Assembly (NCBI GenBank): GCA_024811115.1
Contig: JAKOGH010000008.1
Span: forward strand, 1-64,000
Direction: 5' to 3'
Origin: Terana coerulea
Taxonomy: Eukaryota; Basidiomycota; Agaricomycetes; Polyporales; Phanerochaetaceae
Length of the DNA: 64,000 bases
Shown piece after piece: positions 1 through 64,000 of this stretch. Both the position numbers and the translations under genes were made by a program. Below the pieces are notes generated by a model. That model had not been told where the DNA came from. It did no database searches and saw nothing but the letters and a program-made list of their open reading frames with translations. The first letter of the stretch is position 1; every line of letters begins with the position of its first letter.

Positions 1-1740
1 TGCGGAGTGTCGCTGGCAGCATCGATGCTCTGGATTGCCAAGAACCCCACGTTAGCTCCGAGCAGTACAGTAACCTTCAGGATGAGATCAGAAAGACGCC
101 GTTACAGCTGAATACGTAAGGCGCTTACAGGAGTAGTGGCCTTCTCCCAGTCCCGTCTCATTTCGTTCCAAAATTTTGTCCAAGGAACCTCGTTGATTGT
201 ATCGTCCACGTACATGTCGTTCAGCTTGGCAATGTAGACGTCGGGCATGTAGAACAGCAAAGGGAAAGCAAGAGAAACGGGTATGATCGACGGTGAGGCT
301 GGTCCGAAGTATCGTGCACAGATTGATTCCTGTTGAGGCGCGCACCGTGTTGACCATGACAGTGAACGTACATTTCCAGCTCTGTCGAACAAGTAAGCAC
401 AGTTAGCGGCATGATACATAGATGATCGAACGGGCGTACTGAAAGTGCACATGTGTCGTGCTACATATCGATGGAACTCAATATGACAACAGCATCATGA
501 CTATGTATATGTGCTCACCAATTAAGCACACCCCACCCAGGTTGTTTGACCCGACTATGATAATTGTGAGATGGTTTCAAACAGTCCCTCTACATCACGT
601 ACGTGTAACTTCCTTCAGGTTCTTTGAAATGTCTTCTAGTTTGTGACAAGGGTACGGTGCAGTGGAGGTTGGGGAAGTCATAGCGTCTTTAGTTTGTCAT
701 CGTTGGTGCCGAGGTCTTGCCCTAGTTAATTTTGCGTAGTACACTCACCGCTGTACGCCCACGTGATTATGTTCTTCAACTCATGAACCATGGCAGGTGT
801 GACCTCACGTCGATGTGGGAACATGTCAACATGCGTCCTGATACGGATTTAACATGTATCCCCAGAGTCATGAGCGACACACATACCAGTATAGTGACTC
901 CAACAGATACTCTATCAGAAGCAGAGATTATATGAGCAACTTAAAATCATGGTAAAAGCATTATGACATACCCAGATGGCTGTGTGATATCGCCTTTCGA
1001 TAAGAAGAGCCGATAATGGTGGATTCCTGAATCTCGTGGACCCAACGAATTGTTTTTGCTGATATATCTGCAAAATAGTAGTCCCAGCTCTCCTTGCTGT
1101 TCTCGTCGAGAACTAGGTCTACATCGGCGACAGAAACTTGTACTTGGTCATAGTACATGCGGCGCAATTCCTTTGCTTTCTCCACAATCAGGCTTGCTTT
1201 GTCGTATGGGTCGTAGGACAGACATACGTTCGTGAACACGTTCTGTTTCACGGATTAGTGTCTGGCCAATGCCACCATTGTACTGCGGCTCATACCAGTT
1301 TCTCATACCAGTAATAACGCTTGCCTTCCGGAGAGACACAGACAGTCCATTCAGGAGGAACTTCGGGCTTATTCAAATCTTGATGAGAATTCGGCGAGGG
1401 TATAGGATCGAGCTTGCCAAACGGTTTGAGTACCCTATTGTCATCCTTCGGGGCCCGTGGACTAAACGACTTCATTCAGCTTGACGACGAATATCTCCGG
1501 ACGAGCAACGACGTACATATGATAGGAGCGCTCATCGTATTGTCGAGTGTATGCAGTATCTGGTGTCACAGGAGTAGCTACGACATCGGTAACGGGATTG
1601 TTAGCGGGCGATGCGTAAGAGGTAGGCGGAGCTGCCTGCCCGCCACTGCCAGGAACAGGAGGTGCTTGCTGCACCGCGGGGGTATGCGATCGCCTCCATG
1701 GCCAGGGTACTGCGTTGAAGACCGAGCTTATAGTAGACAT
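1..1740 (-). CDS. WW-like/membrane protein, paralogue 1 (C-terminus beyond left edge)
   Basis: Multi-exon minus-strand gene; the proposed start is the ATG at 1740, giving a Pro/Ala-rich N-terminus. It is followed by a WW-like segment (PPEWTVCVSPEGKRYYWYEK, about 1300-1360), a conserved block with YYFADIS and RWVHE (about 1020-1090), a THVDMF-x-HRR block (about 770-835), a TS-rich piece (about 660-690), a GARLNRNQSV block (about 310-345) and a hydrophobic stretch leading to MPDVYIAKL (about 215-275). The order matches the neighbour at 2509-4955 block for block. The reading frame breaks at the GGG run at 262-264, where the paralogue is open; one missing base would restore it. The WW-like unit has the first Trp but no clear second one, so ligand binding is doubtful. 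Function unknown; the remaining membrane segments lie outside the window. Confidence 0.7.
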
Positions 1741-2508
1741 GTCGAGGTGGAGGGTACAAGTAAAGTATTATGCAAGTGCGAGCGGAGAGACCCCTCGGTG
1801 ACACCATGACATATCTGTGGAGGCGCGATAACTGTCACAAGTAGAGCAACTGCGAGCCCGCACAGCTATAGTGTGAATGTGGCCGTTCTAGAGCAACAGC
1901 AAGGACAAACACTGCCATGGCTGACTATGATAAACCCAACGTAGCTCAAATGAACAAGGACCCTTGCCAGAAGATTTAGAGCGACTCTTACTTGGATCAA
2001 TATTGGCTGTGCACCGAAGCTTTCACAGCCCATCGGGTCGACACGTGAGGGGTCACAGAGCTCGCGAAGGCACCCTGCTACGGCATTCTTATCTCATCGT
2101 TCTCGTACGTTTCCGATACAGGCCGGTGCTGTACTTGCATCGATAAGAAGGCACATTCCGGTTCCATGCAAGCTTGAACAGTTCCTGATGAACACGTTCA
2201 CTAAGCCAAGGACATGTGCGCCTATCGGAAACCCCAATAGACGGTACGTGAGCTTTCGACACCCGCTAGATCAACTCGCACTCGCCTTGGGCTCTATTTG
2301 CGCCATTTTGTGCCAAGTGAGCACGCTTCACAAGCCAAAAAAGGCGGCGTAACGACTTCTGGCTGTCGCCATCTCCGGCCACATGATAACTGGAAGGGTT
2401 GCATATGTGATATTATCCCTGCGTCTTCAAGAATTTCGGAAGCGCAATGCGAATGAGAATGGCAAAGTCAGGCTAGCCAGGACAATGTGAGGCGGATCAT
2501 AGTAGTCA
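1741..2508. other. Intergenic, no gene recognised
   Basis: Promoter side of the first WW-like gene and 3' side of the second. Only short ORFs without family resemblance are present. Confidence 0.5.
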
Positions 2509-4955
2509 TCATTGGCTGGTCACGGATCTCTGCCTTGAGATGCACAATGGTAGTAGATGTATGTCGGGGGAGGAGGGCGACTTTGAGAAGTACTTGGGGA
2601 TGCTACGGAGTATCATGAGTAGTGGGTGCCATAAGAATTCCCGGAGCCGTTTCAGTAAGGAGTCTTTGGACGGAGCAATGGCACCCCAGTCCGCATGCAA
2701 GACACCGCAAACGACGACTCCCATGATCAATAGGAGCGTGATCATAGTACCTCTCGTCACCGCGCTCGTCTCGAACATACAAATAAAGCCGATTGACACC
2801 GTAAACGCGAGCATGCTGTCACGAGGCAATGTCTATCAGCATAGGTCTGCGACAACATGAGCCAAATAGACATGCCTCAAAGTGAATAGCCCGGTTGGAA
2901 GACTGATTGGCAAGCCAGTCGCGTGAGTAAAGGAGCCTGTTTGCATATGCGGTGCTGACCTGAAGATGAGGGCATCCGCTTCAAGACCGATGATTCCCTT
3001 CTTTCGCTGTTCCAAGTACACCATCTGCAAAAGCGGATGAGGAGGACAAAGCCACGCAGGGAGTGCACACTAACCGCTTCGCCAGCAGTGGTCAGCTTGC
3101 TCGGAGGGTGTTGTCGCGAAAGGATCCAACATATTAAATAACAACCCAGGCTGAGTATGGTTGAGGCATAGCTTGCTATCTGAGCAAGCGTCCGGTCAGG
3201 TCCGCCATGGTCGATACTCTGGATCGCGAGGAAACCGACGTTGGCGGATAGTAAAACAGTCGCCTGCATCCAAGCCGGGTCAGCGACATCGGCTGCAAAT
3301 GCGAGGCAATGCACATACCGGTGTGATAGCTTTCTCCCAATCTCTTCTCATTTCCTCCCAGAATTTTCTCCATGGTTCCACGTTGACAACATCATCAACG
3401 TACATCTCATCGATCTTTGCGATGTAAACGTCAGGCATAAAGAATAATAGTGGGGAAAGAACAAGGAAGAGGAGTGACAGGCGACGTTTGTGGTCGGGAA
3501 GGGTATGTACTGATTCGTTCCTGTTGAGTCTTGCACCACGCTCACCGTGGTAGTTGATGAACATCTCGCGCTCTGTAAAATCTAGTCAGCATTTAATCAA
3601 GATTTGAAGGAACCTATCAGATATGCGTACTGAAAACAGACATGTGCCGAGCTGGAGGAGCCGAAAATTAAGCGATGTTGTAAGGAGCGAGTTGCACCGC
3701 ACTCTTACCGAGTGTACAGGCACCCCACTTATTACCCTTTCCAGCTGGACCTGGATGAGAAGGTATAATTTCCTTGGATAATGAGTTGCTAACCTTTCAC
3801 ATTCTTGACCAGCCGTAGGATCTCTTCCAAATTATCACACGAGTACGGCGAAGTCGATGTTGCGGAGGTCATAGCATCTGGGGCGAGGAATCAGGTCGTG
3901 AATTCGTGAATACGCTGATGATAAATTATTACCTGAGGAAGCATAAACAGCCATGTCGATTAACTCTTGAACCAGACCCTCTCTGACACCTCGACGATGT
4001 CCAAAAATATCCACGTGAGTCCTGTGGGAAGTTGTTAGACCCAGATACTGTGAACGGCAATGTAAGTCTGCAAATTAGATTGGTGGTGCGGAATACTCTC
4101 ACCAGTACAAACGAGGATAGTATTCACCAGTAGTGGGCTTCCAAAGCAAAAGCTACTAGTGGGTCAACTTCAGATGACAGGACAATGAGTAGTAGGACCA
4201 CTTGCCTAAGTGACTACGCGACGTCACGAAGCGATGCATTGTTTCAACGATTCCGGGGACGGAAATTCCATGCACCCAAAATACACTCTCGTCTTTCATA
4301 TCTGCGAAGTAGTAGCCCCATTGGCCACCATCCATCTCGTCGAGCACAACCTCCGAATTGGCGGCCAGCGTCTGCGCCTGATCCGGGTACAGAGCGCGCA
4401 AGCTTCTGGCTTTGTGCTCAATAATCTCAGCTTTTCCGAGTCCGTCGCGTAGATACGTATTCGTGTACGTGTTCTGGCTCATGCGTTAGTTCAGAATCGT
4501 GCAAATCGCAACCTGTTTCCCTACCAGCTCCTCATGCCAAAAGTAGGGCTTGCCTTCCGGAGAGATACATGCGGTCCACCCTGACGGTACAGGCTTGTGC
4601 TGGTGCTCCGGCCCGTATTCTGGATTGGGGGATAGTATAGTGAAAGGTTCCAGAATCCAGTCTCCTGAATTTTTTGTCGATGGACTGAGAAAGCAAATAT
4701 TCGTCAATAAACAGCAGTAGCGTGCAGAAGGTATTACGCTCACATGCAGTACGAGCGATCGTACTGTCGGTCACATACGCTATCTGGCGTAACGGGAATA
4801 GCGACCTGTGTTACAGCCGGAGCTCCTGCGGGAGATGCGGTAGAGAGAGGCTGCGCCGTCGATCCTCCGTTCCCAGGGACGGCAGGTGCATTCGTATGTG
4901 GCGGCGCGTTTACGGGTCGTCTCCTCAGGAGCGTATCGATGAATAAACGAAACAT
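2509..4955 (-). CDS. WW-like/membrane protein, paralogue 2
   Basis: Complete minus-strand gene, ATG at 4955, stop at 2509, at least eight exons. Blocks in order: Pro/Ala-rich N-terminus ending in VTPDS; WW-like PSGWTACISPEGKPYFWHEE (about 4540-4600); YYFADMKDESVFWVHG (about 4260-4320); THVDIFGHRRGVREGL (about 3970-4015); TSATSTSPYSCDN (about 3835-3880); GERGARLNRNESVH (about 3505-3550); then four or more hydrophobic segments (about 3425-3480, 3224-3275, 3120-3180 and 2700-2815). The C-terminal tail is basic and Ser-rich. I infer a cytosolic N-terminal half with a WW-like fold and a polytopic C-terminal half. The family recurs at 1-1740 and 38910-41564. I recognise it as a repeated Agaricomycete type but know no assigned function. 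Exon borders were not all resolved. Confidence 0.75.
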
Positions 4956-6284
4956 TGCTGCCAGTCAGGCTTGAAACGAGGGGGAGAAGGAATGCTCTGG
5001 AGGTACTCCTTGACTCCCACTATACCTCCGTAAAGATACTAGCATTGCGGCGTCACCTCGACTTCACGAATGGAGATTACGTTGCTGAAAGTAGAAGATG
5101 AAAGTCAGATAAAGGCTCGGCACACATGGCTGTCCGTAGCAAGTACTACCGAACCTTATAGCGTGCGTTATTGCCCAAGCGGAGTCTATGCTGTGAGTGG
5201 CTATGCAGACGAGCGAGCATTCAATAGAAAACCCTGGTAGACTTGTACATGACATCGCTGTCACTGTCAGGTTTCAATGGAGGGGAAGAACCGATGCTGT
5301 ACGGGCAGTCCTTGGTTCCCAGTACACTACCCCGTGAAATCGAAGCGCATAGTTGTGATGCTTGGATGATACTTGGGTGATACCCTACGAGACTTGAGGC
5401 CAATTCACTGGGCGCATAAAGTCACGGAGGGCGGATTACACGATCCAAATACATGTAGCTGTGCATCGCAGGTATTTTCTGAACCTTTTAACATGGCCCA
5501 CATTGAAGTTTACATCGCCCACGGCTGTGTATTAGGGTGAACATGCGTGGAAGACCCTGGTAGACCTGTACAAGGCTCACCTGAGCTGTGCTTGAGAGTA
5601 GCGAAGAAGCAGTCATGGGATGATGACAGATACCACACGTGTTGACCGGGGCGCTGTACGTCTTCTTACGTGCCTCAAGGCCTCACACCCGCATTCCTGC
5701 ATCACAGTTGATAGATGAGCGGTGTTTTATTTGACTCTGCACAAAGCCGGCATGGCGAAGTGAAGCCTGGGTTAGACCTCTCCAACAGGGTGAGCGTTTG
5801 CCCCACGTCGAGAGTAAACCTGCGTCGTGTATTTTCGCTTGAGGATCAATGCGCTTCACGAAGAGCAATCGGCCCGCCTTTGTGTGTTACGAGAGAGTAG
5901 ACGTGCTGAAGAAGGTCCCATTTCATTCATGTCCTGTAATATTGTGTGAGACCGGCAGCGAAGAAATATTATGCTAACCGGCGTACCAGTTCTGACTCGG
6001 AAGGTTTACTCTGCTGACTCAAGCATGAGCGGTCGCAGGATGTTGTATTCGCCATAAATAGTACGTATGGGGAAAGTATTATCTCAATAATTGAGACAGC
6101 CTTTCCATCTGGAGGAGGAGGTGGCGATGGTGGTACGCAAAGAACCGCCTCCACCTCCAAAGCGCCCATCGAAACGCGTCCGCGATCACGTGAAATACAT
6201 TGATTCGTTTGAGCGCTTGGCCGCCGCTCGCGTCGAAGCAGCGAGCTCTGATTACGACCGCCACCCTCCGCAACCAAGCCTGTC
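4956..6284. other. Intergenic, 1.3 kb, no gene recognised
   Basis: Only short unrelated ORFs. The right end is the MAD3 promoter and contains one ACGCGT at 6174-6179. Confidence 0.5.
6174..6179. promoter_or_regulatory. ACGCGT (MCB-like) box upstream of MAD3
   Basis: Palindromic MluI cell-cycle box about 105 bp before the MAD3 start codon. In yeasts this is the binding site of the MBF (Swi6-Mbp1/Res) factor driving G1/S transcription; its use here is inferred from position. Confidence 0.45.
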
Positions 6285-8476
6285 ATGTCCACAGACGACG
6301 AAGGTCCTTTACTCAACGATGAAGCTCCGGTGATTGTCGATTGTGATGTCCTCGAGGCGGCCAAAGAGAACATCCAGCCACTTGCCTCCGGCAGGCGGGT
6401 CACTGCCCTTTCCGCCATCCTCTCTACCCCGCACGCTCAGCGCGAAAGTCGTCTCGCTGCCACGAGAAACAGACACAAGATGAATGTACAACTTGCGCTG
6501 GAGAACTCTTTGGATGACGATGATGACGAGGCGGAGGACGCCGACCCACTCGAAGCTTATTGTCGTTACGTCTACTGGGTAGTGGAGAACTATCCTCAAG
6601 GCCACAGCGCGGAAAGTGGCCTGTTGGAGCTACTTGAGGAAGCTACTCGGGTGCTAAAGGACCATCAGGGCGGCAAGTGGCGCGAAGACATACGATACTT
6701 GAAGTTATGGGTTCTCTACGCGAGTTATGTTGAGAAGCCAGCCGTGATATTCAAGTTCTGTGTGGTCAATGAAATTGGGACTTCGCATGCACTTCTATAC
6801 GAGGAATTTGCGATTGCGCTAGAAAGGGCTGGCAGGTGCGTCTCTTGCTCCGTACTCTTTGGCAGGCCACTGAGCTTGGCATCTAGGAAAACGCACGCCG
6901 ACGAAGCATACCAGCTTGGTATCGCGCGGAAAGCGGCACCGCTTGAACGACTAGAGTCGAAATTCAGGGAATTTCAGAAACGCATGATGGCGTTCCCGAA
7001 TCTCCCATCCTCAGCCGAATCATCTTCTACTCCTGCTACGGATTCGCCAATACCCGCATCATCCGCAACACAAATTGCACCTCGCCGTAAGGCCCTAGGT
7101 GAGACGAAGAAGCCTGTCTCATCGGACACTGCCGCGAGAGCAACTCGCGCATCGTCTCGCGCCACTTCTTCGTCTGTTAATTCTCCAGCGACAGCCTCAG
7201 CCCCTACGCCACCCACTCGATCGTCCAACAACAATGCTCGTATACCGGTCTTTGTGGACCCATCCCTAACCGACCCAGTCGCTGTATCCGCACACCTCGA
7301 AGAGGAAGCGCCTTCCGCTTGGCCCGAACTTGGAACACGCAAGTCGCGTATAAAGGAAAACGTGAAGGAGGCAACGAAGGCTGCTGGAACCACTCTGCGT
7401 CAAGCAGGAAAATCCAGGCGTGTCGCTTCAGGAACCACACCGAAGATCCCTGTGTACGTAGATCCTGTCCCGGAAGACGTATCAGGCGCAGAGAATGTCG
7501 CGTCCCCGGCGGCAGAAGACGAAGATCGAGAGCGATGCCGCCGCCACCCGTGCCGGCGAAGGCGAAGGTCGGAAAGGTTACCATTTTCCGTTACGACGAG
7601 GCTGGTCCTTCCGTCACGCCGGCCCCTGCGGCAAAGAAAGCGAACAAGAGCTCTATTCCAGTGTTCCGGGACGAGCCTGCGGTGGATAATGAGAACGTAG
7701 CTGCTCAGTCAGACCCACCGAGGAGTAATGGGGTGGTCAAGACGAAGAAAGCTATTTCTGTATTCCGAGACGAGCCTGCCTCTCAGCCTACAAAGGCGAG
7801 CTCGAGCAAGGCGAAGGGCAAGATATCTGTTTTCAAAGATGAAGATCCCGCACCGCCGTCTGTCGCCGGACAAGAAAATGGAGAGCAAGCCAGTAGTCTT
7901 CCGAGATGGCGAAACATCCGCGCCCAGCGGTCCCAGCAAGCCGAGGAGCAAGATCGCTGTTTTCCATGACGAAGAGCCTGCGGCTGCACCCAGCAAGTCG
8001 AAGGGCAAGATTGCCGTCTTCTGCAACGACGAGCCCCAGCAAGCCGCCGCTCCGGCCAAGGCGAAGGGCAAAATCTCCGTGTTCCAAGATGTGCCTGCAC
8101 CGAGCGCGACAACTACGTCCAGCAAGGCCAAATCCAAGATCGCCATTTTCCGGGATGAAGAACCAGAGGCAGCAGCTACGCCATCACCTGCATTTACCCC
8201 ATATGTTGACGAAGATGTGAGCGTTTTCTTACATACCCGTAGATCATAGCGCGATGCTGACAATTGTACTTACAGCAGCCGCCCGCCTCACCCACCAAGC
8301 CTTCTGCCCCAGGACTGCTTCGAACGAAGAGCCACGGCGCCTCTGGCGTTGGGTTAGGCATTGCTGGTGTCGTCACTGGAGGCAGCGGTGAGAAGATGAG
8401 CTCTGAAGCTGAAGCGTTGAGAAGGGATCCGTTGAAAAACTACGCGGAAGACGAGAGGGTAGTAGACCTTGACTAA
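6285..8476 (+). CDS. MAD3: MAD3/BubR1-like spindle-checkpoint protein
   Basis: Component of the mitotic checkpoint complex that inhibits Cdc20-APC/C. The N-terminus has a KEN box (AAKENIQ, residues 27-29), then the Mad3/BUB1 TPR region (YCRYVYWVVENYP to EEFAIALERAGR, ADEAYQLGI, FREFQKRMM). A second KEN (RIKENVKE, near base 7353) lies at about residue 340. There is no kinase domain, so it is Mad3-type rather than Bub1. The C-terminal half is a string of K-I-x-V-F-x-D-E repeats ending in FTPYVDE (bases 8193-8213). Introns: 6836-6886 (51 bp, in frame and open) and 8217-8275 (59 bp). The frame also changes near 7454-7561, where an 83-bp intron 7479-7561 or a 62-bp intron 7454-7515 would fit, and at the AAAA run 7875-7878, best explained by one extra base. 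Protein about 670-695 residues. Identity is firm; exact repeat-region exons are not. Confidence 0.9.
7230..8213 (+). repeat. Array of ABBA-like peptide repeats inside MAD3
   Basis: About eleven units of the form [K/R]-I-[P/S/A]-V-F-x-D-E followed by a Pro/Ser/Lys-rich spacer: near 7234 (RIPVFVDP), 7442 (KIPVYVDP), 7576 (KVTIFRYDE), 7652 (SIPVFRDE), 7751 (AISVFRDE), 7819 (KISVFKDE), 7887 (KPVVFRDG), 7950 (KIAVFHDE), 8007 (KIAVFCND), 8070 (KISVFQD) and 8139 (KIAIFRDE), then FTPYVDE at 8193. Units lie in two frames because of the frame changes described for the gene. Confidence 0.85.
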
Positions 8477-8766
8477 GCTTTACCTTGGAACTTCTCCTTC
8501 CTCCCCGCAGCATCCTTGTGTTTTCTTATGTTCTGGATTGCGAGTCGAAATATGGAATATTGTGTATTTTATCTTCATAAACAGCTACTTTGCTTTTGGT
8601 TTTCAACTTGCTCTTCGATCAAGACCTCATGCGAGACCAGCCGATTTGCAGAGCATCATGGTATTTTCATGACATCGATCAATCGTTTACAGTCTAATAA
8701 TTGATACAAACTTGCTTGTTACTCGTTACCATACTAGTCCCTTCCCTTCACCAGCCAAACGGCTTA

Positions 8767-11700
8767 TCATTGGGTGGCGGTGGCGGGCCTCCATATCCCC
8801 GGGCGGCGGGGGCCCCCAGGACCACCAGGGAAAGGCGGCGGCGGACCTCCTCCATAAGGCTGCGCACCCGGGAACCCAGGGCTAGGTCCACCGGGAAAGC
8901 CGGGCTGTCCGCCAGGAGGACCAGGAGGCGGCGGCCCACCGTATGAGCTGCCTCCGCCATATCCTTGGTACCCACCGCCGTAATTCGGCTCAGGCTGCGG
9001 CGGCCCGCCGTACGAAGGGGTGTAGCTGGACTGGCGGTGTGGTTCGGGAGGACCGCCGCCGCCGGGGAAACCTGCCTGCGAGTACGACGACTGGCTGGGG
9101 CTGCCTGGGAAATTGGGTGCGTTCGAACTGCCGGGGTACGTCGACTGACCTGGGCCGCCCGGGAATGACGGTGAGGGGCCCGGGGAGGGTCTGCGATCAT
9201 CTTCCCCCAGTTCGCGCCTTCCGCCTCCTCCACCAAATTGGTTGAAAAAGGCCTGTGCTTCACCAACTTTCCCCATCATGCCGCCCATACCACCTCCTGG
9301 CGCACCCTGCCCTCCGTGCCCTCCGTGATGGTGCCCATGTCCATGCTGACCACCGCCCGCCAAGAGGCTGGCAGGACTGTATCCAGCGCCGGCTCCTCCA
9401 GCCATGTTCGACACATTGCTGATAAAACTCCCACCTCCCTGGTGGCCGCCTTGGTTCCCGCCTTGTCCGCCCGAGCCTCCGAGATGGCTGACGAAGTTTG
9501 CCGCAGACCCTACGACAGGGATACCGCTCACGTAGTTCTGGACGTTTTGCTGGGCTTGGAGGCCATAGCCCGAGGCAGCTGTTCCATGAGCAGCCGAGGC
9601 AGGACCGTCGCCCGCGAGACGAATGTTCTGGTGGTTGCGCACGGCCTCCTTACTGAGGCGGCGCAGAACTTCTTGCTGCTTGTTGCCGAGCTCCTGGACC
9701 CATGTTTGCATGTACTTCATCATTTTGCGCTGAATGTCTGAGTTGGAGTCGTGGAAGTCTGGGTGGAATCTGAGGCTTGACTGTGAGCACAGCTTGCATA
9801 TGTAGATGTGCAAGAACGTACAGGCTGGACAGGATGTCCTCGGTCACTTGATGGACGTTAATCGAATGGTCATCCCACGCCTTCACAACCAAGTTGACCG
9901 TATGTGTCTATTTTAGGTATCAGATGAATCCAAGAGTGTTAAAAGCGAAAGTCGCGAGGCATACCAAGACAATCTTGCCGAGGTTTCCAGCGGGCTCGTT
10001 CAAAATGAGATTCTAACGGATATTAGCCGGCACATGGCATATAGCAGTGAGCGAAACGCACGAAGTGGTCTTTACTGAGGAACGAATGCGTCGGATCGGA
10101 CGCTCTCGGGTCGTTGAAAACCTCGTACTGATCTTGCTTGTTGATTACCTCCCCAGAAGCGACTTGGAGCTGGCTTGTAGCAGTTTTCATCAGGGGCTTC
10201 AGGAATGGCTACGTAATGTAATCTATATCAGCGAGAGAAAGCGCGAAACTTCGTAGAAGCTTACCTCCAATGTCGTGAAGACAAAGACAGAGACCGAGTC
10301 CATAAGCTTCTCGACCAGTGAACTGAGACCAGGAATCCGTTCTGAAACCCTTTCGGTGAGCGAACCACGACATTAACTCTTCGACATGCAAGCATACCGA
10401 TGGTCTTCTCAATCTTCTTCACAACTACAACAGACGTTAATTGGAGGTTGTCCGAAAGTGCCAGACATTTTAGACTTACCAGAATCGCGGAAAGTCAGGA
10501 CCTGCCACAGCACCGCGTGCAGCTCTTGGGGACTCATTTGCTCCGGGGTCTTGCCTCCTTGCGTCGGCCCCGCCCTGATACGCTCGATGCTATCCATTTC
10601 GCGTGCCATCTCGCCTTGATCACCAGTTGGCAATTTGAAGAGAAGGTCGCGGAGCGTATCCGATGCAGATGTGCCACCCCGAGAGGTAGGACCAGCTTTG
10701 TCTCGCGCCCTCTCTAGCTCTCGGTTAAGATCACTGACAGATGCTTGGCTCTGTATGCAGCGTAAGTGCCAAGTTCAAGTACGTGTGATGCGCTACGCAC
10801 GATATGGTCCGTAGCCTCTTTTGATACGCATATAGTCAGCCAACAATTTTGTCAATAATATAGGTGACTTACCTCCCAGTAAGCTGTGGATGAAATCCTG
10901 GGACCCAAATGTACCTATAATGCATGTGTGAATATTCACACTACAGAGCGATGCAGATAATTACCCGTCACGAGCGGAGCGACGTATTTCCTGTTAGGAG
11001 CTTGGATGCGTACTTGGTCGCCAACGTGCATGAAGATATCTTGGTGGCCAAGGCTCACGAGTGCAAGCTCACAGAAATTGGAATGTGCGGCGAAGTCTTC
11101 TAGAGTGTGGAGCTATAGCGGGAGTGCGTGAAGGACTGCAGGTTATGAAGGCCGAACTGAGTACTTACTGACGTACCGAGAAGCCGGTAGGCTTCATACT
11201 CGTCTTGTTTCTGGCCTGACTGGCGATGTTGTCGGCCTAATTGAATGCAGCGCTCCAGAGTTCGGCGAACAAGAGCCTTAGAGGTATCCCAAGATCCATT
11301 TTCTAGAAATACGTCATTTGCGAAGTATTTCCATCAATCGTCGTCGCGCTTACCATTGGCAATATAGTTCTTCATTCCGCTACGAGGGTCAATTTCGAGC
11401 TCGCGAGGCTGAAATTGTGGTCAGCGAATTTTTCGGTCATACACAAAAAGCCACTCACATCCACCGGTCCACGTAGTCTGCGGTCGTATTTACGAGCATC
11501 ATCTGGATATCCTTTGGGATTATCGATGTGCTCCGTCTAGTAATTAGTGCGTGAGAAATGCCACTTCTGCATCTAAGCGAGAAGCTTGCCAACCGGAAGA
11601 TAGGTACCGAGACGTTCCTCAGTTACCTCGAATTCGTGTGTGGCGTAACCGTTAGCCTAGCAGCTGCGTTAGTATGTGCTGTACAGTGGATTGGGGATAC

Positions 11701-12359
11701 GCTCACAAGGAAGCCGAGGACCATGACCAAGTTGAGAATTGTCTGGGAACAGAGGATTGAGCCCACTACTTCTATTGAACCAGCGCGTTTGAACACACCT
11801 GAAGCGGCAGTTTTGTCAATCCTGCAACATCCACAGCCTAAAAATAAGTATGAGATTTTATGCAGAACACGCACAATAAAGATTCGACGCACCTGGCTGT
11901 AATCCCGTAGCCAATTGCTATCATAGTTGGATTAATTCGCTTTTCACAGTATTTCGAGAGGGAACCAAGCTCTCTCAGGACTTTGCAAGCTCACCCAAAG
12001 TACACCCGCTTAATATCTAAGCCGCCAAACTTGGATCCTCCCTTCCCCATCAGGGCACCGATGGCGAAGCCTCCTGCGGCCTTCTTGGCTATTTCTGCGA
12101 GGGTATCTTCCTAGCAGGATAATGAACAAGGAATGGTTGTGGCGCAGTGTCCACTTACAATATCTCCATGACGGAAGGCTCGACCCTCCATATAGGCGAA
12201 ACTACATGAAGTTTCAGAACTGCTGAACAGGGGTTGTGGATCGTGTGCATGGACTGACCTGGGTATATTCCCGGCACCGAAGGCGTACACGCCATTGCCT
12301 GAGATACAAAGCACCAAAATGCACAGTAAAATCGGAAACAAATGGTTATTGGTCCCCAT
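8767..12359 (-). CDS. HET-C family protein (heterokaryon incompatibility C / NIMA-interacting TinC-like)
   Basis: Minus-strand gene with a dozen or more short introns. The start chosen is MGTNNHL at 12359, since it begins a signal peptide (hydrophobic ILLCILVLCIS, then YAFGAGNIP, the usual mature start of HET-C); an upstream in-frame ATG at 12410 would bury it. Other hallmarks: FAYMEGRAFRHGDI, EDTLAEIAKKA, DIKRVYFG (12000-12060), NWLRDYSQ (about 11890-11920), HIDNPKGYPDDARKYD (about 11470-11530), FTTLE (about 10260-10290), DPRASDPTHSFLSK (about 10050-10120). The last long exon (from about 9813) ends in a Gly/Pro-rich tail of over 250 residues with GGPPPPGPPGG-type runs and a His/Gly patch. 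The family is known from Neurospora het-c, a nonself-recognition locus, and Aspergillus tinC. Allelic specificity cannot be judged from one sequence. Confidence 0.9.
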
Positions 12360-12812
12360 CGTGTTGGGAGGTGAGAGAGCAGATGATAGGAAGGATTGGG
12401 AGAAGATCAAGCCTTATGTTGCTGCGATCGTATGGCACTGCATAACCGCCACCAATGACGCTGTGTAGACGCTGTGGCTAGTCTCTGACGGCCGGTGCCA
12501 CTGTTGGAAATTAACCTGGCCGCGTCGGACTGCGTCGGAAAATAAATCGCACCCTCAATCGCAGGCGAATGCTTCAGTCGGAGTGCAAATGAAAAGCCAT
12601 CTGGGGAGGCGCCTGCCCAAGTCCTGAGCGGCAATGCGTGATTTGTGGACATCGTTCTTTCGACAACCACATCGCCTTCGCGGCCTTCTCCCTCTCTCTC
12701 ATCGAGTGGCACATCGGTTTTTCTAAAACCTCATATTCACGGTGTGTACCTATGCGAAAAACTATAGGGAAAGCGCGGAAACCCTGATTGCCACTCAAAA
12801 TCCAGTACCATT
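12360..12812. promoter_or_regulatory. Shared divergent promoter region HET-C / G3BP-like
   Basis: 453 bp between two divergently oriented start codons; no clear TATA motif was picked out. Short ORFs here have no family resemblance. Confidence 0.4.
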
Positions 12813-14471
12813 ATGACCAACACCACAGCCGTCAATCCATCTGAAGTTGGCTGGCAGTTCGTTCCCCAATATTATACTTTTGTCAACAAACAACCCAATC
12901 GTTTGCATTGCTTCTACACAAAAGCATCGACGTTCATTCATGGTACGGAGGGGGAAGAGGGTAAACCTTCGTTTGGCCAGCAGGTGAGTAACAGGCTCTT
13001 ATGCTACAACCCGCGGCGCGTGTGACTGGACTCTTTTCCTCTCATACTGCTCGTTCTCGCGCAATTCGACGGCATTTGGCTTCACGGTGCTCTGTACTCG
13101 TCGCGGTGTCGCGTTTTCCAGACGGGCCGCGCGTCCTTTTCCATATTCGACTATCACGGCCGTGCTGTGCGAGACCTGTGACTAACATGTTGTCAATGTA
13201 GGAAATTCATGCTAGAATCACCTCCATCGGCTTCCAAGACTGCAAAGTCTTCATCCACTCCGTAGATGCGCAGTCTTCCGCCAATGGCGGTATCATCATT
13301 CAGGTCATTGGGGAGATGTCAAATCAGGGAGAGCCATGGAAGAAATTCGTTCAGACTTTCTTCCTTGCCGAGCAGCCAAATGGCTACTTCGTTCTCAACG
13401 ACATTTTCCGCTTTCTGAAGGAGGACGCTGTTGAGGATGAACCAAGTGAGGAAGCTGAAGCGCCAGTCGCCGATGCCCCTGCTGTCCAGGAACCGCCACC
13501 GGCTCCTGAGACCTCTGCCCCCTCCCCGCCTCCACCTGTCGCTGAGCCTGAGCCGACACCGGAGCCCGCCGAAGCCCCAGCCCCAGCTCCAGTAGAGCCC
13601 AAGGTTGAGGAGCCAGCAGTTCCCGCTGTCTCTGAACCTACCTCTGACCCGGCAACAAACGGCGAAGTCTCTGAGGAAGCTGAGTCTGTCGCTGCTGAAC
13701 CTGCCGCTGAGCCGTCCCCTGAGGTCTCTGCCGCCCCGTCACCCATCCCCGCTTCCCCCGCACCACCCTCTGCTGAGCCTGCAGCTCCCGCGCCAGTGCC
13801 TCCTCCAGCTGCCACTCCTTCCCCCGCACCTCCTGCCCCTGCGCCCAGTGGCCCCCAGTTCGCAAGACTTGGGCTAACTTGGCCGCTACCGGTAGCAACA
13901 AGTGGGGGCTGCCGTTGCGCAAGAAGCCAAGGGTGTGAGCGAGGCTCCTATCACTCCGACTTCCAGCGCTCCGCATTCCCCTGCACCACGGCCCAACCAA
14001 AACCAGCCCCATCCTGCATACACGAATGCTACACAGGTCTCTACTCCTCAGTGTTTCATCAAGGTGAGCTAACAGTACACCTTCCTGAACTCAGTATCTC
14101 ATTCGTCTGCAGGGTGTGCTCGAGACCGTTTCCGATGCTGCTCTCAAGAATACTTTGACTCAACGGTTCGGCCCCGTCAAGGAGCTCGAGATTGTGCGTA
14201 GTAAAGCCTGCGCTTTCTTGGAGTTCACAACCCTCGATGCTGCCCGCCGTGCTATCATTGCTTCGCTGCCCCCCAACCTCGGTGGTGAAGGCGGCGTCCG
14301 AATCGGTGATGCCGACGGTTCCAGTGGTCGTGTCTTCGTGGAAACTCGCAAGGAACGCGGTGAACGACCACCACCACGAGGACCCCCGTCAACGGCGACC
14401 GTGGTCGTGGCGGCTTCCGCGGTCGCGGCGGACCCCCACGAGGACGTGGTGGCCCGCCACCGCAGAAGTGA
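12813..14471 (+). CDS. G3BP-like RNA-binding protein (NTF2 domain, RRM, RGG box)
   Basis: Stress-granule/ubiquitin-protease cofactor family (animal G3BP, S. pombe Nxt3, yeast Bre5). The NTF2-like domain starts at residue 8 (VGWQFVPQYYTFVNK), is split by a 218-bp intron (12984-13201) and ends near FVLNDIFRFLKED. A Pro/Ala/Glu-rich disordered linker of about 150 residues follows, then KTWANLAATGSNKWG, an intron 14065-14112, an RRM (KNTLTQRFGPVKELEIV to RVFVETRKERGE) and a C-terminal RGG box (GRGGFRGRGGPPRGRGG) ending at TGA 14469-14471. Three one-base frame changes sit on homopolymers: CCCCC 13852-13856, GGGGG 13904-13908 and CCCCC 14383-14387. One added base at each restores the conserved protein, so I read them as sequence errors. 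Confidence 0.9.
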
Positions 14472-16437
14472 GAGGTGGATGGTTAGTTGGTCTGGCGTAG
14501 GCTCTTGTGCGGAAGGGGTTGGGATTGGGGCAAGCGCGGTCCTTCCGGCCTGGGTCGTTTAATCGAGCTCAGTCGGGATGACGCGCTGTCCTCCCTAAAA
14601 GTATCGCAGATGTGTTCAGTATGTTGTTATCCTTACTTACGATCGATATGTAGTCCGTTCGTTGTCGTCGTCGCTTTGTTATGTTGCATGTTTGGTATGT
14701 CAGCTTCCGTGCATCATTCATGACATAGGTGGTGTGTAAGGCTCTGCACGTCTGCAGCTCCCGTCAGATATCAGGCCTCAGGTTCGTGATGAGGCACAGT
14801 GTTCGTATATCACGCCACCGGTCAATCTGTTGTGTATGTGAGCCACTTCAACGTTACTATGATCCTTGCAGCTGGCGGCTAACTGACAACAGCTCAACAA
14901 TAAACGATACTCAAAAGATATAACATGAGGTCGGGTTCGACGACATGGACGCGAAAAAGCCGGCGGCAACGCCACAAAGCTTCAGAAGAGTGAGAACCAC
15001 CCTTGTAGTTCGTTGATTGGTTGTCATGTGCCATACCGTCAGTTCACACCTCCGCAAAGCTAGACTAAGTCACTTGAAAGCCTATGTAGCGCGGCCATTA
15101 GTACACCCACAACATTGTTCGGACACCTTTCCCCGCGGCGCTGGTTCGGACATCCGTGGCATCGAGCCTCAGTCGTTTCAAGTCGTGTTGAATATGATGG
15201 ACATGTTTGGACGTCAGCTGCGCCACGACGGGACCGGTGTAGGATATGTCCAACAGTAGCTTGCACTAGCGTGCACGGCATAACTCAAAGGTACAATTGA
15301 TGGTAACCGCTGTCGGTCAAGCGTGTTAGGGGGGTGAAACAGATGAGGAGGAGTATTGAACAGACTTCTGTTGCGCTTGGTCTCTACTTTGAACATGGAG
15401 TACACCCAACAGCGAAGTCTGGCCCAAGTCAGTGTTACTGATAGACTCGGGCCTCTGCTTGCCGGCTTTGGGCCAACTTGAAGTATCGTGAGCATGATTT
15501 GGAGCATGAAGCAGATGGCCATCTACGTCGTGCAGCTGCTTGCTTTGGCTGATTAGAGAAGATAGTTGACGTGGATAGCATACATTCAGGTATCGCAAAA
15601 CGGAGTTGGGAGTATGCGAAAGCTGTACAGCACCTGCGATGAACGTCAGCTTGAAGGATGAGTCAACTCCGTCTACATGACAGGAGTTGGACAGACTCAC
15701 AAGCTTGTAATGTGCAATTTGGCCTCGCTAAGCCTCGTGAGTGTGGTTGCCTTAGACAGCTCATATGCATGGGAATCATTCCACTTCCTTGGTCCAAGAA
15801 TATCAGACGACTGCGTCTGGAGTAGGCACCGTTGCAGAGGTAAATGATGAGAACCTTTTCCATCAAATCCGTCTATGACTGATACGTACTTGTTAGTATA
15901 CGGTATACCATGAGGTATCTGAGATGCTTACTGGGCAAAGCAGAGATTCGGAACACCTCTATCTGAAGCACTTCCAGACACACCTGTTGCTCTCTGTTGA
16001 TTGGCTGTGATTATAGACGCCCATGTCGATGTGCAGGGTTGCTTCGTGGTTGCGGTAGCAACGAGGAGCTGAAGGAGTGCCGACCAAGGGTCCGCTGCTG
16101 GAAGCGTTTATGATGCGCATAACATTGACAGGTCAACAAAAGAGTGATCCGCTGTGAGAATCTCCTGTGCAGATCAGAAGGGGCAATGTGAGCTGTTGGC
16201 GGCAAAAGGCCGGGAGCGTTGTTGTGTTGCTGAGTCCGGGCGGTCAAACAATTGCCGCAACGTCTTTGTTCCCTTCACAACCACCCCTTTGCTCGCTTTT
16301 CAGTCGCTTGCCCATCGACCACAACAAGCCGTACCTGACACGGACAGCCTCGGCAACCACCCTCCTTCACTCTATCCGTTCTCTCTTAACCACCACCACG
16401 TCCGTTCCCCCTCACCGACTCTCCGCGCTTTGACATC
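14472..16437. other. Intergenic, 2 kb, no gene recognised
   Basis: No conserved protein could be read in any frame; short ORFs look random. The last 150 bases before the kinase ATG are pyrimidine-rich (CT-rich tract about 16310-16430), typical of a fungal promoter. Confidence 0.5.
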
Positions 16438-18053
<1,616 letters not shown>

Positions 18054-18531
18054 TCATCATGCACCTCCCTGGTGGACCGTGTAACATTGTACATGTGTGC
18101 TATTATCTCCTCCTGCTTTCGTTTTCAGACATGTGTGGGTCCTTGGGCAGATGACAGTTGTTCTTGGATTTTGTGTTTGGCTGCAGCTTATCTAGCATCA
18201 AGTTTTGTCTTTTTGTGTTCAAGTTACAAGATGTATCAGACGTTTTTCATCATCAATGCAGTGTCAATTTCGGTGACGCCGGTTGCACCGATGTTGCATG
18301 AACACTTGGCTTGCCGGTACTGCCACGACCAATGCAATTAGCGACGCTACAATTAGTTTTTCTGTGGTTTTGCAATGTTCGTGGCGGGAAGCCAAAAATG
18401 GCAATCAACGGCTTTGGATCCAAACAAGGCCAAGCAGCATAGTAATAAGCGATGACGACACACTTGATGACGAAGTTGAGCACAGGCGGTTTAGGTGGAC
18501 GACTTGCTAATCTCACACAATCAGTACGAAA
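18054..18531. other. Intergenic, no gene recognised
   Basis: 3' flank of the kinase and promoter of the TENA-like gene; AT-richer than its surroundings. Confidence 0.4.
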
Positions 18532-19389
18532 ATGAGCAAAATAACAACACCTACCTTGACCTCTCACCTCGCCTCGTTGTCTACGGTATGCCCGTACTCA
18601 GCGGCAACGGAGCACCCTTTCCTCACTGCCGCAGGAAATGGCACTCTCTCACATGATCTTCTCTCGCTCTACCTAGCAAACGACCGCCTCTACGCCGCAC
18701 ACGCCTACCCGCGATTTATAGGCCTCCTCCTTGCATCCATACCCTTTTCGTCGCTGTACACCCTCGACTCGTCGCAGGAGCAGCTCAATCGCCGAATCGT
18801 TGCGCTCGCGAACTATGCGCTCACGAACGTGATTCGCGAGTCGGGATTTTTGAAGACACGGCACGAAAGTATGGTCTGAATTTGCAAGCTTGGAAGGAAA
18901 GAAAGCAGACTCGAGATTATACGGCTGAGATGGTTCGCGTTGGAGCGGCGGGAAAGGCTGAGGATACAATTGTGTTTCTGTGGGCAATGGAGCGCGTAAG
19001 TATGATCGCTTGTTGAATGACAGCCTTATTGAACGGCTGCGTATGAAGGTATACTTGGATGCTTGGAAGTATGTCGCTTCTGTTGCATCCTCATCAACTT
19101 CACTCGCAAAGGGCGCACTCGCTGAGTTGATCTCAAACTGGACGAATGAAGAGTTTGAGAAGTTCGTAGATGACCTTGCAAACCTCGTCGATTCGTAGGT
19201 CATTTCAGATCGTGCTACTATCACATCCTATTGATGCTGTGCAGATTGGACATCAAGCCAGGTTCCGAGGCTTGGTCGCGCGCAGAGGAGATCTGGGCAC
19301 GGGTTATTGAGCTTGAGGAACAATTCTGGCCTGTTGGTGGAGACGAGCTCACCTTGCTCGCCATTAACCAAAAGCCGAAACAGACATGA
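18532..19389 (+). CDS. TENA/THI-4 family (haem-oxygenase-like fold) protein
   Basis: Helical TenA-type protein; relatives hydrolyse thiamin breakdown products or act in related salvage, so a thiamin-salvage role is possible but substrate is not shown. Conserved N-terminus HPFLTAAGNGTLSHDLLSLYL followed by ANDRLYAAHAYPRF, then YGLNLQAWKERKQTRDY, VFLWAMERVYLDAWKYV, LAELISNWTNEEFEKFVDDL and a C-terminal WSRAEEIWARVIELEEQFW helix. Introns 18996-19048 and 19195-19244; stop 19387-19389. The frame breaks at TTTTT 18847-18851; one extra T gives SGFFEDTARKYG and an uninterrupted domain. It ends 80 bp from the convergent STN1 stop. Confidence 0.85.
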
Positions 19390-19468
19390 AGATTGAAAGA
19401 CATTCAAGTTTTCAAGAAATGTACTTATATGCACAATATATTTCCAACCTGCGAAGATAGTTCATAGA

Positions 19469-21758
19469 TCACCCGCACACTTCCCACCTGTTATTTCCTA
19501 TGCACCACACCCTGCCCTGCGTCTTACCCCAATCCAATGCTTCCTTCACCGCCCACACCCCCACACGTGCCCAACGCTCATCCCGCCTGTGAAGGTGCTG
19601 GACGATCTCATCTGGTGTGGGCCCAGGGGCGGGCCCGCCCATCTTCCAGCCATCAGGCCGTCGAGGCGGCGGGCGCGAACATATATCGGCGATGGCTGTT
19701 TCCAGGACTTGGCATAAATACGCCGCAGTCAGCGGAATATATGAGTCTTCTCCGTCCAGCGGGTCGCTCAGCTCCCCTTCATCATCATCTGCAGCGGTAA
19801 CGGCCTGGGAGATACTGTCGGGTGCCGCCGAGCTCGTTCGTGCTTTCCACAACCTGCTTGTCTCAACCGGGCGCGGCATCGGCGCGGCAGAGGAGAACGA
19901 CAGTGCCGGAATGGGGCGCAGAGGAAGTGCACGGACAGGCCCGTCCCACAGCACGATGCTTCCCTCGTCGTACAACTGGCGGATGGCATACCGGAACAGC
20001 CGCTTCATCTTCGCCGTTTTGGGTTCGCCAGCCATACTCAGACTAGATTTCAGGGCACTCGCAGTCGAGCTGGACTTGTAGGAAGACGAGGAGGGGCCTA
20101 GCTTCCCTTTCGGTTTGACCTGGGACTGCGCCTCCTGCTCTTTCTGTCTCTTCTTCTCTTCTCGCGCGCGCCGTTTCAGCTCTGCGTCGACCACGCGTCG
20201 TGCGAGCAGCGCCAACTCGGGGACACGGCGGAGGTGCGAAAGCGTGAACCCTCGCAGCCCAGCGCTGCCACTAGCGTCGGCGTCGTCTCCACTTGCCTCG
20301 GAGTCCGTGAGTGCCACGCGCGGTGTCCTTCCATTGCCAGATTGTCGCTTTTGCGGTCGCGGTGTTACATCCGTCTGGCGCTTCGGTTTGGTGGGCGTCC
20401 CTTCGACATGGTCTAGCCATGCTCTCATCCGCCGGAACTCATCTTCATCCTCGGCATCTGAGCGAGGATCAGCCGGGTCTGGAGACGCAGGTCGAGGTCC
20501 GCGAGTATCCAATGGAGCGTTGTCCATGTAGTGTTTGAGGTATATTCGAAACGTGTTTGCAGTGAGGTCGCCGGTATGTAGGCGCGACGGATGTCGCAGT
20601 CGAGGCGGCGACTACGCAGATATAGTGGCACGTGAGCGACTTTGAAATGCAGAACAATATGAGGACTACCTGTGGGCCCCGGGGACTTGGATTTGTAGCG
20701 GTCGAAGGCGTGGACGGCGCGCTGCTGACAATACTCGAACGCGAGGGACTGCCAGGATCGACCGATCTCGACGGACTTTGTATATTTTGCGTCGTGATGC
20801 CAGCGTTGGTGGAGGTCATAAATGTAGGAGCGGGCGCGCGAATGGCTGATTCAGGTATCACAAATGGCTGGGGGTCTGGAGGGTAGTACCATGACTGATG
20901 AAGGTCAAGCACCGCAAGCCAATGGAGAGGCTCTTCGGTTACGTTCTTACAAAGAGCTATCAAAATGATCCTCAGCATATATGCATATGGAGTTGCATGA
21001 TGGCATACATATTCTGTCAGCATTCACCAGTCTGGTGTAGTGTCTGTTCAGCACACGGCCGGTCACTCGTACGGTATCACCTACCGCCGCAAGCGGTTTA
21101 GGGCTACTTGAGAGTTGACTTGACTTCACAGCAGAGGTGGAAGCAGAGACTTTGGACGGTCCGGCTCCGGCAGACTGATACTTCGAGGGCGGGGCCGCTT
21201 TCGATTTGTGAGGGCTCTGACGAGCTAGCGCCTCCTGCGTGGCATGCTTCATGTTGCAGTCAATCGTGCCAGTACCATCGTCGACTATCATAGTTGCTTC
21301 AACAAGTGCACGACGGAAGATGGCACGGGTGCTTACCAGTATACACCGTCCGTTGCTCGTACTGTTGCACGCCGACAACGATTCCGTAAAGGAGAACGGT
21401 CCGGCATGGCACGCGGCCAAGCCAAAGAAAATCTGGATCAGCTCCAGCTAAAAAGTTCGACCGTCAGCTTGTCTTTATATCGCAAAACCTTTCAGCAGCT
21501 ACCTTTTGCCCCCTCGCACTCTTCCATCCCATGAATGTCTTCAACCCGGCATGGGGCGACCGCGTCTGGCGTCAGCGTCCATTTCCATAGGTGAGAATGC
21601 GTATGTGAGGTCCTATTCTTGCAGTTGAGCGAAGATGAAGGCTTGGGTGTGTCCGGAGGTTCGGGCTTGCTCATGCGTTGCTTCTTTGGAGGAGAGTCTT
21701 CGGTGCTGTTCGCGCTCGTCGTCCGCCGAATTTTCGAGGTCGTAGATGCTGCACTCAT
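19469..21758 (-). CDS. STN1: STN1-like CST telomere-capping subunit
   Basis: OB-fold protein of the Cdc13/Ctc1-Stn1-Ten1 complex that protects telomere ends and assists lagging-strand fill-in. ATG at 21758. Exon 1 ends in WKWTLTPDAVAPCRVEDIHG; after intron 21502-21448 comes DPDFLWLGRVPCRTVLLYGI then VVGVQQYEQRTVYT; intron 21337-21285; then VDDGTGTIDCNMK, which together form the N-terminal OB fold. VTGRVLNRHYTRL and EEPLHWLAVLDLH complete it. A Ser/Pro linker leads, over intron 20669-20611, to HTGDLTANTFRIYLKHYM and a long C-terminal region with basic and Ser-rich stretches and winged-helix-like segments (KMKRLFRYAIRQLYDEGSIV, YLCQVLETAI, GVWAVKEALDWG). All junctions are in frame, unlike several neighbours. 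Stop at 19469. Confidence 0.85.
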
Positions 21759-21882
21759 ACAGAGCCGTATATTTCCCTGATAGTCAAACGATAGCGTTAG
21801 AAATGGTCGTAAAAGATCGTCACATTCGAGAGTAGGTTGTGGTTCGCGTCAAAGAAACCTGCGCAAGAAACGCCCAAGGACA

Positions 21883-21888
21883 ACGCGT
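21883..21888. promoter_or_regulatory. ACGCGT (MCB-like) box upstream of STN1
   Basis: About 125 bp before the STN1 start codon on its upstream side. Function as an MBF site is inferred from motif and position. Confidence 0.4.
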
Positions 21889-22112
21889 CCCTCACGTGTA
21901 CCTCCACGTGATATGTACTTATCCGAACACAGCAGGCGCTGTCGTTCACCGCTGGCATGGGAGTCCGCAAACAACACCAGTTTTGAGCGCACTTCTGCTA
22001 AGGAAGTGCCTCAATTATTCCATCTAGAAACTGTTGCAAACGAAAACAATTCCACGGAGCGACAGGCTGAGTCAAACCCGTGGTGTACGAGTAACTACTC
22101 GGTGTTTATAGA

Positions 22113-22197
22113 GGTAAAGACCGTAAGATGGATGCCAGCATCGGCTCGAAGATCTACACTACATACATTTGTATATGCAGACTGAGCTTTTCGAAGA
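22113..22197. repeat. Duplicated 3'-flank segment, copy A
   Basis: Closely resembles 25203-25290 (shared GATGCCAGCATCGGCTC, ATCTACACTA and AAGCTTTTC-like blocks). Each copy lies just downstream of a membrane-protein paralogue, so it belongs to the duplicated unit. Confidence 0.75.
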
Positions 22198-22250
22198 CTA
22201 GAGACTTGACGGCACAAAGCGAGCGCAAAGGCTTTTCTGGTGTCCTGGAC

Positions 22251-23780
22251 CTAATACGGCTGCCGCTTGAAGTCGGCTGACTCCGCGTCTTCCGCGACAG
22301 CGAAGGTCTCCATTTGCACGTGGATGCCGTCGGACACATCGCGCGCACGCGGATAAGCAGCGGCAGTGTTCATATTGGTAATTGTGTTCGCGCGGAGGGG
22401 GATCGCCCCACCGTTGGATCGTGAGTGGCTGTTGCCGGCGGAGCTGAGCGATTCGTAAAATGGGTATTTGTAGCAGGATTGCGTGAGTGCAGTACTCACA
22501 AGACATCAGGTCCCGAGCTGGACCAGCGATTCAGACGACGAACCACACGGCATGCGACAATCTGCAGAATCAAGATAACCGTTGAAAAAGACTGTATGAG
22601 GAGTGAAATCCAAACGCACCGTTGAAGCGATTGCCGCAGGCATGTTGAAGACGACGCTCATGACTGCGTTGAGGTTGATCAGCATAAACACCGTCCCGAC
22701 CAGGTTCGCGAAGAAGGCGATAACGAAGTAGATTAGCCCGTCCTTGAACAGCATGCTCATCAGATGTGAACGCTGCCCGCGCGGGAACGCAAGCTTTGCA
22801 GCGGTGAGCACGAGTACGACGAGGTCAAAACACATCGAGTAGATGAACGTCGCGGCAAGCGGCCTATTGTTCGTATCCGTGATAGCGCATCCAGTGCCGG
22901 GCACCCACTGCGCCTTCCGCTGGTAGCCTGCAGCATTTAGGTCAGATGAGATGTTCAGGTGAAGGTGTATGCACTCGTACACTGCAAGATAACGGACCAG
23001 TGGCCTAGTATGATGAGGACTAGGGGCACGACGATGTACAGGTTTTGTGACCAGACAGCCATGCTATAAGCTACTTGTAAGTTCGTCCTCACACGCAGTA
23101 AGCGTTTGGCGTACGTTCGGATGGCAAGGTTTATGCTGGCAAACCCAACCGCTGCAAATCCGGAAAGCTGGAGTGACTGCGTCAGCAATGTGGCGTACAT
23201 AATGCCAAGTTGTACACACCTGAGCGTACGAAAGGAGGGCTTTGCAATTGATTTCACTGTCGGTCTTACATTTTATTTACAATTCACAATAATCACAGCA
23301 AGCTTACGTACGTCTTTACATCTTGCGCGATGAGTCTACATACCACAACATCAGCAATGTGCTTAATTGTAAACAATTGTAGTGGCTCACATGGCGATCA
23401 TAGTGGAGAAGAGGAGGTACCGGCCGAGGAAGTAGGGGACCTACATGACGCCAAAAACGCATCAATCAAGGCGGTAGGACCGAGACTGTGCAGTTGACTT
23501 GCCAGGGGCCAGTGAAACTTCTTCTTGCGCGAGATGAAGGCCCAATCAAAGTCCAGCGAGGTGGCGAACTCCCAGCTATGCAGTGAAAGCTGAGATGTAG
23601 CTCTTCGCGCCGCTGGCATGAGCATCAAACTCACAAGTAGAGCCCAGATAGAACGTGCATCAAGTTGTTGAAAGCGGCTGGATGAAAGAAATATTGTGAA
23701 CGGAGAGGATACGCAAAACTATGCACAGACTACTCACCTTCTTCGACCGCCAGCTCTGCGGGAGAATTCCAGTCGGGCAT
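22251..23780 (-). CDS. Multi-spanning membrane protein, paralogue A
   Basis: Minus-strand gene with about ten small exons; ATG at 23780 (MPDWNSPAELAVEEG), stop 22251-22253. Segments: WEFATSLDFDWAFISRKKKF, a GRYLL-type membrane helix, CQAL/FNQ region, ASINLAIRT, AVWSQNLYIVVPLVLIILGHW, WVPGTGCAITDTNNRPLAATFIYSMCFDLVVLVLTAAKL (about 22780-22910), LFKDGLIYFVIAFFANLVGT, NLNAVMSVVFNMPAAIAST, then a cytosolic tail with the conserved GIHVQMETFAVAED motif and terminal DFKRQPY. About seven membrane helices are inferred. This looks like a lineage-specific basidiomycete 7-TM family; ligand and function are unknown. Confidence 0.75.
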
Positions 23781-24179
23781 GGCTGCTCAGACAACCGGAT
23801 TGGGCAGGGGTAGAGACGGTCGCGCCGTGCCAGGAGACGTGGCGATTCAAGAGAGCAAGTGGCGAGTCAAGCTACCGGAGCGAGCGAAGAGGGCTCCCAG
23901 GGCTGTGGTTGAAGTCTTGCGACGCAACTCTTTAAGGATGGTCCTCAACCTCTCATCACTCCGGGAGCGTCGCAAAGCTGTGTGACATCTCCTGGGCTTC
24001 GGCGCGTGCTAGGCTTTCTGATGTGCGGCCTCATTGAATTGCGGGCATCTCGCACACACTCGAGGCTTGATCTTTGAACCTCGGATAGCATCTTTCTGCG
24101 CCGGTGCGCATCCCCGCTGCCCCTTCATACCTTGAGAGCTGCCCCGCGCTTGGTCATTGACGTCGACGAGGAGTGCAGG

Positions 24180-24600
24180 GCCTAACCTTTTCTCTCATAA
24201 ATGCCGTACTCAACATCTGATATAGTAGCACTTACTAGGCCTTTGATATAATCGTTTCTTTCCGATAGTTGCGGTGTCTTGTCAGATACGCGTGCTGCTG
24301 TGTGGAAAGCGGGATGACTGTGGAGCTCAACCAAGAATATTGCCACATCCCGAGATTTTCGCACGGGACGTGGACAATACGGGTTGTGATGGTTTCGAGA
24401 GCAGTCTCTCGGGATTCGATAGATTCTCTAGGAGCCCGTAGGCTGGTGTTCATCAATCCTGGAAGATGGTATGTTCTAGGTTACCAACATGATATCCCGA
24501 GTTCTTCACACTGACAGCAACGCTGATGCTGGCCTCATCGTAAGTACCTTCGTTAGACTCCGACTCTACGTTATGTTTGGATCGTCTAATGTTGCCTTGG
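24180..24600 (-). pseudogene. Degenerate segment related to 27525-27971
   Basis: On the minus strand it aligns loosely with the 27525-27971 ORF around the HLPGYM region (here LPGLMNT) and the AAVWDTH region (here VSVKNSG). The reading frame is interrupted. I infer a decayed or non-coding part of the duplicated unit; no family was recognised. Confidence 0.35.
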
Positions 24601-25202
24601 CCAATATCCCGAGTGCATATATGCTGCCTGCTGAGAACTGGCCAAGGTGGTGAGTAACTGATAGGAAGCACACCAGTTGAATACGTGCCTTAACGGGGGT
24701 TTGTTACTGGCGATGTTGATACCGTTCCCGAGCCGGCTTTGTTGACTCCGTAAGCCATTGGTTGTCCTCGTCAGCCGTGTCTTTCAGAAGATAGTATGCG
24801 TTGCACGCTTACAGTATTGCATTACTCGTTTTAATAACCAGGCCTTGTTGATAAGAGTGGTTGTAAATGGTCGCGTACTTATAAACATTGCAATTGGACT
24901 ATCGCGTCGAAGAGTCCGCCCAGGAGACGCACGTGGCACAAGGGAGCCACGCGTCATCCATGTGATGCGCGCAGCTCACTCCAATTTGGCAGGTCCTGTT
25001 ATTCATGCTGAGGCATCCAGCGGTCGACCCATTCGTTCGCAGGACGCTTGACATACTCTGCCGCAATACGCACTACAAAGTTAAGTGAGTACACATCCTC
25101 ATGCATTATTCCAGGTGTTCCAAATTACAAGATGTGAATGAGAGGCGAGAGGTATTCCAACGAGCGTCCGACGGATGTGTACGGGTAACGACGACAGTAT
25201 TT

Positions 25203-25290
25203 CTAACGTAAAGACTGTAATATAGATGCCAGCATCGGCTCCAATATCTACACTATGTACATTCCTGTAGGTATACCAAGCTTTTCCATG
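25203..25290. repeat. Duplicated 3'-flank segment, copy B
   Basis: Partner of 22113-22197; about four fifths of positions match by eye. Downstream of membrane paralogue B. Confidence 0.75.
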
Positions 25291-25359
25291 GCCTCGAGCC
25301 CCAACGAGGCGAGGCATTCGTGAGCGCGCGCGCCAGATGGCAGACGGGCGGCTGGCGGC

Positions 25360-26936
25360 CTAGTACGGCGGCCGCTTGAAGTCGCTGCTGATCTCGGGGT
25401 CGTCGATGGACTCGTACGGCTTCTGCGGGCTCGTGGTCGACTCCACGTCCTCCGCGACGGCGAACGTCTCCATCTGCACGTGGATACCGTCGGCCATCTT
25501 CGGCACGTGCGGGTACGTCGCCGCGGCGTTCATACTCGAGATCGCGTTCGTGCGGAAGGCCATCGGCCCACCGTTGGAGCGTGAGTGGTTGTTGCCGGTG
25601 GAGCTGCGCGGTCGGAGGGTTATGAGCCGAGGGGTGAATGAGTGTGAGGTTGGTGCTTACAAGACTTCAGGTCCTGAGCTGGACCACCGGTTCAAGCGAC
25701 GGACAGCACGGCATGCGACAATCTATGCAAAGGTGAATGAAATTCGACAGGACGTTAGGAGAAGCGATGAAAAGGACGCACCGTCGAGCAACGGCTGCGG
25801 GCACGTTGAAGATGACGCTCATGATCGAGTTCAGGTCCAAGAGCATGAAGACAGTCGCGAGCAGGTTCGCGAAGAAGGCGATCATGAAGTAGATCAGGCC
25901 GTCCTTGAACAACATGCCCATCAGTTGCGAGCGCTGCCCACGCGGGAAGGCAAGCTTGACGGCGGTGAGCACGAGCACGACGAGGTCGAAGCACATGGAG
26001 TAGATGAATGTCGCCGCGAGCACCGTGTTACTGGTCTTCGTGATAACGCAACCCATGCCAGGCACCCACTCTGCCTTGAGGAGAACACCTACAGTCTACA
26101 TGTTAGGTTAAGTTCTGGGGGAGAGGTGACGAGTACACACCCTGCAAGATCAACGACCAGTGGCCGAGGATGATCAAGACGAGGGGCACGACAATGTAGA
26201 GGTTCTGTGACCATAGGGCCATACTGCACGGTGCCCCATGAGTGAGTTCACATGGTCGTGGGCGGTCTGAGACTTACGTTCGAATAGCAAGGTTGATGCT
26301 GGCAAGGCCGACCGCAGCATCACCAACAAGCTGCAGACACTCATGTCAACTCCACGGCGTACTTCGCACAAGACGTTGCGTACCTGATTAAACGTGTAGA
26401 GTGCCTGGCAGTTAACCTCGCTATCGGAACCGTCACTTGAGCTTCTGCATAAGATAATCATGATGGATCCACGTACGTCGTCACATCGAGGGCAATGAGG
26501 CTGCACCGCAAACGTCAGTTAATTTCCCTGGCCATACACGATCGTAATGACTCACATGCCGATCAGAGCAAAGAAGAGGGCGTATCGACCCAGAAAGTAG
26601 AAGATCTACATGAAACGGGGACGTCAATTGAGGCGGAGCCGAGCATATGTTGGTGACTTGCCAAAGGCCAGTGGAACTTCTTCTTGCCCGAGATGAAAGC
26701 CCAGTCAAAGTCCAACGAGGTGGCGAACTCCCAGCTGTGCAAGACAATTCCATACAGCTCTTCATATCGCTAAGCGAGCAGCGAACTCACAAGTAGAGCC
26801 CGGCCAGGGCGTGCATGAACTTCGCGAAGGCGGCTGCGTGAAGGACAAATTGTGAACAAGGAGCGTGGGCGCAGGTGGGCGCAGGTTACTCACCTCCTTC
26901 GACCGCCAGCTCGGCGTTGGAACTCCAGTCAGGCAT
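25360..26936 (-). CDS. Multi-spanning membrane protein, paralogue B
   Basis: Minus-strand tandem copy of the gene at 22251-23780; ATG at 26936 (MPDWSSNAELAVEGG by reverse reading), stop 25360-25362. The same exon series is visible: WEFATSLDFDWAFISGKKKF, CQALYTFNQ, GDAAVGLASINLAIRT, NLYIVVPLVLIILGHW, WVPGMGCVITKTSNTVLAA, FIYSMCFDLVVLVLTAVKL, LFKDGLIYFMIAFFANLLAT, LNSIMSVIFNVPAAVA. The tail keeps GIHVQMETFAVAED and is longer than in A, with PQKPYESIDDPEISSDFKRPPY split around it. Codons are more GC-rich than in A. Function unknown. Confidence 0.75.
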
Positions 26937-29900
26937 GGCGGCTCAAACAGCGCGGAGGTGGGCGTCGGGGTGGAAGACGGGGCGATGAGCGAGGCGGGTC
27001 GTGAGTCAAGCTACCGGTTCGAGCGAGCGAGCGAACGAAGAGGGATCCGCAGGCTGGGGCTACCGGTCGCCTCGCGCGCATCTTCTCCTTAAGGGCACGC
27101 GAGCGAGCCCTCATCATGCATCACTCCCGGGAGCGTCGCCAAATTGCCTGGCTTCGCCCAGGGGCTTCTTCGCGTTCTGAGGGTTCTCTGATGCGTGGCC
27201 CCGTTGAGTCGCGGCGGCAGGGGTCGCGAGAGGCTGGAGCGCGCGCATTCCCGCTGCAACCTCGGTGTCTTTCGCGGCGGCCTGACGCTTGATTATTAAC
27301 GTCGAACGGGCTGCCGCCGTGCCTATTTTCGTACAGATATCCTGACCCTGTCACTATCAATCAGCTACGCTATATCGCTCGTGCTCAGCTAACTAGTTAC
27401 GGTTTAGCACTCACTATGCTTTTGCGGCCAGTTCGCTTTGCAGTCGTAGCAGTGAGCATTTTCATGCACCTCCGTTGGAAGACACCGGGAAGACAGACGC
27501 GTTTATGGGCGCTCCAGGTAAGCCTCACTTGATCGGAGGCCGTCGAACCGTCGATTGCCGCGTTTGCGTCGTTCCCACGCTCCACATGTCCGCGTCTGCG
27601 GCGTCCAGCCGCTGATGCCGCGTGTAGGCGAACGTAAACGTAAACCCTGGCGTAAAATACCCCAGCGAGAGGGCCTCTGAAGATTGCCTCGTGCTACTGC
27701 AGCACCGCCACGGGGCGTCGGCGGACGGCGGACGGTATATGAGCACGCATACGGGGCAAGAACGCGAGGCAGTCATGTTCCAGGGAATTTCTTCGAGATT
27801 TGCCAATTTTTCCGAGTCGGGAGGAGCACCTGGCATGCGGGCTTTCATGTAACCTGGGAGATGGTGCGTCCATGTTCTCAACAAGATGTGAGTGTCCCAC
27901 ACAGCAGCGCTGACGCTGACCTCCTTGTGCTTTCGCAGGGCTCTGTGCACGACAGGTTGCCGGTCTTTCATCGCCTGGCGGAGTCTCTAACATGTTAAGC
28001 ATGTTGGAGACTGCTCGAGGTGGCGACAGACACTCACGCACACGCTTGAAAACGTGGAGTAGTGTATGGTGACAGAAGATCACTGTCCTGTGGGATATTC
28101 TCGTACGGTCCCTGAAACAACGACCTCGATTCTGTAAGTCTGCATCTATCTTTACGAAATCTCGAGGCTCTGATGCTTTCTGCTCCTGAAACAGAGACAC
28201 TGTAACTGGCTCTCCAAGGCAAAGTCCACGAGCTCACTTGGCTCCGAATAAGCTAAGTACAGCGACTGTCAACGACGATCCGTCACAGCCTGATGAACGA
28301 TGCTGAAGTTCAGGAAAATGCCGCTCGAGCCGCCTTATCAGTTTTACCACCTCGCCTCCGTATGAAGTTTTCTTGGTCCAGACTTGGCTATATCCTCCAC
28401 CTTTGGCCTCGCCGTGGCCCAACATGAATGGTGCCTAGCTCAGTCGCCCGTGTCCCACATCGACTGAGGTACGCGCTCTGCCTCTTGTGTAATTTCAAAC
28501 TGTCGCGTCCAATTTATACCTTATTTGTGCAGATGGTGCCTCCAGCTACAACGTAAGCAAAGCCCCTCACGCGCACCGGTCACTCATAGCTAGGCCTTTG
28601 CGTGGAATATGCAACGGTGTGACGACATCGTTTGCCTTGGACTTGCAGAACTCTCACTATCTCCTCTGATACATGCGTCGTCGCCACCTCTACACCGTTG
28701 ACAGTACGAACTGTCGGCTCGGCGTTCCTCATCATATTTGCGAAGTGGGTGTGTTTCCCAATCCAACGCTTGCTCGCTCCCCCGTGCGCGTCGGTACGCG
28801 ACGTCGTTGATCGACGTCCTGGTGTGGGTTTGGCACAACCCCGACGTGTCGAAACCTTGTCAGACCTACCGGCGGCGGCATCGCGCAGCGTTTTCCATCG
28901 TCAGATCCGGCGCCTGCTTCTGAGTCTCCCTCTATGAAATCCAGTACCGCGGTGACATCGCCACTTCCAGTTAGCCTTCCCCGCTCCAGACTGCGCCTAT
29001 CCTGCATCATGGCGCGGGCGGTCCGCGCGCTTCATTGCGTGATGCCCGCAGCCGCATTTGGCAGCTACGAGGATGGACGGCGGGCAGGCCGCCTTCTCCC
29101 TTCGCACCACGCTTTGCGCCGGGCATGCTACGTTTGCCGCAAGCGCACCCGGCTGGCTTCGCTTTGCGCTCGCCCATCATGTGCATCACATACACAAATT
29201 GGGGGGCAGACCTGGGCAGACCTGCGTGCGCGGAGGCTCAGCGTATTGCCTGCTTGCGATGTTCTCAGGGAGGCAGAGGATCGGACAGGTCGTGCTGCGT
29301 TGCGGAAGCTCGCCAGAGCCGTGCCCGTTCTGGACGCGCGTCAGTGCCTGCGCCGAGCTGCTCGCGGTCAGGTCGGGAATGGCCGAACGACGACGCCGCG
29401 GTCGGGTTCCCACCGCCAGCACCAACCCAGCACTGACGCGGAGACGGCGAATAGACGACGATCGTGGAGCTCAGGGCGGGGGTGGGTGGCCTTGGTGGTG
29501 GCAGATTGCCGGCGGGGATGCCGTGAACCATCCCCGACCAAGCATACCGCGCGATCGAACCATGGCACCCCGCAGATCCTGGCCGTGCGTCCCCGCAATT
29601 GCCTGCTTCCTGCTATATACAGCAGCAGCACGGAAATGCGGCCCTATGTCCGCGCACGACGATGACGAGCGCACCTTCGCTGTGTTGCACAAGGTATTGA
29701 ATGGCGTTCTCGAAGGAGGAGGCTTCGTCGGACGTGGGCGAGGCCGCTGACGCGAAGTGCAGCTCGATAGAAGAGGCGGGAGGGATAAGGTTGGGGGTGT
29801 ACACCCGGAAACGGACATGGGCCCGGAATGAAGCAATCACGCCGCCCAAATGAGCTGCAGACGCCAAGGTTCTCCGCCTTCCAGAAAACCAAGGTTGTGT

Positions 29901-30073
29901 GGCGAAGGGAAGTGTGAAGGTCGGACGCTTTCAGCGTACTGTACCCCCGGTGTTATATACGCTGCTTTCACTCGCACCCCCACCACCGCCCCCAACCCCG
30001 CTTGGTCGCTCGTCGTGCAACGCGACGCTCACACATCCCGCTCTTTACTATTTAACCCCGCGTCGGTAACATC
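26937..30073. other. Intergenic, 3.1 kb, between membrane paralogues B and C
   Basis: Left part is the promoter of B (similar to that of A). 27525-27971 holds an unassigned minus ORF. 28900-29760 is GC-rich and open in several frames at once on both strands, which is the signature of base composition rather than coding. The last 130 bases before C are C-rich with a TATTTAA at about 30050. Confidence 0.5.
27525..27971 (-). CDS. Unassigned small ORF in duplicated flank
   Basis: 148-codon minus-strand ORF containing WTHHLPGYMKARMPGAPPDS, a CPVC pair and YFTPGFTFTFAY. No family recognised. A rearranged, broken relative is at 24180-24600. It may be the 5' part of a spliced gene or only conserved non-coding DNA from the segmental duplication. 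Confidence 0.25.
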   Translation of the reverse strand: MKDRQPVVHRALRKHKEVSVSAAVWDTHILLRTWTHHLPGYMKARMPGAPPDSEKLANLEEIPWNMTASRSCPVCVLIYRPPSADAPWRCCSSTRQSSEALSLGYFTPGFTFTFAYTRHQRLDAADADMWSVGTTQTRQSTVRRPPIK

Positions 30074-31806
30074 ATGGTCAACTGGCAGTCTCCAGCAGAA
30101 ATCGCCAAAGACAGCGGTGAGTGGACTTAGTTGGACAGCGGATTTCGAGTCTGATCGCAGGATCATTTGTAGAGGCGTTCTCTCGCCTTATGCACGCACT
30201 CCTTGGACTATATATGTGTGTTGCGTCTTGAAGACGTTCAGAAACGCGCATCTGACAGGCTGCCTTAGATGGGAGTTCGCTACATCACTCAGCTTCGACT
30301 GGGACTTTTTAATGGGCAAGAAAACGTTCCGATGGCCCATGGTAAGTATCATATCCCTTTGCGTAATTTATCATCCTAAGCTCTTTTCTGTCCCACCAGA
30401 TATTCTACTTCGCGAACCGCTACTTCCTGTTGTTCGCGTTGGTCGGCATGTGAGCCCGCATTTACCTTGCTAGGTCCCACAATTTGACTAACGGTGTTCG
30501 TAACAGTGCCATTGCGCTGAACGTCACGGAGTAAGTCAAACCCAACATTCTCGCGAGCTGTGCCTCATTGTAAATTCAGAGAGGTCAACTGCCAAGCGCT
30601 GTATACATATAACCAGGTAAATATTCTATGATTCCCCTACTTTCCTCCGGCTTGCTGAACGAGCTTCCAAGGTGTTCGGTAACGCCGCGATTGGCCTCGC
30701 GAGCATCAACCTCTCACTACGAACGTGAGTAGTTCAGACAGTCAAGCGCCGTCAACTACTCACATGGGTCATTTCTCAGCATCGCCGTCTGGTCGCAATC
30801 AAAAGTACTGATTGTTGGCTTGGTCCTTGTCATCATGGGTCACTGGTCACTTCTGTTGCATGGTGAGTTGGACGCATATATGCGCTTAACTCATCGAGGC
30901 AGTCGGTGATCTGTTACTTCCAGGCATTCTGTTGAAGGCAGAATGGATACCGGGCGTGGGATGCGCTATCACGAACACGGACAACACCATGCTCGCGGCG
31001 ACATTCATCTACTCGATGTGCTTCGACCTCACTGTCCTCGTGTTGACTGCCGTCAAGCTGGCGTTACCCACTAAGCGTTCTGACCGATCAAAGCTGGTGA
31101 ACCTCATCTTCGGCGACGGGTTGATTTTTCTTTTTCATCGCATTCCTCGCGAACTTGATTGCGACTGTGAGTCCAGCTACGCCGATCTGAAGCCTGGAAA
31201 TGCTAATTCTGCCACAGGTGTTCATGTTGATGAACCTCAACGCGGTCATGTCGATTATCGCCAACGTGCCCGCTGCCATTGCGTCTACGGTACGTCGCGT
31301 TTAAATTGGGTATCACATTGATCATGCTTGCTGACTGTATGCGTCAGATTGTCGCCTGCCGGGCCGTCCGCCGCCTCACAAACTACACCTCTCAAGGACC
31401 GGAGGTTTTCAAGTGCGTGTTCCCATAATATTCCCGTTCATGCCCGAGGCTGATGATATTACTTGTGCCATGCAGCACGACCAACGTCTCGTCTTTGGCG
31501 TTCGGACGCACTCGGCGCAGTCGCATCGGGCCCGGCGTCTCGTACAACGAGAAGAAGCTTGACGGCGTCCATGTCCAGGTGCGCTTTCCCCACGGGATGT
31601 CGTGAGCGAGTGACGCTGAGCAAAATCTGATACAGATGGAGACGTTTGCGTCCGTCGCGGACGAGCTGCCGATCGACAAGGCGTTTGGGGCGTACGAGCA
31701 CGGCTCGAGCAAGACGCTGAACGACGATGCCCTCGACGTCGAGGCCCAGGAGAGCAACCCCGACTTCTTCAAGCGGTCGAACGAGGAGTACTACACCGCG
31801 GCGTAG
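30074..31806 (+). CDS. Multi-spanning membrane protein, paralogue C
   Basis: Plus-strand, inverted relative of A and B. ATG 30074 (MVNWQSPAEIAKDSG), about ten exons, stop 31804-31806. Visible: WEFATSLSFDWDFLMGKKTF, NRYFLLFALVGM, ALNVTE, VNCQALYTYNQ, FGNAAIGLASINLSLRT, LIVGLVLVIMGHWSLLL, WIPGVGCAITNTDNTMLAAT, FIYSMCFDLTVLVLTAVKL, GDGLIFFFIAFLANLIAT, NLNAVMSIIANVPAAIAST, IVACRAVRRLTNYTSQGPEV, then a long tail with GVHVQMETFASVADE and SNEEYYTAA. One extra T in TTTTT 31125-31129 breaks the frame in a helix that is intact in A and B. The tail is longer and more acidic than in A or B. Confidence 0.75.
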
Positions 31807-32769
31807 CCCCGCATCCTCGCGGGTCCCACCCGCCTACACAATCGTTTGGAAACCTTGACACGATACGTTCTTGCGCCCTCCTCAGGCTGTGTTATCGCTC
31901 GCCCCCGTTCCTCGCTTTCGTTCGCTTTCTGAATCGCACTCGTCCTGGTCCGTCTGTCATCCCGCCTTCATATCCGTTGTGAAAACCCACCTCCACGCTG
32001 CTGCGCCACTTGTCAGTTCGCACCATCATTTCTCGTTTATCTCGTGGTATTGCCGCTGTTTACTCCGCTATCCTGTCTGTCGTTTCGTTTATCACCTGAG
32101 GGGGTGTCTTTGTTCTTTACGCGCTCTGAATGGCAGTCGTTGTAGACATCTCTGTTGTCGCTCTCTCGTCTTGTCTTGAAAATGTGGAATGTACTTATAG
32201 GTTCCTTAGACGGAATGGACAAGGCTGTTCCTGAGTGAATCTAGGGGTGGCTCACGGCGCGCTTGAACGTGTGGGATTCAGGGTTTTCGTAGACACTACA
32301 ACTGTTGGCTTCCTTTACAATGAGTAACCGAGGTGCTACTTGCGCCGTGCGGCTCTAAGGTTGGGTGGCCCATGTGGCGTGCTGAGGATAGAGTTCAAAA
32401 GCTCCGGTCAGCTTGGAGATGCTGCTGTCAATCAAGCTCAGGCATTTTTCAGATGGAAACGTTGTGCTTTGGCGGATGTCAGGTGAAGGTGGGATAGAAA
32501 TGAGGATGTGCGCATAGATAGGGTACTTCTGTGTTTGGAAATCCCGATGGACTTGGGAGAAGGGGTGCATGCTAGTTGTTTATTGAACTGCTGGAGATTA
32601 GGCCCCAATATTCAAAATCAGCTTCCTCAAACCTGGACGCGCAAATCTTAGACTTGAGGGAACGGGCAGCGTGCATCGGTATACACGTATGGAGCCTTGA
32701 AATATGTGCCAGCAGATCTCATGGAAATGCTCGGTGCCACTGTCAACCAAGGCTCTTCCCCACCATTCA
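31807..32769. other. Intergenic, no gene recognised
   Basis: 3' flank of paralogue C and 3' side of the F-box-like gene; pyrimidine-rich from about 31860 to 32170. No protein family was read. Confidence 0.45.
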
Positions 32770-33730
32770 CGATGTCGCGCCAGTCTTCGTAGCCGCGCTC
32801 AACACTACACTTCCAGCGCGTGATCAGAGGTAACCCGTACACACCTCCTCTGAGTCCTCTCTGGATCCCCAGTGCAAGCGTCGCAGACCCTGGGCGACTC
32901 GCTTCAACCCTGCCAGCATCGTACGTGCAGCGTCGGCGCCCACGTCAAACACTCGGGATCATCCAGATTCCACCACAGGAAACTGCATAACGCTTTGGCT
33001 GGACGCGTACGGCTTGAATATGCGGTAATTTGGCCATGTGAACCCTTGTGTTGGGCCAAGCAGGCGTTGGAGGTTCTGGTCAAGAACGGAGGACTATCCC
33101 GGTAAGCCAGGATTAAGAACTTCGAAGGAGAGCGGGACTGACCAGCATGCTGAGGAAGCCTTAGCAGCGCCTTCAGGTGATATTTAGTCACTCGTCGTTG
33201 GCTATACCAGAAATACGCAGGTGTGAGGGACGGTGAGGTGTATCCCAGAGCGCCCCAGAAGGCCCAGTCGTCCGCGGCCTAGTGCAGTCTCAGAGCAACG
33301 TTGAGGCGGCGCAAAGCGGGACATACGGGCGGCGACGATGAGTTTCTCGGGAACGTCGGGCAGTCGCTGATGTCGAGTGTGTGCAGCACCGGGGAGCTGA
33401 AGGTAGCGTCGGTGCCTATGGCGAATCCGGACAGCCCATCGACAGTGAGCGTCCGTAGACTTGGGGCCGAGCGCATGAGCATCGCGGGCGCAATCCTGGT
33501 TTCTTCGTCTGACGCGCCGATGGACAAATGCTGGACGTTCATACTGGGTGGCGACCTATGCAGGAGATTTGAAAACGAAGGGATGGCGTCGGTGCTGTGA
33601 AAGAGATTGTACGATACCGAGCCGGCAGCGTGGCGTTGTGGATGTAGTGAGATACAAGCGAGAGTGCGCCGCCTGTGGGCTCGCCATCCGTGCAGACCTC
33701 GAGCAGTAGCTCGACAAGACAGCGGTCCAT
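32770..33730 (-). CDS. F-box/LRR-like protein (boundaries approximate)
   Basis: Minus strand; start taken as ATG 33730 because MDRCLVELLLEVCTDGEPTG followed by GALSLVSHYIHNATLPARYR matches the F-box-like opening common in Agaricomycetes. Leucine-rich segments follow (MNVQHLSIGAS, LRTLTVDGL, PVLHTLDISDCPTF, LRRLNVALRL), then DWAFWGALGYTSPSLT and YHLKALLRLPQHAG. Members usually act as SCF substrate adaptors or have no known role. The frame breaks at AAA 33600-33602 between RYRTISF and HSTDAIPSFSNLLHR; one more base joins them. The 3' end is uncertain: an EDWRDIVNGGEEPW-like ending occurs near 32750-32790. Could be a decaying family member. Confidence 0.6.
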
Positions 33731-34363
33731 ATAGTTAACTGTGTCTACAGGTGGTGAGTATTTGAGAGAGACTTTGCATACCTTGTCCCCGAGGCACATG
33801 GCGTCCTTTGTGTATATATTCCAACAGGGTAGTGGCCAAAATCGTGGTCAATCATATTAATGCTATAGTAGTTAGGACCTGCATGAGATTCAGCGGTCGC
33901 CCGGATTAGATATATGCAAAAAACGCACAAATTGGTCATATTTTTCCAGCACCATTGTACAGTACGGTTCCCGAAAGCCTGTAAGTACATGAGTCAGAGA
34001 TCCAAGTTGGCGTGAAGAGTCAGAGTCAGACGGCTGGTGGGAGGACGGGACAGGCTTGGTTCCCACGCTTCTGATTCGGGAACGCGTGACTCGCGCGGCG
34101 GCGTTATTTGGCTTTTATTTGGCTGCCACACCTGTCTGGCCTCTCACGCGTCCCGAACAGGTTGTATCTGCTCCTACACCTATAAAACCCGCCTGCCGCC
34201 TCTGCCTCTCCTCGTCGTCCGCATACAATCCAAATTTGCTGGACTTTGTGCATGGCAGGCTCATTCAGCGGACACCTCGTTGATTCCTACCTATCCTCTC
34301 ACCAATACGCTCGAGGTCCTTTTGGTCAGAACATACAACCCTCTATCGCCGACCTGCGGCCCT
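33731..34363. promoter_or_regulatory. RAD52 upstream region with two MCB boxes and a TATA box
   Basis: ACGCGT occurs at 34082-34087 and 34146-34151, and TATAAAA at 34181-34187, about 180 bp before the RAD52 ATG. The arrangement (two MCB-like boxes then TATA) resembles yeast G1/S promoters. The left part is the 5' flank of the F-box-like gene. Confidence 0.5.
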
Positions 34364-36323
34364 ATGGCCTACGCCCCTCAAGTGCACGGCACATTCAACA
34401 ACATGCAACCGTCTATGTCTACTGTTGACCCTATCCACATGGATCTATCTGAAGAGACCGCAAGCAGAATCGCCACACTGCAGGCCAAGCTCAACAAGAA
34501 GCTGGGCCCAGAGTACATCTCCCAGCGACCGGGCCCCGGTGGGGGCATGAAGCTGACGTATGCTGAAGGCTGGAAGATTATAAACCTCGCCAATGAGGTG
34601 TTTGGCTTCAATGGCTGGAGCTCGAGTGTCGTCAACTTGACCACGGACTTCATCGACTTCAGTGAAGAGAGTCGGAGGTATACCGTCGGTGTGACCGCTG
34701 TTGTGAGAGTGACATTGAGAGATGGTGTCTTTCATGAAGATGTTGGATACGGAATGTTGGAGAACTCGAAGAGCAAGGGTGCCGCATTGGACAAGGTACG
34801 TTGCTGAACCGCCTAACGCCACTGAATGTGGTTCGAGGCTACGGATGTAACCAACTCACCCAACGTCTTATCTTCTTAGTGTAAGAAAGAAGCTGTTACA
34901 GATGCTGTGAAACGTTCCTTGAGGAACTTTGGAAATCTACTGGGCAACTGTCTGTACGACAAGAACTATACCCAAGAAGTGACCAAGATTAAGGTCCCGC
35001 CGGTGCGTCATCCTCAGATTTTGAAGACTATATGCGCTGAAATTGAGCACTTCAGCCAAAATTTGACCGGAGTGAACTACATAGACGTCCAGAATTCGAT
35101 GAGAACAGAAGCAATAGCGGACCCAACACCGCATCGACATCAACCTCCGTACCTAGTACCACAAAACCGATGCATCCTATAGGGCAGAGCTCAAATGCAC
35201 CATCCTCTCATAACGCAACATCTTCTGTGCCTCAACGCACCGGCGTCGCCGCCAGTTCAGCTGTCACAACAAACGGTACAAGCAAAGCCAATTCGCACAT
35301 GAGCGTGGCAGAGAGCTCAGCTCCTGCCCAACCTAAGACCGCGACGGTTTCTTCGACAGCTGGCCCTCAGAAGACTGCCCCTGCGTATCAACATCCGCAA
35401 CAACATCGACCGTCTGTTTCGACTTCTGGCGATGTCGGCCGACAATCTGAGATGAAGCCGCCTCCACAACCAGCACCTCTTGCAGAAAGGCGAGTGAGCT
35501 TCGCCGCCCAACCACCACTCAACGCTGCGGGCTCCCGCTACCGTACCTCTACGCATCTCTCCGCCTGTGGCTGCAACCGGGTCAGCAGATTCGTTTGAAG
35601 ACGAATACGGGCTGAACTCTGAGGACGATGCCTTTCTTGCAACAGTCGACCTGGGGGAGGAACTCGGACGCCCGATAGACTACGACGAAAGGCGTACAGG
35701 AGGAGGACTTCTCTTCGATCGACGCCTCGCTCGAGAATATGCTGGTGGACGCAGACGCGAGTGTTCTCGGTGGCGGGGGATATCAGCATAGGAAGGTACA
35801 GTTTAGACCGGAGCAAGTTGCGAACGGCCAGCCTCCAGAAGAGTCGAAACCAAATCCGCCATACAGTGACCAGCAAGCTGCAATGGCAACCACGGCGAGT
35901 CGGCGGCCTTTACCGGGGAACATGCCACCCGCAAAGCCCCTGCCGAACCACAGCTCTGCGCCGCGGTCGACGCCTTCGTCGGGCGGGTTCCATTTTCCTC
36001 CTGGAGTTGTAAGTGCTTGACACACTCATAGTAATAACCGTGACTCATGACTTCACAGAACCTCAGATCTAGCGGACCCCAAGGTAGCTTGGGAATCGGT
36101 ATAAAACGACCGGCGGACGCGATGCGGTAAGTAGTCGGGTACGATGCCGCAAGCTTTGAGCTTACCATCGCTGCTTTGCAGAGACAACTCAGGCAGAAGG
36201 CCTGCCCAAGGGATGGGACTGTCTCATCAGTCCGGTGCCGTGGCTCCCTCTTCCGGGAGGAGAGAACCTTTGGCATCGTTATCTACGAGCGACGGCGGCG
36301 ACCCGAAAAGACTCAAACGATAA
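34364..36323 (+). CDS. RAD52: RAD52 recombination mediator/annealing protein
   Basis: Loads Rad51 and anneals strands in homologous recombination. ATG 34364 (MAYAPQVHG). The conserved N-terminal annealing domain covers exon 1 and exon 2: [60 protein letters not shown], then [30 protein letters not shown]. Introns 34796-34879, 35003-35055, 36009-36058 and one near 36127-36180. Exon 3 opens with [20 protein letters not shown], the usual domain end. The C-terminal half is Ser/Thr/Pro-rich, with an acidic segment ([20 protein letters not shown]) and a basic end GGDPKRLKR, stop 36321-36323. Two one-base overcalls break the tail: GGG 35529-35531 and AAA 35688-35690. Confidence 0.95.
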
Positions 36324-37142
36324 GTTGGCACTGGTCAAGCACCCCCTCTTCTCTTGTGATATTTCCCTTCTCCCCGCCTTGTGCCATCATGCCTCATCGT
36401 CTGTAATATTACTTGCATTAGCTTCAGGATACCCTTCCACACTATATCACTTGCTCTTGCCACTCGTCTTCCTTACTGCCGGATGGATTCGGCCCGCACA
36501 AACACTGTAACCTATTCCGCACAATGCCATTGTATCGTTATGTCATCTGTAGGCTGCAGTTACTACCTGCAGTGTTGCACCGAACAACACCTGCACGAAT
36601 GCTTTTCGCCGGTTGCGTGCGAATCTGGGCTATATGGGGTTAGGGCAGCCGCCCATGCGTCGGGCGTCGGGAATACCAAAAGGGGATGAGGGACAGCATC
36701 GGGAATCCCGGAAACTGGCTCTGGTAAACAATGCGGCAATAGCGCCGGCGGAAGCATTTTGATTCTCTCCGACTTCCTCTTTCTCTTCCTCTCATCCGCC
36801 TGCCTCCGTCTGCTTCGGCCGACGTTTCAGACATTATTGTGCATTGTTTCTTGCATCTTGTTACTAAGAGTTGCTTGACTGACCAAGACCACAGATATGC
36901 ACAGGCCAGCAATGACCGGCTGAGAAATATGTTCAGAGGACGGAGCCATGGGGATAACGATGTCTCCCCGGATTCATAATGGTTTCTCGTTCAGCACCGC
37001 CGCGTGAAGTATTCCTGCTACTTCAGATAACCGACCCCCGAGATCGACTTTTTTAAACAAACTGCTTACGAGAGATCTCGGTATAAAGAGTCTCAGTGCG
37101 CCGAGCAGGAGGAGCATATCCCTACACCCCCATCCTCCAGCC
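36324..37142. promoter_or_regulatory. Intergenic with TATA box for the Old Yellow Enzyme gene
   Basis: No gene recognised. TATAAAG at 37082-37088 lies 55 bp before the downstream start codon. Confidence 0.45.
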
Positions 37143-38563
37143 ATGTCTATCACTTCGGAAAAGTTCTTCAACGTCGCGGCACCCAACGTTCCGTACTTCA
37201 CGCCGGCGCAGTTTCCCGCTGCAGGTACTGCCCTCGACCCCCAGCCGGACAACAAGCCCATCCCGAAGCTGTTCCAGCCCATTAAGATTCGCGGAGCTGA
37301 ATTCCAGAATCGCATCTGGGTACGTTATGTGTCGTTGCGTTGAGCTACGCTTGTCTCAACTCTGCACTTTCCAGCTTGCACCTCTCTGCCAATACTCCGC
37401 GAAGAATGGCGTCCCCACTGCTTGGCACATGGCTCACAGTAAGTCGCAGGTCGCTTTGGGCGCACACCATTTCTTGATACACCTTGCAACAGTTGGTGGC
37501 ATTGTCATGCGTGGACCCTCGCTTGTCATGGTAGAGGCTACCGCCGTTCTTCCCGAGGGCCGTATCACCCCCGAGGACGTCGGCATCTGGAACGACGAGC
37601 AGGCCGCTGCCTGGAAGGAGATTGTCACCTTCGCACACTCGCAGAACCAGAAGATCGGCATTCAGCTCGCGCACTCGGGCCGCAAGGGCTCCATGGTTGC
37701 GCCCTGGCTCTCCTTCAGCCAGGCCGCGTCCGTTGAGCAGGACGGTTGGCCTGAGGAGGTTCTTGCCCCCAGCGACGTCCCGCACGCTCCAAGCTACTGC
37801 CGCCCCAAGGCCCTCACCGCCGAGGGCATCGAACGCTTGAAGCAGGGCTTCGTCGACGCGACGAAGCGTGCGCTCGAGGCGGGCTTCGACGTCATCGAGA
37901 TCCATTCCGCGCACGGCTACATGCTTCACCAGTTTTTGAGCCCGATCTCGAACAGGCGCACGGACAACTATGGTGGAAGCTTTGAGAACCGCACTCGCCT
38001 GCATGTTGAGATCGTCGATGCTGTCCGTGCGATCATTCCCAAGGAGATGCCTCTCTTCATGCGGTACGTTCAGCTTACTCCTTTACGCCAGCCCCAGTCA
38101 CTTATTCTTTCCCTTTAGTATCTCCGGCAGCGACCTGCTCGAGAGTACTCTTCCCGATGAGCCTTCCTGGAAGGTCGAAGACTCCGCCAAGCTCGCACTT
38201 CTCGTCGCCGAGCACGGCGTTGACGTCCTCGACGTCTCCTCCGGCGGCGTACACCCCCTGCAAGAGCTTGGCCTCGTCGCCCGGGGCAAGAACCCGGCGT
38301 ACCAGGCGCCCCTCTCCGCGCACATCAAGGCCGCCGTTAACGGCAAGATCCTCGTCACCGTCGTCGGCGGCATCAACAACGGCGCGCTCGCGCAGTCCGT
38401 GCTCGACGACAACTCGGCGGACGTCGTGTTCGTCGGCCGCCACTTCCAGAAGCACCCCGGCGCGGTGTGGCAGTTCGCGGAGGAGCTCGGGGTCACGATC
38501 ACGCAGCCCCACCAGATCGAGTGGGGCTTCTTCGGCCGTGGTGTTGGCAGGAAGAGGAATTAG
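37143..38563 (+). CDS. Old Yellow Enzyme family ene-reductase (YqjM-like)
   Basis: FMN-dependent NADPH oxidoreductase that reduces activated C=C bonds. ATG 37143; introns 37320-37374, 37439-37492, 38064-38118; stop 38561-38563; all junctions in frame. Motifs: LAPLCQYSAKNG (the Cys typical of the YqjM type), AWHMAHIGGI, EATAVLPEGRITPEDVGIW, IGIQLAHSGRKGS, EIHSAHGYMLHQFLSP with NRRTDNYGGSFENR (substrate His and FMN contacts), VSSGGVHP, VTVVGGI and VFVGRHFQKHP (phosphate binding). The Cys in PLCQYS and the short barrel point to the class III group rather than yeast OYE1. Third codon positions are strongly G/C-biased, which suggests high expression. Confidence 0.92.
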
Positions 38564-38909
38564 ACGGGGTACTCATATTGTAAAAGTAAGCTGAGGGGGT
38601 TGTATAGCATAATACGTACATTAGGGCAAGTGGTGGCCAAAGTGTTTGAATATACCGTTATAGATCTTATGTAGTTATCCCTGTCGTACACCTCGTAATG
38701 TATCCGTTGATCTAATCGCCGAATTATTTTCGTGGTCCCTGTTTTCAGCATGAAAGGAACACGTCGGTATGACAGCGCTACATTGAAGGAGAACAAATGC
38801 AAAACATCCGTGAAGGATTAAGCTACAAACAAAAGCGACCTATAGATACAACCAGAACCCCGATGACATGGGCGTTACAAAATCCAGGACACCTACTACA
38901 AGTGTCCTG
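38564..38909. other. Intergenic between convergent genes
   Basis: 346 bp between the stop codons of the Old Yellow Enzyme and the third WW-like paralogue; AT-richer, consistent with 3' untranslated DNA. Confidence 0.4.
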
Positions 38910-41564
38910 TCACACAGGCGACTCCTCAGCCTTGACTTGTTTCTCGTCAATACAAACCGAATCCTTCCTCTCGGAGCTAACACACGTGCTACTGCTCGAT
39001 TGCGTTGATTGTCTCTTCAGCTCCTCGGACCCCCGGTGGACAGAGTCGGTGTCCATGGTCGTCGTGGTTGTGGTCGCCGTGTTCTTGCGCCGCCGGAAGC
39101 GCTGCGCGATACGCTGCCCCCGGCTGACGCCCTCCACATCGCCACCACGTATCCAACCCCGTAAGGTCCCGGACAACATCTTCATAAGGCGCATATAGGC
39201 TGAGTCTTCGGGGAGGTTGTCTCCCACTCGAGGTAGAGGAGCAGCGATACCATGAGTGCGAGGAACGCGAGGACGACTCCCAGCGAGATCCTCGTCGGTA
39301 TGTCGGTATCGTCGAAGAATACGAATATCATAGCGATGAGGAAGGTGATCATACTGAAAGATCGAGTTAAAGACTGGTTATGCTGCAGAGTCAGCGGTGC
39401 TCGCTCACCTCCACAGGAACAATGCAGTCGGCAGACTGGCATATGGATTAACGCATGTTCACACCTGAATGAGTGGGCTTTGTGTCTCGTACCTGTATGC
39501 AACAGCCACTGTCGACAGCCCGATTAAGCGTCCGTCCCGCTTTTCGAGGTAGTCCAACTGCAAGACTGATGAGCGATGATACCCACACCGCGAGTACGTT
39601 TACCTACACCAACTTCTGCTTGTCCATGAGCGTGATGGCGATGACGCCTACTGAGAATCTGGCAGACGATGTAGATGAACAAGCTCAGGATCGCGGAGAT
39701 GTAGCTGAAGATCTGGGCCGCGCTCTTGTTCGGGCTGTCTGTGTCGATGCTGTTGATAGCCAGGAATCCTACGTTGGCGGAGAGCAACACGGTTGCCTGG
39801 CAGACAAAACATTTAATTAGTCCGATGCTTCAAGTTTGGCATACGGATGGCACATACGGGAGTAATCGAGTTTTCCCAGTCCCTTTTCAGACCCGAGATG
39901 AACTGCCGCCATCCGGCATAGTGGACTGTTCCGTCGACGTATAGCTGTTCAATTTCCTTCATATACACGAGGGGCATGAAAATAGCAGCGGTGAGAGCAG
40001 GGTGAATAGGAAGGAGCGGGGTAGAGTAGGCGCGTCCTCGAAGGCGCTCGAATTTCGCGACAAACGCGCGCCTGGTTCACCGTAGAAGTGGAGGAACCTT
40101 TCGTGATCTAACAGTCCATAACAATGAGCATGGTGAATGGTTGGTGCAAAAGATGGAACTCACAAAGATTGGCATTCAGTCGTGCTGAGAAATTGATATA
40201 AGCTGAAGCTATCTGCGGGTAGATGTTTCCAAGGCTTACCGGCCAGTTGCGTATGATACTTGTTTAGTTCATTTGCTGTCGAGAGCGGGATATGCCACTT
40301 TAGGACATGTACAAACTATTTCGCATGATAATGGCGCACCGTTTGCCTTATCGAGACACCGCGCCAGATGCCCAATAGTCTCCGGATCGTACGGGAACAA
40401 CGAAGAGGCGGAGGTGATGGTATCTATCGAGAAATATTTAGTAGCAGTACAACATTAGCTAGCCAGTACAAACGTACCGCATAGACCGTAGTTGAACTCA
40501 TCTCTTAGCTCTTGCAAAATGGCCCTTGGCAGGCCATGGTGATTCGGGAAGAACTCGACATGTGTCCTATGGCGCGTGAGCTAGAGTAGCATATGTAACA
40601 ACAATGTCATACCAGAACTGATAGCGAACGGACATTTCTACGCATGTGTTATTCTCAGCGTAGGATCAAACAGTGGAAAACTACTCACGAAGATGCGTCT
40701 CCGATACGACTGCTCTCCTATCTTGGGTGCACAAGGAGGCATCGACTTCATCAAACCAGAACACAGACTGCCTGTCCATGTTCGCGAGATAGTACGCTAT
40801 TGCCCACTCGCCTTCGCTCCAGGATTTACTCAGCACAATTTCAGTGCCCAGTGGAGCAGCCCTTAGTTCTATTTGCGCGGATAAGCAGCCGAACAACAAG
40901 TCTGCGGCAGCATCTATCTGCTCCTGAACTTCTGGATCTTGAATGTTGGACATAGTGATCACCGACTAGGGCGATCATGAGCCACGGCACCCCAAAATAC
41001 CCAACGTACGTACCCGAGCAGTATCACGATAGTAAAGATTCCCCTCTGGACATACGTGAGGTAACCAGCTCCCCGGTGCATATTGTCTGAAAGGTAATAA
41101 TTAGCTGGTAGTATGCAAGGGTAAGACGTATCTCACTGCTTGAAGGTAGTTTGTAATGGCGCAATCATCCGAACAGTCGACTCTCCATCTTTTGGGCTAC
41201 CCTATTGTTAGTTATTGGTCCACAACTCGAATAGAAACACTCACTAGTGAACCGTGCGCCAAAAGTACTTCTCGTTTTCAAGGTCTGTTGGCGAGAACGG
41301 TACGATCTTCAGCCCATTATAGGGTATCGCGCTGAGGCTGACTGGCACGGCCGCGTTTAAGCCGTAGGTATAATAACTTGTTGACGTGGTCGGCGATATT
41401 TCCTCGAATTCATGAGGGTCCGTCTGGAGCTCAGAAGTGAAGAGGGGAAGGGACGGGGAAGGTGATCGAGTCGACACGTATGCCGGAGTGGGGACCGACA
41501 ACGTCTTGGTTCTTCGGCTTATAGCGATTGACGTCTGGCGCGAATTCGGGCCGGACCACCGCAC
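38910..41564 (-). CDS. WW-like/membrane protein, paralogue 3
   Basis: Third member of the family at 1-4955, same strand. From the 5' side: a diverged N-terminal exon (about 41244-41564, start uncertain), WW-like YAPGSWLPHVCPEGNLYYRD (about 41035-41090), AIAYYLANMDRQSVFWFDEV (about 40745-40805), THVEFFPNHHGLPRA (about 40520-40565), DTITSASSLFPYD (about 40385-40425), FYGEPGARLSRNSSAF (about 40040-40095), LYVDGTVHYAGWRQFISGLK, then hydrophobic segments ATVLLSANVGFLAINSI, FSYISAILSLFIYIVCQIL and FLIAMIFVFF plus VVLAFLALMVSLLLYLEW. The tail (NLPEDSAYMRLMKMLSGTLR) is Thr/Ser-rich and basic. One base appears to be missing at CCC 39223-39225. It has diverged more than copies 1 and 2 have from each other. 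Confidence 0.7.
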
Positions 41565-42250
41565 ACCCCACCACTACCGTCGGGCGACGGTATACTAGAC
41601 ATTTCGCGGTCCGTGAACGAAACGCACGACGATATCCTAGGTCGAGCAGAACTTTCGGATGAAGGGCGAAGGCAAGAGAGCTGCAGAGACCTCGGTCAGG
41701 CTTCCATGCACCAAGCTGAAGCCTGAGAGCCACCGAGAGCACAGCCTGGGAAACGTGATCTGCCATGAGGCAGCTGGTCTGGGTTCTGAGAAGGTGCGTA
41801 ATGGAAAAGAGTTGGACGTGATAGGCACAGCACTCACCAGCGCGTATCGATAAGTCTAACTTTGCCGTGTAATTGGATGGGTAGAAACATATCTAGCCTC
41901 TCATAGTAAGGTACCTGGTAGATGAGAACAAGTTCAGTAGCTTTGCTGCTCGACGACATTGTCATCAGCCTGAGAGAGAGCTGTAAAAACATTACCAGGA
42001 AAGCCCGAGGTCTACGGACTCATCAAGCGGAACTGGCTGATAGCGCCGTCACGGTGCACACGCCCGTCGCCCGTCCATCAGCCACACTGCTCCGAGCGGA
42101 GGTAAAGTGACCCTCACACGTAACCACCGCTCCAGATAGACAGAAATAATTTAGTCTCGAATTAACAGTGTATCTTTTCGTAGGTCCAGAACTTCCAGCT
42201 GTACAATATCCCTGTCGATGTCGAGGTCTCCCAGCCCTTTCAGACATACC
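41565..42250. other. Intergenic, no gene recognised
   Basis: 5' flank of the WW-like paralogue 3 and 3' flank of coatomer alpha. The 41637-41850 stretch is open on both strands but shows no family resemblance. Confidence 0.4.
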
Positions 42251-45200
42251 TTACGACCGCGGCGCAGGCAGCCCTGAGGAAGGCGCGCCGATCTCCGTCA
42301 GCTGGACCAGCGAGTCTAGCTGACCCTTGTACTGGGGCAGGTACGCCGCATCGGTGTATGGGCAGCGGACCGCCGGTGAGCCCTTGTAGATGGGCGTGTA
42401 GCTGGCCGCGCAGACTTCGAATTCGGTGAACTCGTCGTACGAGATCTCGACAGCGTTGCGAGGGTTGCGATCTCCGGCAGCGATTCGTTGTCTCGCCTAT
42501 TTCAAAATTAGTAATGGTTTTCCGGAGCGGAATGAAATACCATACCTGTGCAACAATTTTGGGATCCGGGTTGAGCTCGAGCAGACGGCGCGCAAACTTG
42601 GCGGCGGTGGCATGGTTGTTCGCCTTGGCGAAGACGCCGATAGCACTGCGGAGGGCAATCTGCAGATGCGCAGGCTGCATCTGGCAATGCGTGAAGTAGG
42701 CTGCCAACTCAAGACTCCGGCGGACGTTGTCGGGGTCTTCTTGGGCGACGCGTCTCCGCTCGAGTTCAATCGAGACACCAAGCAAGTACTCGCGCGCCAT
42801 AGTGACAAGGTCACGCCACTACAGAACTTCATCAGTTACCGCCGGCCGGAAGATGGAGACACGCTTACCTCCTTCGCTTCAGCGTCGGTGGATACAGGAA
42901 CCAGGATCAAGCTTTTAAGGGCAGCCTGGAAAACAAGTTGTGCATCTGCAAGCCTGTTGCCTGACACCGCTCGGAAGCCTTCGGCAAGGTCGGATCGTAT
43001 GGTAGTGAGAGTTTTGACGGCGACTGGTAGAACGCGGCTTGGAGCCGACTCGGAGGGGTTGCGCCGCACGTGCAGCTGCAGTGGTGGTAATGAGGCCAAA
43101 GGTGAAAGGTAGACATGAGCGGCCTGGTATGTGCCGACAAACAAAGGTTTGAGCTCCGCAAAGTTGACAACACCAAATTGCCGGTTGAGTAGCTAGAAAA
43201 GATAGATGGTGAGCGCAGCGAACAATAAATGGGCACGTCTCGAAAACACACCTGCATTGCGGACTCGAACGATCCCGCTGCTACATGATCGCCCGCGAAC
43301 GGCGAGTTGCGTGTCCAGAGTTCGGGTTCGCTAACGCCCGGCGACGCCCCAGGACCGAGCTCAACGACCTCTTCAGCCTCTTCTGCCTGTTCGCCATCAG
43401 CCTCAGCTTCCTCCGCACCAGCATCCAAATCCCATCCATCCGCATCGGCTTCGAGGTCCTCGGCCTCGGCCTCCTTCGCCCAGGCATCCAGAGCAGAAGA
43501 GGCAGCTGCTCCTGAGTCATGGCCGTTCACATAGGGTACGTCGGCGCCACCCTCCAGTCCACCATTCGCAAGTGCGCGGTCGAAGACGCTCTCGCTTGCC
43601 GAGATGGTGGGCCAGTTGAGATCGGTAGTGGGAGTGACGATCGGTGGCGGCTTCAGGGTCGACATTCCGTATACGGGCACATCATCGACGTCTGCCTCCG
43701 TTAAGCCAGCTGCCTCCAGAATCTCTAAAGCAACATCCTCCAAACCATTGGTCTTGGCCGTCAAGTAGGCAAGGGGGTCTATCTTTGGTGTCAGCTCGGC
43801 TGCGCGATGTCGACTTACACTTTTACTCACAAAGGCCGACGTCTCTCAGAACGGCGATTCTGCCCAAGACATCGCCTGCATATAGCGCATTGTGGAAACG
43901 TGACATCGGGTCGCCCCTCGAATCGGCAATCTTCTGCATCTTGGCCAGCTTGTCGGTGCTGCCCGTTGCAAGGTACAAGAATGACAGCCGGTCGAAGTTC
44001 TTGGTTTGCTGGTATGCCTTCTCGACGACCTAGAGCACGCTGTCAGATTCAAATGGCGAAAAGTATCTCGTGCTATTGACCTTGTGGTTGCCTTGCTTCA
44101 GTGCTGCCTGAGCCAGACGCTCCCAGCTGTCTGGTCGGTTGATAGCCTTCGCAGTCTCTAGAGCAACATCCAGGTTGCCACATTCTATGGCGAGGTCGAA
44201 GCGAGTGTTTTTGTCTTGTACAAAGTGCAGTGCAATCTACAAGTCCACAACCCCCATAATGTGAGAAATTGATGGTCCCATATTAGTCGCATCACGCACC
44301 TCGGGGAAACCTTTTTGTTGCAAGTACGCAATGATACTCTGTCCGAGAAGGTTAGAAGTACGGATGATGTACAACATTTCCTCGTAGTTGTTGCGGAGAA
44401 GGGCGAGCTTGAAGCGGTACTCAGTGGGGTCAATCGTGATGGTCCTCGGGCGAGCAGAACGATCAAGGCAGTGCACGGTCTTGCCCTTGACGCGAGTGAG
44501 ATACACTGGGTTGTCAAGCGTGCAAATCACACCGTGGTCACTGAATGACGTTCAGAGTGAGTGCGCAAAAATCGACTGAAAAATGCTCACCCCTGCGCAA
44601 GACAGTACTTGATGTGGTTGAGCGTGGAGTAAATGAAGACGCCTGAGTCGTCCCAAGCTCCTGACTTGATACGGATAGTCTCATGAATGAGAGTGCTCTG
44701 CGAGAAGTTCTTGTTCGCAATAGTGATAGCTGACGGTTACAAACTTAGTGCATGCGTAGATGTGGTGATGGCGAGTCTACTTACTGTGTTTGCTGAGAAG
44801 AGCAACGAGAGAACCATCAGCACTCCAGATCACGTATTTTACCGGAGGAGTGTTAATCTCGGCGATTGTCTTCTGCTGCTGAATGTCGTATAGAACGACG
44901 GCCGTAGGCGAACTGAGGATGAGGCTGGCGGTTCCTCCGTAGAACAGATCGTTGGTCTGGACAGGGCATTTGATGGACTTCACGACTGAGTTGGATAGAT
45001 CGCGGACTTCGATGAGCTGCAGATTGGTTAACTTCGTTGCTACATATAGGCTCGGAAACAGAGCGCACCTGGCTGGTCTTGTTCAAGACAGCGAACCTAT
45101 TCCGAGCAACGAAAATGGATGCCTGACCACTTCCCCGTTTTCCTTCGGTTGACGAATCCTTCACCTCCCCAACTGCATCCTTCGGTAATGAAGTCAGCTC

Positions 45201-46609
45201 AAATAGACCATTGTCGGAAGATATGGTGACCACAACCGCGCGCTCGGCCGGGTTGTAGCTCAAGGTCCGTGGGGGCACGTAGGGACTGCCAAACTTGCGA
45301 ATGCTGAGCAGACCGATGTCCGAGCCGGTGTTTATGTCGTATGAGCGGACGTATTTGTCGCGGACGTAGTACAGCATGTCGCCGTGCATCGCAAATGCGG
45401 GGCGCTCTCGCTCTAGCTTGAAGACGATGAGACCATTGTCGTGACCTATCAAAGTGAGTCGATACTAGCAAGTCCTATCATGCGTGAACACCTACCAGCC
45501 GCAAACAGGTTAAGCTCGGGATGCGCTGCCAGTACCCAGAATCGGTCGTGTTCCCTTCGGAATGTCTGAACTGCAGAGCGCTTCGTCAAGTCCCAAACCC
45601 GAACAGTCTTGTCTTCACCACACGAGACGATCAACTCGTGTTTCGGGTGGAACAGAGCAGTAGAGACATTGTTGAAGTGCCCTCTGCACGAATCCACCTC
45701 CCAAGCCTTAGTCTCGCTCATCCTCCATATCTTGATTTGGCGGTCATCGGCGGCTGAGACTATCAAGGGAAGGGTAGGGTGGAATGTCGCAAAGTTGACG
45801 CCGCGGTCGTGACCCTCCAGGACATACTTGACTGTAGAGAAGTTGTCGAAGGTATCGAAAGTTCCCGGTGCACTATTCGGAGTGTTCTTGCGAAGACCAG
45901 AAATATCCCATACACGAACGGTTTGGTCTTGAGACGCCGAGACTATTAAGTCTTCCTTAGGATGGAACTGCGCGGACATTACATAGTGCGAATGGCCGGT
46001 AAGAATGGCAATGCAGTTGCGGGAGGTGCTATTCCAGATGCGGATCGTTTGGTCGTCTGAACACGAGAGCTGCAGCAAGGTCAGTCGCGACTCGTCTAGT
46101 GGACGTTTGTCAATCTTACAATCCACGGCATCTCATGATGGAACTGTACGCTTCGGACGTAGTCCAAATGTCCGTGAAGTGTGTACAGACAACGACGATT
46201 TTGTGGTCGGATGTCTAGGACACGTCAGGCTTCGCTGGAAGATATCTGCAATAGCGTTCTCACCCCAGACTTTGATCTTATAGTCGTCGCCCCCAGATAC
46301 GAGGAGTGCTCTCGTTGGGTGAATCGCAACAGCACGGACAGGTCCTTTATCGCGCCTTCAGTTTGAAAGATCATAACCGAGAATTGCTGCAGCGTACCTT
46401 CATGCTCCTCAAACCTGTCCACCAAAACGCCCATCCGGTAGTTCCATAGTTGCACGCTACCATTGTGCAAAGACGCGGCAAGTAGCGGCTGAGTCGGATG
46501 GAAAGCTAAACCTGTTTCTTGCGAAACGTGAATCCGGAGGAAGTGCCATTGGAACCATGTCTGACGCACCCTTCACGCGGTTGCTCTTCGACTCGAATTT
46601 CGTTAGCAT
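42251..46609 (-). CDS. COP1: Coatomer subunit alpha (COPI)
   Basis: Scaffold of the COPI coat for Golgi-to-ER traffic, acting with the beta-prime subunit. ATG at 46609 ([14 protein letters not shown], then an intron). N-terminal WD40 propeller: [37 protein letters not shown], [107 protein letters not shown]. The second beta-propeller/solenoid includes DYKTFGAPV-like and [17 protein letters not shown]; an acidic linker ([20 protein letters not shown]) precedes the C-terminal domain, which ends [20 protein letters not shown], stop 42251-42253. More than ten short introns; no frame errors were noticed. Essential in yeast. Confidence 0.93.
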
Positions 46610-47054
46610 GACAGACATTTTGAGGGTCGTCGAGGGCTCAAGAGCCGCGGTCGGGAGTGTTTCAAGTCGGAGAGGGAGTGAAGTTCAGCACCAGCTGGAA
46701 AGAATAGCGACAGGTTCTCCAGCTGCTGTGCTCGTGTTATGGGATAGGTATATGGAGTCTATGCAACGTCCGAAGCGACGTGGCTCATCTCATGGGCGCC
46801 TGGTGTCAGTTAGCCATTGCTTACCATTACTGACGTTGCTTAATTAAGTAAGCGCACCATAGTGACTGGGTAACAACTATTGAAGGACGGCTTCAAGCGA
46901 GTAAGCGGCTGTGGTAAGTTCGGACCCGAACCGCCGCCCGCTGTCTTATACCCCATCCCTCACCATAAACTGGGCCTGCCCTATTAAAACAACCTTCCAC
47001 CTTCCGGTAGAGGTTCTGATTGCAAAGTATAGGAAGCTTGACTTCCTTTGTCTC
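46610..47054. promoter_or_regulatory. Shared divergent promoter: coatomer alpha / XPG-family nuclease
   Basis: 445 bp between two divergent start codons. CTATTAAAAC at about 46980-46990 may serve as a TATA-like element for the nuclease. No ACGCGT is present. Confidence 0.4.
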
Positions 47055-49068
47055 ATGGGAGTGCTTGGTCTCACTCCTTTTCTGCAGAAAGCTTGGCAAG
47101 TGACTTTGTCATAGTTTCGCTGTTTAATCTGAAGCTTACGACCGCATTTTCAGTCCAGATGTACTTAGGACCCTACCCAACAGACTTAAGGAACTTGGAG
47201 GGAAGAAGATTATTTTGTGGGTCAATGAGATAGTCATGTTCGACGCATATTGACCTCTAGCGAAAAGTGATGGAACTCTCATAACACAACGTCTTCACTT
47301 CGCACCTATGCCTCATCAGCATAGGCATGTCCTTGGATGGTACCGAATAATCCAAGAGCTGAAAGAGTCCGGAGTATCAGCAATTTGTGTATTCGATGGC
47401 CGGAATCGAACTCTTGCCAAGCAAATGGAGGTACGCTCATGCATCCAACGTTTGTACGACCACCGCTAACCTCGCTCAATCCCCAGGTGGACCGTCGCCG
47501 TGCTGTCAGAACAATGACAGCAGCAAGAGGTCGATTGGAAGCCGACCGCCTCACGCATCTCGACAAGTTGTCTGTCGCAGTCGAGACATGGAACAGCCTG
47601 GACAGTAACGAAAAGGAGGCCACTGCAAGCGCACTGCGCAACGTCATTCATGAACCTACCCCGTCTTCTCCTACGCCAAGCTACGTACATGGTACGTTAG
47701 AGTTACCCAGCGACTTGGAAGTCGACCAGGACTCTGCTTTGCATCGCCGCTTGGAGTACGAGGCGTTTAGCGAGATATATGGCGACATTCGGGAGGATGA
47801 GTTGTCCGAACTTTTGACGAAAGCAGGAGTACCAGTGAGTGCATCCGGAGAACTCGAGACTGACAGCGTCCATGCAGCGGCGTCAGATTCGCCGCATGTG
47901 AACCCTCTTGTCAACACGAAAAGCCATCCTGAGGACCTTCCTGCTCTAGAGCACTTGTCTCTGGAAACTTCACCACCCTCGGAAGAGGAGGACCTGCCGC
48001 GTCTGACTGAAGAAATCCAAGCCGACATCCCATCCCCTGAACTGCCTCAGTCGACGGCTGTCATGACAACTCCCGAAGACGTCAAGTCCGCTCTTACCGA
48101 GATGTACATCGAATTTAAAGCCAGCATAGGCCATTTGCAACCGCTATCATCTACAACCGCCGCACCTCCTGCACCCCAATCCTCTGGAGAAGAGGGTACG
48201 GACGCCAGGACAGAATACCTCATGTCCAAGACGCAACATCAGCTTACATTGGAAGAGGGTTTGTTTTGGTCTAAAATCGCAGACTCTATTGTCGGAGAGG
48301 ACGTTGGGGAAGTGGCAAGAACGCTCGCAGAGAAGAGCCGAGTATTATCTGCATCTTACGCTCGTCGCACGAACCCACCCACAGAACAAACGTACGCTGA
48401 AAGCAAAGAGATCTTGCAGGCCATGGGCGTGCCTTGCATTGAGTCCAGCGGACCGTTCGAGGCAGAGGCTCTCGCTGCGTCCGTCGTGCTACATGGTCAG
48501 GCGGACTTCGTTGCCAGCGAGGATACGGTATTTTCTCTCACACTATTTTAGTCGTTCTTGCTGCTGATAGTATATCCCGCAGGATGTTGTGGTATACGGG
48601 GCTCCCATGGTCCGTAATATATCGAAGCGGACCGACCCGATCGTCATCATTGACGGTTCGGACATCCCGACGGCGTTGCAGCTTGATCACGACCAATTCG
48701 TCGACTTTGCGCTGCTGCTTGGAACTGACTTCTCGCAGCGCATTAAAAACGTCGGACCCCAACGTGCGCTCAAGTTTATTCGAGAACACGGCTCCATCGA
48801 GCAAATACTACAACGCGAGACTCAGTATCCACCTCGCATGCCGGCTGCCTCGTACCTTCAGCAAGTAGAAGTTGCACGAGCGGTTTTCCATACTTTGCCC
48901 CCTGTGCCCGATGCATCAGCTTTGGAAGAAGTGCAGGCGGACGAATCAGCGGTACAAGAGATCTTGCAGAAGTACGACCTTTGGGAGGATGTTTCCCATG
49001 AGTTCCAGTGGAACTATAGCCTAGCGCTGTCCGGGAACTATTTCGAAGACAATCCCGCCGTTGCGTGA
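47055..49068 (+). CDS. XPG/FEN-family structure-specific nuclease (Rad2 family)
   Basis: PIN-like metal-dependent nuclease of the Rad2/FEN1/XPG family. ATG 47055 (MGVLGLTPFLQKAC). The N-region continues PDVLRTLPNRLKELGGKKII, FDGTLITQRLHFAPMPHQHR, ICVFDGRNRTLAKQME. A spacer of about 240 residues, acidic and Ser/Pro-rich, precedes the I-region: ILQAMGVPCIESSGPFEAEA, ADFVASEDTDVVVYGAP, then the helix-hairpin-helix part LLGTDFSQRIKNVGPQRALK. Conserved acids are visible (FDG, EAEA, SEDTD, GTDF). Introns 47096-47153 (GC-AG type), 47217-47267, 47431-47486, 48528-48582. The long spacer is more XPG- than FEN1-like. Substrate is not predictable from sequence. Confidence 0.88.
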
Positions 49069-49343
49069 CCTCAACGGTGATCGAGCGGTCAAGACATGCA
49101 TGGCGGCAGCACGAGCATGACCTGCTTCTCCTTCTCGGTTCTTCTTCGGAGCTCCGTATTGAAGCCGTTCCTCATAGGATGAAGCTTTACCTCTATCCCG
49201 TACACCACTTGTGCCTGTTCCATCTCGGTCATACCCCTTCGACGCATCTGAAGTCGGTCATGAGACCAGGCCAGGTTCCCCAGAAAGATGTATATTCCCC
49301 CGTCAGTCGAAATGAAATTATATATCAATCTCAGAGCTCTCCA

Positions 49344-51655
49344 ATGTTCTCGACGCGAATTCTCCTGATGTTGCCCGTGGTGCTAGCCTTCCTCTCTCTC
49401 GCCTGCGTGTCGACGGCTCGGTACGCAGGGAGCATCACCTTACTCCACTTCAACGACCTCGATGGTGAGTTGCCTGCTTGTGTTCATGATAGCTTTGATT
49501 TTCTTGAACTAAAATAATCGCAGTACTGAATCCCACCGCACACCCAAGCGCGTTGCTCATTGACAGCGCGGCTCACTCCGTCGCGTCGAGCTCGTGCAGT
49601 TCGCTGGATGAGACGCTACTACCCACTCCAACCGGGGCGTTGGCTCAGGATCTTGTCCCGCTACTCAAATTCCAGGCCTTCCAAGGACATGTCTTGAATG
49701 GCCAACGATTCTGGATCAACGCGAAGCCAAGTGGTCTCCTCACCTGCAGCACTGTCGACACGAACGGTAAGATCGGCGAGGCTCTATGCATTGAGTCCCT
49801 GCCGGCACTCTGCACGCAAAGCGGAAACTCATCTACCGTCCCAACTTTCAAAACTACTGTCTCTTCGCAGGGGCTGTCTATCACTGGGTGAGTCGCATAA
49901 ATCCATGCTGAACCTTACGCGCGTTTAATCCAAGGATTTAGATTCCGTGATCCCCGGTCTTTCAGATTCCAGGGCATCCCCTTCGCGGATCCGCCAGCAC
50001 GGTGGACCTACCCTACAGCGTATACTGGCCCAAAAGCCATTGACGCTACCAAGTTCGGATCCCAATGCATCCAAACTGGCTCGACGAGTGGAAGCGAGGA
50101 CTGCCTGTTCCTCAACATATGGACGCCGCTCATCCCCAGCTCGTCGAAGCTCAAGTCTTCTCTGAAGGCCGTCATGTTCTGGATCCATGGTGGTGCCTTC
50201 ACTGGCGGAACCGGCGCCGATGGTACCTTCGACGGTGGCAACATGGCATCTCGCGGCGATGTCGTGATGGTAACGACCAACTACCGTCTCTCTACCCTCG
50301 GCTTCCTCGCGCTCGACGACGGCAAGACCAACGGCAACTTCGGTATTGCGGACCAAATCGCTGCTCTCGACTGGGTCCACCAGCATATTGCATCGTTTGG
50401 TGGAGACCCCGATCGCATCACTATCTTCGGACAGTCTGCAGGAGCGGCATCGGTTCGCGCACTGATGCAGTCCCCGAAGGCGATTGGCAAGTATGCGGCG
50501 GCCATCCAGATGAGCAATCTCGCCGGCTCAGGATATGCTACCACGTACTCGCTGTACTACTCGATCCCCCAGGAAGTCAGCCTGGTGGCAAATCCTATCA
50601 TCGCTGCGACTGGGTGTGGTAACGCTACGGATACTCTTACGTGCTTGAAAGCGGTCGACGGTCACACCTTGGTGAACTTACCCACCGTAGCGAGGTTCGT
50701 CACTTCAATCTTCAAGCCTTCCCTTCGTTAACACCATCTGACGCAGATTCATCGTTGTTGACGGCACTTTCGTCTTGGAGAACGAGCTACCGCTCAATCA
50801 AACTGGTAAAGTTGCCGATGTCCACGCTATGATTGGCTGGATGCGGGATGACGGCGCTGCGTTCATTGGAACACCGGTAAGTGCTATGTTTTACGTGTCA
50901 TGACAACGTTCTAAGTTCTTGTGCACAGTCAAGCGACAACGGCATCGCAGCTTTGCAAGCTGCTGGGCTCCCCACTACTATGCTGAATAACTCCCTATTC
51001 CCCATCCCTACAAATGGCGCTAACGATATCGAGAACCTTTTCAACCTTACCGCCCGAGGATCGACCGACTCGCTCTTCCGCTGCCTGGATCAAGCCACTG
51101 TCTTTTCCGGCATCCAACACAACCTCTTCAAGAGCGTATGGACCTACGAGTTTAACCGCAGCATTCAAACTCCCGGCTTTGATCCTAACGCTCCTAGGTG
51201 TGATGCTCCTAAGGACGCCGCTCACCCTCTGGGCAATGCCAATGCTGAGTACTTCAAGTACGTCGTCGTCGCTTGCATTCTCTTAGCCCTAGAAGTGGCT
51301 GACCTTACTTCGCTGCAGGTGCCATAGTGGAGAACTGTTCTACGTGTTCGGCTCTCTGCCGACCAACCTGGCCTACCGCGACTCCAGTGACTTACCGTTC
51401 ATGCAAATGTCTATGGACACCTGGACGTCGTTCGCTCGCACGTTCAATCCCAACCCGGACCCGGCGTTCCTTGCGGCGCGGGGCTTTACAACATCTGCTG
51501 CTGGCTTCGCAAAGCAGGGAAAATGGGAGGAGGTGACCAAGAGCAATCTGAATGCCGCACCATTGCGCATCTTGCAGGCTCCGAGTATCATGTCTACCTT
51601 CAGGGAGCTGTCTCAGTGCGACTTCTTTGGGTTTTCACTCAATCATTTCGGTTGA
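49344..51655 (+). CDS. Secreted type-B carboxylesterase/lipase
   Basis: Alpha/beta-hydrolase of the carboxylesterase family. ATG 49344 opens a signal peptide (ILLMLPVVLAFLSLACVSTA). An N-terminal extension of about 120 residues, Cys- and Ser-rich, precedes the hydrolase domain, which begins FRFQGIPFADPPARW. Oxyanion-hole HGGAF, catalytic Ser in GQSAGAASV, FLNIWTP and SEDCL are present; the acid is probably Asp in WMRDDGAAF, and His lies in CHSGELFYVFG. Introns 49465-49523, 49888-49941, 50695-50746, 50877-50928, 51258-51318, all in frame; stop 51653-51655. Several N-glycosylation-type NxS/T sites fit an extracellular enzyme. Substrate unknown. Confidence 0.9.
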
Positions 51656-51970
51656 GAGAAGGACAGAAGCCATGTATACCGCTGTAGCCAATTTGTCGTA
51701 TATTTTGAAAAATAGTAACTGTGAGACATTCAAGCATATGCATGTCGCGAAGCTTGCGCGGAATGCTCTGGACAAGTGACGCTGTCACGGCGAGTCTGAC
51801 CAACCTTGTTTGACGTCGATGGCGTACGGGCGTCTACAGATCTGACTGACGGACCTCGGCCTCGGCTCGGCGTCGAAGTTCCTTGTCTGTTTCGTTCCCT
51901 CATGCTGCCTGGTTGCTGGTCTACGTCAACTCTCGTCTTATCCTCGTTCTGAACAGTCGTGAATTCTGTA

Positions 51971-54900
51971 ATGTCGCATAGTCCATACCCTAATGCTTAT
52001 GCGCAAGCACAATCACCGTTTGCTCCCTTTCATCAACCACAGCATCCAGGATACTCTCCAAACCCGAATCCGAATCCGTATCCAAATGCGTATGCAGATG
52101 TATATCAGCAGCGTGCTCCCTCTCGCAATGGATACCAACCTCAGGAAATGCGTCCTACAACTCCTCAGATGCAGCGAGCTCCGTCATCACAGTCCCACTA
52201 TGCAGATTCGACTCCGCTGAATTACTCCCCAAGTCGATCGCATTCTCCGGTTCGACCACAATTCGACCATGTCTCTGTCGCGTCTCCGGGTCCCGGATAT
52301 GGATATACACCTGGTCAAGGAATAGGAAGTACCCCAGTAGCTCGTGCGGATTCCGCTTTCTCTCAGAGCAGGCACTACAGTCAGTCATCCGCGGCATCCC
52401 CTACACCTGAGCAATCTTCCCCAAGACGTCCACTTCCAACTCCTCAGTCGAGGCCAAGTACCAACCCAATACCCGATAGGCGTCCCCTTCCAGCGACACA
52501 TCAACCATCCCCTTCGGCACCGTCGACACCATTTCATCGCCCGTCTTTTTCGACCTCTGCTGCTTCGTCATCTTCAGTGTTCTCGACGCGGTCCAACGAA
52601 TCACAGACAGGCACTGGATTTCAGTTTTCGTCAAGGGCTTCACGTCCGCTGCCTACACCTATCCCGCGATCGACCAAGAGCGTCGATCTTGCACGTAGTC
52701 CGAGCCCTATCAAGGAAATCCTTACTTCGTCAGGACCGCTACCTCCTGCAGGACAGAAGTTTGTGCCTTTGTGGAAGCGTACTCTACCGACTGCTCCAAA
52801 TCAGACGGCAGAGCAGCCCTCAATAATATCCGAGAATCGCCCCTCCGTATCTGTTCCGCCCTCCGGGTTTTCTGCGCACGGTATCTCAACTCTGCAAAGG
52901 AATGGGACTACGATTCGTCCGCTTCCGCCGTCCCCGGGGCGTTCACGGCCGGTACACGTTCCCAGTCCCCAGCAGTCGCCTACCAGGTCGTCATTTTCGC
53001 GACAGACTTCAATGGACACCATTACACCCACCAGCCCCTCCAGATCAGAGCAAGAAGGTCGATTCTTTCCACAACTACCGCCTGCACGAAGTGGCTCTCT
53101 ACCTCAGCCCCCATTGCGTGCACCAGCGGGGCCTCCCTCAAGTCAACCAATTATTCGTCCTACTGTAACAGAGTCTCCTCCTATGCACTCGCCACAAAGC
53201 TCAGAGAATGAAGACATGTACGAGAATCCGTTGCTCAAGCGTCCGCCGCAGTCGTCTATGGTTAGGCCGCCAAGTCCATCATACGGTGTGCGTAACCCTC
53301 CCTCACGCGGCCAGGCGGAAGAATCACAGAAGTCCACAGAGTCTGCAAAGCAGAACATGTTTAGGAATAACGGGCGGCGTCAGTCTATCGTTTCGCGAAT
53401 GGCGGAGCTTTCCATGAATGGCTCGTCACCTGATTTGGTTCAAGGAAAGCTACCTACAGGCCCATCCGCAAGCCCACCGAAGAGAGAGCATCCAATGCCT
53501 GCGATGGGACGCGCATCCACACAGCCCGGCTCTTCTCATTGGCCTGCAGAACTCCCACCTCTTCCTCGAACCCCTCAGGCGCGTACGGAGCCCGGGGAAT
53601 CGTCGAACTCGAGGCAAGCCTCTCCTACCCGTGTGCCGCCCCCTCAGCATCCATCTGCCCAAAGGAGCCCCACGCGGTTCCAATTCCCCCAGACTCCAGA
53701 CCCAGAGCCGTCTTCATCGCGTTTCCAGCAACCGCCTCAGCATCCCTCATCACCTACACGCTCAAAATTCTCCACGCGGCCACAGTCACGCGACGCCTCA
53801 CCAACCCGTGCACCAGCTCCGCCTCGAAATCATCCCTCTTCGCCGACCCGTCCTCGGTTCCCTGCACAAGCGCCGGTACGGGAGCCGATATTACCAGCTC
53901 CTCAGCCGCACAGGATGATTCCGAACCTCGACGATGCGCCGCCACTGTCCCTACGGCGCTCTCCGTCGCCTGTCCGCCCTTCCACGTTCTCTGCGTTCTC
54001 GAACAATCACGCGACAAATGGCCTTCCGAACATACGCACGCAGAGTGTTGGAAACTCGCAGTTGGGCTCACCTGCCAAGTCACCACCATCCGCAGTGACG
54101 CCAAGCTCGGCTAGTTCAGTGTTCTCGCTCTCCGCGTTCCCAGCCCCACCCCAGATGAGTTTTACGAACGTCAATACGAGCGGGAGTGGATCTTCCCGGA
54201 TGCCGTCGCAGTCTCCAGCTCGCGGTCGCGTTCCTGCGATATCGTTCAACGACTCGCAGGAAGATAACTGGAGCTCGGGTCCTTCTATCTCTATCTCAGA
54301 TTCGGATAATCCTCATTCGAACGGGATCCCTAAGATATCCCTGCCCGGTATGGACGACGATGGAGATGACACCGTCCAAATTCCTAGCATCAACATCGGC
54401 GGTCCCGATAGCAATATCCCCCACATTCACGTACAGGGCGAAGGAGGATCTAGGCAGATGAATAACCCCGCACATCCCCTGCCCACGATACCCAACAAGG
54501 GAGGGTTGTTCTGCGGCGGTTGTGGAGGCGCGATTCTCGGCCGGTCGATCAGCACGATGGGCGCGAAGTGGCATCCGCAGTGCTTCCGCTGCGCGGCCTG
54601 CTCTCAGCTGCTCGAGAACTTGGCGATGTTCGAGCATGAGGGGAGGCTGTATTGTTCCTTGGATTATTACGAGGTCCGTCATAACTCAGGGCGCTGAGAG
54701 ATCGCTCACTGATTTCCTGCGACTTTCAGAAATTTGCGCCTCGGTGCTACCACTGTCAGACCGCCATAGCAGACCAGGATTTCATCACGCTGTCTCAAGT
54801 GGAAGGTCTGGGTGATCGAACGTACCATACCCAGCACTTCTTTTGTGCGGAGTGCGGAGATCCTTTCATGCCGCCGAGCACAACTGCTCGGAATTTCGCG

Positions 54901-55240
54901 GGCGACGGTACATTTGAGAGCGGGACTGGCGAGGGCTTCACCGTGTACCAGGGGCATCCGTACTGCGAACACTGCCATGTCCGGCTGCGTATGCCCAAGT
55001 GCAAGAAGTGCAAGAAGCCCATTCGGAAGGATGTCGATGCCCTAGAGGTGCTCGGCGGGCTGTGGTGCCCGGAGTGTTTTGTGTGCAAGGTGCGTCCCAC
55101 CTTTGATTCTCGATTAATACGACATTGACATAGGATCTTAGTCCTGTGAGGGACCGTTTACCAACGGCAGGTTCTTCTTGCGGGACGAGAAGCCGTTTTG
55201 CCAGCACTGCTTCGAGATAATTATCAAGAGCGAGTTATGA
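51971..55240 (+). CDS. LIM-domain protein with long disordered N-terminus (paxillin-like)
   Basis: ATG 51971; an upstream GTG in frame is not a credible start. About 850 residues of Ser/Pro-rich, low-complexity sequence with SPTR/SPR repeats and SH3-type proline motifs precede three zinc-binding LIM modules at the C-terminus: FCGGCGGAILGRSI to CSLDYYE, KFAPRCYHCQTAI to HFFCAECGDPF, and MPKCKKCKKPI to FCQHCFE. Introns 54674-54729 and 55090-55141; stop 55238-55240. In fungi such proteins (for example Pxl1, Rga-type partners) work at the cell cortex and septum; the Rho-GAP domain of Rga proteins is absent here. A short NPNPNPYPNAY tract near 52060-52100 is a hexanucleotide repeat. Confidence 0.88.
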
Positions 55241-55619
55241 TGACTCAGAGGAACGTCTTTTGACGACGAACCTTGCATGATTTTAATGACGATTAATTTT
55301 GAGTTTTATTTCACGGCTTCTCAGCTACTCCTGTTGGATTAAAATGTTGTACATAATACATACATGCACTATCTTGTTGTATCTTCTCCGCCGTTCACGC
55401 TCGTATTTGCCTGCGATTACATATGCCTAAAGCTTGAAGTCACTGAGGAGATGGGCGCTCCTCCCTGCTCAGATCGTGATCTAGAACAAACAGGCACAAG
55501 CAACACGTTCGCGTCTCGTTTAGACGCACAACTACGCGTTTGAAACCACATTCTCAGCTCAATCTATTCTACAACATTTATACCCATCATCGTACTATAT
55601 AACTGATACTCTTCATATC
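55241..55619. promoter_or_regulatory. MCM10 upstream region with one MCB box
   Basis: ACGCGT at 55534-55539, about 80 bp before the MCM10 ATG. Confidence 0.45.
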
Positions 55620-58127
55620 ATGAACTCTTTGACGAACAGAAGAGATGAAGAGGAGCGCAAACAGGCAGACTTACGGCGCCAGATTGCGGCGCTGCAGGCC
55701 CAGCTGAAGGATGTGCCAGCAGAGTCCGGGGTCACCCACTGGCAACCCCAGGGACGCCACGAAAGAGGAAGCAGAAAGATGATGCACTTCTGGCCCCAGC
55801 TACGCCGTCACCGAGTACGCTTCAATTTTGTGACGTTCGTGGCTGGAATGTACTGACGTTGGGCAGAGAAACGGAAGCGAGACGACAAGAAGAAGCCAAA
55901 AGTCATACCCCCAGCGCGCGCCCCGGAAACTGCAGCACACTCTCGCCAATTGCCCACATCAGCGGCTCAGAAAGCAGCGGAAGATGGTAGACAGAAGCTG
56001 GTAGCACCTTCATCAATGCCTGCTGCAACGTCGACCGTCCTATCCAAGCTCGCAGGCTTTGCATCAAGCTCGAAGTCGGAGCAGTCGAAGAACACAGTCG
56101 CGCGCTCGTCCAGATTCACTGAGAAAGCGGCAGCCACACCGGAACAGGAAAACCAAAATGACAGACAGGAAAGTAATAGAGACGAGAACCTGGCGGTCAT
56201 TGAAGACTTGGGACCAGGCCCGTATGACCACAAAGCGCCGTTCGACGACCCACATTTCCAGAAGTTGGAACCAAATTCTGGTATTCGTTTGGCGTAAGTT
56301 ATTTGCTTGGGGTAGCTGTGCAATGGCTGAGCATAGCCCAACAGATCCCGCGCCATTCCTCACGACGACTTCCAAGACCATTTGCGAGGACGCTATTACC
56401 TCTCGCCATCTAAACTATACTCCGTCATTCGTCTGCTACCTAATAAGCAGGGCTACGACGTCCCCGTTGAAGGCGACTGGATCACCATCGCAGTCGTGGC
56501 GGAACGGGGACCCCTGAAGTATAGTAAAGCACCCGTTGGTGTTGGCAAAGAAGACCTCGCGGAGCTGCCCGACAAGGACGACGACTTCACGAGTTTGTCA
56601 CTGGACCCACCGGCCAAACCAGCGAACCCATACGCGCCGCGGTGGAAAGGCAAGGCTAAGGAGGAGCCGTCGAAACCGTCTGGCAAGAAGTACATGAACC
56701 TGAAGTTAATTGATTTTGGGTGCCGAGCGAAGTCTTCGGCGACGGCGGGGAAGGCTGTGATACGCGGTGACGCGCTCCTCTCGTTATTGCTGTTTGAATC
56801 AGACAGAGTGGATGAGGTCACGCATGAGGATGGGAGGAAGGAGAAGATATATCGGGGTGGGAGTCGAGGCGCTTTTGAACGGATGTCGAGACTGAAAGAG
56901 GGTGCGGTCGTTGCGCTGCTGAACCCCAAGATCTTGAAACCTTTTCAGGTGAACATCTCGCACTCCGCTTTGGTGAACGCTCGCATTTACCAACTGTTCG
57001 TAGCGGTCGGGTGATACCCCCATCCAACGGATAACATCCTAGCCATCACTCCCGATTCTGTCGATTCCGTAGTCGTGATCGGGCACTCGCAGGATTTGGG
57101 CATGTGCCATGTCGCCAAGCGAGACGGCAAGGCTTGCGGAAGCTGGTGCGACAAACGGGTCAGCGATGTTTGCGATTATCATATACAACACGCTGTCCAG
57201 AACAAACGAGCAGCTCGTGCGGAATTTTCCATGGGGTAGGTCCTCTGATTTTATCGCGCGGAACGTAGGTGCTCATTCTCTACAGGACCTCTGGAATGAC
57301 TTCCTTTGCGAAGAAGAAATCAGACTATGACCCTGCGCGCAAATGGGGTCTCAAGCCCGACCCAGACACGGCAACTTCGGGAACAACGTATGTGGTATCT
57401 GGGCACGTCGTGTCATCCGGTAAAGACCACATGTATGTAAACGAATCGGTAGGCCGAGATGCGCAGGCAAGGGCCGCTCGTACTTCAGGGAAGGAGGCAG
57501 ACAGGGCATTGGAAAGATTGCTGAAGAGAGACAAGGCGGGCATGAAGGTGGTGAAGGCAGCGCGAGACTTCGGCAAAAAGTTGGCGAAGGATGCGGCAGA
57601 TGGGAAAGGGAAGGATAAGGGGAAGAAGGGCAAGGAGGCTACAAAGAAACGGAAACAGGCGGAAGAGAGCATGAGCGACGCTTCTGACGAGGATAGGCCG
57701 ACGAAGAACGCGTACACTGCGTCTGTAGTGAAAAACCTCGGTTTTGACCCGACAGCCAAGGACGGGCGGAAAACTAGAGACGTTGATGTGCTCAAGAAAG
57801 TAAGCCGCTGCTACTGAAATGACTCATACTGTATAATGCTGACACATATACCTTTAGCTGGATGCGTTGGCAACTCTCCAAGCCTCCCGCAAAGAGATCG
57901 ACCTCGGTCCAAGACCAGGCAAACTCAAGTCCAATGTCCGTGCTCCGCAAGAATCTGATGCCTTGTCACATACACGGGCTGCTGGGACTTCTCTCTCAGA
58001 GGACATATCTGATAGGGATTTGTTGGAGTCATCTGAAGAAGAGATGTTTGTCTCCGTACCTCGTCGAGGGTCTCCGCCCAAGACCCCGCCTATGGTGAAT
58101 TTGGATTCAAGTGACGTCGAGGATTAG
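55620..58127 (+). CDS. MCM10: MCM10 replication initiation factor
   Basis: Loads with CMG helicase and DNA polymerase alpha at origins. ATG 55620 opens a coiled-coil-like EERKQADLRRQIAALQAQLK; an NLS-like PRKRKQ and KRKRDDKKK follow. The OB fold starts with GIRLASRAIPHDDFQDHL, GRYYLSPSKLYSVIRLLP; the CCCH zinc finger is MCHVAKRDGKACGSWCDK to VCDYH, then KKSDYDPARKWGLK. The C-terminal part is Lys-rich (KGKDKGKKGKEATKKRK) with an acidic end NLDSSDVED. Introns 55815-55866, 56294-56343, about 56950-57045, 57236-57285, 57800-57857; stop 58125-58127. A base seems missing at CCC 55735-55737, where the frame changes from HWQPQGR to PLATPGTPRKRKQ. The junction after LKPFQ is one base off and needs checking. 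Confidence 0.92.
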
Positions 58128-58595
58128 CAACTCTTTCTTCGGATCCGTCTGTTGCTCTGGACCGCTGTAGTGTTCAAATTACATTGAACAATGGTAGCCC
58201 GGGCCCAAGCCTGAAGGCCTTACGAACAGTCTGAACCTGCTTACCTGCCATATCGGTTGAGTCGTTGTGAACCGTGTGATATGACGTTGAATGATCGGCC
58301 GTGCTAACCAATCACATTCTCAGACTCCGTCCGTAGTCGCATTTAAAGACAACTTCGCGGGTGCCCTTCCCTTGCTTTCCGCTACCTCTTGGTTGTCCTT
58401 GTAATACTCTGCACGCTAGAACCATACTGTCTAGCTGGAAGTTACAAGGTTCTCTACAGCGTGTCAGGTTTCAGCATATCATCCGCTTGCTGGACCTACT
58501 GACCGTCTTCGGGACACGACGAGATCCTTGAAATCCAGGGTACATCCACCCGCAGCACATCTTACGGTCGCGCACCATTGCAACATCACGCAAGC
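58128..58595. other. Intergenic, no gene recognised
   Basis: 5' flank of the RMD1-like gene; only short ORFs. Confidence 0.4.
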
Positions 58596-60527
58596 ATGTC
58601 TAGCAGACCGACACCAGTCCGCGCACCAACCGCACCTCTCCCCGGTCGCCTCACCCGTCCCAAACGTGCCTTCTCCTCCTCAGGTGCCGGCCGCCCACCA
58701 ACTCGGAGGCCCTCACTATCGGGAGGACTTCCAGGACTTACGCGTGCGGGCACGGTGAATCCTGTCACGGGTGCACCCAAGGCCCAACGGACATCCAAGA
58801 ACACCCAGAAGCTCGTCGTACTTCCCTCCGCGCCGCAGACCAAACCCCTGCATACCGAAGAGGACGACGAACTGCAGCATGGGTACGAGACCGATCGGGG
58901 CGTTAGAGATGTGAAGAGCATAGGAGAGCGGATGAGCAAACCGGAGAGGCAGAAGGAGGGGTACAAGCGAATGACGGCGTACTGCGTCGCGGAGGGTTCA
59001 AGATGAAGCTGCTGGCGAGCTTCTTGAAGAGGGAGCATAATGTGCAACCGAGGGTATTTGACGAGGCGATGTACGCGGTACGTATCTACCTACCTCTAGC
59101 ATGCTTAAGAGGTTGAGCTTACAACCTTCGTACAGACCTATTTTCATCCGCTTCTACCGGGTTATGGGCCTGGTATAAATGTCCGCTCCTCTGCGCCGCC
59201 CGCGCCGTCTAGTCCGACTGCCGAGGACCTATTCATCGACGACCACATCAACGTCGTTTCTGAAGCGGAGGAAACGGCGGACGAGGCCTACTACTCTGAA
59301 GCAACACCGTCCGCCGATCTTGAAGGCTTCCTTCCCAGTTCGCCCCCTCCGACCGATGCGCTGAGCGAGCCGGTGACGCCGATGCTACAATCTGCTTCCT
59401 CTCCTAGCGTCCCCGCGAACGCAAGACGCTCTTCGAATCATTATGACCCAGATACTTTCGCTGAGGCCGTGTTATTCGACTATGGCGTTGTTGTATTCTT
59501 TGGACTGTCCGAGGCGCACGAACGGAGTATCTTGGAGGACATTGAGAAAGCCGAAATCATGCGGAAACCCCTGCCTGAGGACCGGTGGGAAATTGAGGAG
59601 TGTCACTATGAAGTATGTCGAATCATTCACGAGCCCAGTCCAGCAGGAAGGCTAATGATTGCTGCAGTACAAACCTTTCATAGCATACCCTCGTATCTTC
59701 AATGACTTCTTTAGTGAGCACGGCTGGTTTTGTCACAGTAAACACGGGTGCTTATGGTGTAACTCCAGCCTTCAAGTCGCATTCTGCCCTCCGCACCCTC
59801 TCTGTAGCCCACGCACTGGCACAATCCACGCTCCTCGCTCGGTATGAAACCGTGACTGATGCTACGCTCGCGTCACCACAAACCACCTCTATACCCGTTC
59901 AACTCGCGTCCACGGGCTCGCTACGCCTCACACGTACCGACGCATTGAAGCTCACCGGCCGCCTCTTCAAGCTGAGGCGTGATGTGAACCTGGTGAGCAA
60001 TGTACTGGACGTGCCGGACCTGTTCTGGGAAGAGGGGCAAGCAAGTCTGAGGGCTTTGTATGATGCGGTAAGAGAATACATGGAGATTGGCGGCAGAGTC
60101 GGGGTGTTGAACGAGAAGTTAGCTGTTGCGGAGGATATCGTGAGTATCTCTCTTGTATACGGCGGTTATGATTAGGCTCATGCATCGTAATTCAGCTCGG
60201 AGCCATTCACGATCACTTGAATAACAATGCTATGGACCGAATAACTTGGATTATCATTTGGTGAGCCCTCCCCGCTCTTTATGTGCTGTCGCTAATATCT
60301 AGACAGGCTCATTGTTGCCGCATGTCTAGTTGAAATGGTATGTAAAGGGGCATTGTATCCTGTGAATACTATCTAACGGTGAACAGGGTGAAGTTGTAGC
60401 TCGACTTGTAGTGCACGCAGCGAGTTCTTCTCCGGAGACAGCTATCCCAGACGTTGCCGCGATAGGGAATATGACCGGCGACGATGCCCTGCGGATACTG
60501 ACACAGCTTGCCCTGGCGAAGAAGTGA
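58596..60527 (+). CDS. RMD1/DUF155 family mitochondrial-type membrane protein
   Basis: RMD1-type proteins in yeast act in mitochondrial/meiotic nuclear division; here the role is inferred by family. ATG 58596 (MSSRPTPVRAP). The Ser/Pro-rich basic N-terminus leads to the conserved DUF155 core: FDYGVVVFFGLSEAHERSIL, EECHYE, YKPFIAYPRIFNDFFT, LSVAHALAQSTLLARYE, GRLFKLRRDVNLVSNVLDVP, DLFWEEGQASLRALYDAVRE, EIGGRVGVLNEKLAVAEDI. The C-terminus is ITWIIIWLIVAACLVEMGEV, a single membrane helix. Introns 59078-59135, 59613-59667, 59714-59768, 60140-60195, 60260-60306 and one near 60340-60387; stop 60525-60527. A base seems missing at GGG 58994-58996, between CVAEG and FKMKLLASFLK. Confidence 0.88.
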
Positions 60528-61407
60528 CGCTACTTTTAAACCTAGGATCCTTATTCTACACATACCCATTAATTCGGACAAGTTTCGTTCTTTTGGTGAG
60601 TGCTGAATTGATGATGTTTAGTTACTTGTACTGATACCCCCCCTCTAGTTCCAGTCTGTATCATATATATCCCGGTTTTGCCGGGCGACGTTGTTCAGTA
60701 CGGGCATTCTTGTCACCCTGAAACTTACTCGCCTCAACGCGTGACGCTCGGCAGCTGAACTACAACATCTTCATCACCAGGCATCCGCTGGCAAGCCACG
60801 ACCAGGAGATGCATCTCAACTACTGCGGTATCCGAGAAAAAGAGCTGTATACACGCAAGACAGAGTGATCGGAGGCTAACTCCAAATTAGCATGCATGAA
60901 GATGGTGTAGGACAATGTACCGCTATGAAATATGCCAGAGTGTTAATCACGACAGATGGCAGTGGCGTTCACCCTGACTCTTCACTGGCTGATTTTAGTA
61001 TGGTGCGGACGTGTAAGACCTCTCTGCGGCCGACAAAATTTGTACGTGAGTAGCCTCCTTTCTTCTATGAGCCAGACTGACTAACCAATAATATTCTTGC
61101 TAGCTCTACAGCATCACGACAAACCGATTCTTCTCCCGTCGTGAGTTTAGATAAGCAGGACGGTCGGCGGGCGATCCCAATATGACTTGAGAGGCGGGAC
61201 GTCCGGCGGTGACGTCAAGCGCCAATTCGGCGGCGGGCGATCGCGATGCTTTCGAAGACACAGCGGCTGGCATCGACCCAAACAAGCACCTAAGGCTCAC
61301 TTTATAAGCCATGTAAAGGCGGGCATCGTCTTGTTCAAAACCCCCACGCTCCCCGCACACCCATCTGTATTTCTTCTGGTTTTTATTACATTTAATCTCG
61401 CTGCACT
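60528..61407. other. Intergenic, no gene recognised
   Basis: AT-rich at the left, with TATATAT at about 60664. One ACGCGT lies at about 60736-60741, some 670 bp before the next ATG, too far to assign. Confidence 0.4.
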
Positions 61408-62127
61408 ATGTCTGCTGGACCTGGAATGTCTGTGCCTAAGGCTGTTGCCAGCGGAGGCAACATCAGGGTACGTGCATCGCTATTGCGAGTCCGGCGATGG
61501 CTGACATCGTTGCAGAGTATGGCCATCGGTACGAGCGTGACCGCTGCCGCCGTCGGGCTTTTCTTCTACTCCCGCTTTCACGCCCACAAGAAGGATGATC
61601 AGACCTGTACGTGCTTCTCACTTCTGCGCGTCGCGTCGGCTGAGAAATAAACACTAGGGATTGCTCGCCACGGTCAGCAGCCCGGCGACACGGGCTACAA
61701 CCCGACCTACCAGAACAGCCGTGGAGCGCGCCTTGTAACGACTTCCAAGGACGTTGAGCCGGAAAACAAGCAGGGCAGTATTCCACTCCCAGGTAACAGC
61801 GATCATCGCGGAAGCGAGGGGTACGTCGCCAGCGCCATGTCTTTTGTTGCGGTGAGTGGTGTTTATCATCGAGTGGATTCGCGATGCCAAGTCTCGTAGG
61901 GAAAGGGGACCAACCCAGACCCCAGTGTCCCTGAAAACCCTGGCAACATTCAGCAGCCCGCCCCGCAGAGAATGAACGACGATGGGTCTCACTACACCAA
62001 GGTATGTCACTCAATGATCCAACGCGAGTTGACACTCACCGCGACACGCCAGTCTGGATATTATGCCGAGTCGTACAAATCTCGTCCTCAGCACCCTGAG
62101 AAGCCCAAGGAAGGTCGCGCAAACTGA
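61408..62127 (+). CDS. Small membrane-anchored protein, unassigned
   Basis: About 150-residue protein from five exons. ATG 61408 (MSAGPGMSVPKAVASGGNIR); introns 61468-61515, 61607-61657, 61852-61899, 62002-62051; stop 62125-62127; all in frame. A single hydrophobic helix (SMAIGTSVTAAAVGLFFYSR) is followed by FHAHKKDDQTW and a polar tail rich in Gly, Pro, Asn and Ser (YNPTYQNSRGARLV, SDHRGSEGYVASAMSF, SGYYAESYKSRPQHPEK). I do not recognise a family. The layout suggests an N-terminal helix with a soluble tail, perhaps mitochondrial or ER; this is inference from composition. Confidence 0.75.
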
Positions 62128-62439
62128 ATGGTGTCATAATCATCGTGCAATTGTACGTCTACGCGCCGCGTCATATCTTTCAAGTAGGAGCGAGCGAGCC
62201 TATTCAAGCCTCTGTAACATAGCATGAGCAGCAAAGGGATACATCTCTAATTTGTACAACATTGACCAACCCTACGCATAATTCAGGACCTCGCATTAGA
62301 AACTGTTCGAAAATAAGAGTTTTGACATGACGTCCACGTAAAATCGATTGAGTGGTGCTTTCGTGGCATACTAGAAAAAATTAACATAATACACTGCGAG
62401 TCGAGAACGGCTGCCGCAAGAAGTCCGTACACCTCAGCA

Positions 62440-63477
62440 TCAAGCCTGCATTTCCACATCTTCAGCCCGGACAGCAGAGGCCGGCGCCGCATCATCCTTC
62501 ATGAAAGCATCCAGTTCACTGTCAAGGTCGGCAGCGGTTTTGGGTTGGGCCTTCGCCTTTTTCTCCTTTGGTGCAGGGCGCCCTGCACCTCGTTTATTGC
62601 GGATAGGTCCAGCCCCATTGGTGCTGCGGTAACGTTTAATGAAGGACTGAATACATGCGAAGGATGAGACTTACGGAGTCTTGTCGTTCTGAGGTTGAGT
62701 TTCAGTCTTGCTCAGGCGGTCCAGGAGAGGTGGCTTTTGGATCCTGTTGATCAGCGAAGGGGCACTGGCGCGCCGCTGCCTTTGCGGAGGCCCAGCATCG
62801 AACTCAATCTGCATCGGCTGGCCTGCCAAAACATGAGCACAGGTTTTATCGGGCAAGGGGTGCCACAGCCAAGCGAACAAAGCGCCAGACGCACCTTTGC
62901 AGAGCTTGCTGTTGAACTGCGCCAGTGCCTTCTTCGCCTCCGCCGGTGTCTCGTATGTGATGATGGCGACGCCTGACGAGCGGCCGCTGCGGTCGTACTT
63001 CATAACGCGACAGTGTAAACGAGGTCGGCAATCGATTCTCTTATAGCGGGACGCGGTGCATTGCGGAAGGCTATCGTACCCTAATTAATGGCTCACGGAT
63101 TAGTGTGCCAATGTGGCCGAAGACTTGCTGGAGACGTGCGCGCAATAATATCAGCGCTGGTGTACCTGGTAACGAGATGCGATGTGGGCTCACAGTGAGG
63201 TCCTTTGGCGTGACTTCGTAGTGCAGGTTTGAGACCATGAGCTTTGTGTTGGGTGCGTCGCCGATTGCCTGTGCTTGTACTGTCCTTGGCTGCGTAATCG
63301 TCGAGCCCGGGGCCTTGTCGTGCAGCCAGTCTCCGTCAGACCGTCTGGGGCGGTTGGCAGGTCGCTAAGACAGCAAGGAAGCGTTAGAACCAAGCGCGAC
63401 GCCTAATTGCTGTGTAGGCAAGGTATGCGGCATACGCTGTAGGGCTTCTTGGATCTGTCCACTCGGGAGGCTGCCAT
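62440..63477 (-). CDS. ALY/REF (Yra1-like) mRNA export adaptor
   Basis: RNA-binding adaptor that links TREX to the Mex67/TAP export receptor. ATG at 63477 (MAASRVDRSKKPYS, then an intron). The middle exons give NTKLMVSNLHYEVTPKDL and FGHIGTLIREPLIR; the RRM continues YDRSGRSSGVAIITYETPAE and AKKALAQFNSKLCKGQPMQI. The C-terminal part is basic (RQRRASAPSLINRIQKPPLL) and the end ELDAFMKDDAA, stop 62440-62442, matches the Yra1/ALY C-box. The RGG-rich N-variable region is short. Plausible introns lie near 62640-62680, 62830-62900, 63010-63170 and 63370-63430; exact junctions are estimates. Confidence 0.85.
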
Positions 63478-64000
63478 AGTCGTCAACTGGAAGTGAATGG
63501 AGGAAGCTGAGAGGGTAGAAAGAAGAATGTGGATGCTGTGCTGGTGGTGGACGTTGTTTGAAGACCTCGGTGGCGTGCAGGCGACTAACACGAGCGCGTG
63601 CGAGGCGGAGTTTGAAGTTTAGCACATCAATCCAAGAAAGGAAACCCCTCGTCAATGCTCGCGATGTGTCAAGTTGCCTCCAAGCTGCCTCCGCCCTCTC
63701 CTCCTTGGGAGCACAGAGTATAAATTCATCCGCCGAAAAAGGGTGGTTTTGAAGATTATTGGACTATTTACATGTATCGCGCTCACACTGGTTCGGAATA
63801 CTATCGTTTAATTTACCAGACTATAACTCCGCTGATATTTCACTTAAGCTGTACTTAAGATGAATTCGCACACAGAAAAAATCCTCCGTAAATTCTTTAG
63901 AACATTATAAAGTTGGGTTTGTTCACGGTTATGCAGATTCTCTGGCATTAGAAAACTCTCACAGATCGCGGGCACGTGACAGGAACGCGTGAAGTCGGGC
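63478..64000. other. Upstream flank of the ALY gene, right window edge
   Basis: AT-rich from about 63740. ACGCGT at about 63984, 507 bp from the ALY start. No gene recognised. Confidence 0.4.

Follow-up and report, generated by a model that had tools for sequence, protein, structure and literature searches.

The Mad3 protein of Terana coerulea appears to carry nine ABBA-like units and a terminal ABBA-like motif beyond the usual ABBA1-KEN2-ABBA2 cassette, and this array probably serves as a multivalent Cdc20-docking tail that would raise the avidity or valency of checkpoint inhibition. The DNA analysed, referred to here as the window, comprised the first 64,000 nucleotides of contig JAKOGH010000008.1 (assembly GCA_024811115.1). 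For the array we observed the motifs themselves, the cassette order, conservation in relatives, constraint at the protein level, and recurrent change of copy number.

The MAD3 gene and all of its features described below lie on the forward (+) strand. Exon 1 (6285..6835), delimited by its translation and a GT-AG boundary, opens with the start ATG and contains the KEN1 box (6363-6371). Profile matching placed Mad3/BUB1 homology region 1 (TPR, PF08311) at 6495..6851, with a few bases spilling into the inferred intron 1 (6836..6886, 51 nt, GTGCGT..CTAG). The residues that intron 1 would encode were absent in the MAD3 relatives displayed. Exon 2 (6887..8216) holds the cassette, the array, the terminal motif, and two frame changes. 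It is followed by the inferred intron 2 (8217..8275, 59 nt, GTGAGC..ACAG), placed, like intron 1, from the sequence, and by exon 3 (8276..8476), which ends with a stop at 8474-8476. PF08311 matched MAD3 with an E of 4.8e-31 and 112 bits, and a second scan, using the N-terminal piece, gave 1.1e-31. When the N-terminal part was searched against the PDB with phmmer, S. pombe Mad3 (4aez_C) was the top match (E 1.3e-25).

The gene combines the features of a MAD-type protein, namely the PF08311 TPR, both KEN1 and KEN2, and the ABBA1-KEN2-ABBA2 cassette. Vertebrate BubR1 retains a C-terminal kinase domain, unlike the Mad3 form. The MAD3 model ends at 8476 in a short tail without a kinase domain, and PF08311 was the only domain in the N-terminal piece scanned. 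Genome-wide, PF08311 gave two matches, MAD3 and a BUB1 gene on contig C838, where the kinase-bearing paralogue sits. GLEBS occurs in only some MADs, and MAD status does not require it. The N-terminal piece of MAD3 that was scanned gave no match to the GLEBS/Bub3-binding region, which we take to be PF08171. GLEBS was annotated in 0/120 MAD relatives (the best 120 of 242 matches, with a partial Pfam list for P0072) versus 68/120 BUB relatives, as counted by hand. The C-terminal tail in exon 3, SEAEALRRDPLKNY at 8402-8443, follows the pattern SEAEALR[KR]DPLKNY, a relaxed form of which was present in 115 of the 120 proteins scanned (window plus 119 of the best 120 of 242). This tail could be the 'MadaM' motif named in the accessible text of Tromer et al. 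BUB1 of the same genome has a tail-like AEAQALRKNPLRHY directly after its TPR. The open frame adjoining MAD3 (8770-9843, -) has a long tail rich in Gly and Pro and matches Het-C (heterokaryon incompatibility, PF07217, E 4.4e-9) at the C-terminal end of that protein.

Twelve ABBA-like units were found in MAD3 between 7242 and 8213, two in the cassette, nine in the array, and one at the end. ABBA1 (IPVFVDP, 7242..7262) lies upstream and ABBA2 (IPVYVDP, 7446..7466) downstream of the KEN2 box (7353..7361, within RIKENVKEATK). The first array unit, a degenerate VTIFRYD (7577..7597), escaped the main regex and was added by eye. The motif scan gave the second to ninth units, IPVFRDE (7655..7675), ISVFRDE (7754..7774), ISVFKDE (7823..7843), the degenerate PVVFRDG (7890..7910), IAVFHDE (7953..7973), the degenerate IAVFCND (8010..8030), ISVFQDV (8073..8093), and IAIFRDE (8139..8159), respectively, as well as the terminal Phe-type motif FTPYVDE (8193..8213). 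A broad motif pattern produced 13 matches, of which VSAHLEE at 7284 was discarded as a poor fit. The extra units are spaced about 18-33 residues apart. The relaxed pattern [FILMV]x[ILVP][FHY]x[DE] fitted 9/12 units, leaving 3/12 degenerate, while the strict metazoan consensus Fx[ILV][FHY]x[DE] fitted 0/12. Position 6 was D in ten units, N in one, and Y in one. After KEN2, the pieced window protein gave 10 regex matches versus a shuffle mean of 0.19 and a maximum of 2 (100 shuffles). Across the window and 119 relatives (of the best 120 of 242), 468 matches were obtained versus 10.6 expected.

The sequence-only reading had described a tandem array of about eleven motifs plus a canonical one at 7230..8213. 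The motifs are where it placed them, far above chance. The array proper shrinks to nine units since the two on either side of KEN2, at 7242 and 7446, belong to the cassette as ABBA1 and ABBA2, and three of the nine are degenerate. Its description of FTPYVDE as a perfect match does not hold, because Pro at position 3 breaks the consensus it quoted, though Pro is common at that position. The units are tandem at the level of the protein; a repeat finder (minimum score 30) reported no DNA-level tandem repeat inside 7230-8213.

The array spans more than one open frame, which that reading had not noted. Two frame changes split it, from frame 0 to frame 2 at 7500..7540 and from frame 2 back to frame 0 at 7845..7890, the latter located by open-frame comparison. 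The first falls between an acidic tract and MPPPP, a succession common to several relatives. Read literally, frame 0 of MAD3 stops at 7698-7700. Introns were considered as the cause by searching for GT-AG stretches of at least 25 nt within 7455-7545 and 7835-7895, and were rejected, as the right-phase stretches measured only 29 nt at the first site and 28 nt at the second. The assembly contains no second MAD3 copy to settle the frame. Two further pairs of gene copies, each of an essential gene, were compared. The copies of a CCT chaperonin gene (C534 vs C204) differed by 6 single-base indels and 17 mismatches over 2,099 aligned bases. The copies of Cdh1 (C50 vs C497) differed by 1 coding single-base indel, more gaps toward the 3' end, and 67 mismatches over 2,598. 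In both pairs, the frame is broken in one copy at a place where the other copy stays open. We took these pairs as haplotype copies and their indels mostly as assembly errors; the single-base indels therefore call for distrust of frame breaks elsewhere in the assembly. The frame changes in MAD3 are likewise most likely assembly errors, a claim that rests on CCT and Cdh1 and not on MAD3, and because of this the whole array is probably translated. The contig pairs C344/C2 and C181/C673, like C534/C204 and C50/C497, look like haplotype duplicates.

Substitutions among the units were used to examine selection, with 8 units of the window compared (7577 left out). The four core codons gave a pS of 0.90 and a pN of 0.11, a ratio of 0.12. 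Flanking codons gave ratios of 1.04 upstream, where pS was only 0.41, and 0.74 downstream. For all seven motif codons, the ratio was 0.29 in frame versus 1.17 and 1.14 when the DNA was read in the two remaining frames. Leave-one-out core ratios ranged from 0.07 to 0.14, so no single unit lies behind the signal. Selecting units by the motif itself depresses core pN, while that choice does not account for the high pS. The units look kept as protein because synonymous change is near saturation and core pN is low. By group, pN/pS was 0.10 among the 3 units between the frame changes, 0.28 between groups, and 0.37 among the 5 units after them. The units thus appear to be old and maintained as protein, both between and after the frame changes.

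These ratios bear on whether the allele is truncated by genuine frame changes, in which case Mad3 would end after ABBA2 and some out-of-frame residues, retaining KEN1, the TPR, and the cassette but losing the array, the terminal motif, and the C-terminal tail. Such a truncation would agree with the literal stop at 7698-7700 and with the absence of a second MAD3 copy from the assembly. It accords poorly with constraint in the units' own frames between and after the changes (0.10, 0.28, and 0.37), with the second change restoring the frame, and with the like single-base indels that separate the CCT and Cdh1 copies. The predicted proteins of the relatives displayed also continue across both sites, though a predicted model may mask such a change. 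We regard truncation as very unlikely.

Relatives were the best 120 of 242 matches to the pieced MAD3 protein, the named ones being Agaricomycetes, as we assume from taxonomy. P0077, in which KEN2 was not found, was excluded, giving 119. A strict anchor pattern failed in 31/121 proteins, and the counts use looser anchors; a few of the internal matches are open to doubt, such as those in the fusion protein P0072. Within the window and these 119 of the best 120 of 242, ABBA1 (a match at most 60 residues before KEN2) was present in 119/120 proteins, ABBA2 (a match 22-45 residues after KEN2) in 115/120, and at least one copy of an F-x-P-[FYH] motif in 118/120. In the rows displayed, ABBA1 lies about -30 to -37 and ABBA2 about +28 to +34 from KEN2. 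The usual plan in the 119 relatives is one internal ABBA (74/119) and four ABBA motifs altogether. Internal units numbered 0 in 7 relatives by regex, 1 in 74, 2 in 8, 3 in 12, 4 in 7, and 5-9 in 11 (n = 119, from the best 120 of 242). Most relatives thus have one internal unit or none, and a working Mad3 therefore does not, as a rule, depend on the array. The window Mad3 has 8 internal units by regex and 9 with the degenerate unit at 7577, and Irpex (Irpex rosettiformis), Cerrena, Cytidiella, and Trametopsis have 9, 8, 6, and 5, respectively. Among the 31 proteins with at least 5 matches after KEN2, units lay a median of 26 residues apart (n = 139, interquartile range 21-30). Lack of conservation in related species had been named as evidence that would count against the array; in the 119 relatives (of the best 120 of 242) arrays recur, and the array survives this comparison. 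It is among the longest examples found here, in a protein whose unit number goes up and down from one species to the next.

A quick maximum-likelihood tree of the N-terminal part was built from 62 rows, the window and 61 of the 119 relatives, hand-picked and rich in long arrays. The window Mad3 grouped with Cytidiella, Trametopsis, Irpex, and one further protein (SH-aLRT 96). At least 5 units also occur in Cerrena and Panus, Abortiporus, Wolfiporia, Coniophora, Heliocybe, and Phlebia with its nearest row, and several such lineages adjoin relatives with 1 or 2 units. Having five or more units required at least 9 changes on this tree, and a three-state coding required 21; both figures are illustrative and come without a shuffle control. 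The spelling of the units varies between some of the lineages, with IxVFRDE in polypores, xVPFRDP in Coniophora, and xVYVDP in Heliocybe. Given these differences in spelling and the scattered expansions, the pattern reads as recurrent expansion of each lineage's own unit rather than inheritance of one old array. Unit identity within proteins was 0.569 versus a shuffle mean of 0.494 and a maximum of 0.542 (2000 shuffles), a comparison confounded by species relatedness; this homogeneity fits lineage-wise duplication and is given little weight.

Variation of this kind could also arise if the extra units were neutral, drifting by tandem duplication and loss in a disordered tail, binding Cdc20 weakly, and having no effect on the checkpoint. 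The range of copy number (0-9 in the 119 relatives of the best 120 of 242), the scatter of expansions on the tree, and the 3/9 window units that look decayed would all suit neutral drift. It is harder to square with a core pN this low beside synonymous change close to saturation, since neutral units so old should have decayed, and we consider it unlikely.

The counting regex fixes the core letters, and units were recounted with one position free at a time in the window and 119 relatives (of the best 120 of 242). With position 4 free, F or Y occupied 385/393 matches, L 6, S 1, and P 1, and V or I none (5.6 matches in shuffles). Position 6 was D in 262/267, N in 2, and E, G, and Y in 1 each (1.25 matches in shuffles). 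Position 3 was P, V, or I in 385/387, of which 188 were Pro (0.9 matches in shuffles). Position 1 was I in 185, F in 151, and L, M, or V in 49 of 386 (shuffled tails gave 0.9 to 5.6 across positions). Instances of Pro at position 3 include ABBA2 and all 6 internal units in Coniophora. The ABBA core at positions 3, 4, and 6 (hydrophobic or Pro, aromatic, and acidic, respectively) was present in 9/12 window units.

SUMO-interacting motifs want V, I, or L at the fourth core position, the B56 LxxIxE motif wants E at position 6, and KARD links to PP2A-B56. Docking arrays of either sort, or of another short motif, would be an alternative to Cdc20 docking, and the units' I-x-V-[hydrophobic]-x-acidic pattern bears a superficial likeness to SUMO-interacting motifs. 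KARD is present in MadBub proteins, according to the accessible text of PMC5204127. The recount runs against both arrays. F or Y at position 4 (385/393, with V or I in 0 and L in 6) and Pro at position 3 (188/387) suit ABBA and not a SUMO-interacting strand, and Asp dominates position 6 (262/267, Glu 1) where B56 docking calls for Glu. We judge another short motif highly improbable.

For the ABBA assignment, the accessible parts of the literature agree with the positions found here. Positions 3, 4, and 6 are those mutated as a control in PMC5179498, which also describes the ABBA motif as more degenerate than the strict metazoan consensus, and Pro is often present at position 3 (Tromer et al. 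2016, PMC5204127). The ABBA pocket lies between WD40 blades 2 and 3 of Cdc20, and two human BubR1 ABBA motifs off consensus, one of them without Phe, still bind Cdc20, more weakly (accessible text of PMC5179498). In the Cdc20 of this genome, human R262 and I280 are kept and position 279 carries His, which S. pombe Slp1 also has, giving 2/3 tested pocket positions identical to human; Y179 in the accessible text of PMC5179498 was taken as Y279, since the aligned human residue 179 is Pro. The likeness to Cdc20-binding ABBA motifs put forward by the sequence-only reading was thus borne out. Identification of the units as putative ABBA motifs is well supported because the core is conserved in relatives, the cassette supplies the context, the units are constrained as protein, and two of the three tested positions of the Cdc20 pocket are kept.

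The BUB1 paralogue (L003, G000:C838:8500-14500) has a kinase-like C-terminal part, judged by open frames. Like Mad3, it has several ABBA-like motifs, here a tandem FRPLADEN / FRPFVDEN / FKPFVDEN. FQVFVDSE and FAPFVEDAE are further motifs in this protein. BUB and MAD units differ at position 1, which was Phe in 425/586 regex matches from 120 BUB relatives versus 25% of 232 internal MAD units (from the best 120 of 242 MAD3 matches); shuffled BUB relatives gave about 15 Phe and 106 other matches. In the nearest BUB relatives, from Phlebiopsis and Phanerochaete, some units read Ile/Val/Leu/Met-xVFRDE instead. The closest BUB1 relatives, Phlebiopsis gigantea and Phanerochaete sordida, point to Phanerochaetaceae, yet they are not named among the best 120 of 242 MAD3 matches; our guess is mis-annotation or a length out of range.

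In the proposed mechanism, the fixed parts of Mad3 (KEN1, the TPR, and ABBA1-KEN2-ABBA2) would form the mitotic checkpoint complex as usual, and the extra units would offer many interchangeable low-affinity docking sites for Cdc20. These sites would increase how much Cdc20 is present locally and how often it rebinds, and more Cdc20 may be held per Mad3. We infer the disorder of the tail, its binding, its avidity, and its effect on checkpoint strength, as well as the multivalent platform that the sequence-only reading suggested. The sequence is compatible both with avidity and with extra bound Cdc20 molecules. The three degenerate units of the nine in the array count against this mechanism.

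The concept of a Mad3 array is already in print, and the window presents an unusually long example of the reported basidiomycete arrays. The accessible text of Tromer et al. 2016 (PMC5204127) reports ABBA 'repeat arrays' in MAD of basidiomycetes, Physcomitrella patens, and stramenopiles, and shares with the window the protein family, the motif class, the basidiomycete array context, and Pro at position 3. It states that the ABBA1-KEN2-ABBA2 cassette alone occurs in virtually all species. The order in the window (7242, 7353, and 7446) is identical to that of the BubR1/Mad3 cassette in the accessible text of PMC5204127 and PMC5179498, and the window Mad3 adds nine further units and a terminal one. 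A literature search on ABBA or Cdc20 in basidiomycetes, or Mad3 in Agaricomycetes, covering few subscription journals, found only Tromer et al. 2016. The main text of a Bub1-TPR/Mad3 paper (PMC6657678) does not mention ABBA. Unit counts, spread on the tree, and unit-level selection were worked out here. The accessible text of Tromer et al. 2016 (PMC5204127) gives no unit counts, per-species variation in Agaricomycetes, or selection test, and its figures or supplement may hold counts.

A bolder and rather unlikely extension is that the array is an evolvable dial of valency, in which Mad3 would have independently multiplied its internal ABBA motif in several Agaricomycete lineages and become a multi-Cdc20 scaffold that sets checkpoint strength. 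The lineages concerned would be the phlebioid fungi including Terana coerulea, Cerrena and its kin, Wolfiporia, Coniophora, and Heliocybe, some with their own spelling. Mad3 would thereby have changed from an inhibitor that holds two Cdc20 molecules, and such a dial perhaps serves the large cytoplasm shared in multinucleate hyphae. A literature search for a link between Phanerochaete and multinucleate cells found nothing useful. A likeness exists with the MELT repeat arrays of the checkpoint scaffold KNL1, whose number of short docking motifs reportedly evolves rapidly, as Tromer and colleagues are said to have described in 2015. The likeness lies in the fast-changing motif number; protein, motif, and partner differ, the partner of MELT being Bub3 and not Cdc20. 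If Cdc20 binding by the Mad3 array scales with array length, related fungi would offer a ready-made graded set of Mad3 proteins that carry 0 to 9 internal docking sites, in which the dependence of checkpoint strength on docking valency could be tested directly. Mad3 would then be a second checkpoint protein, beside KNL1, with a fast-changing number of docking motifs.
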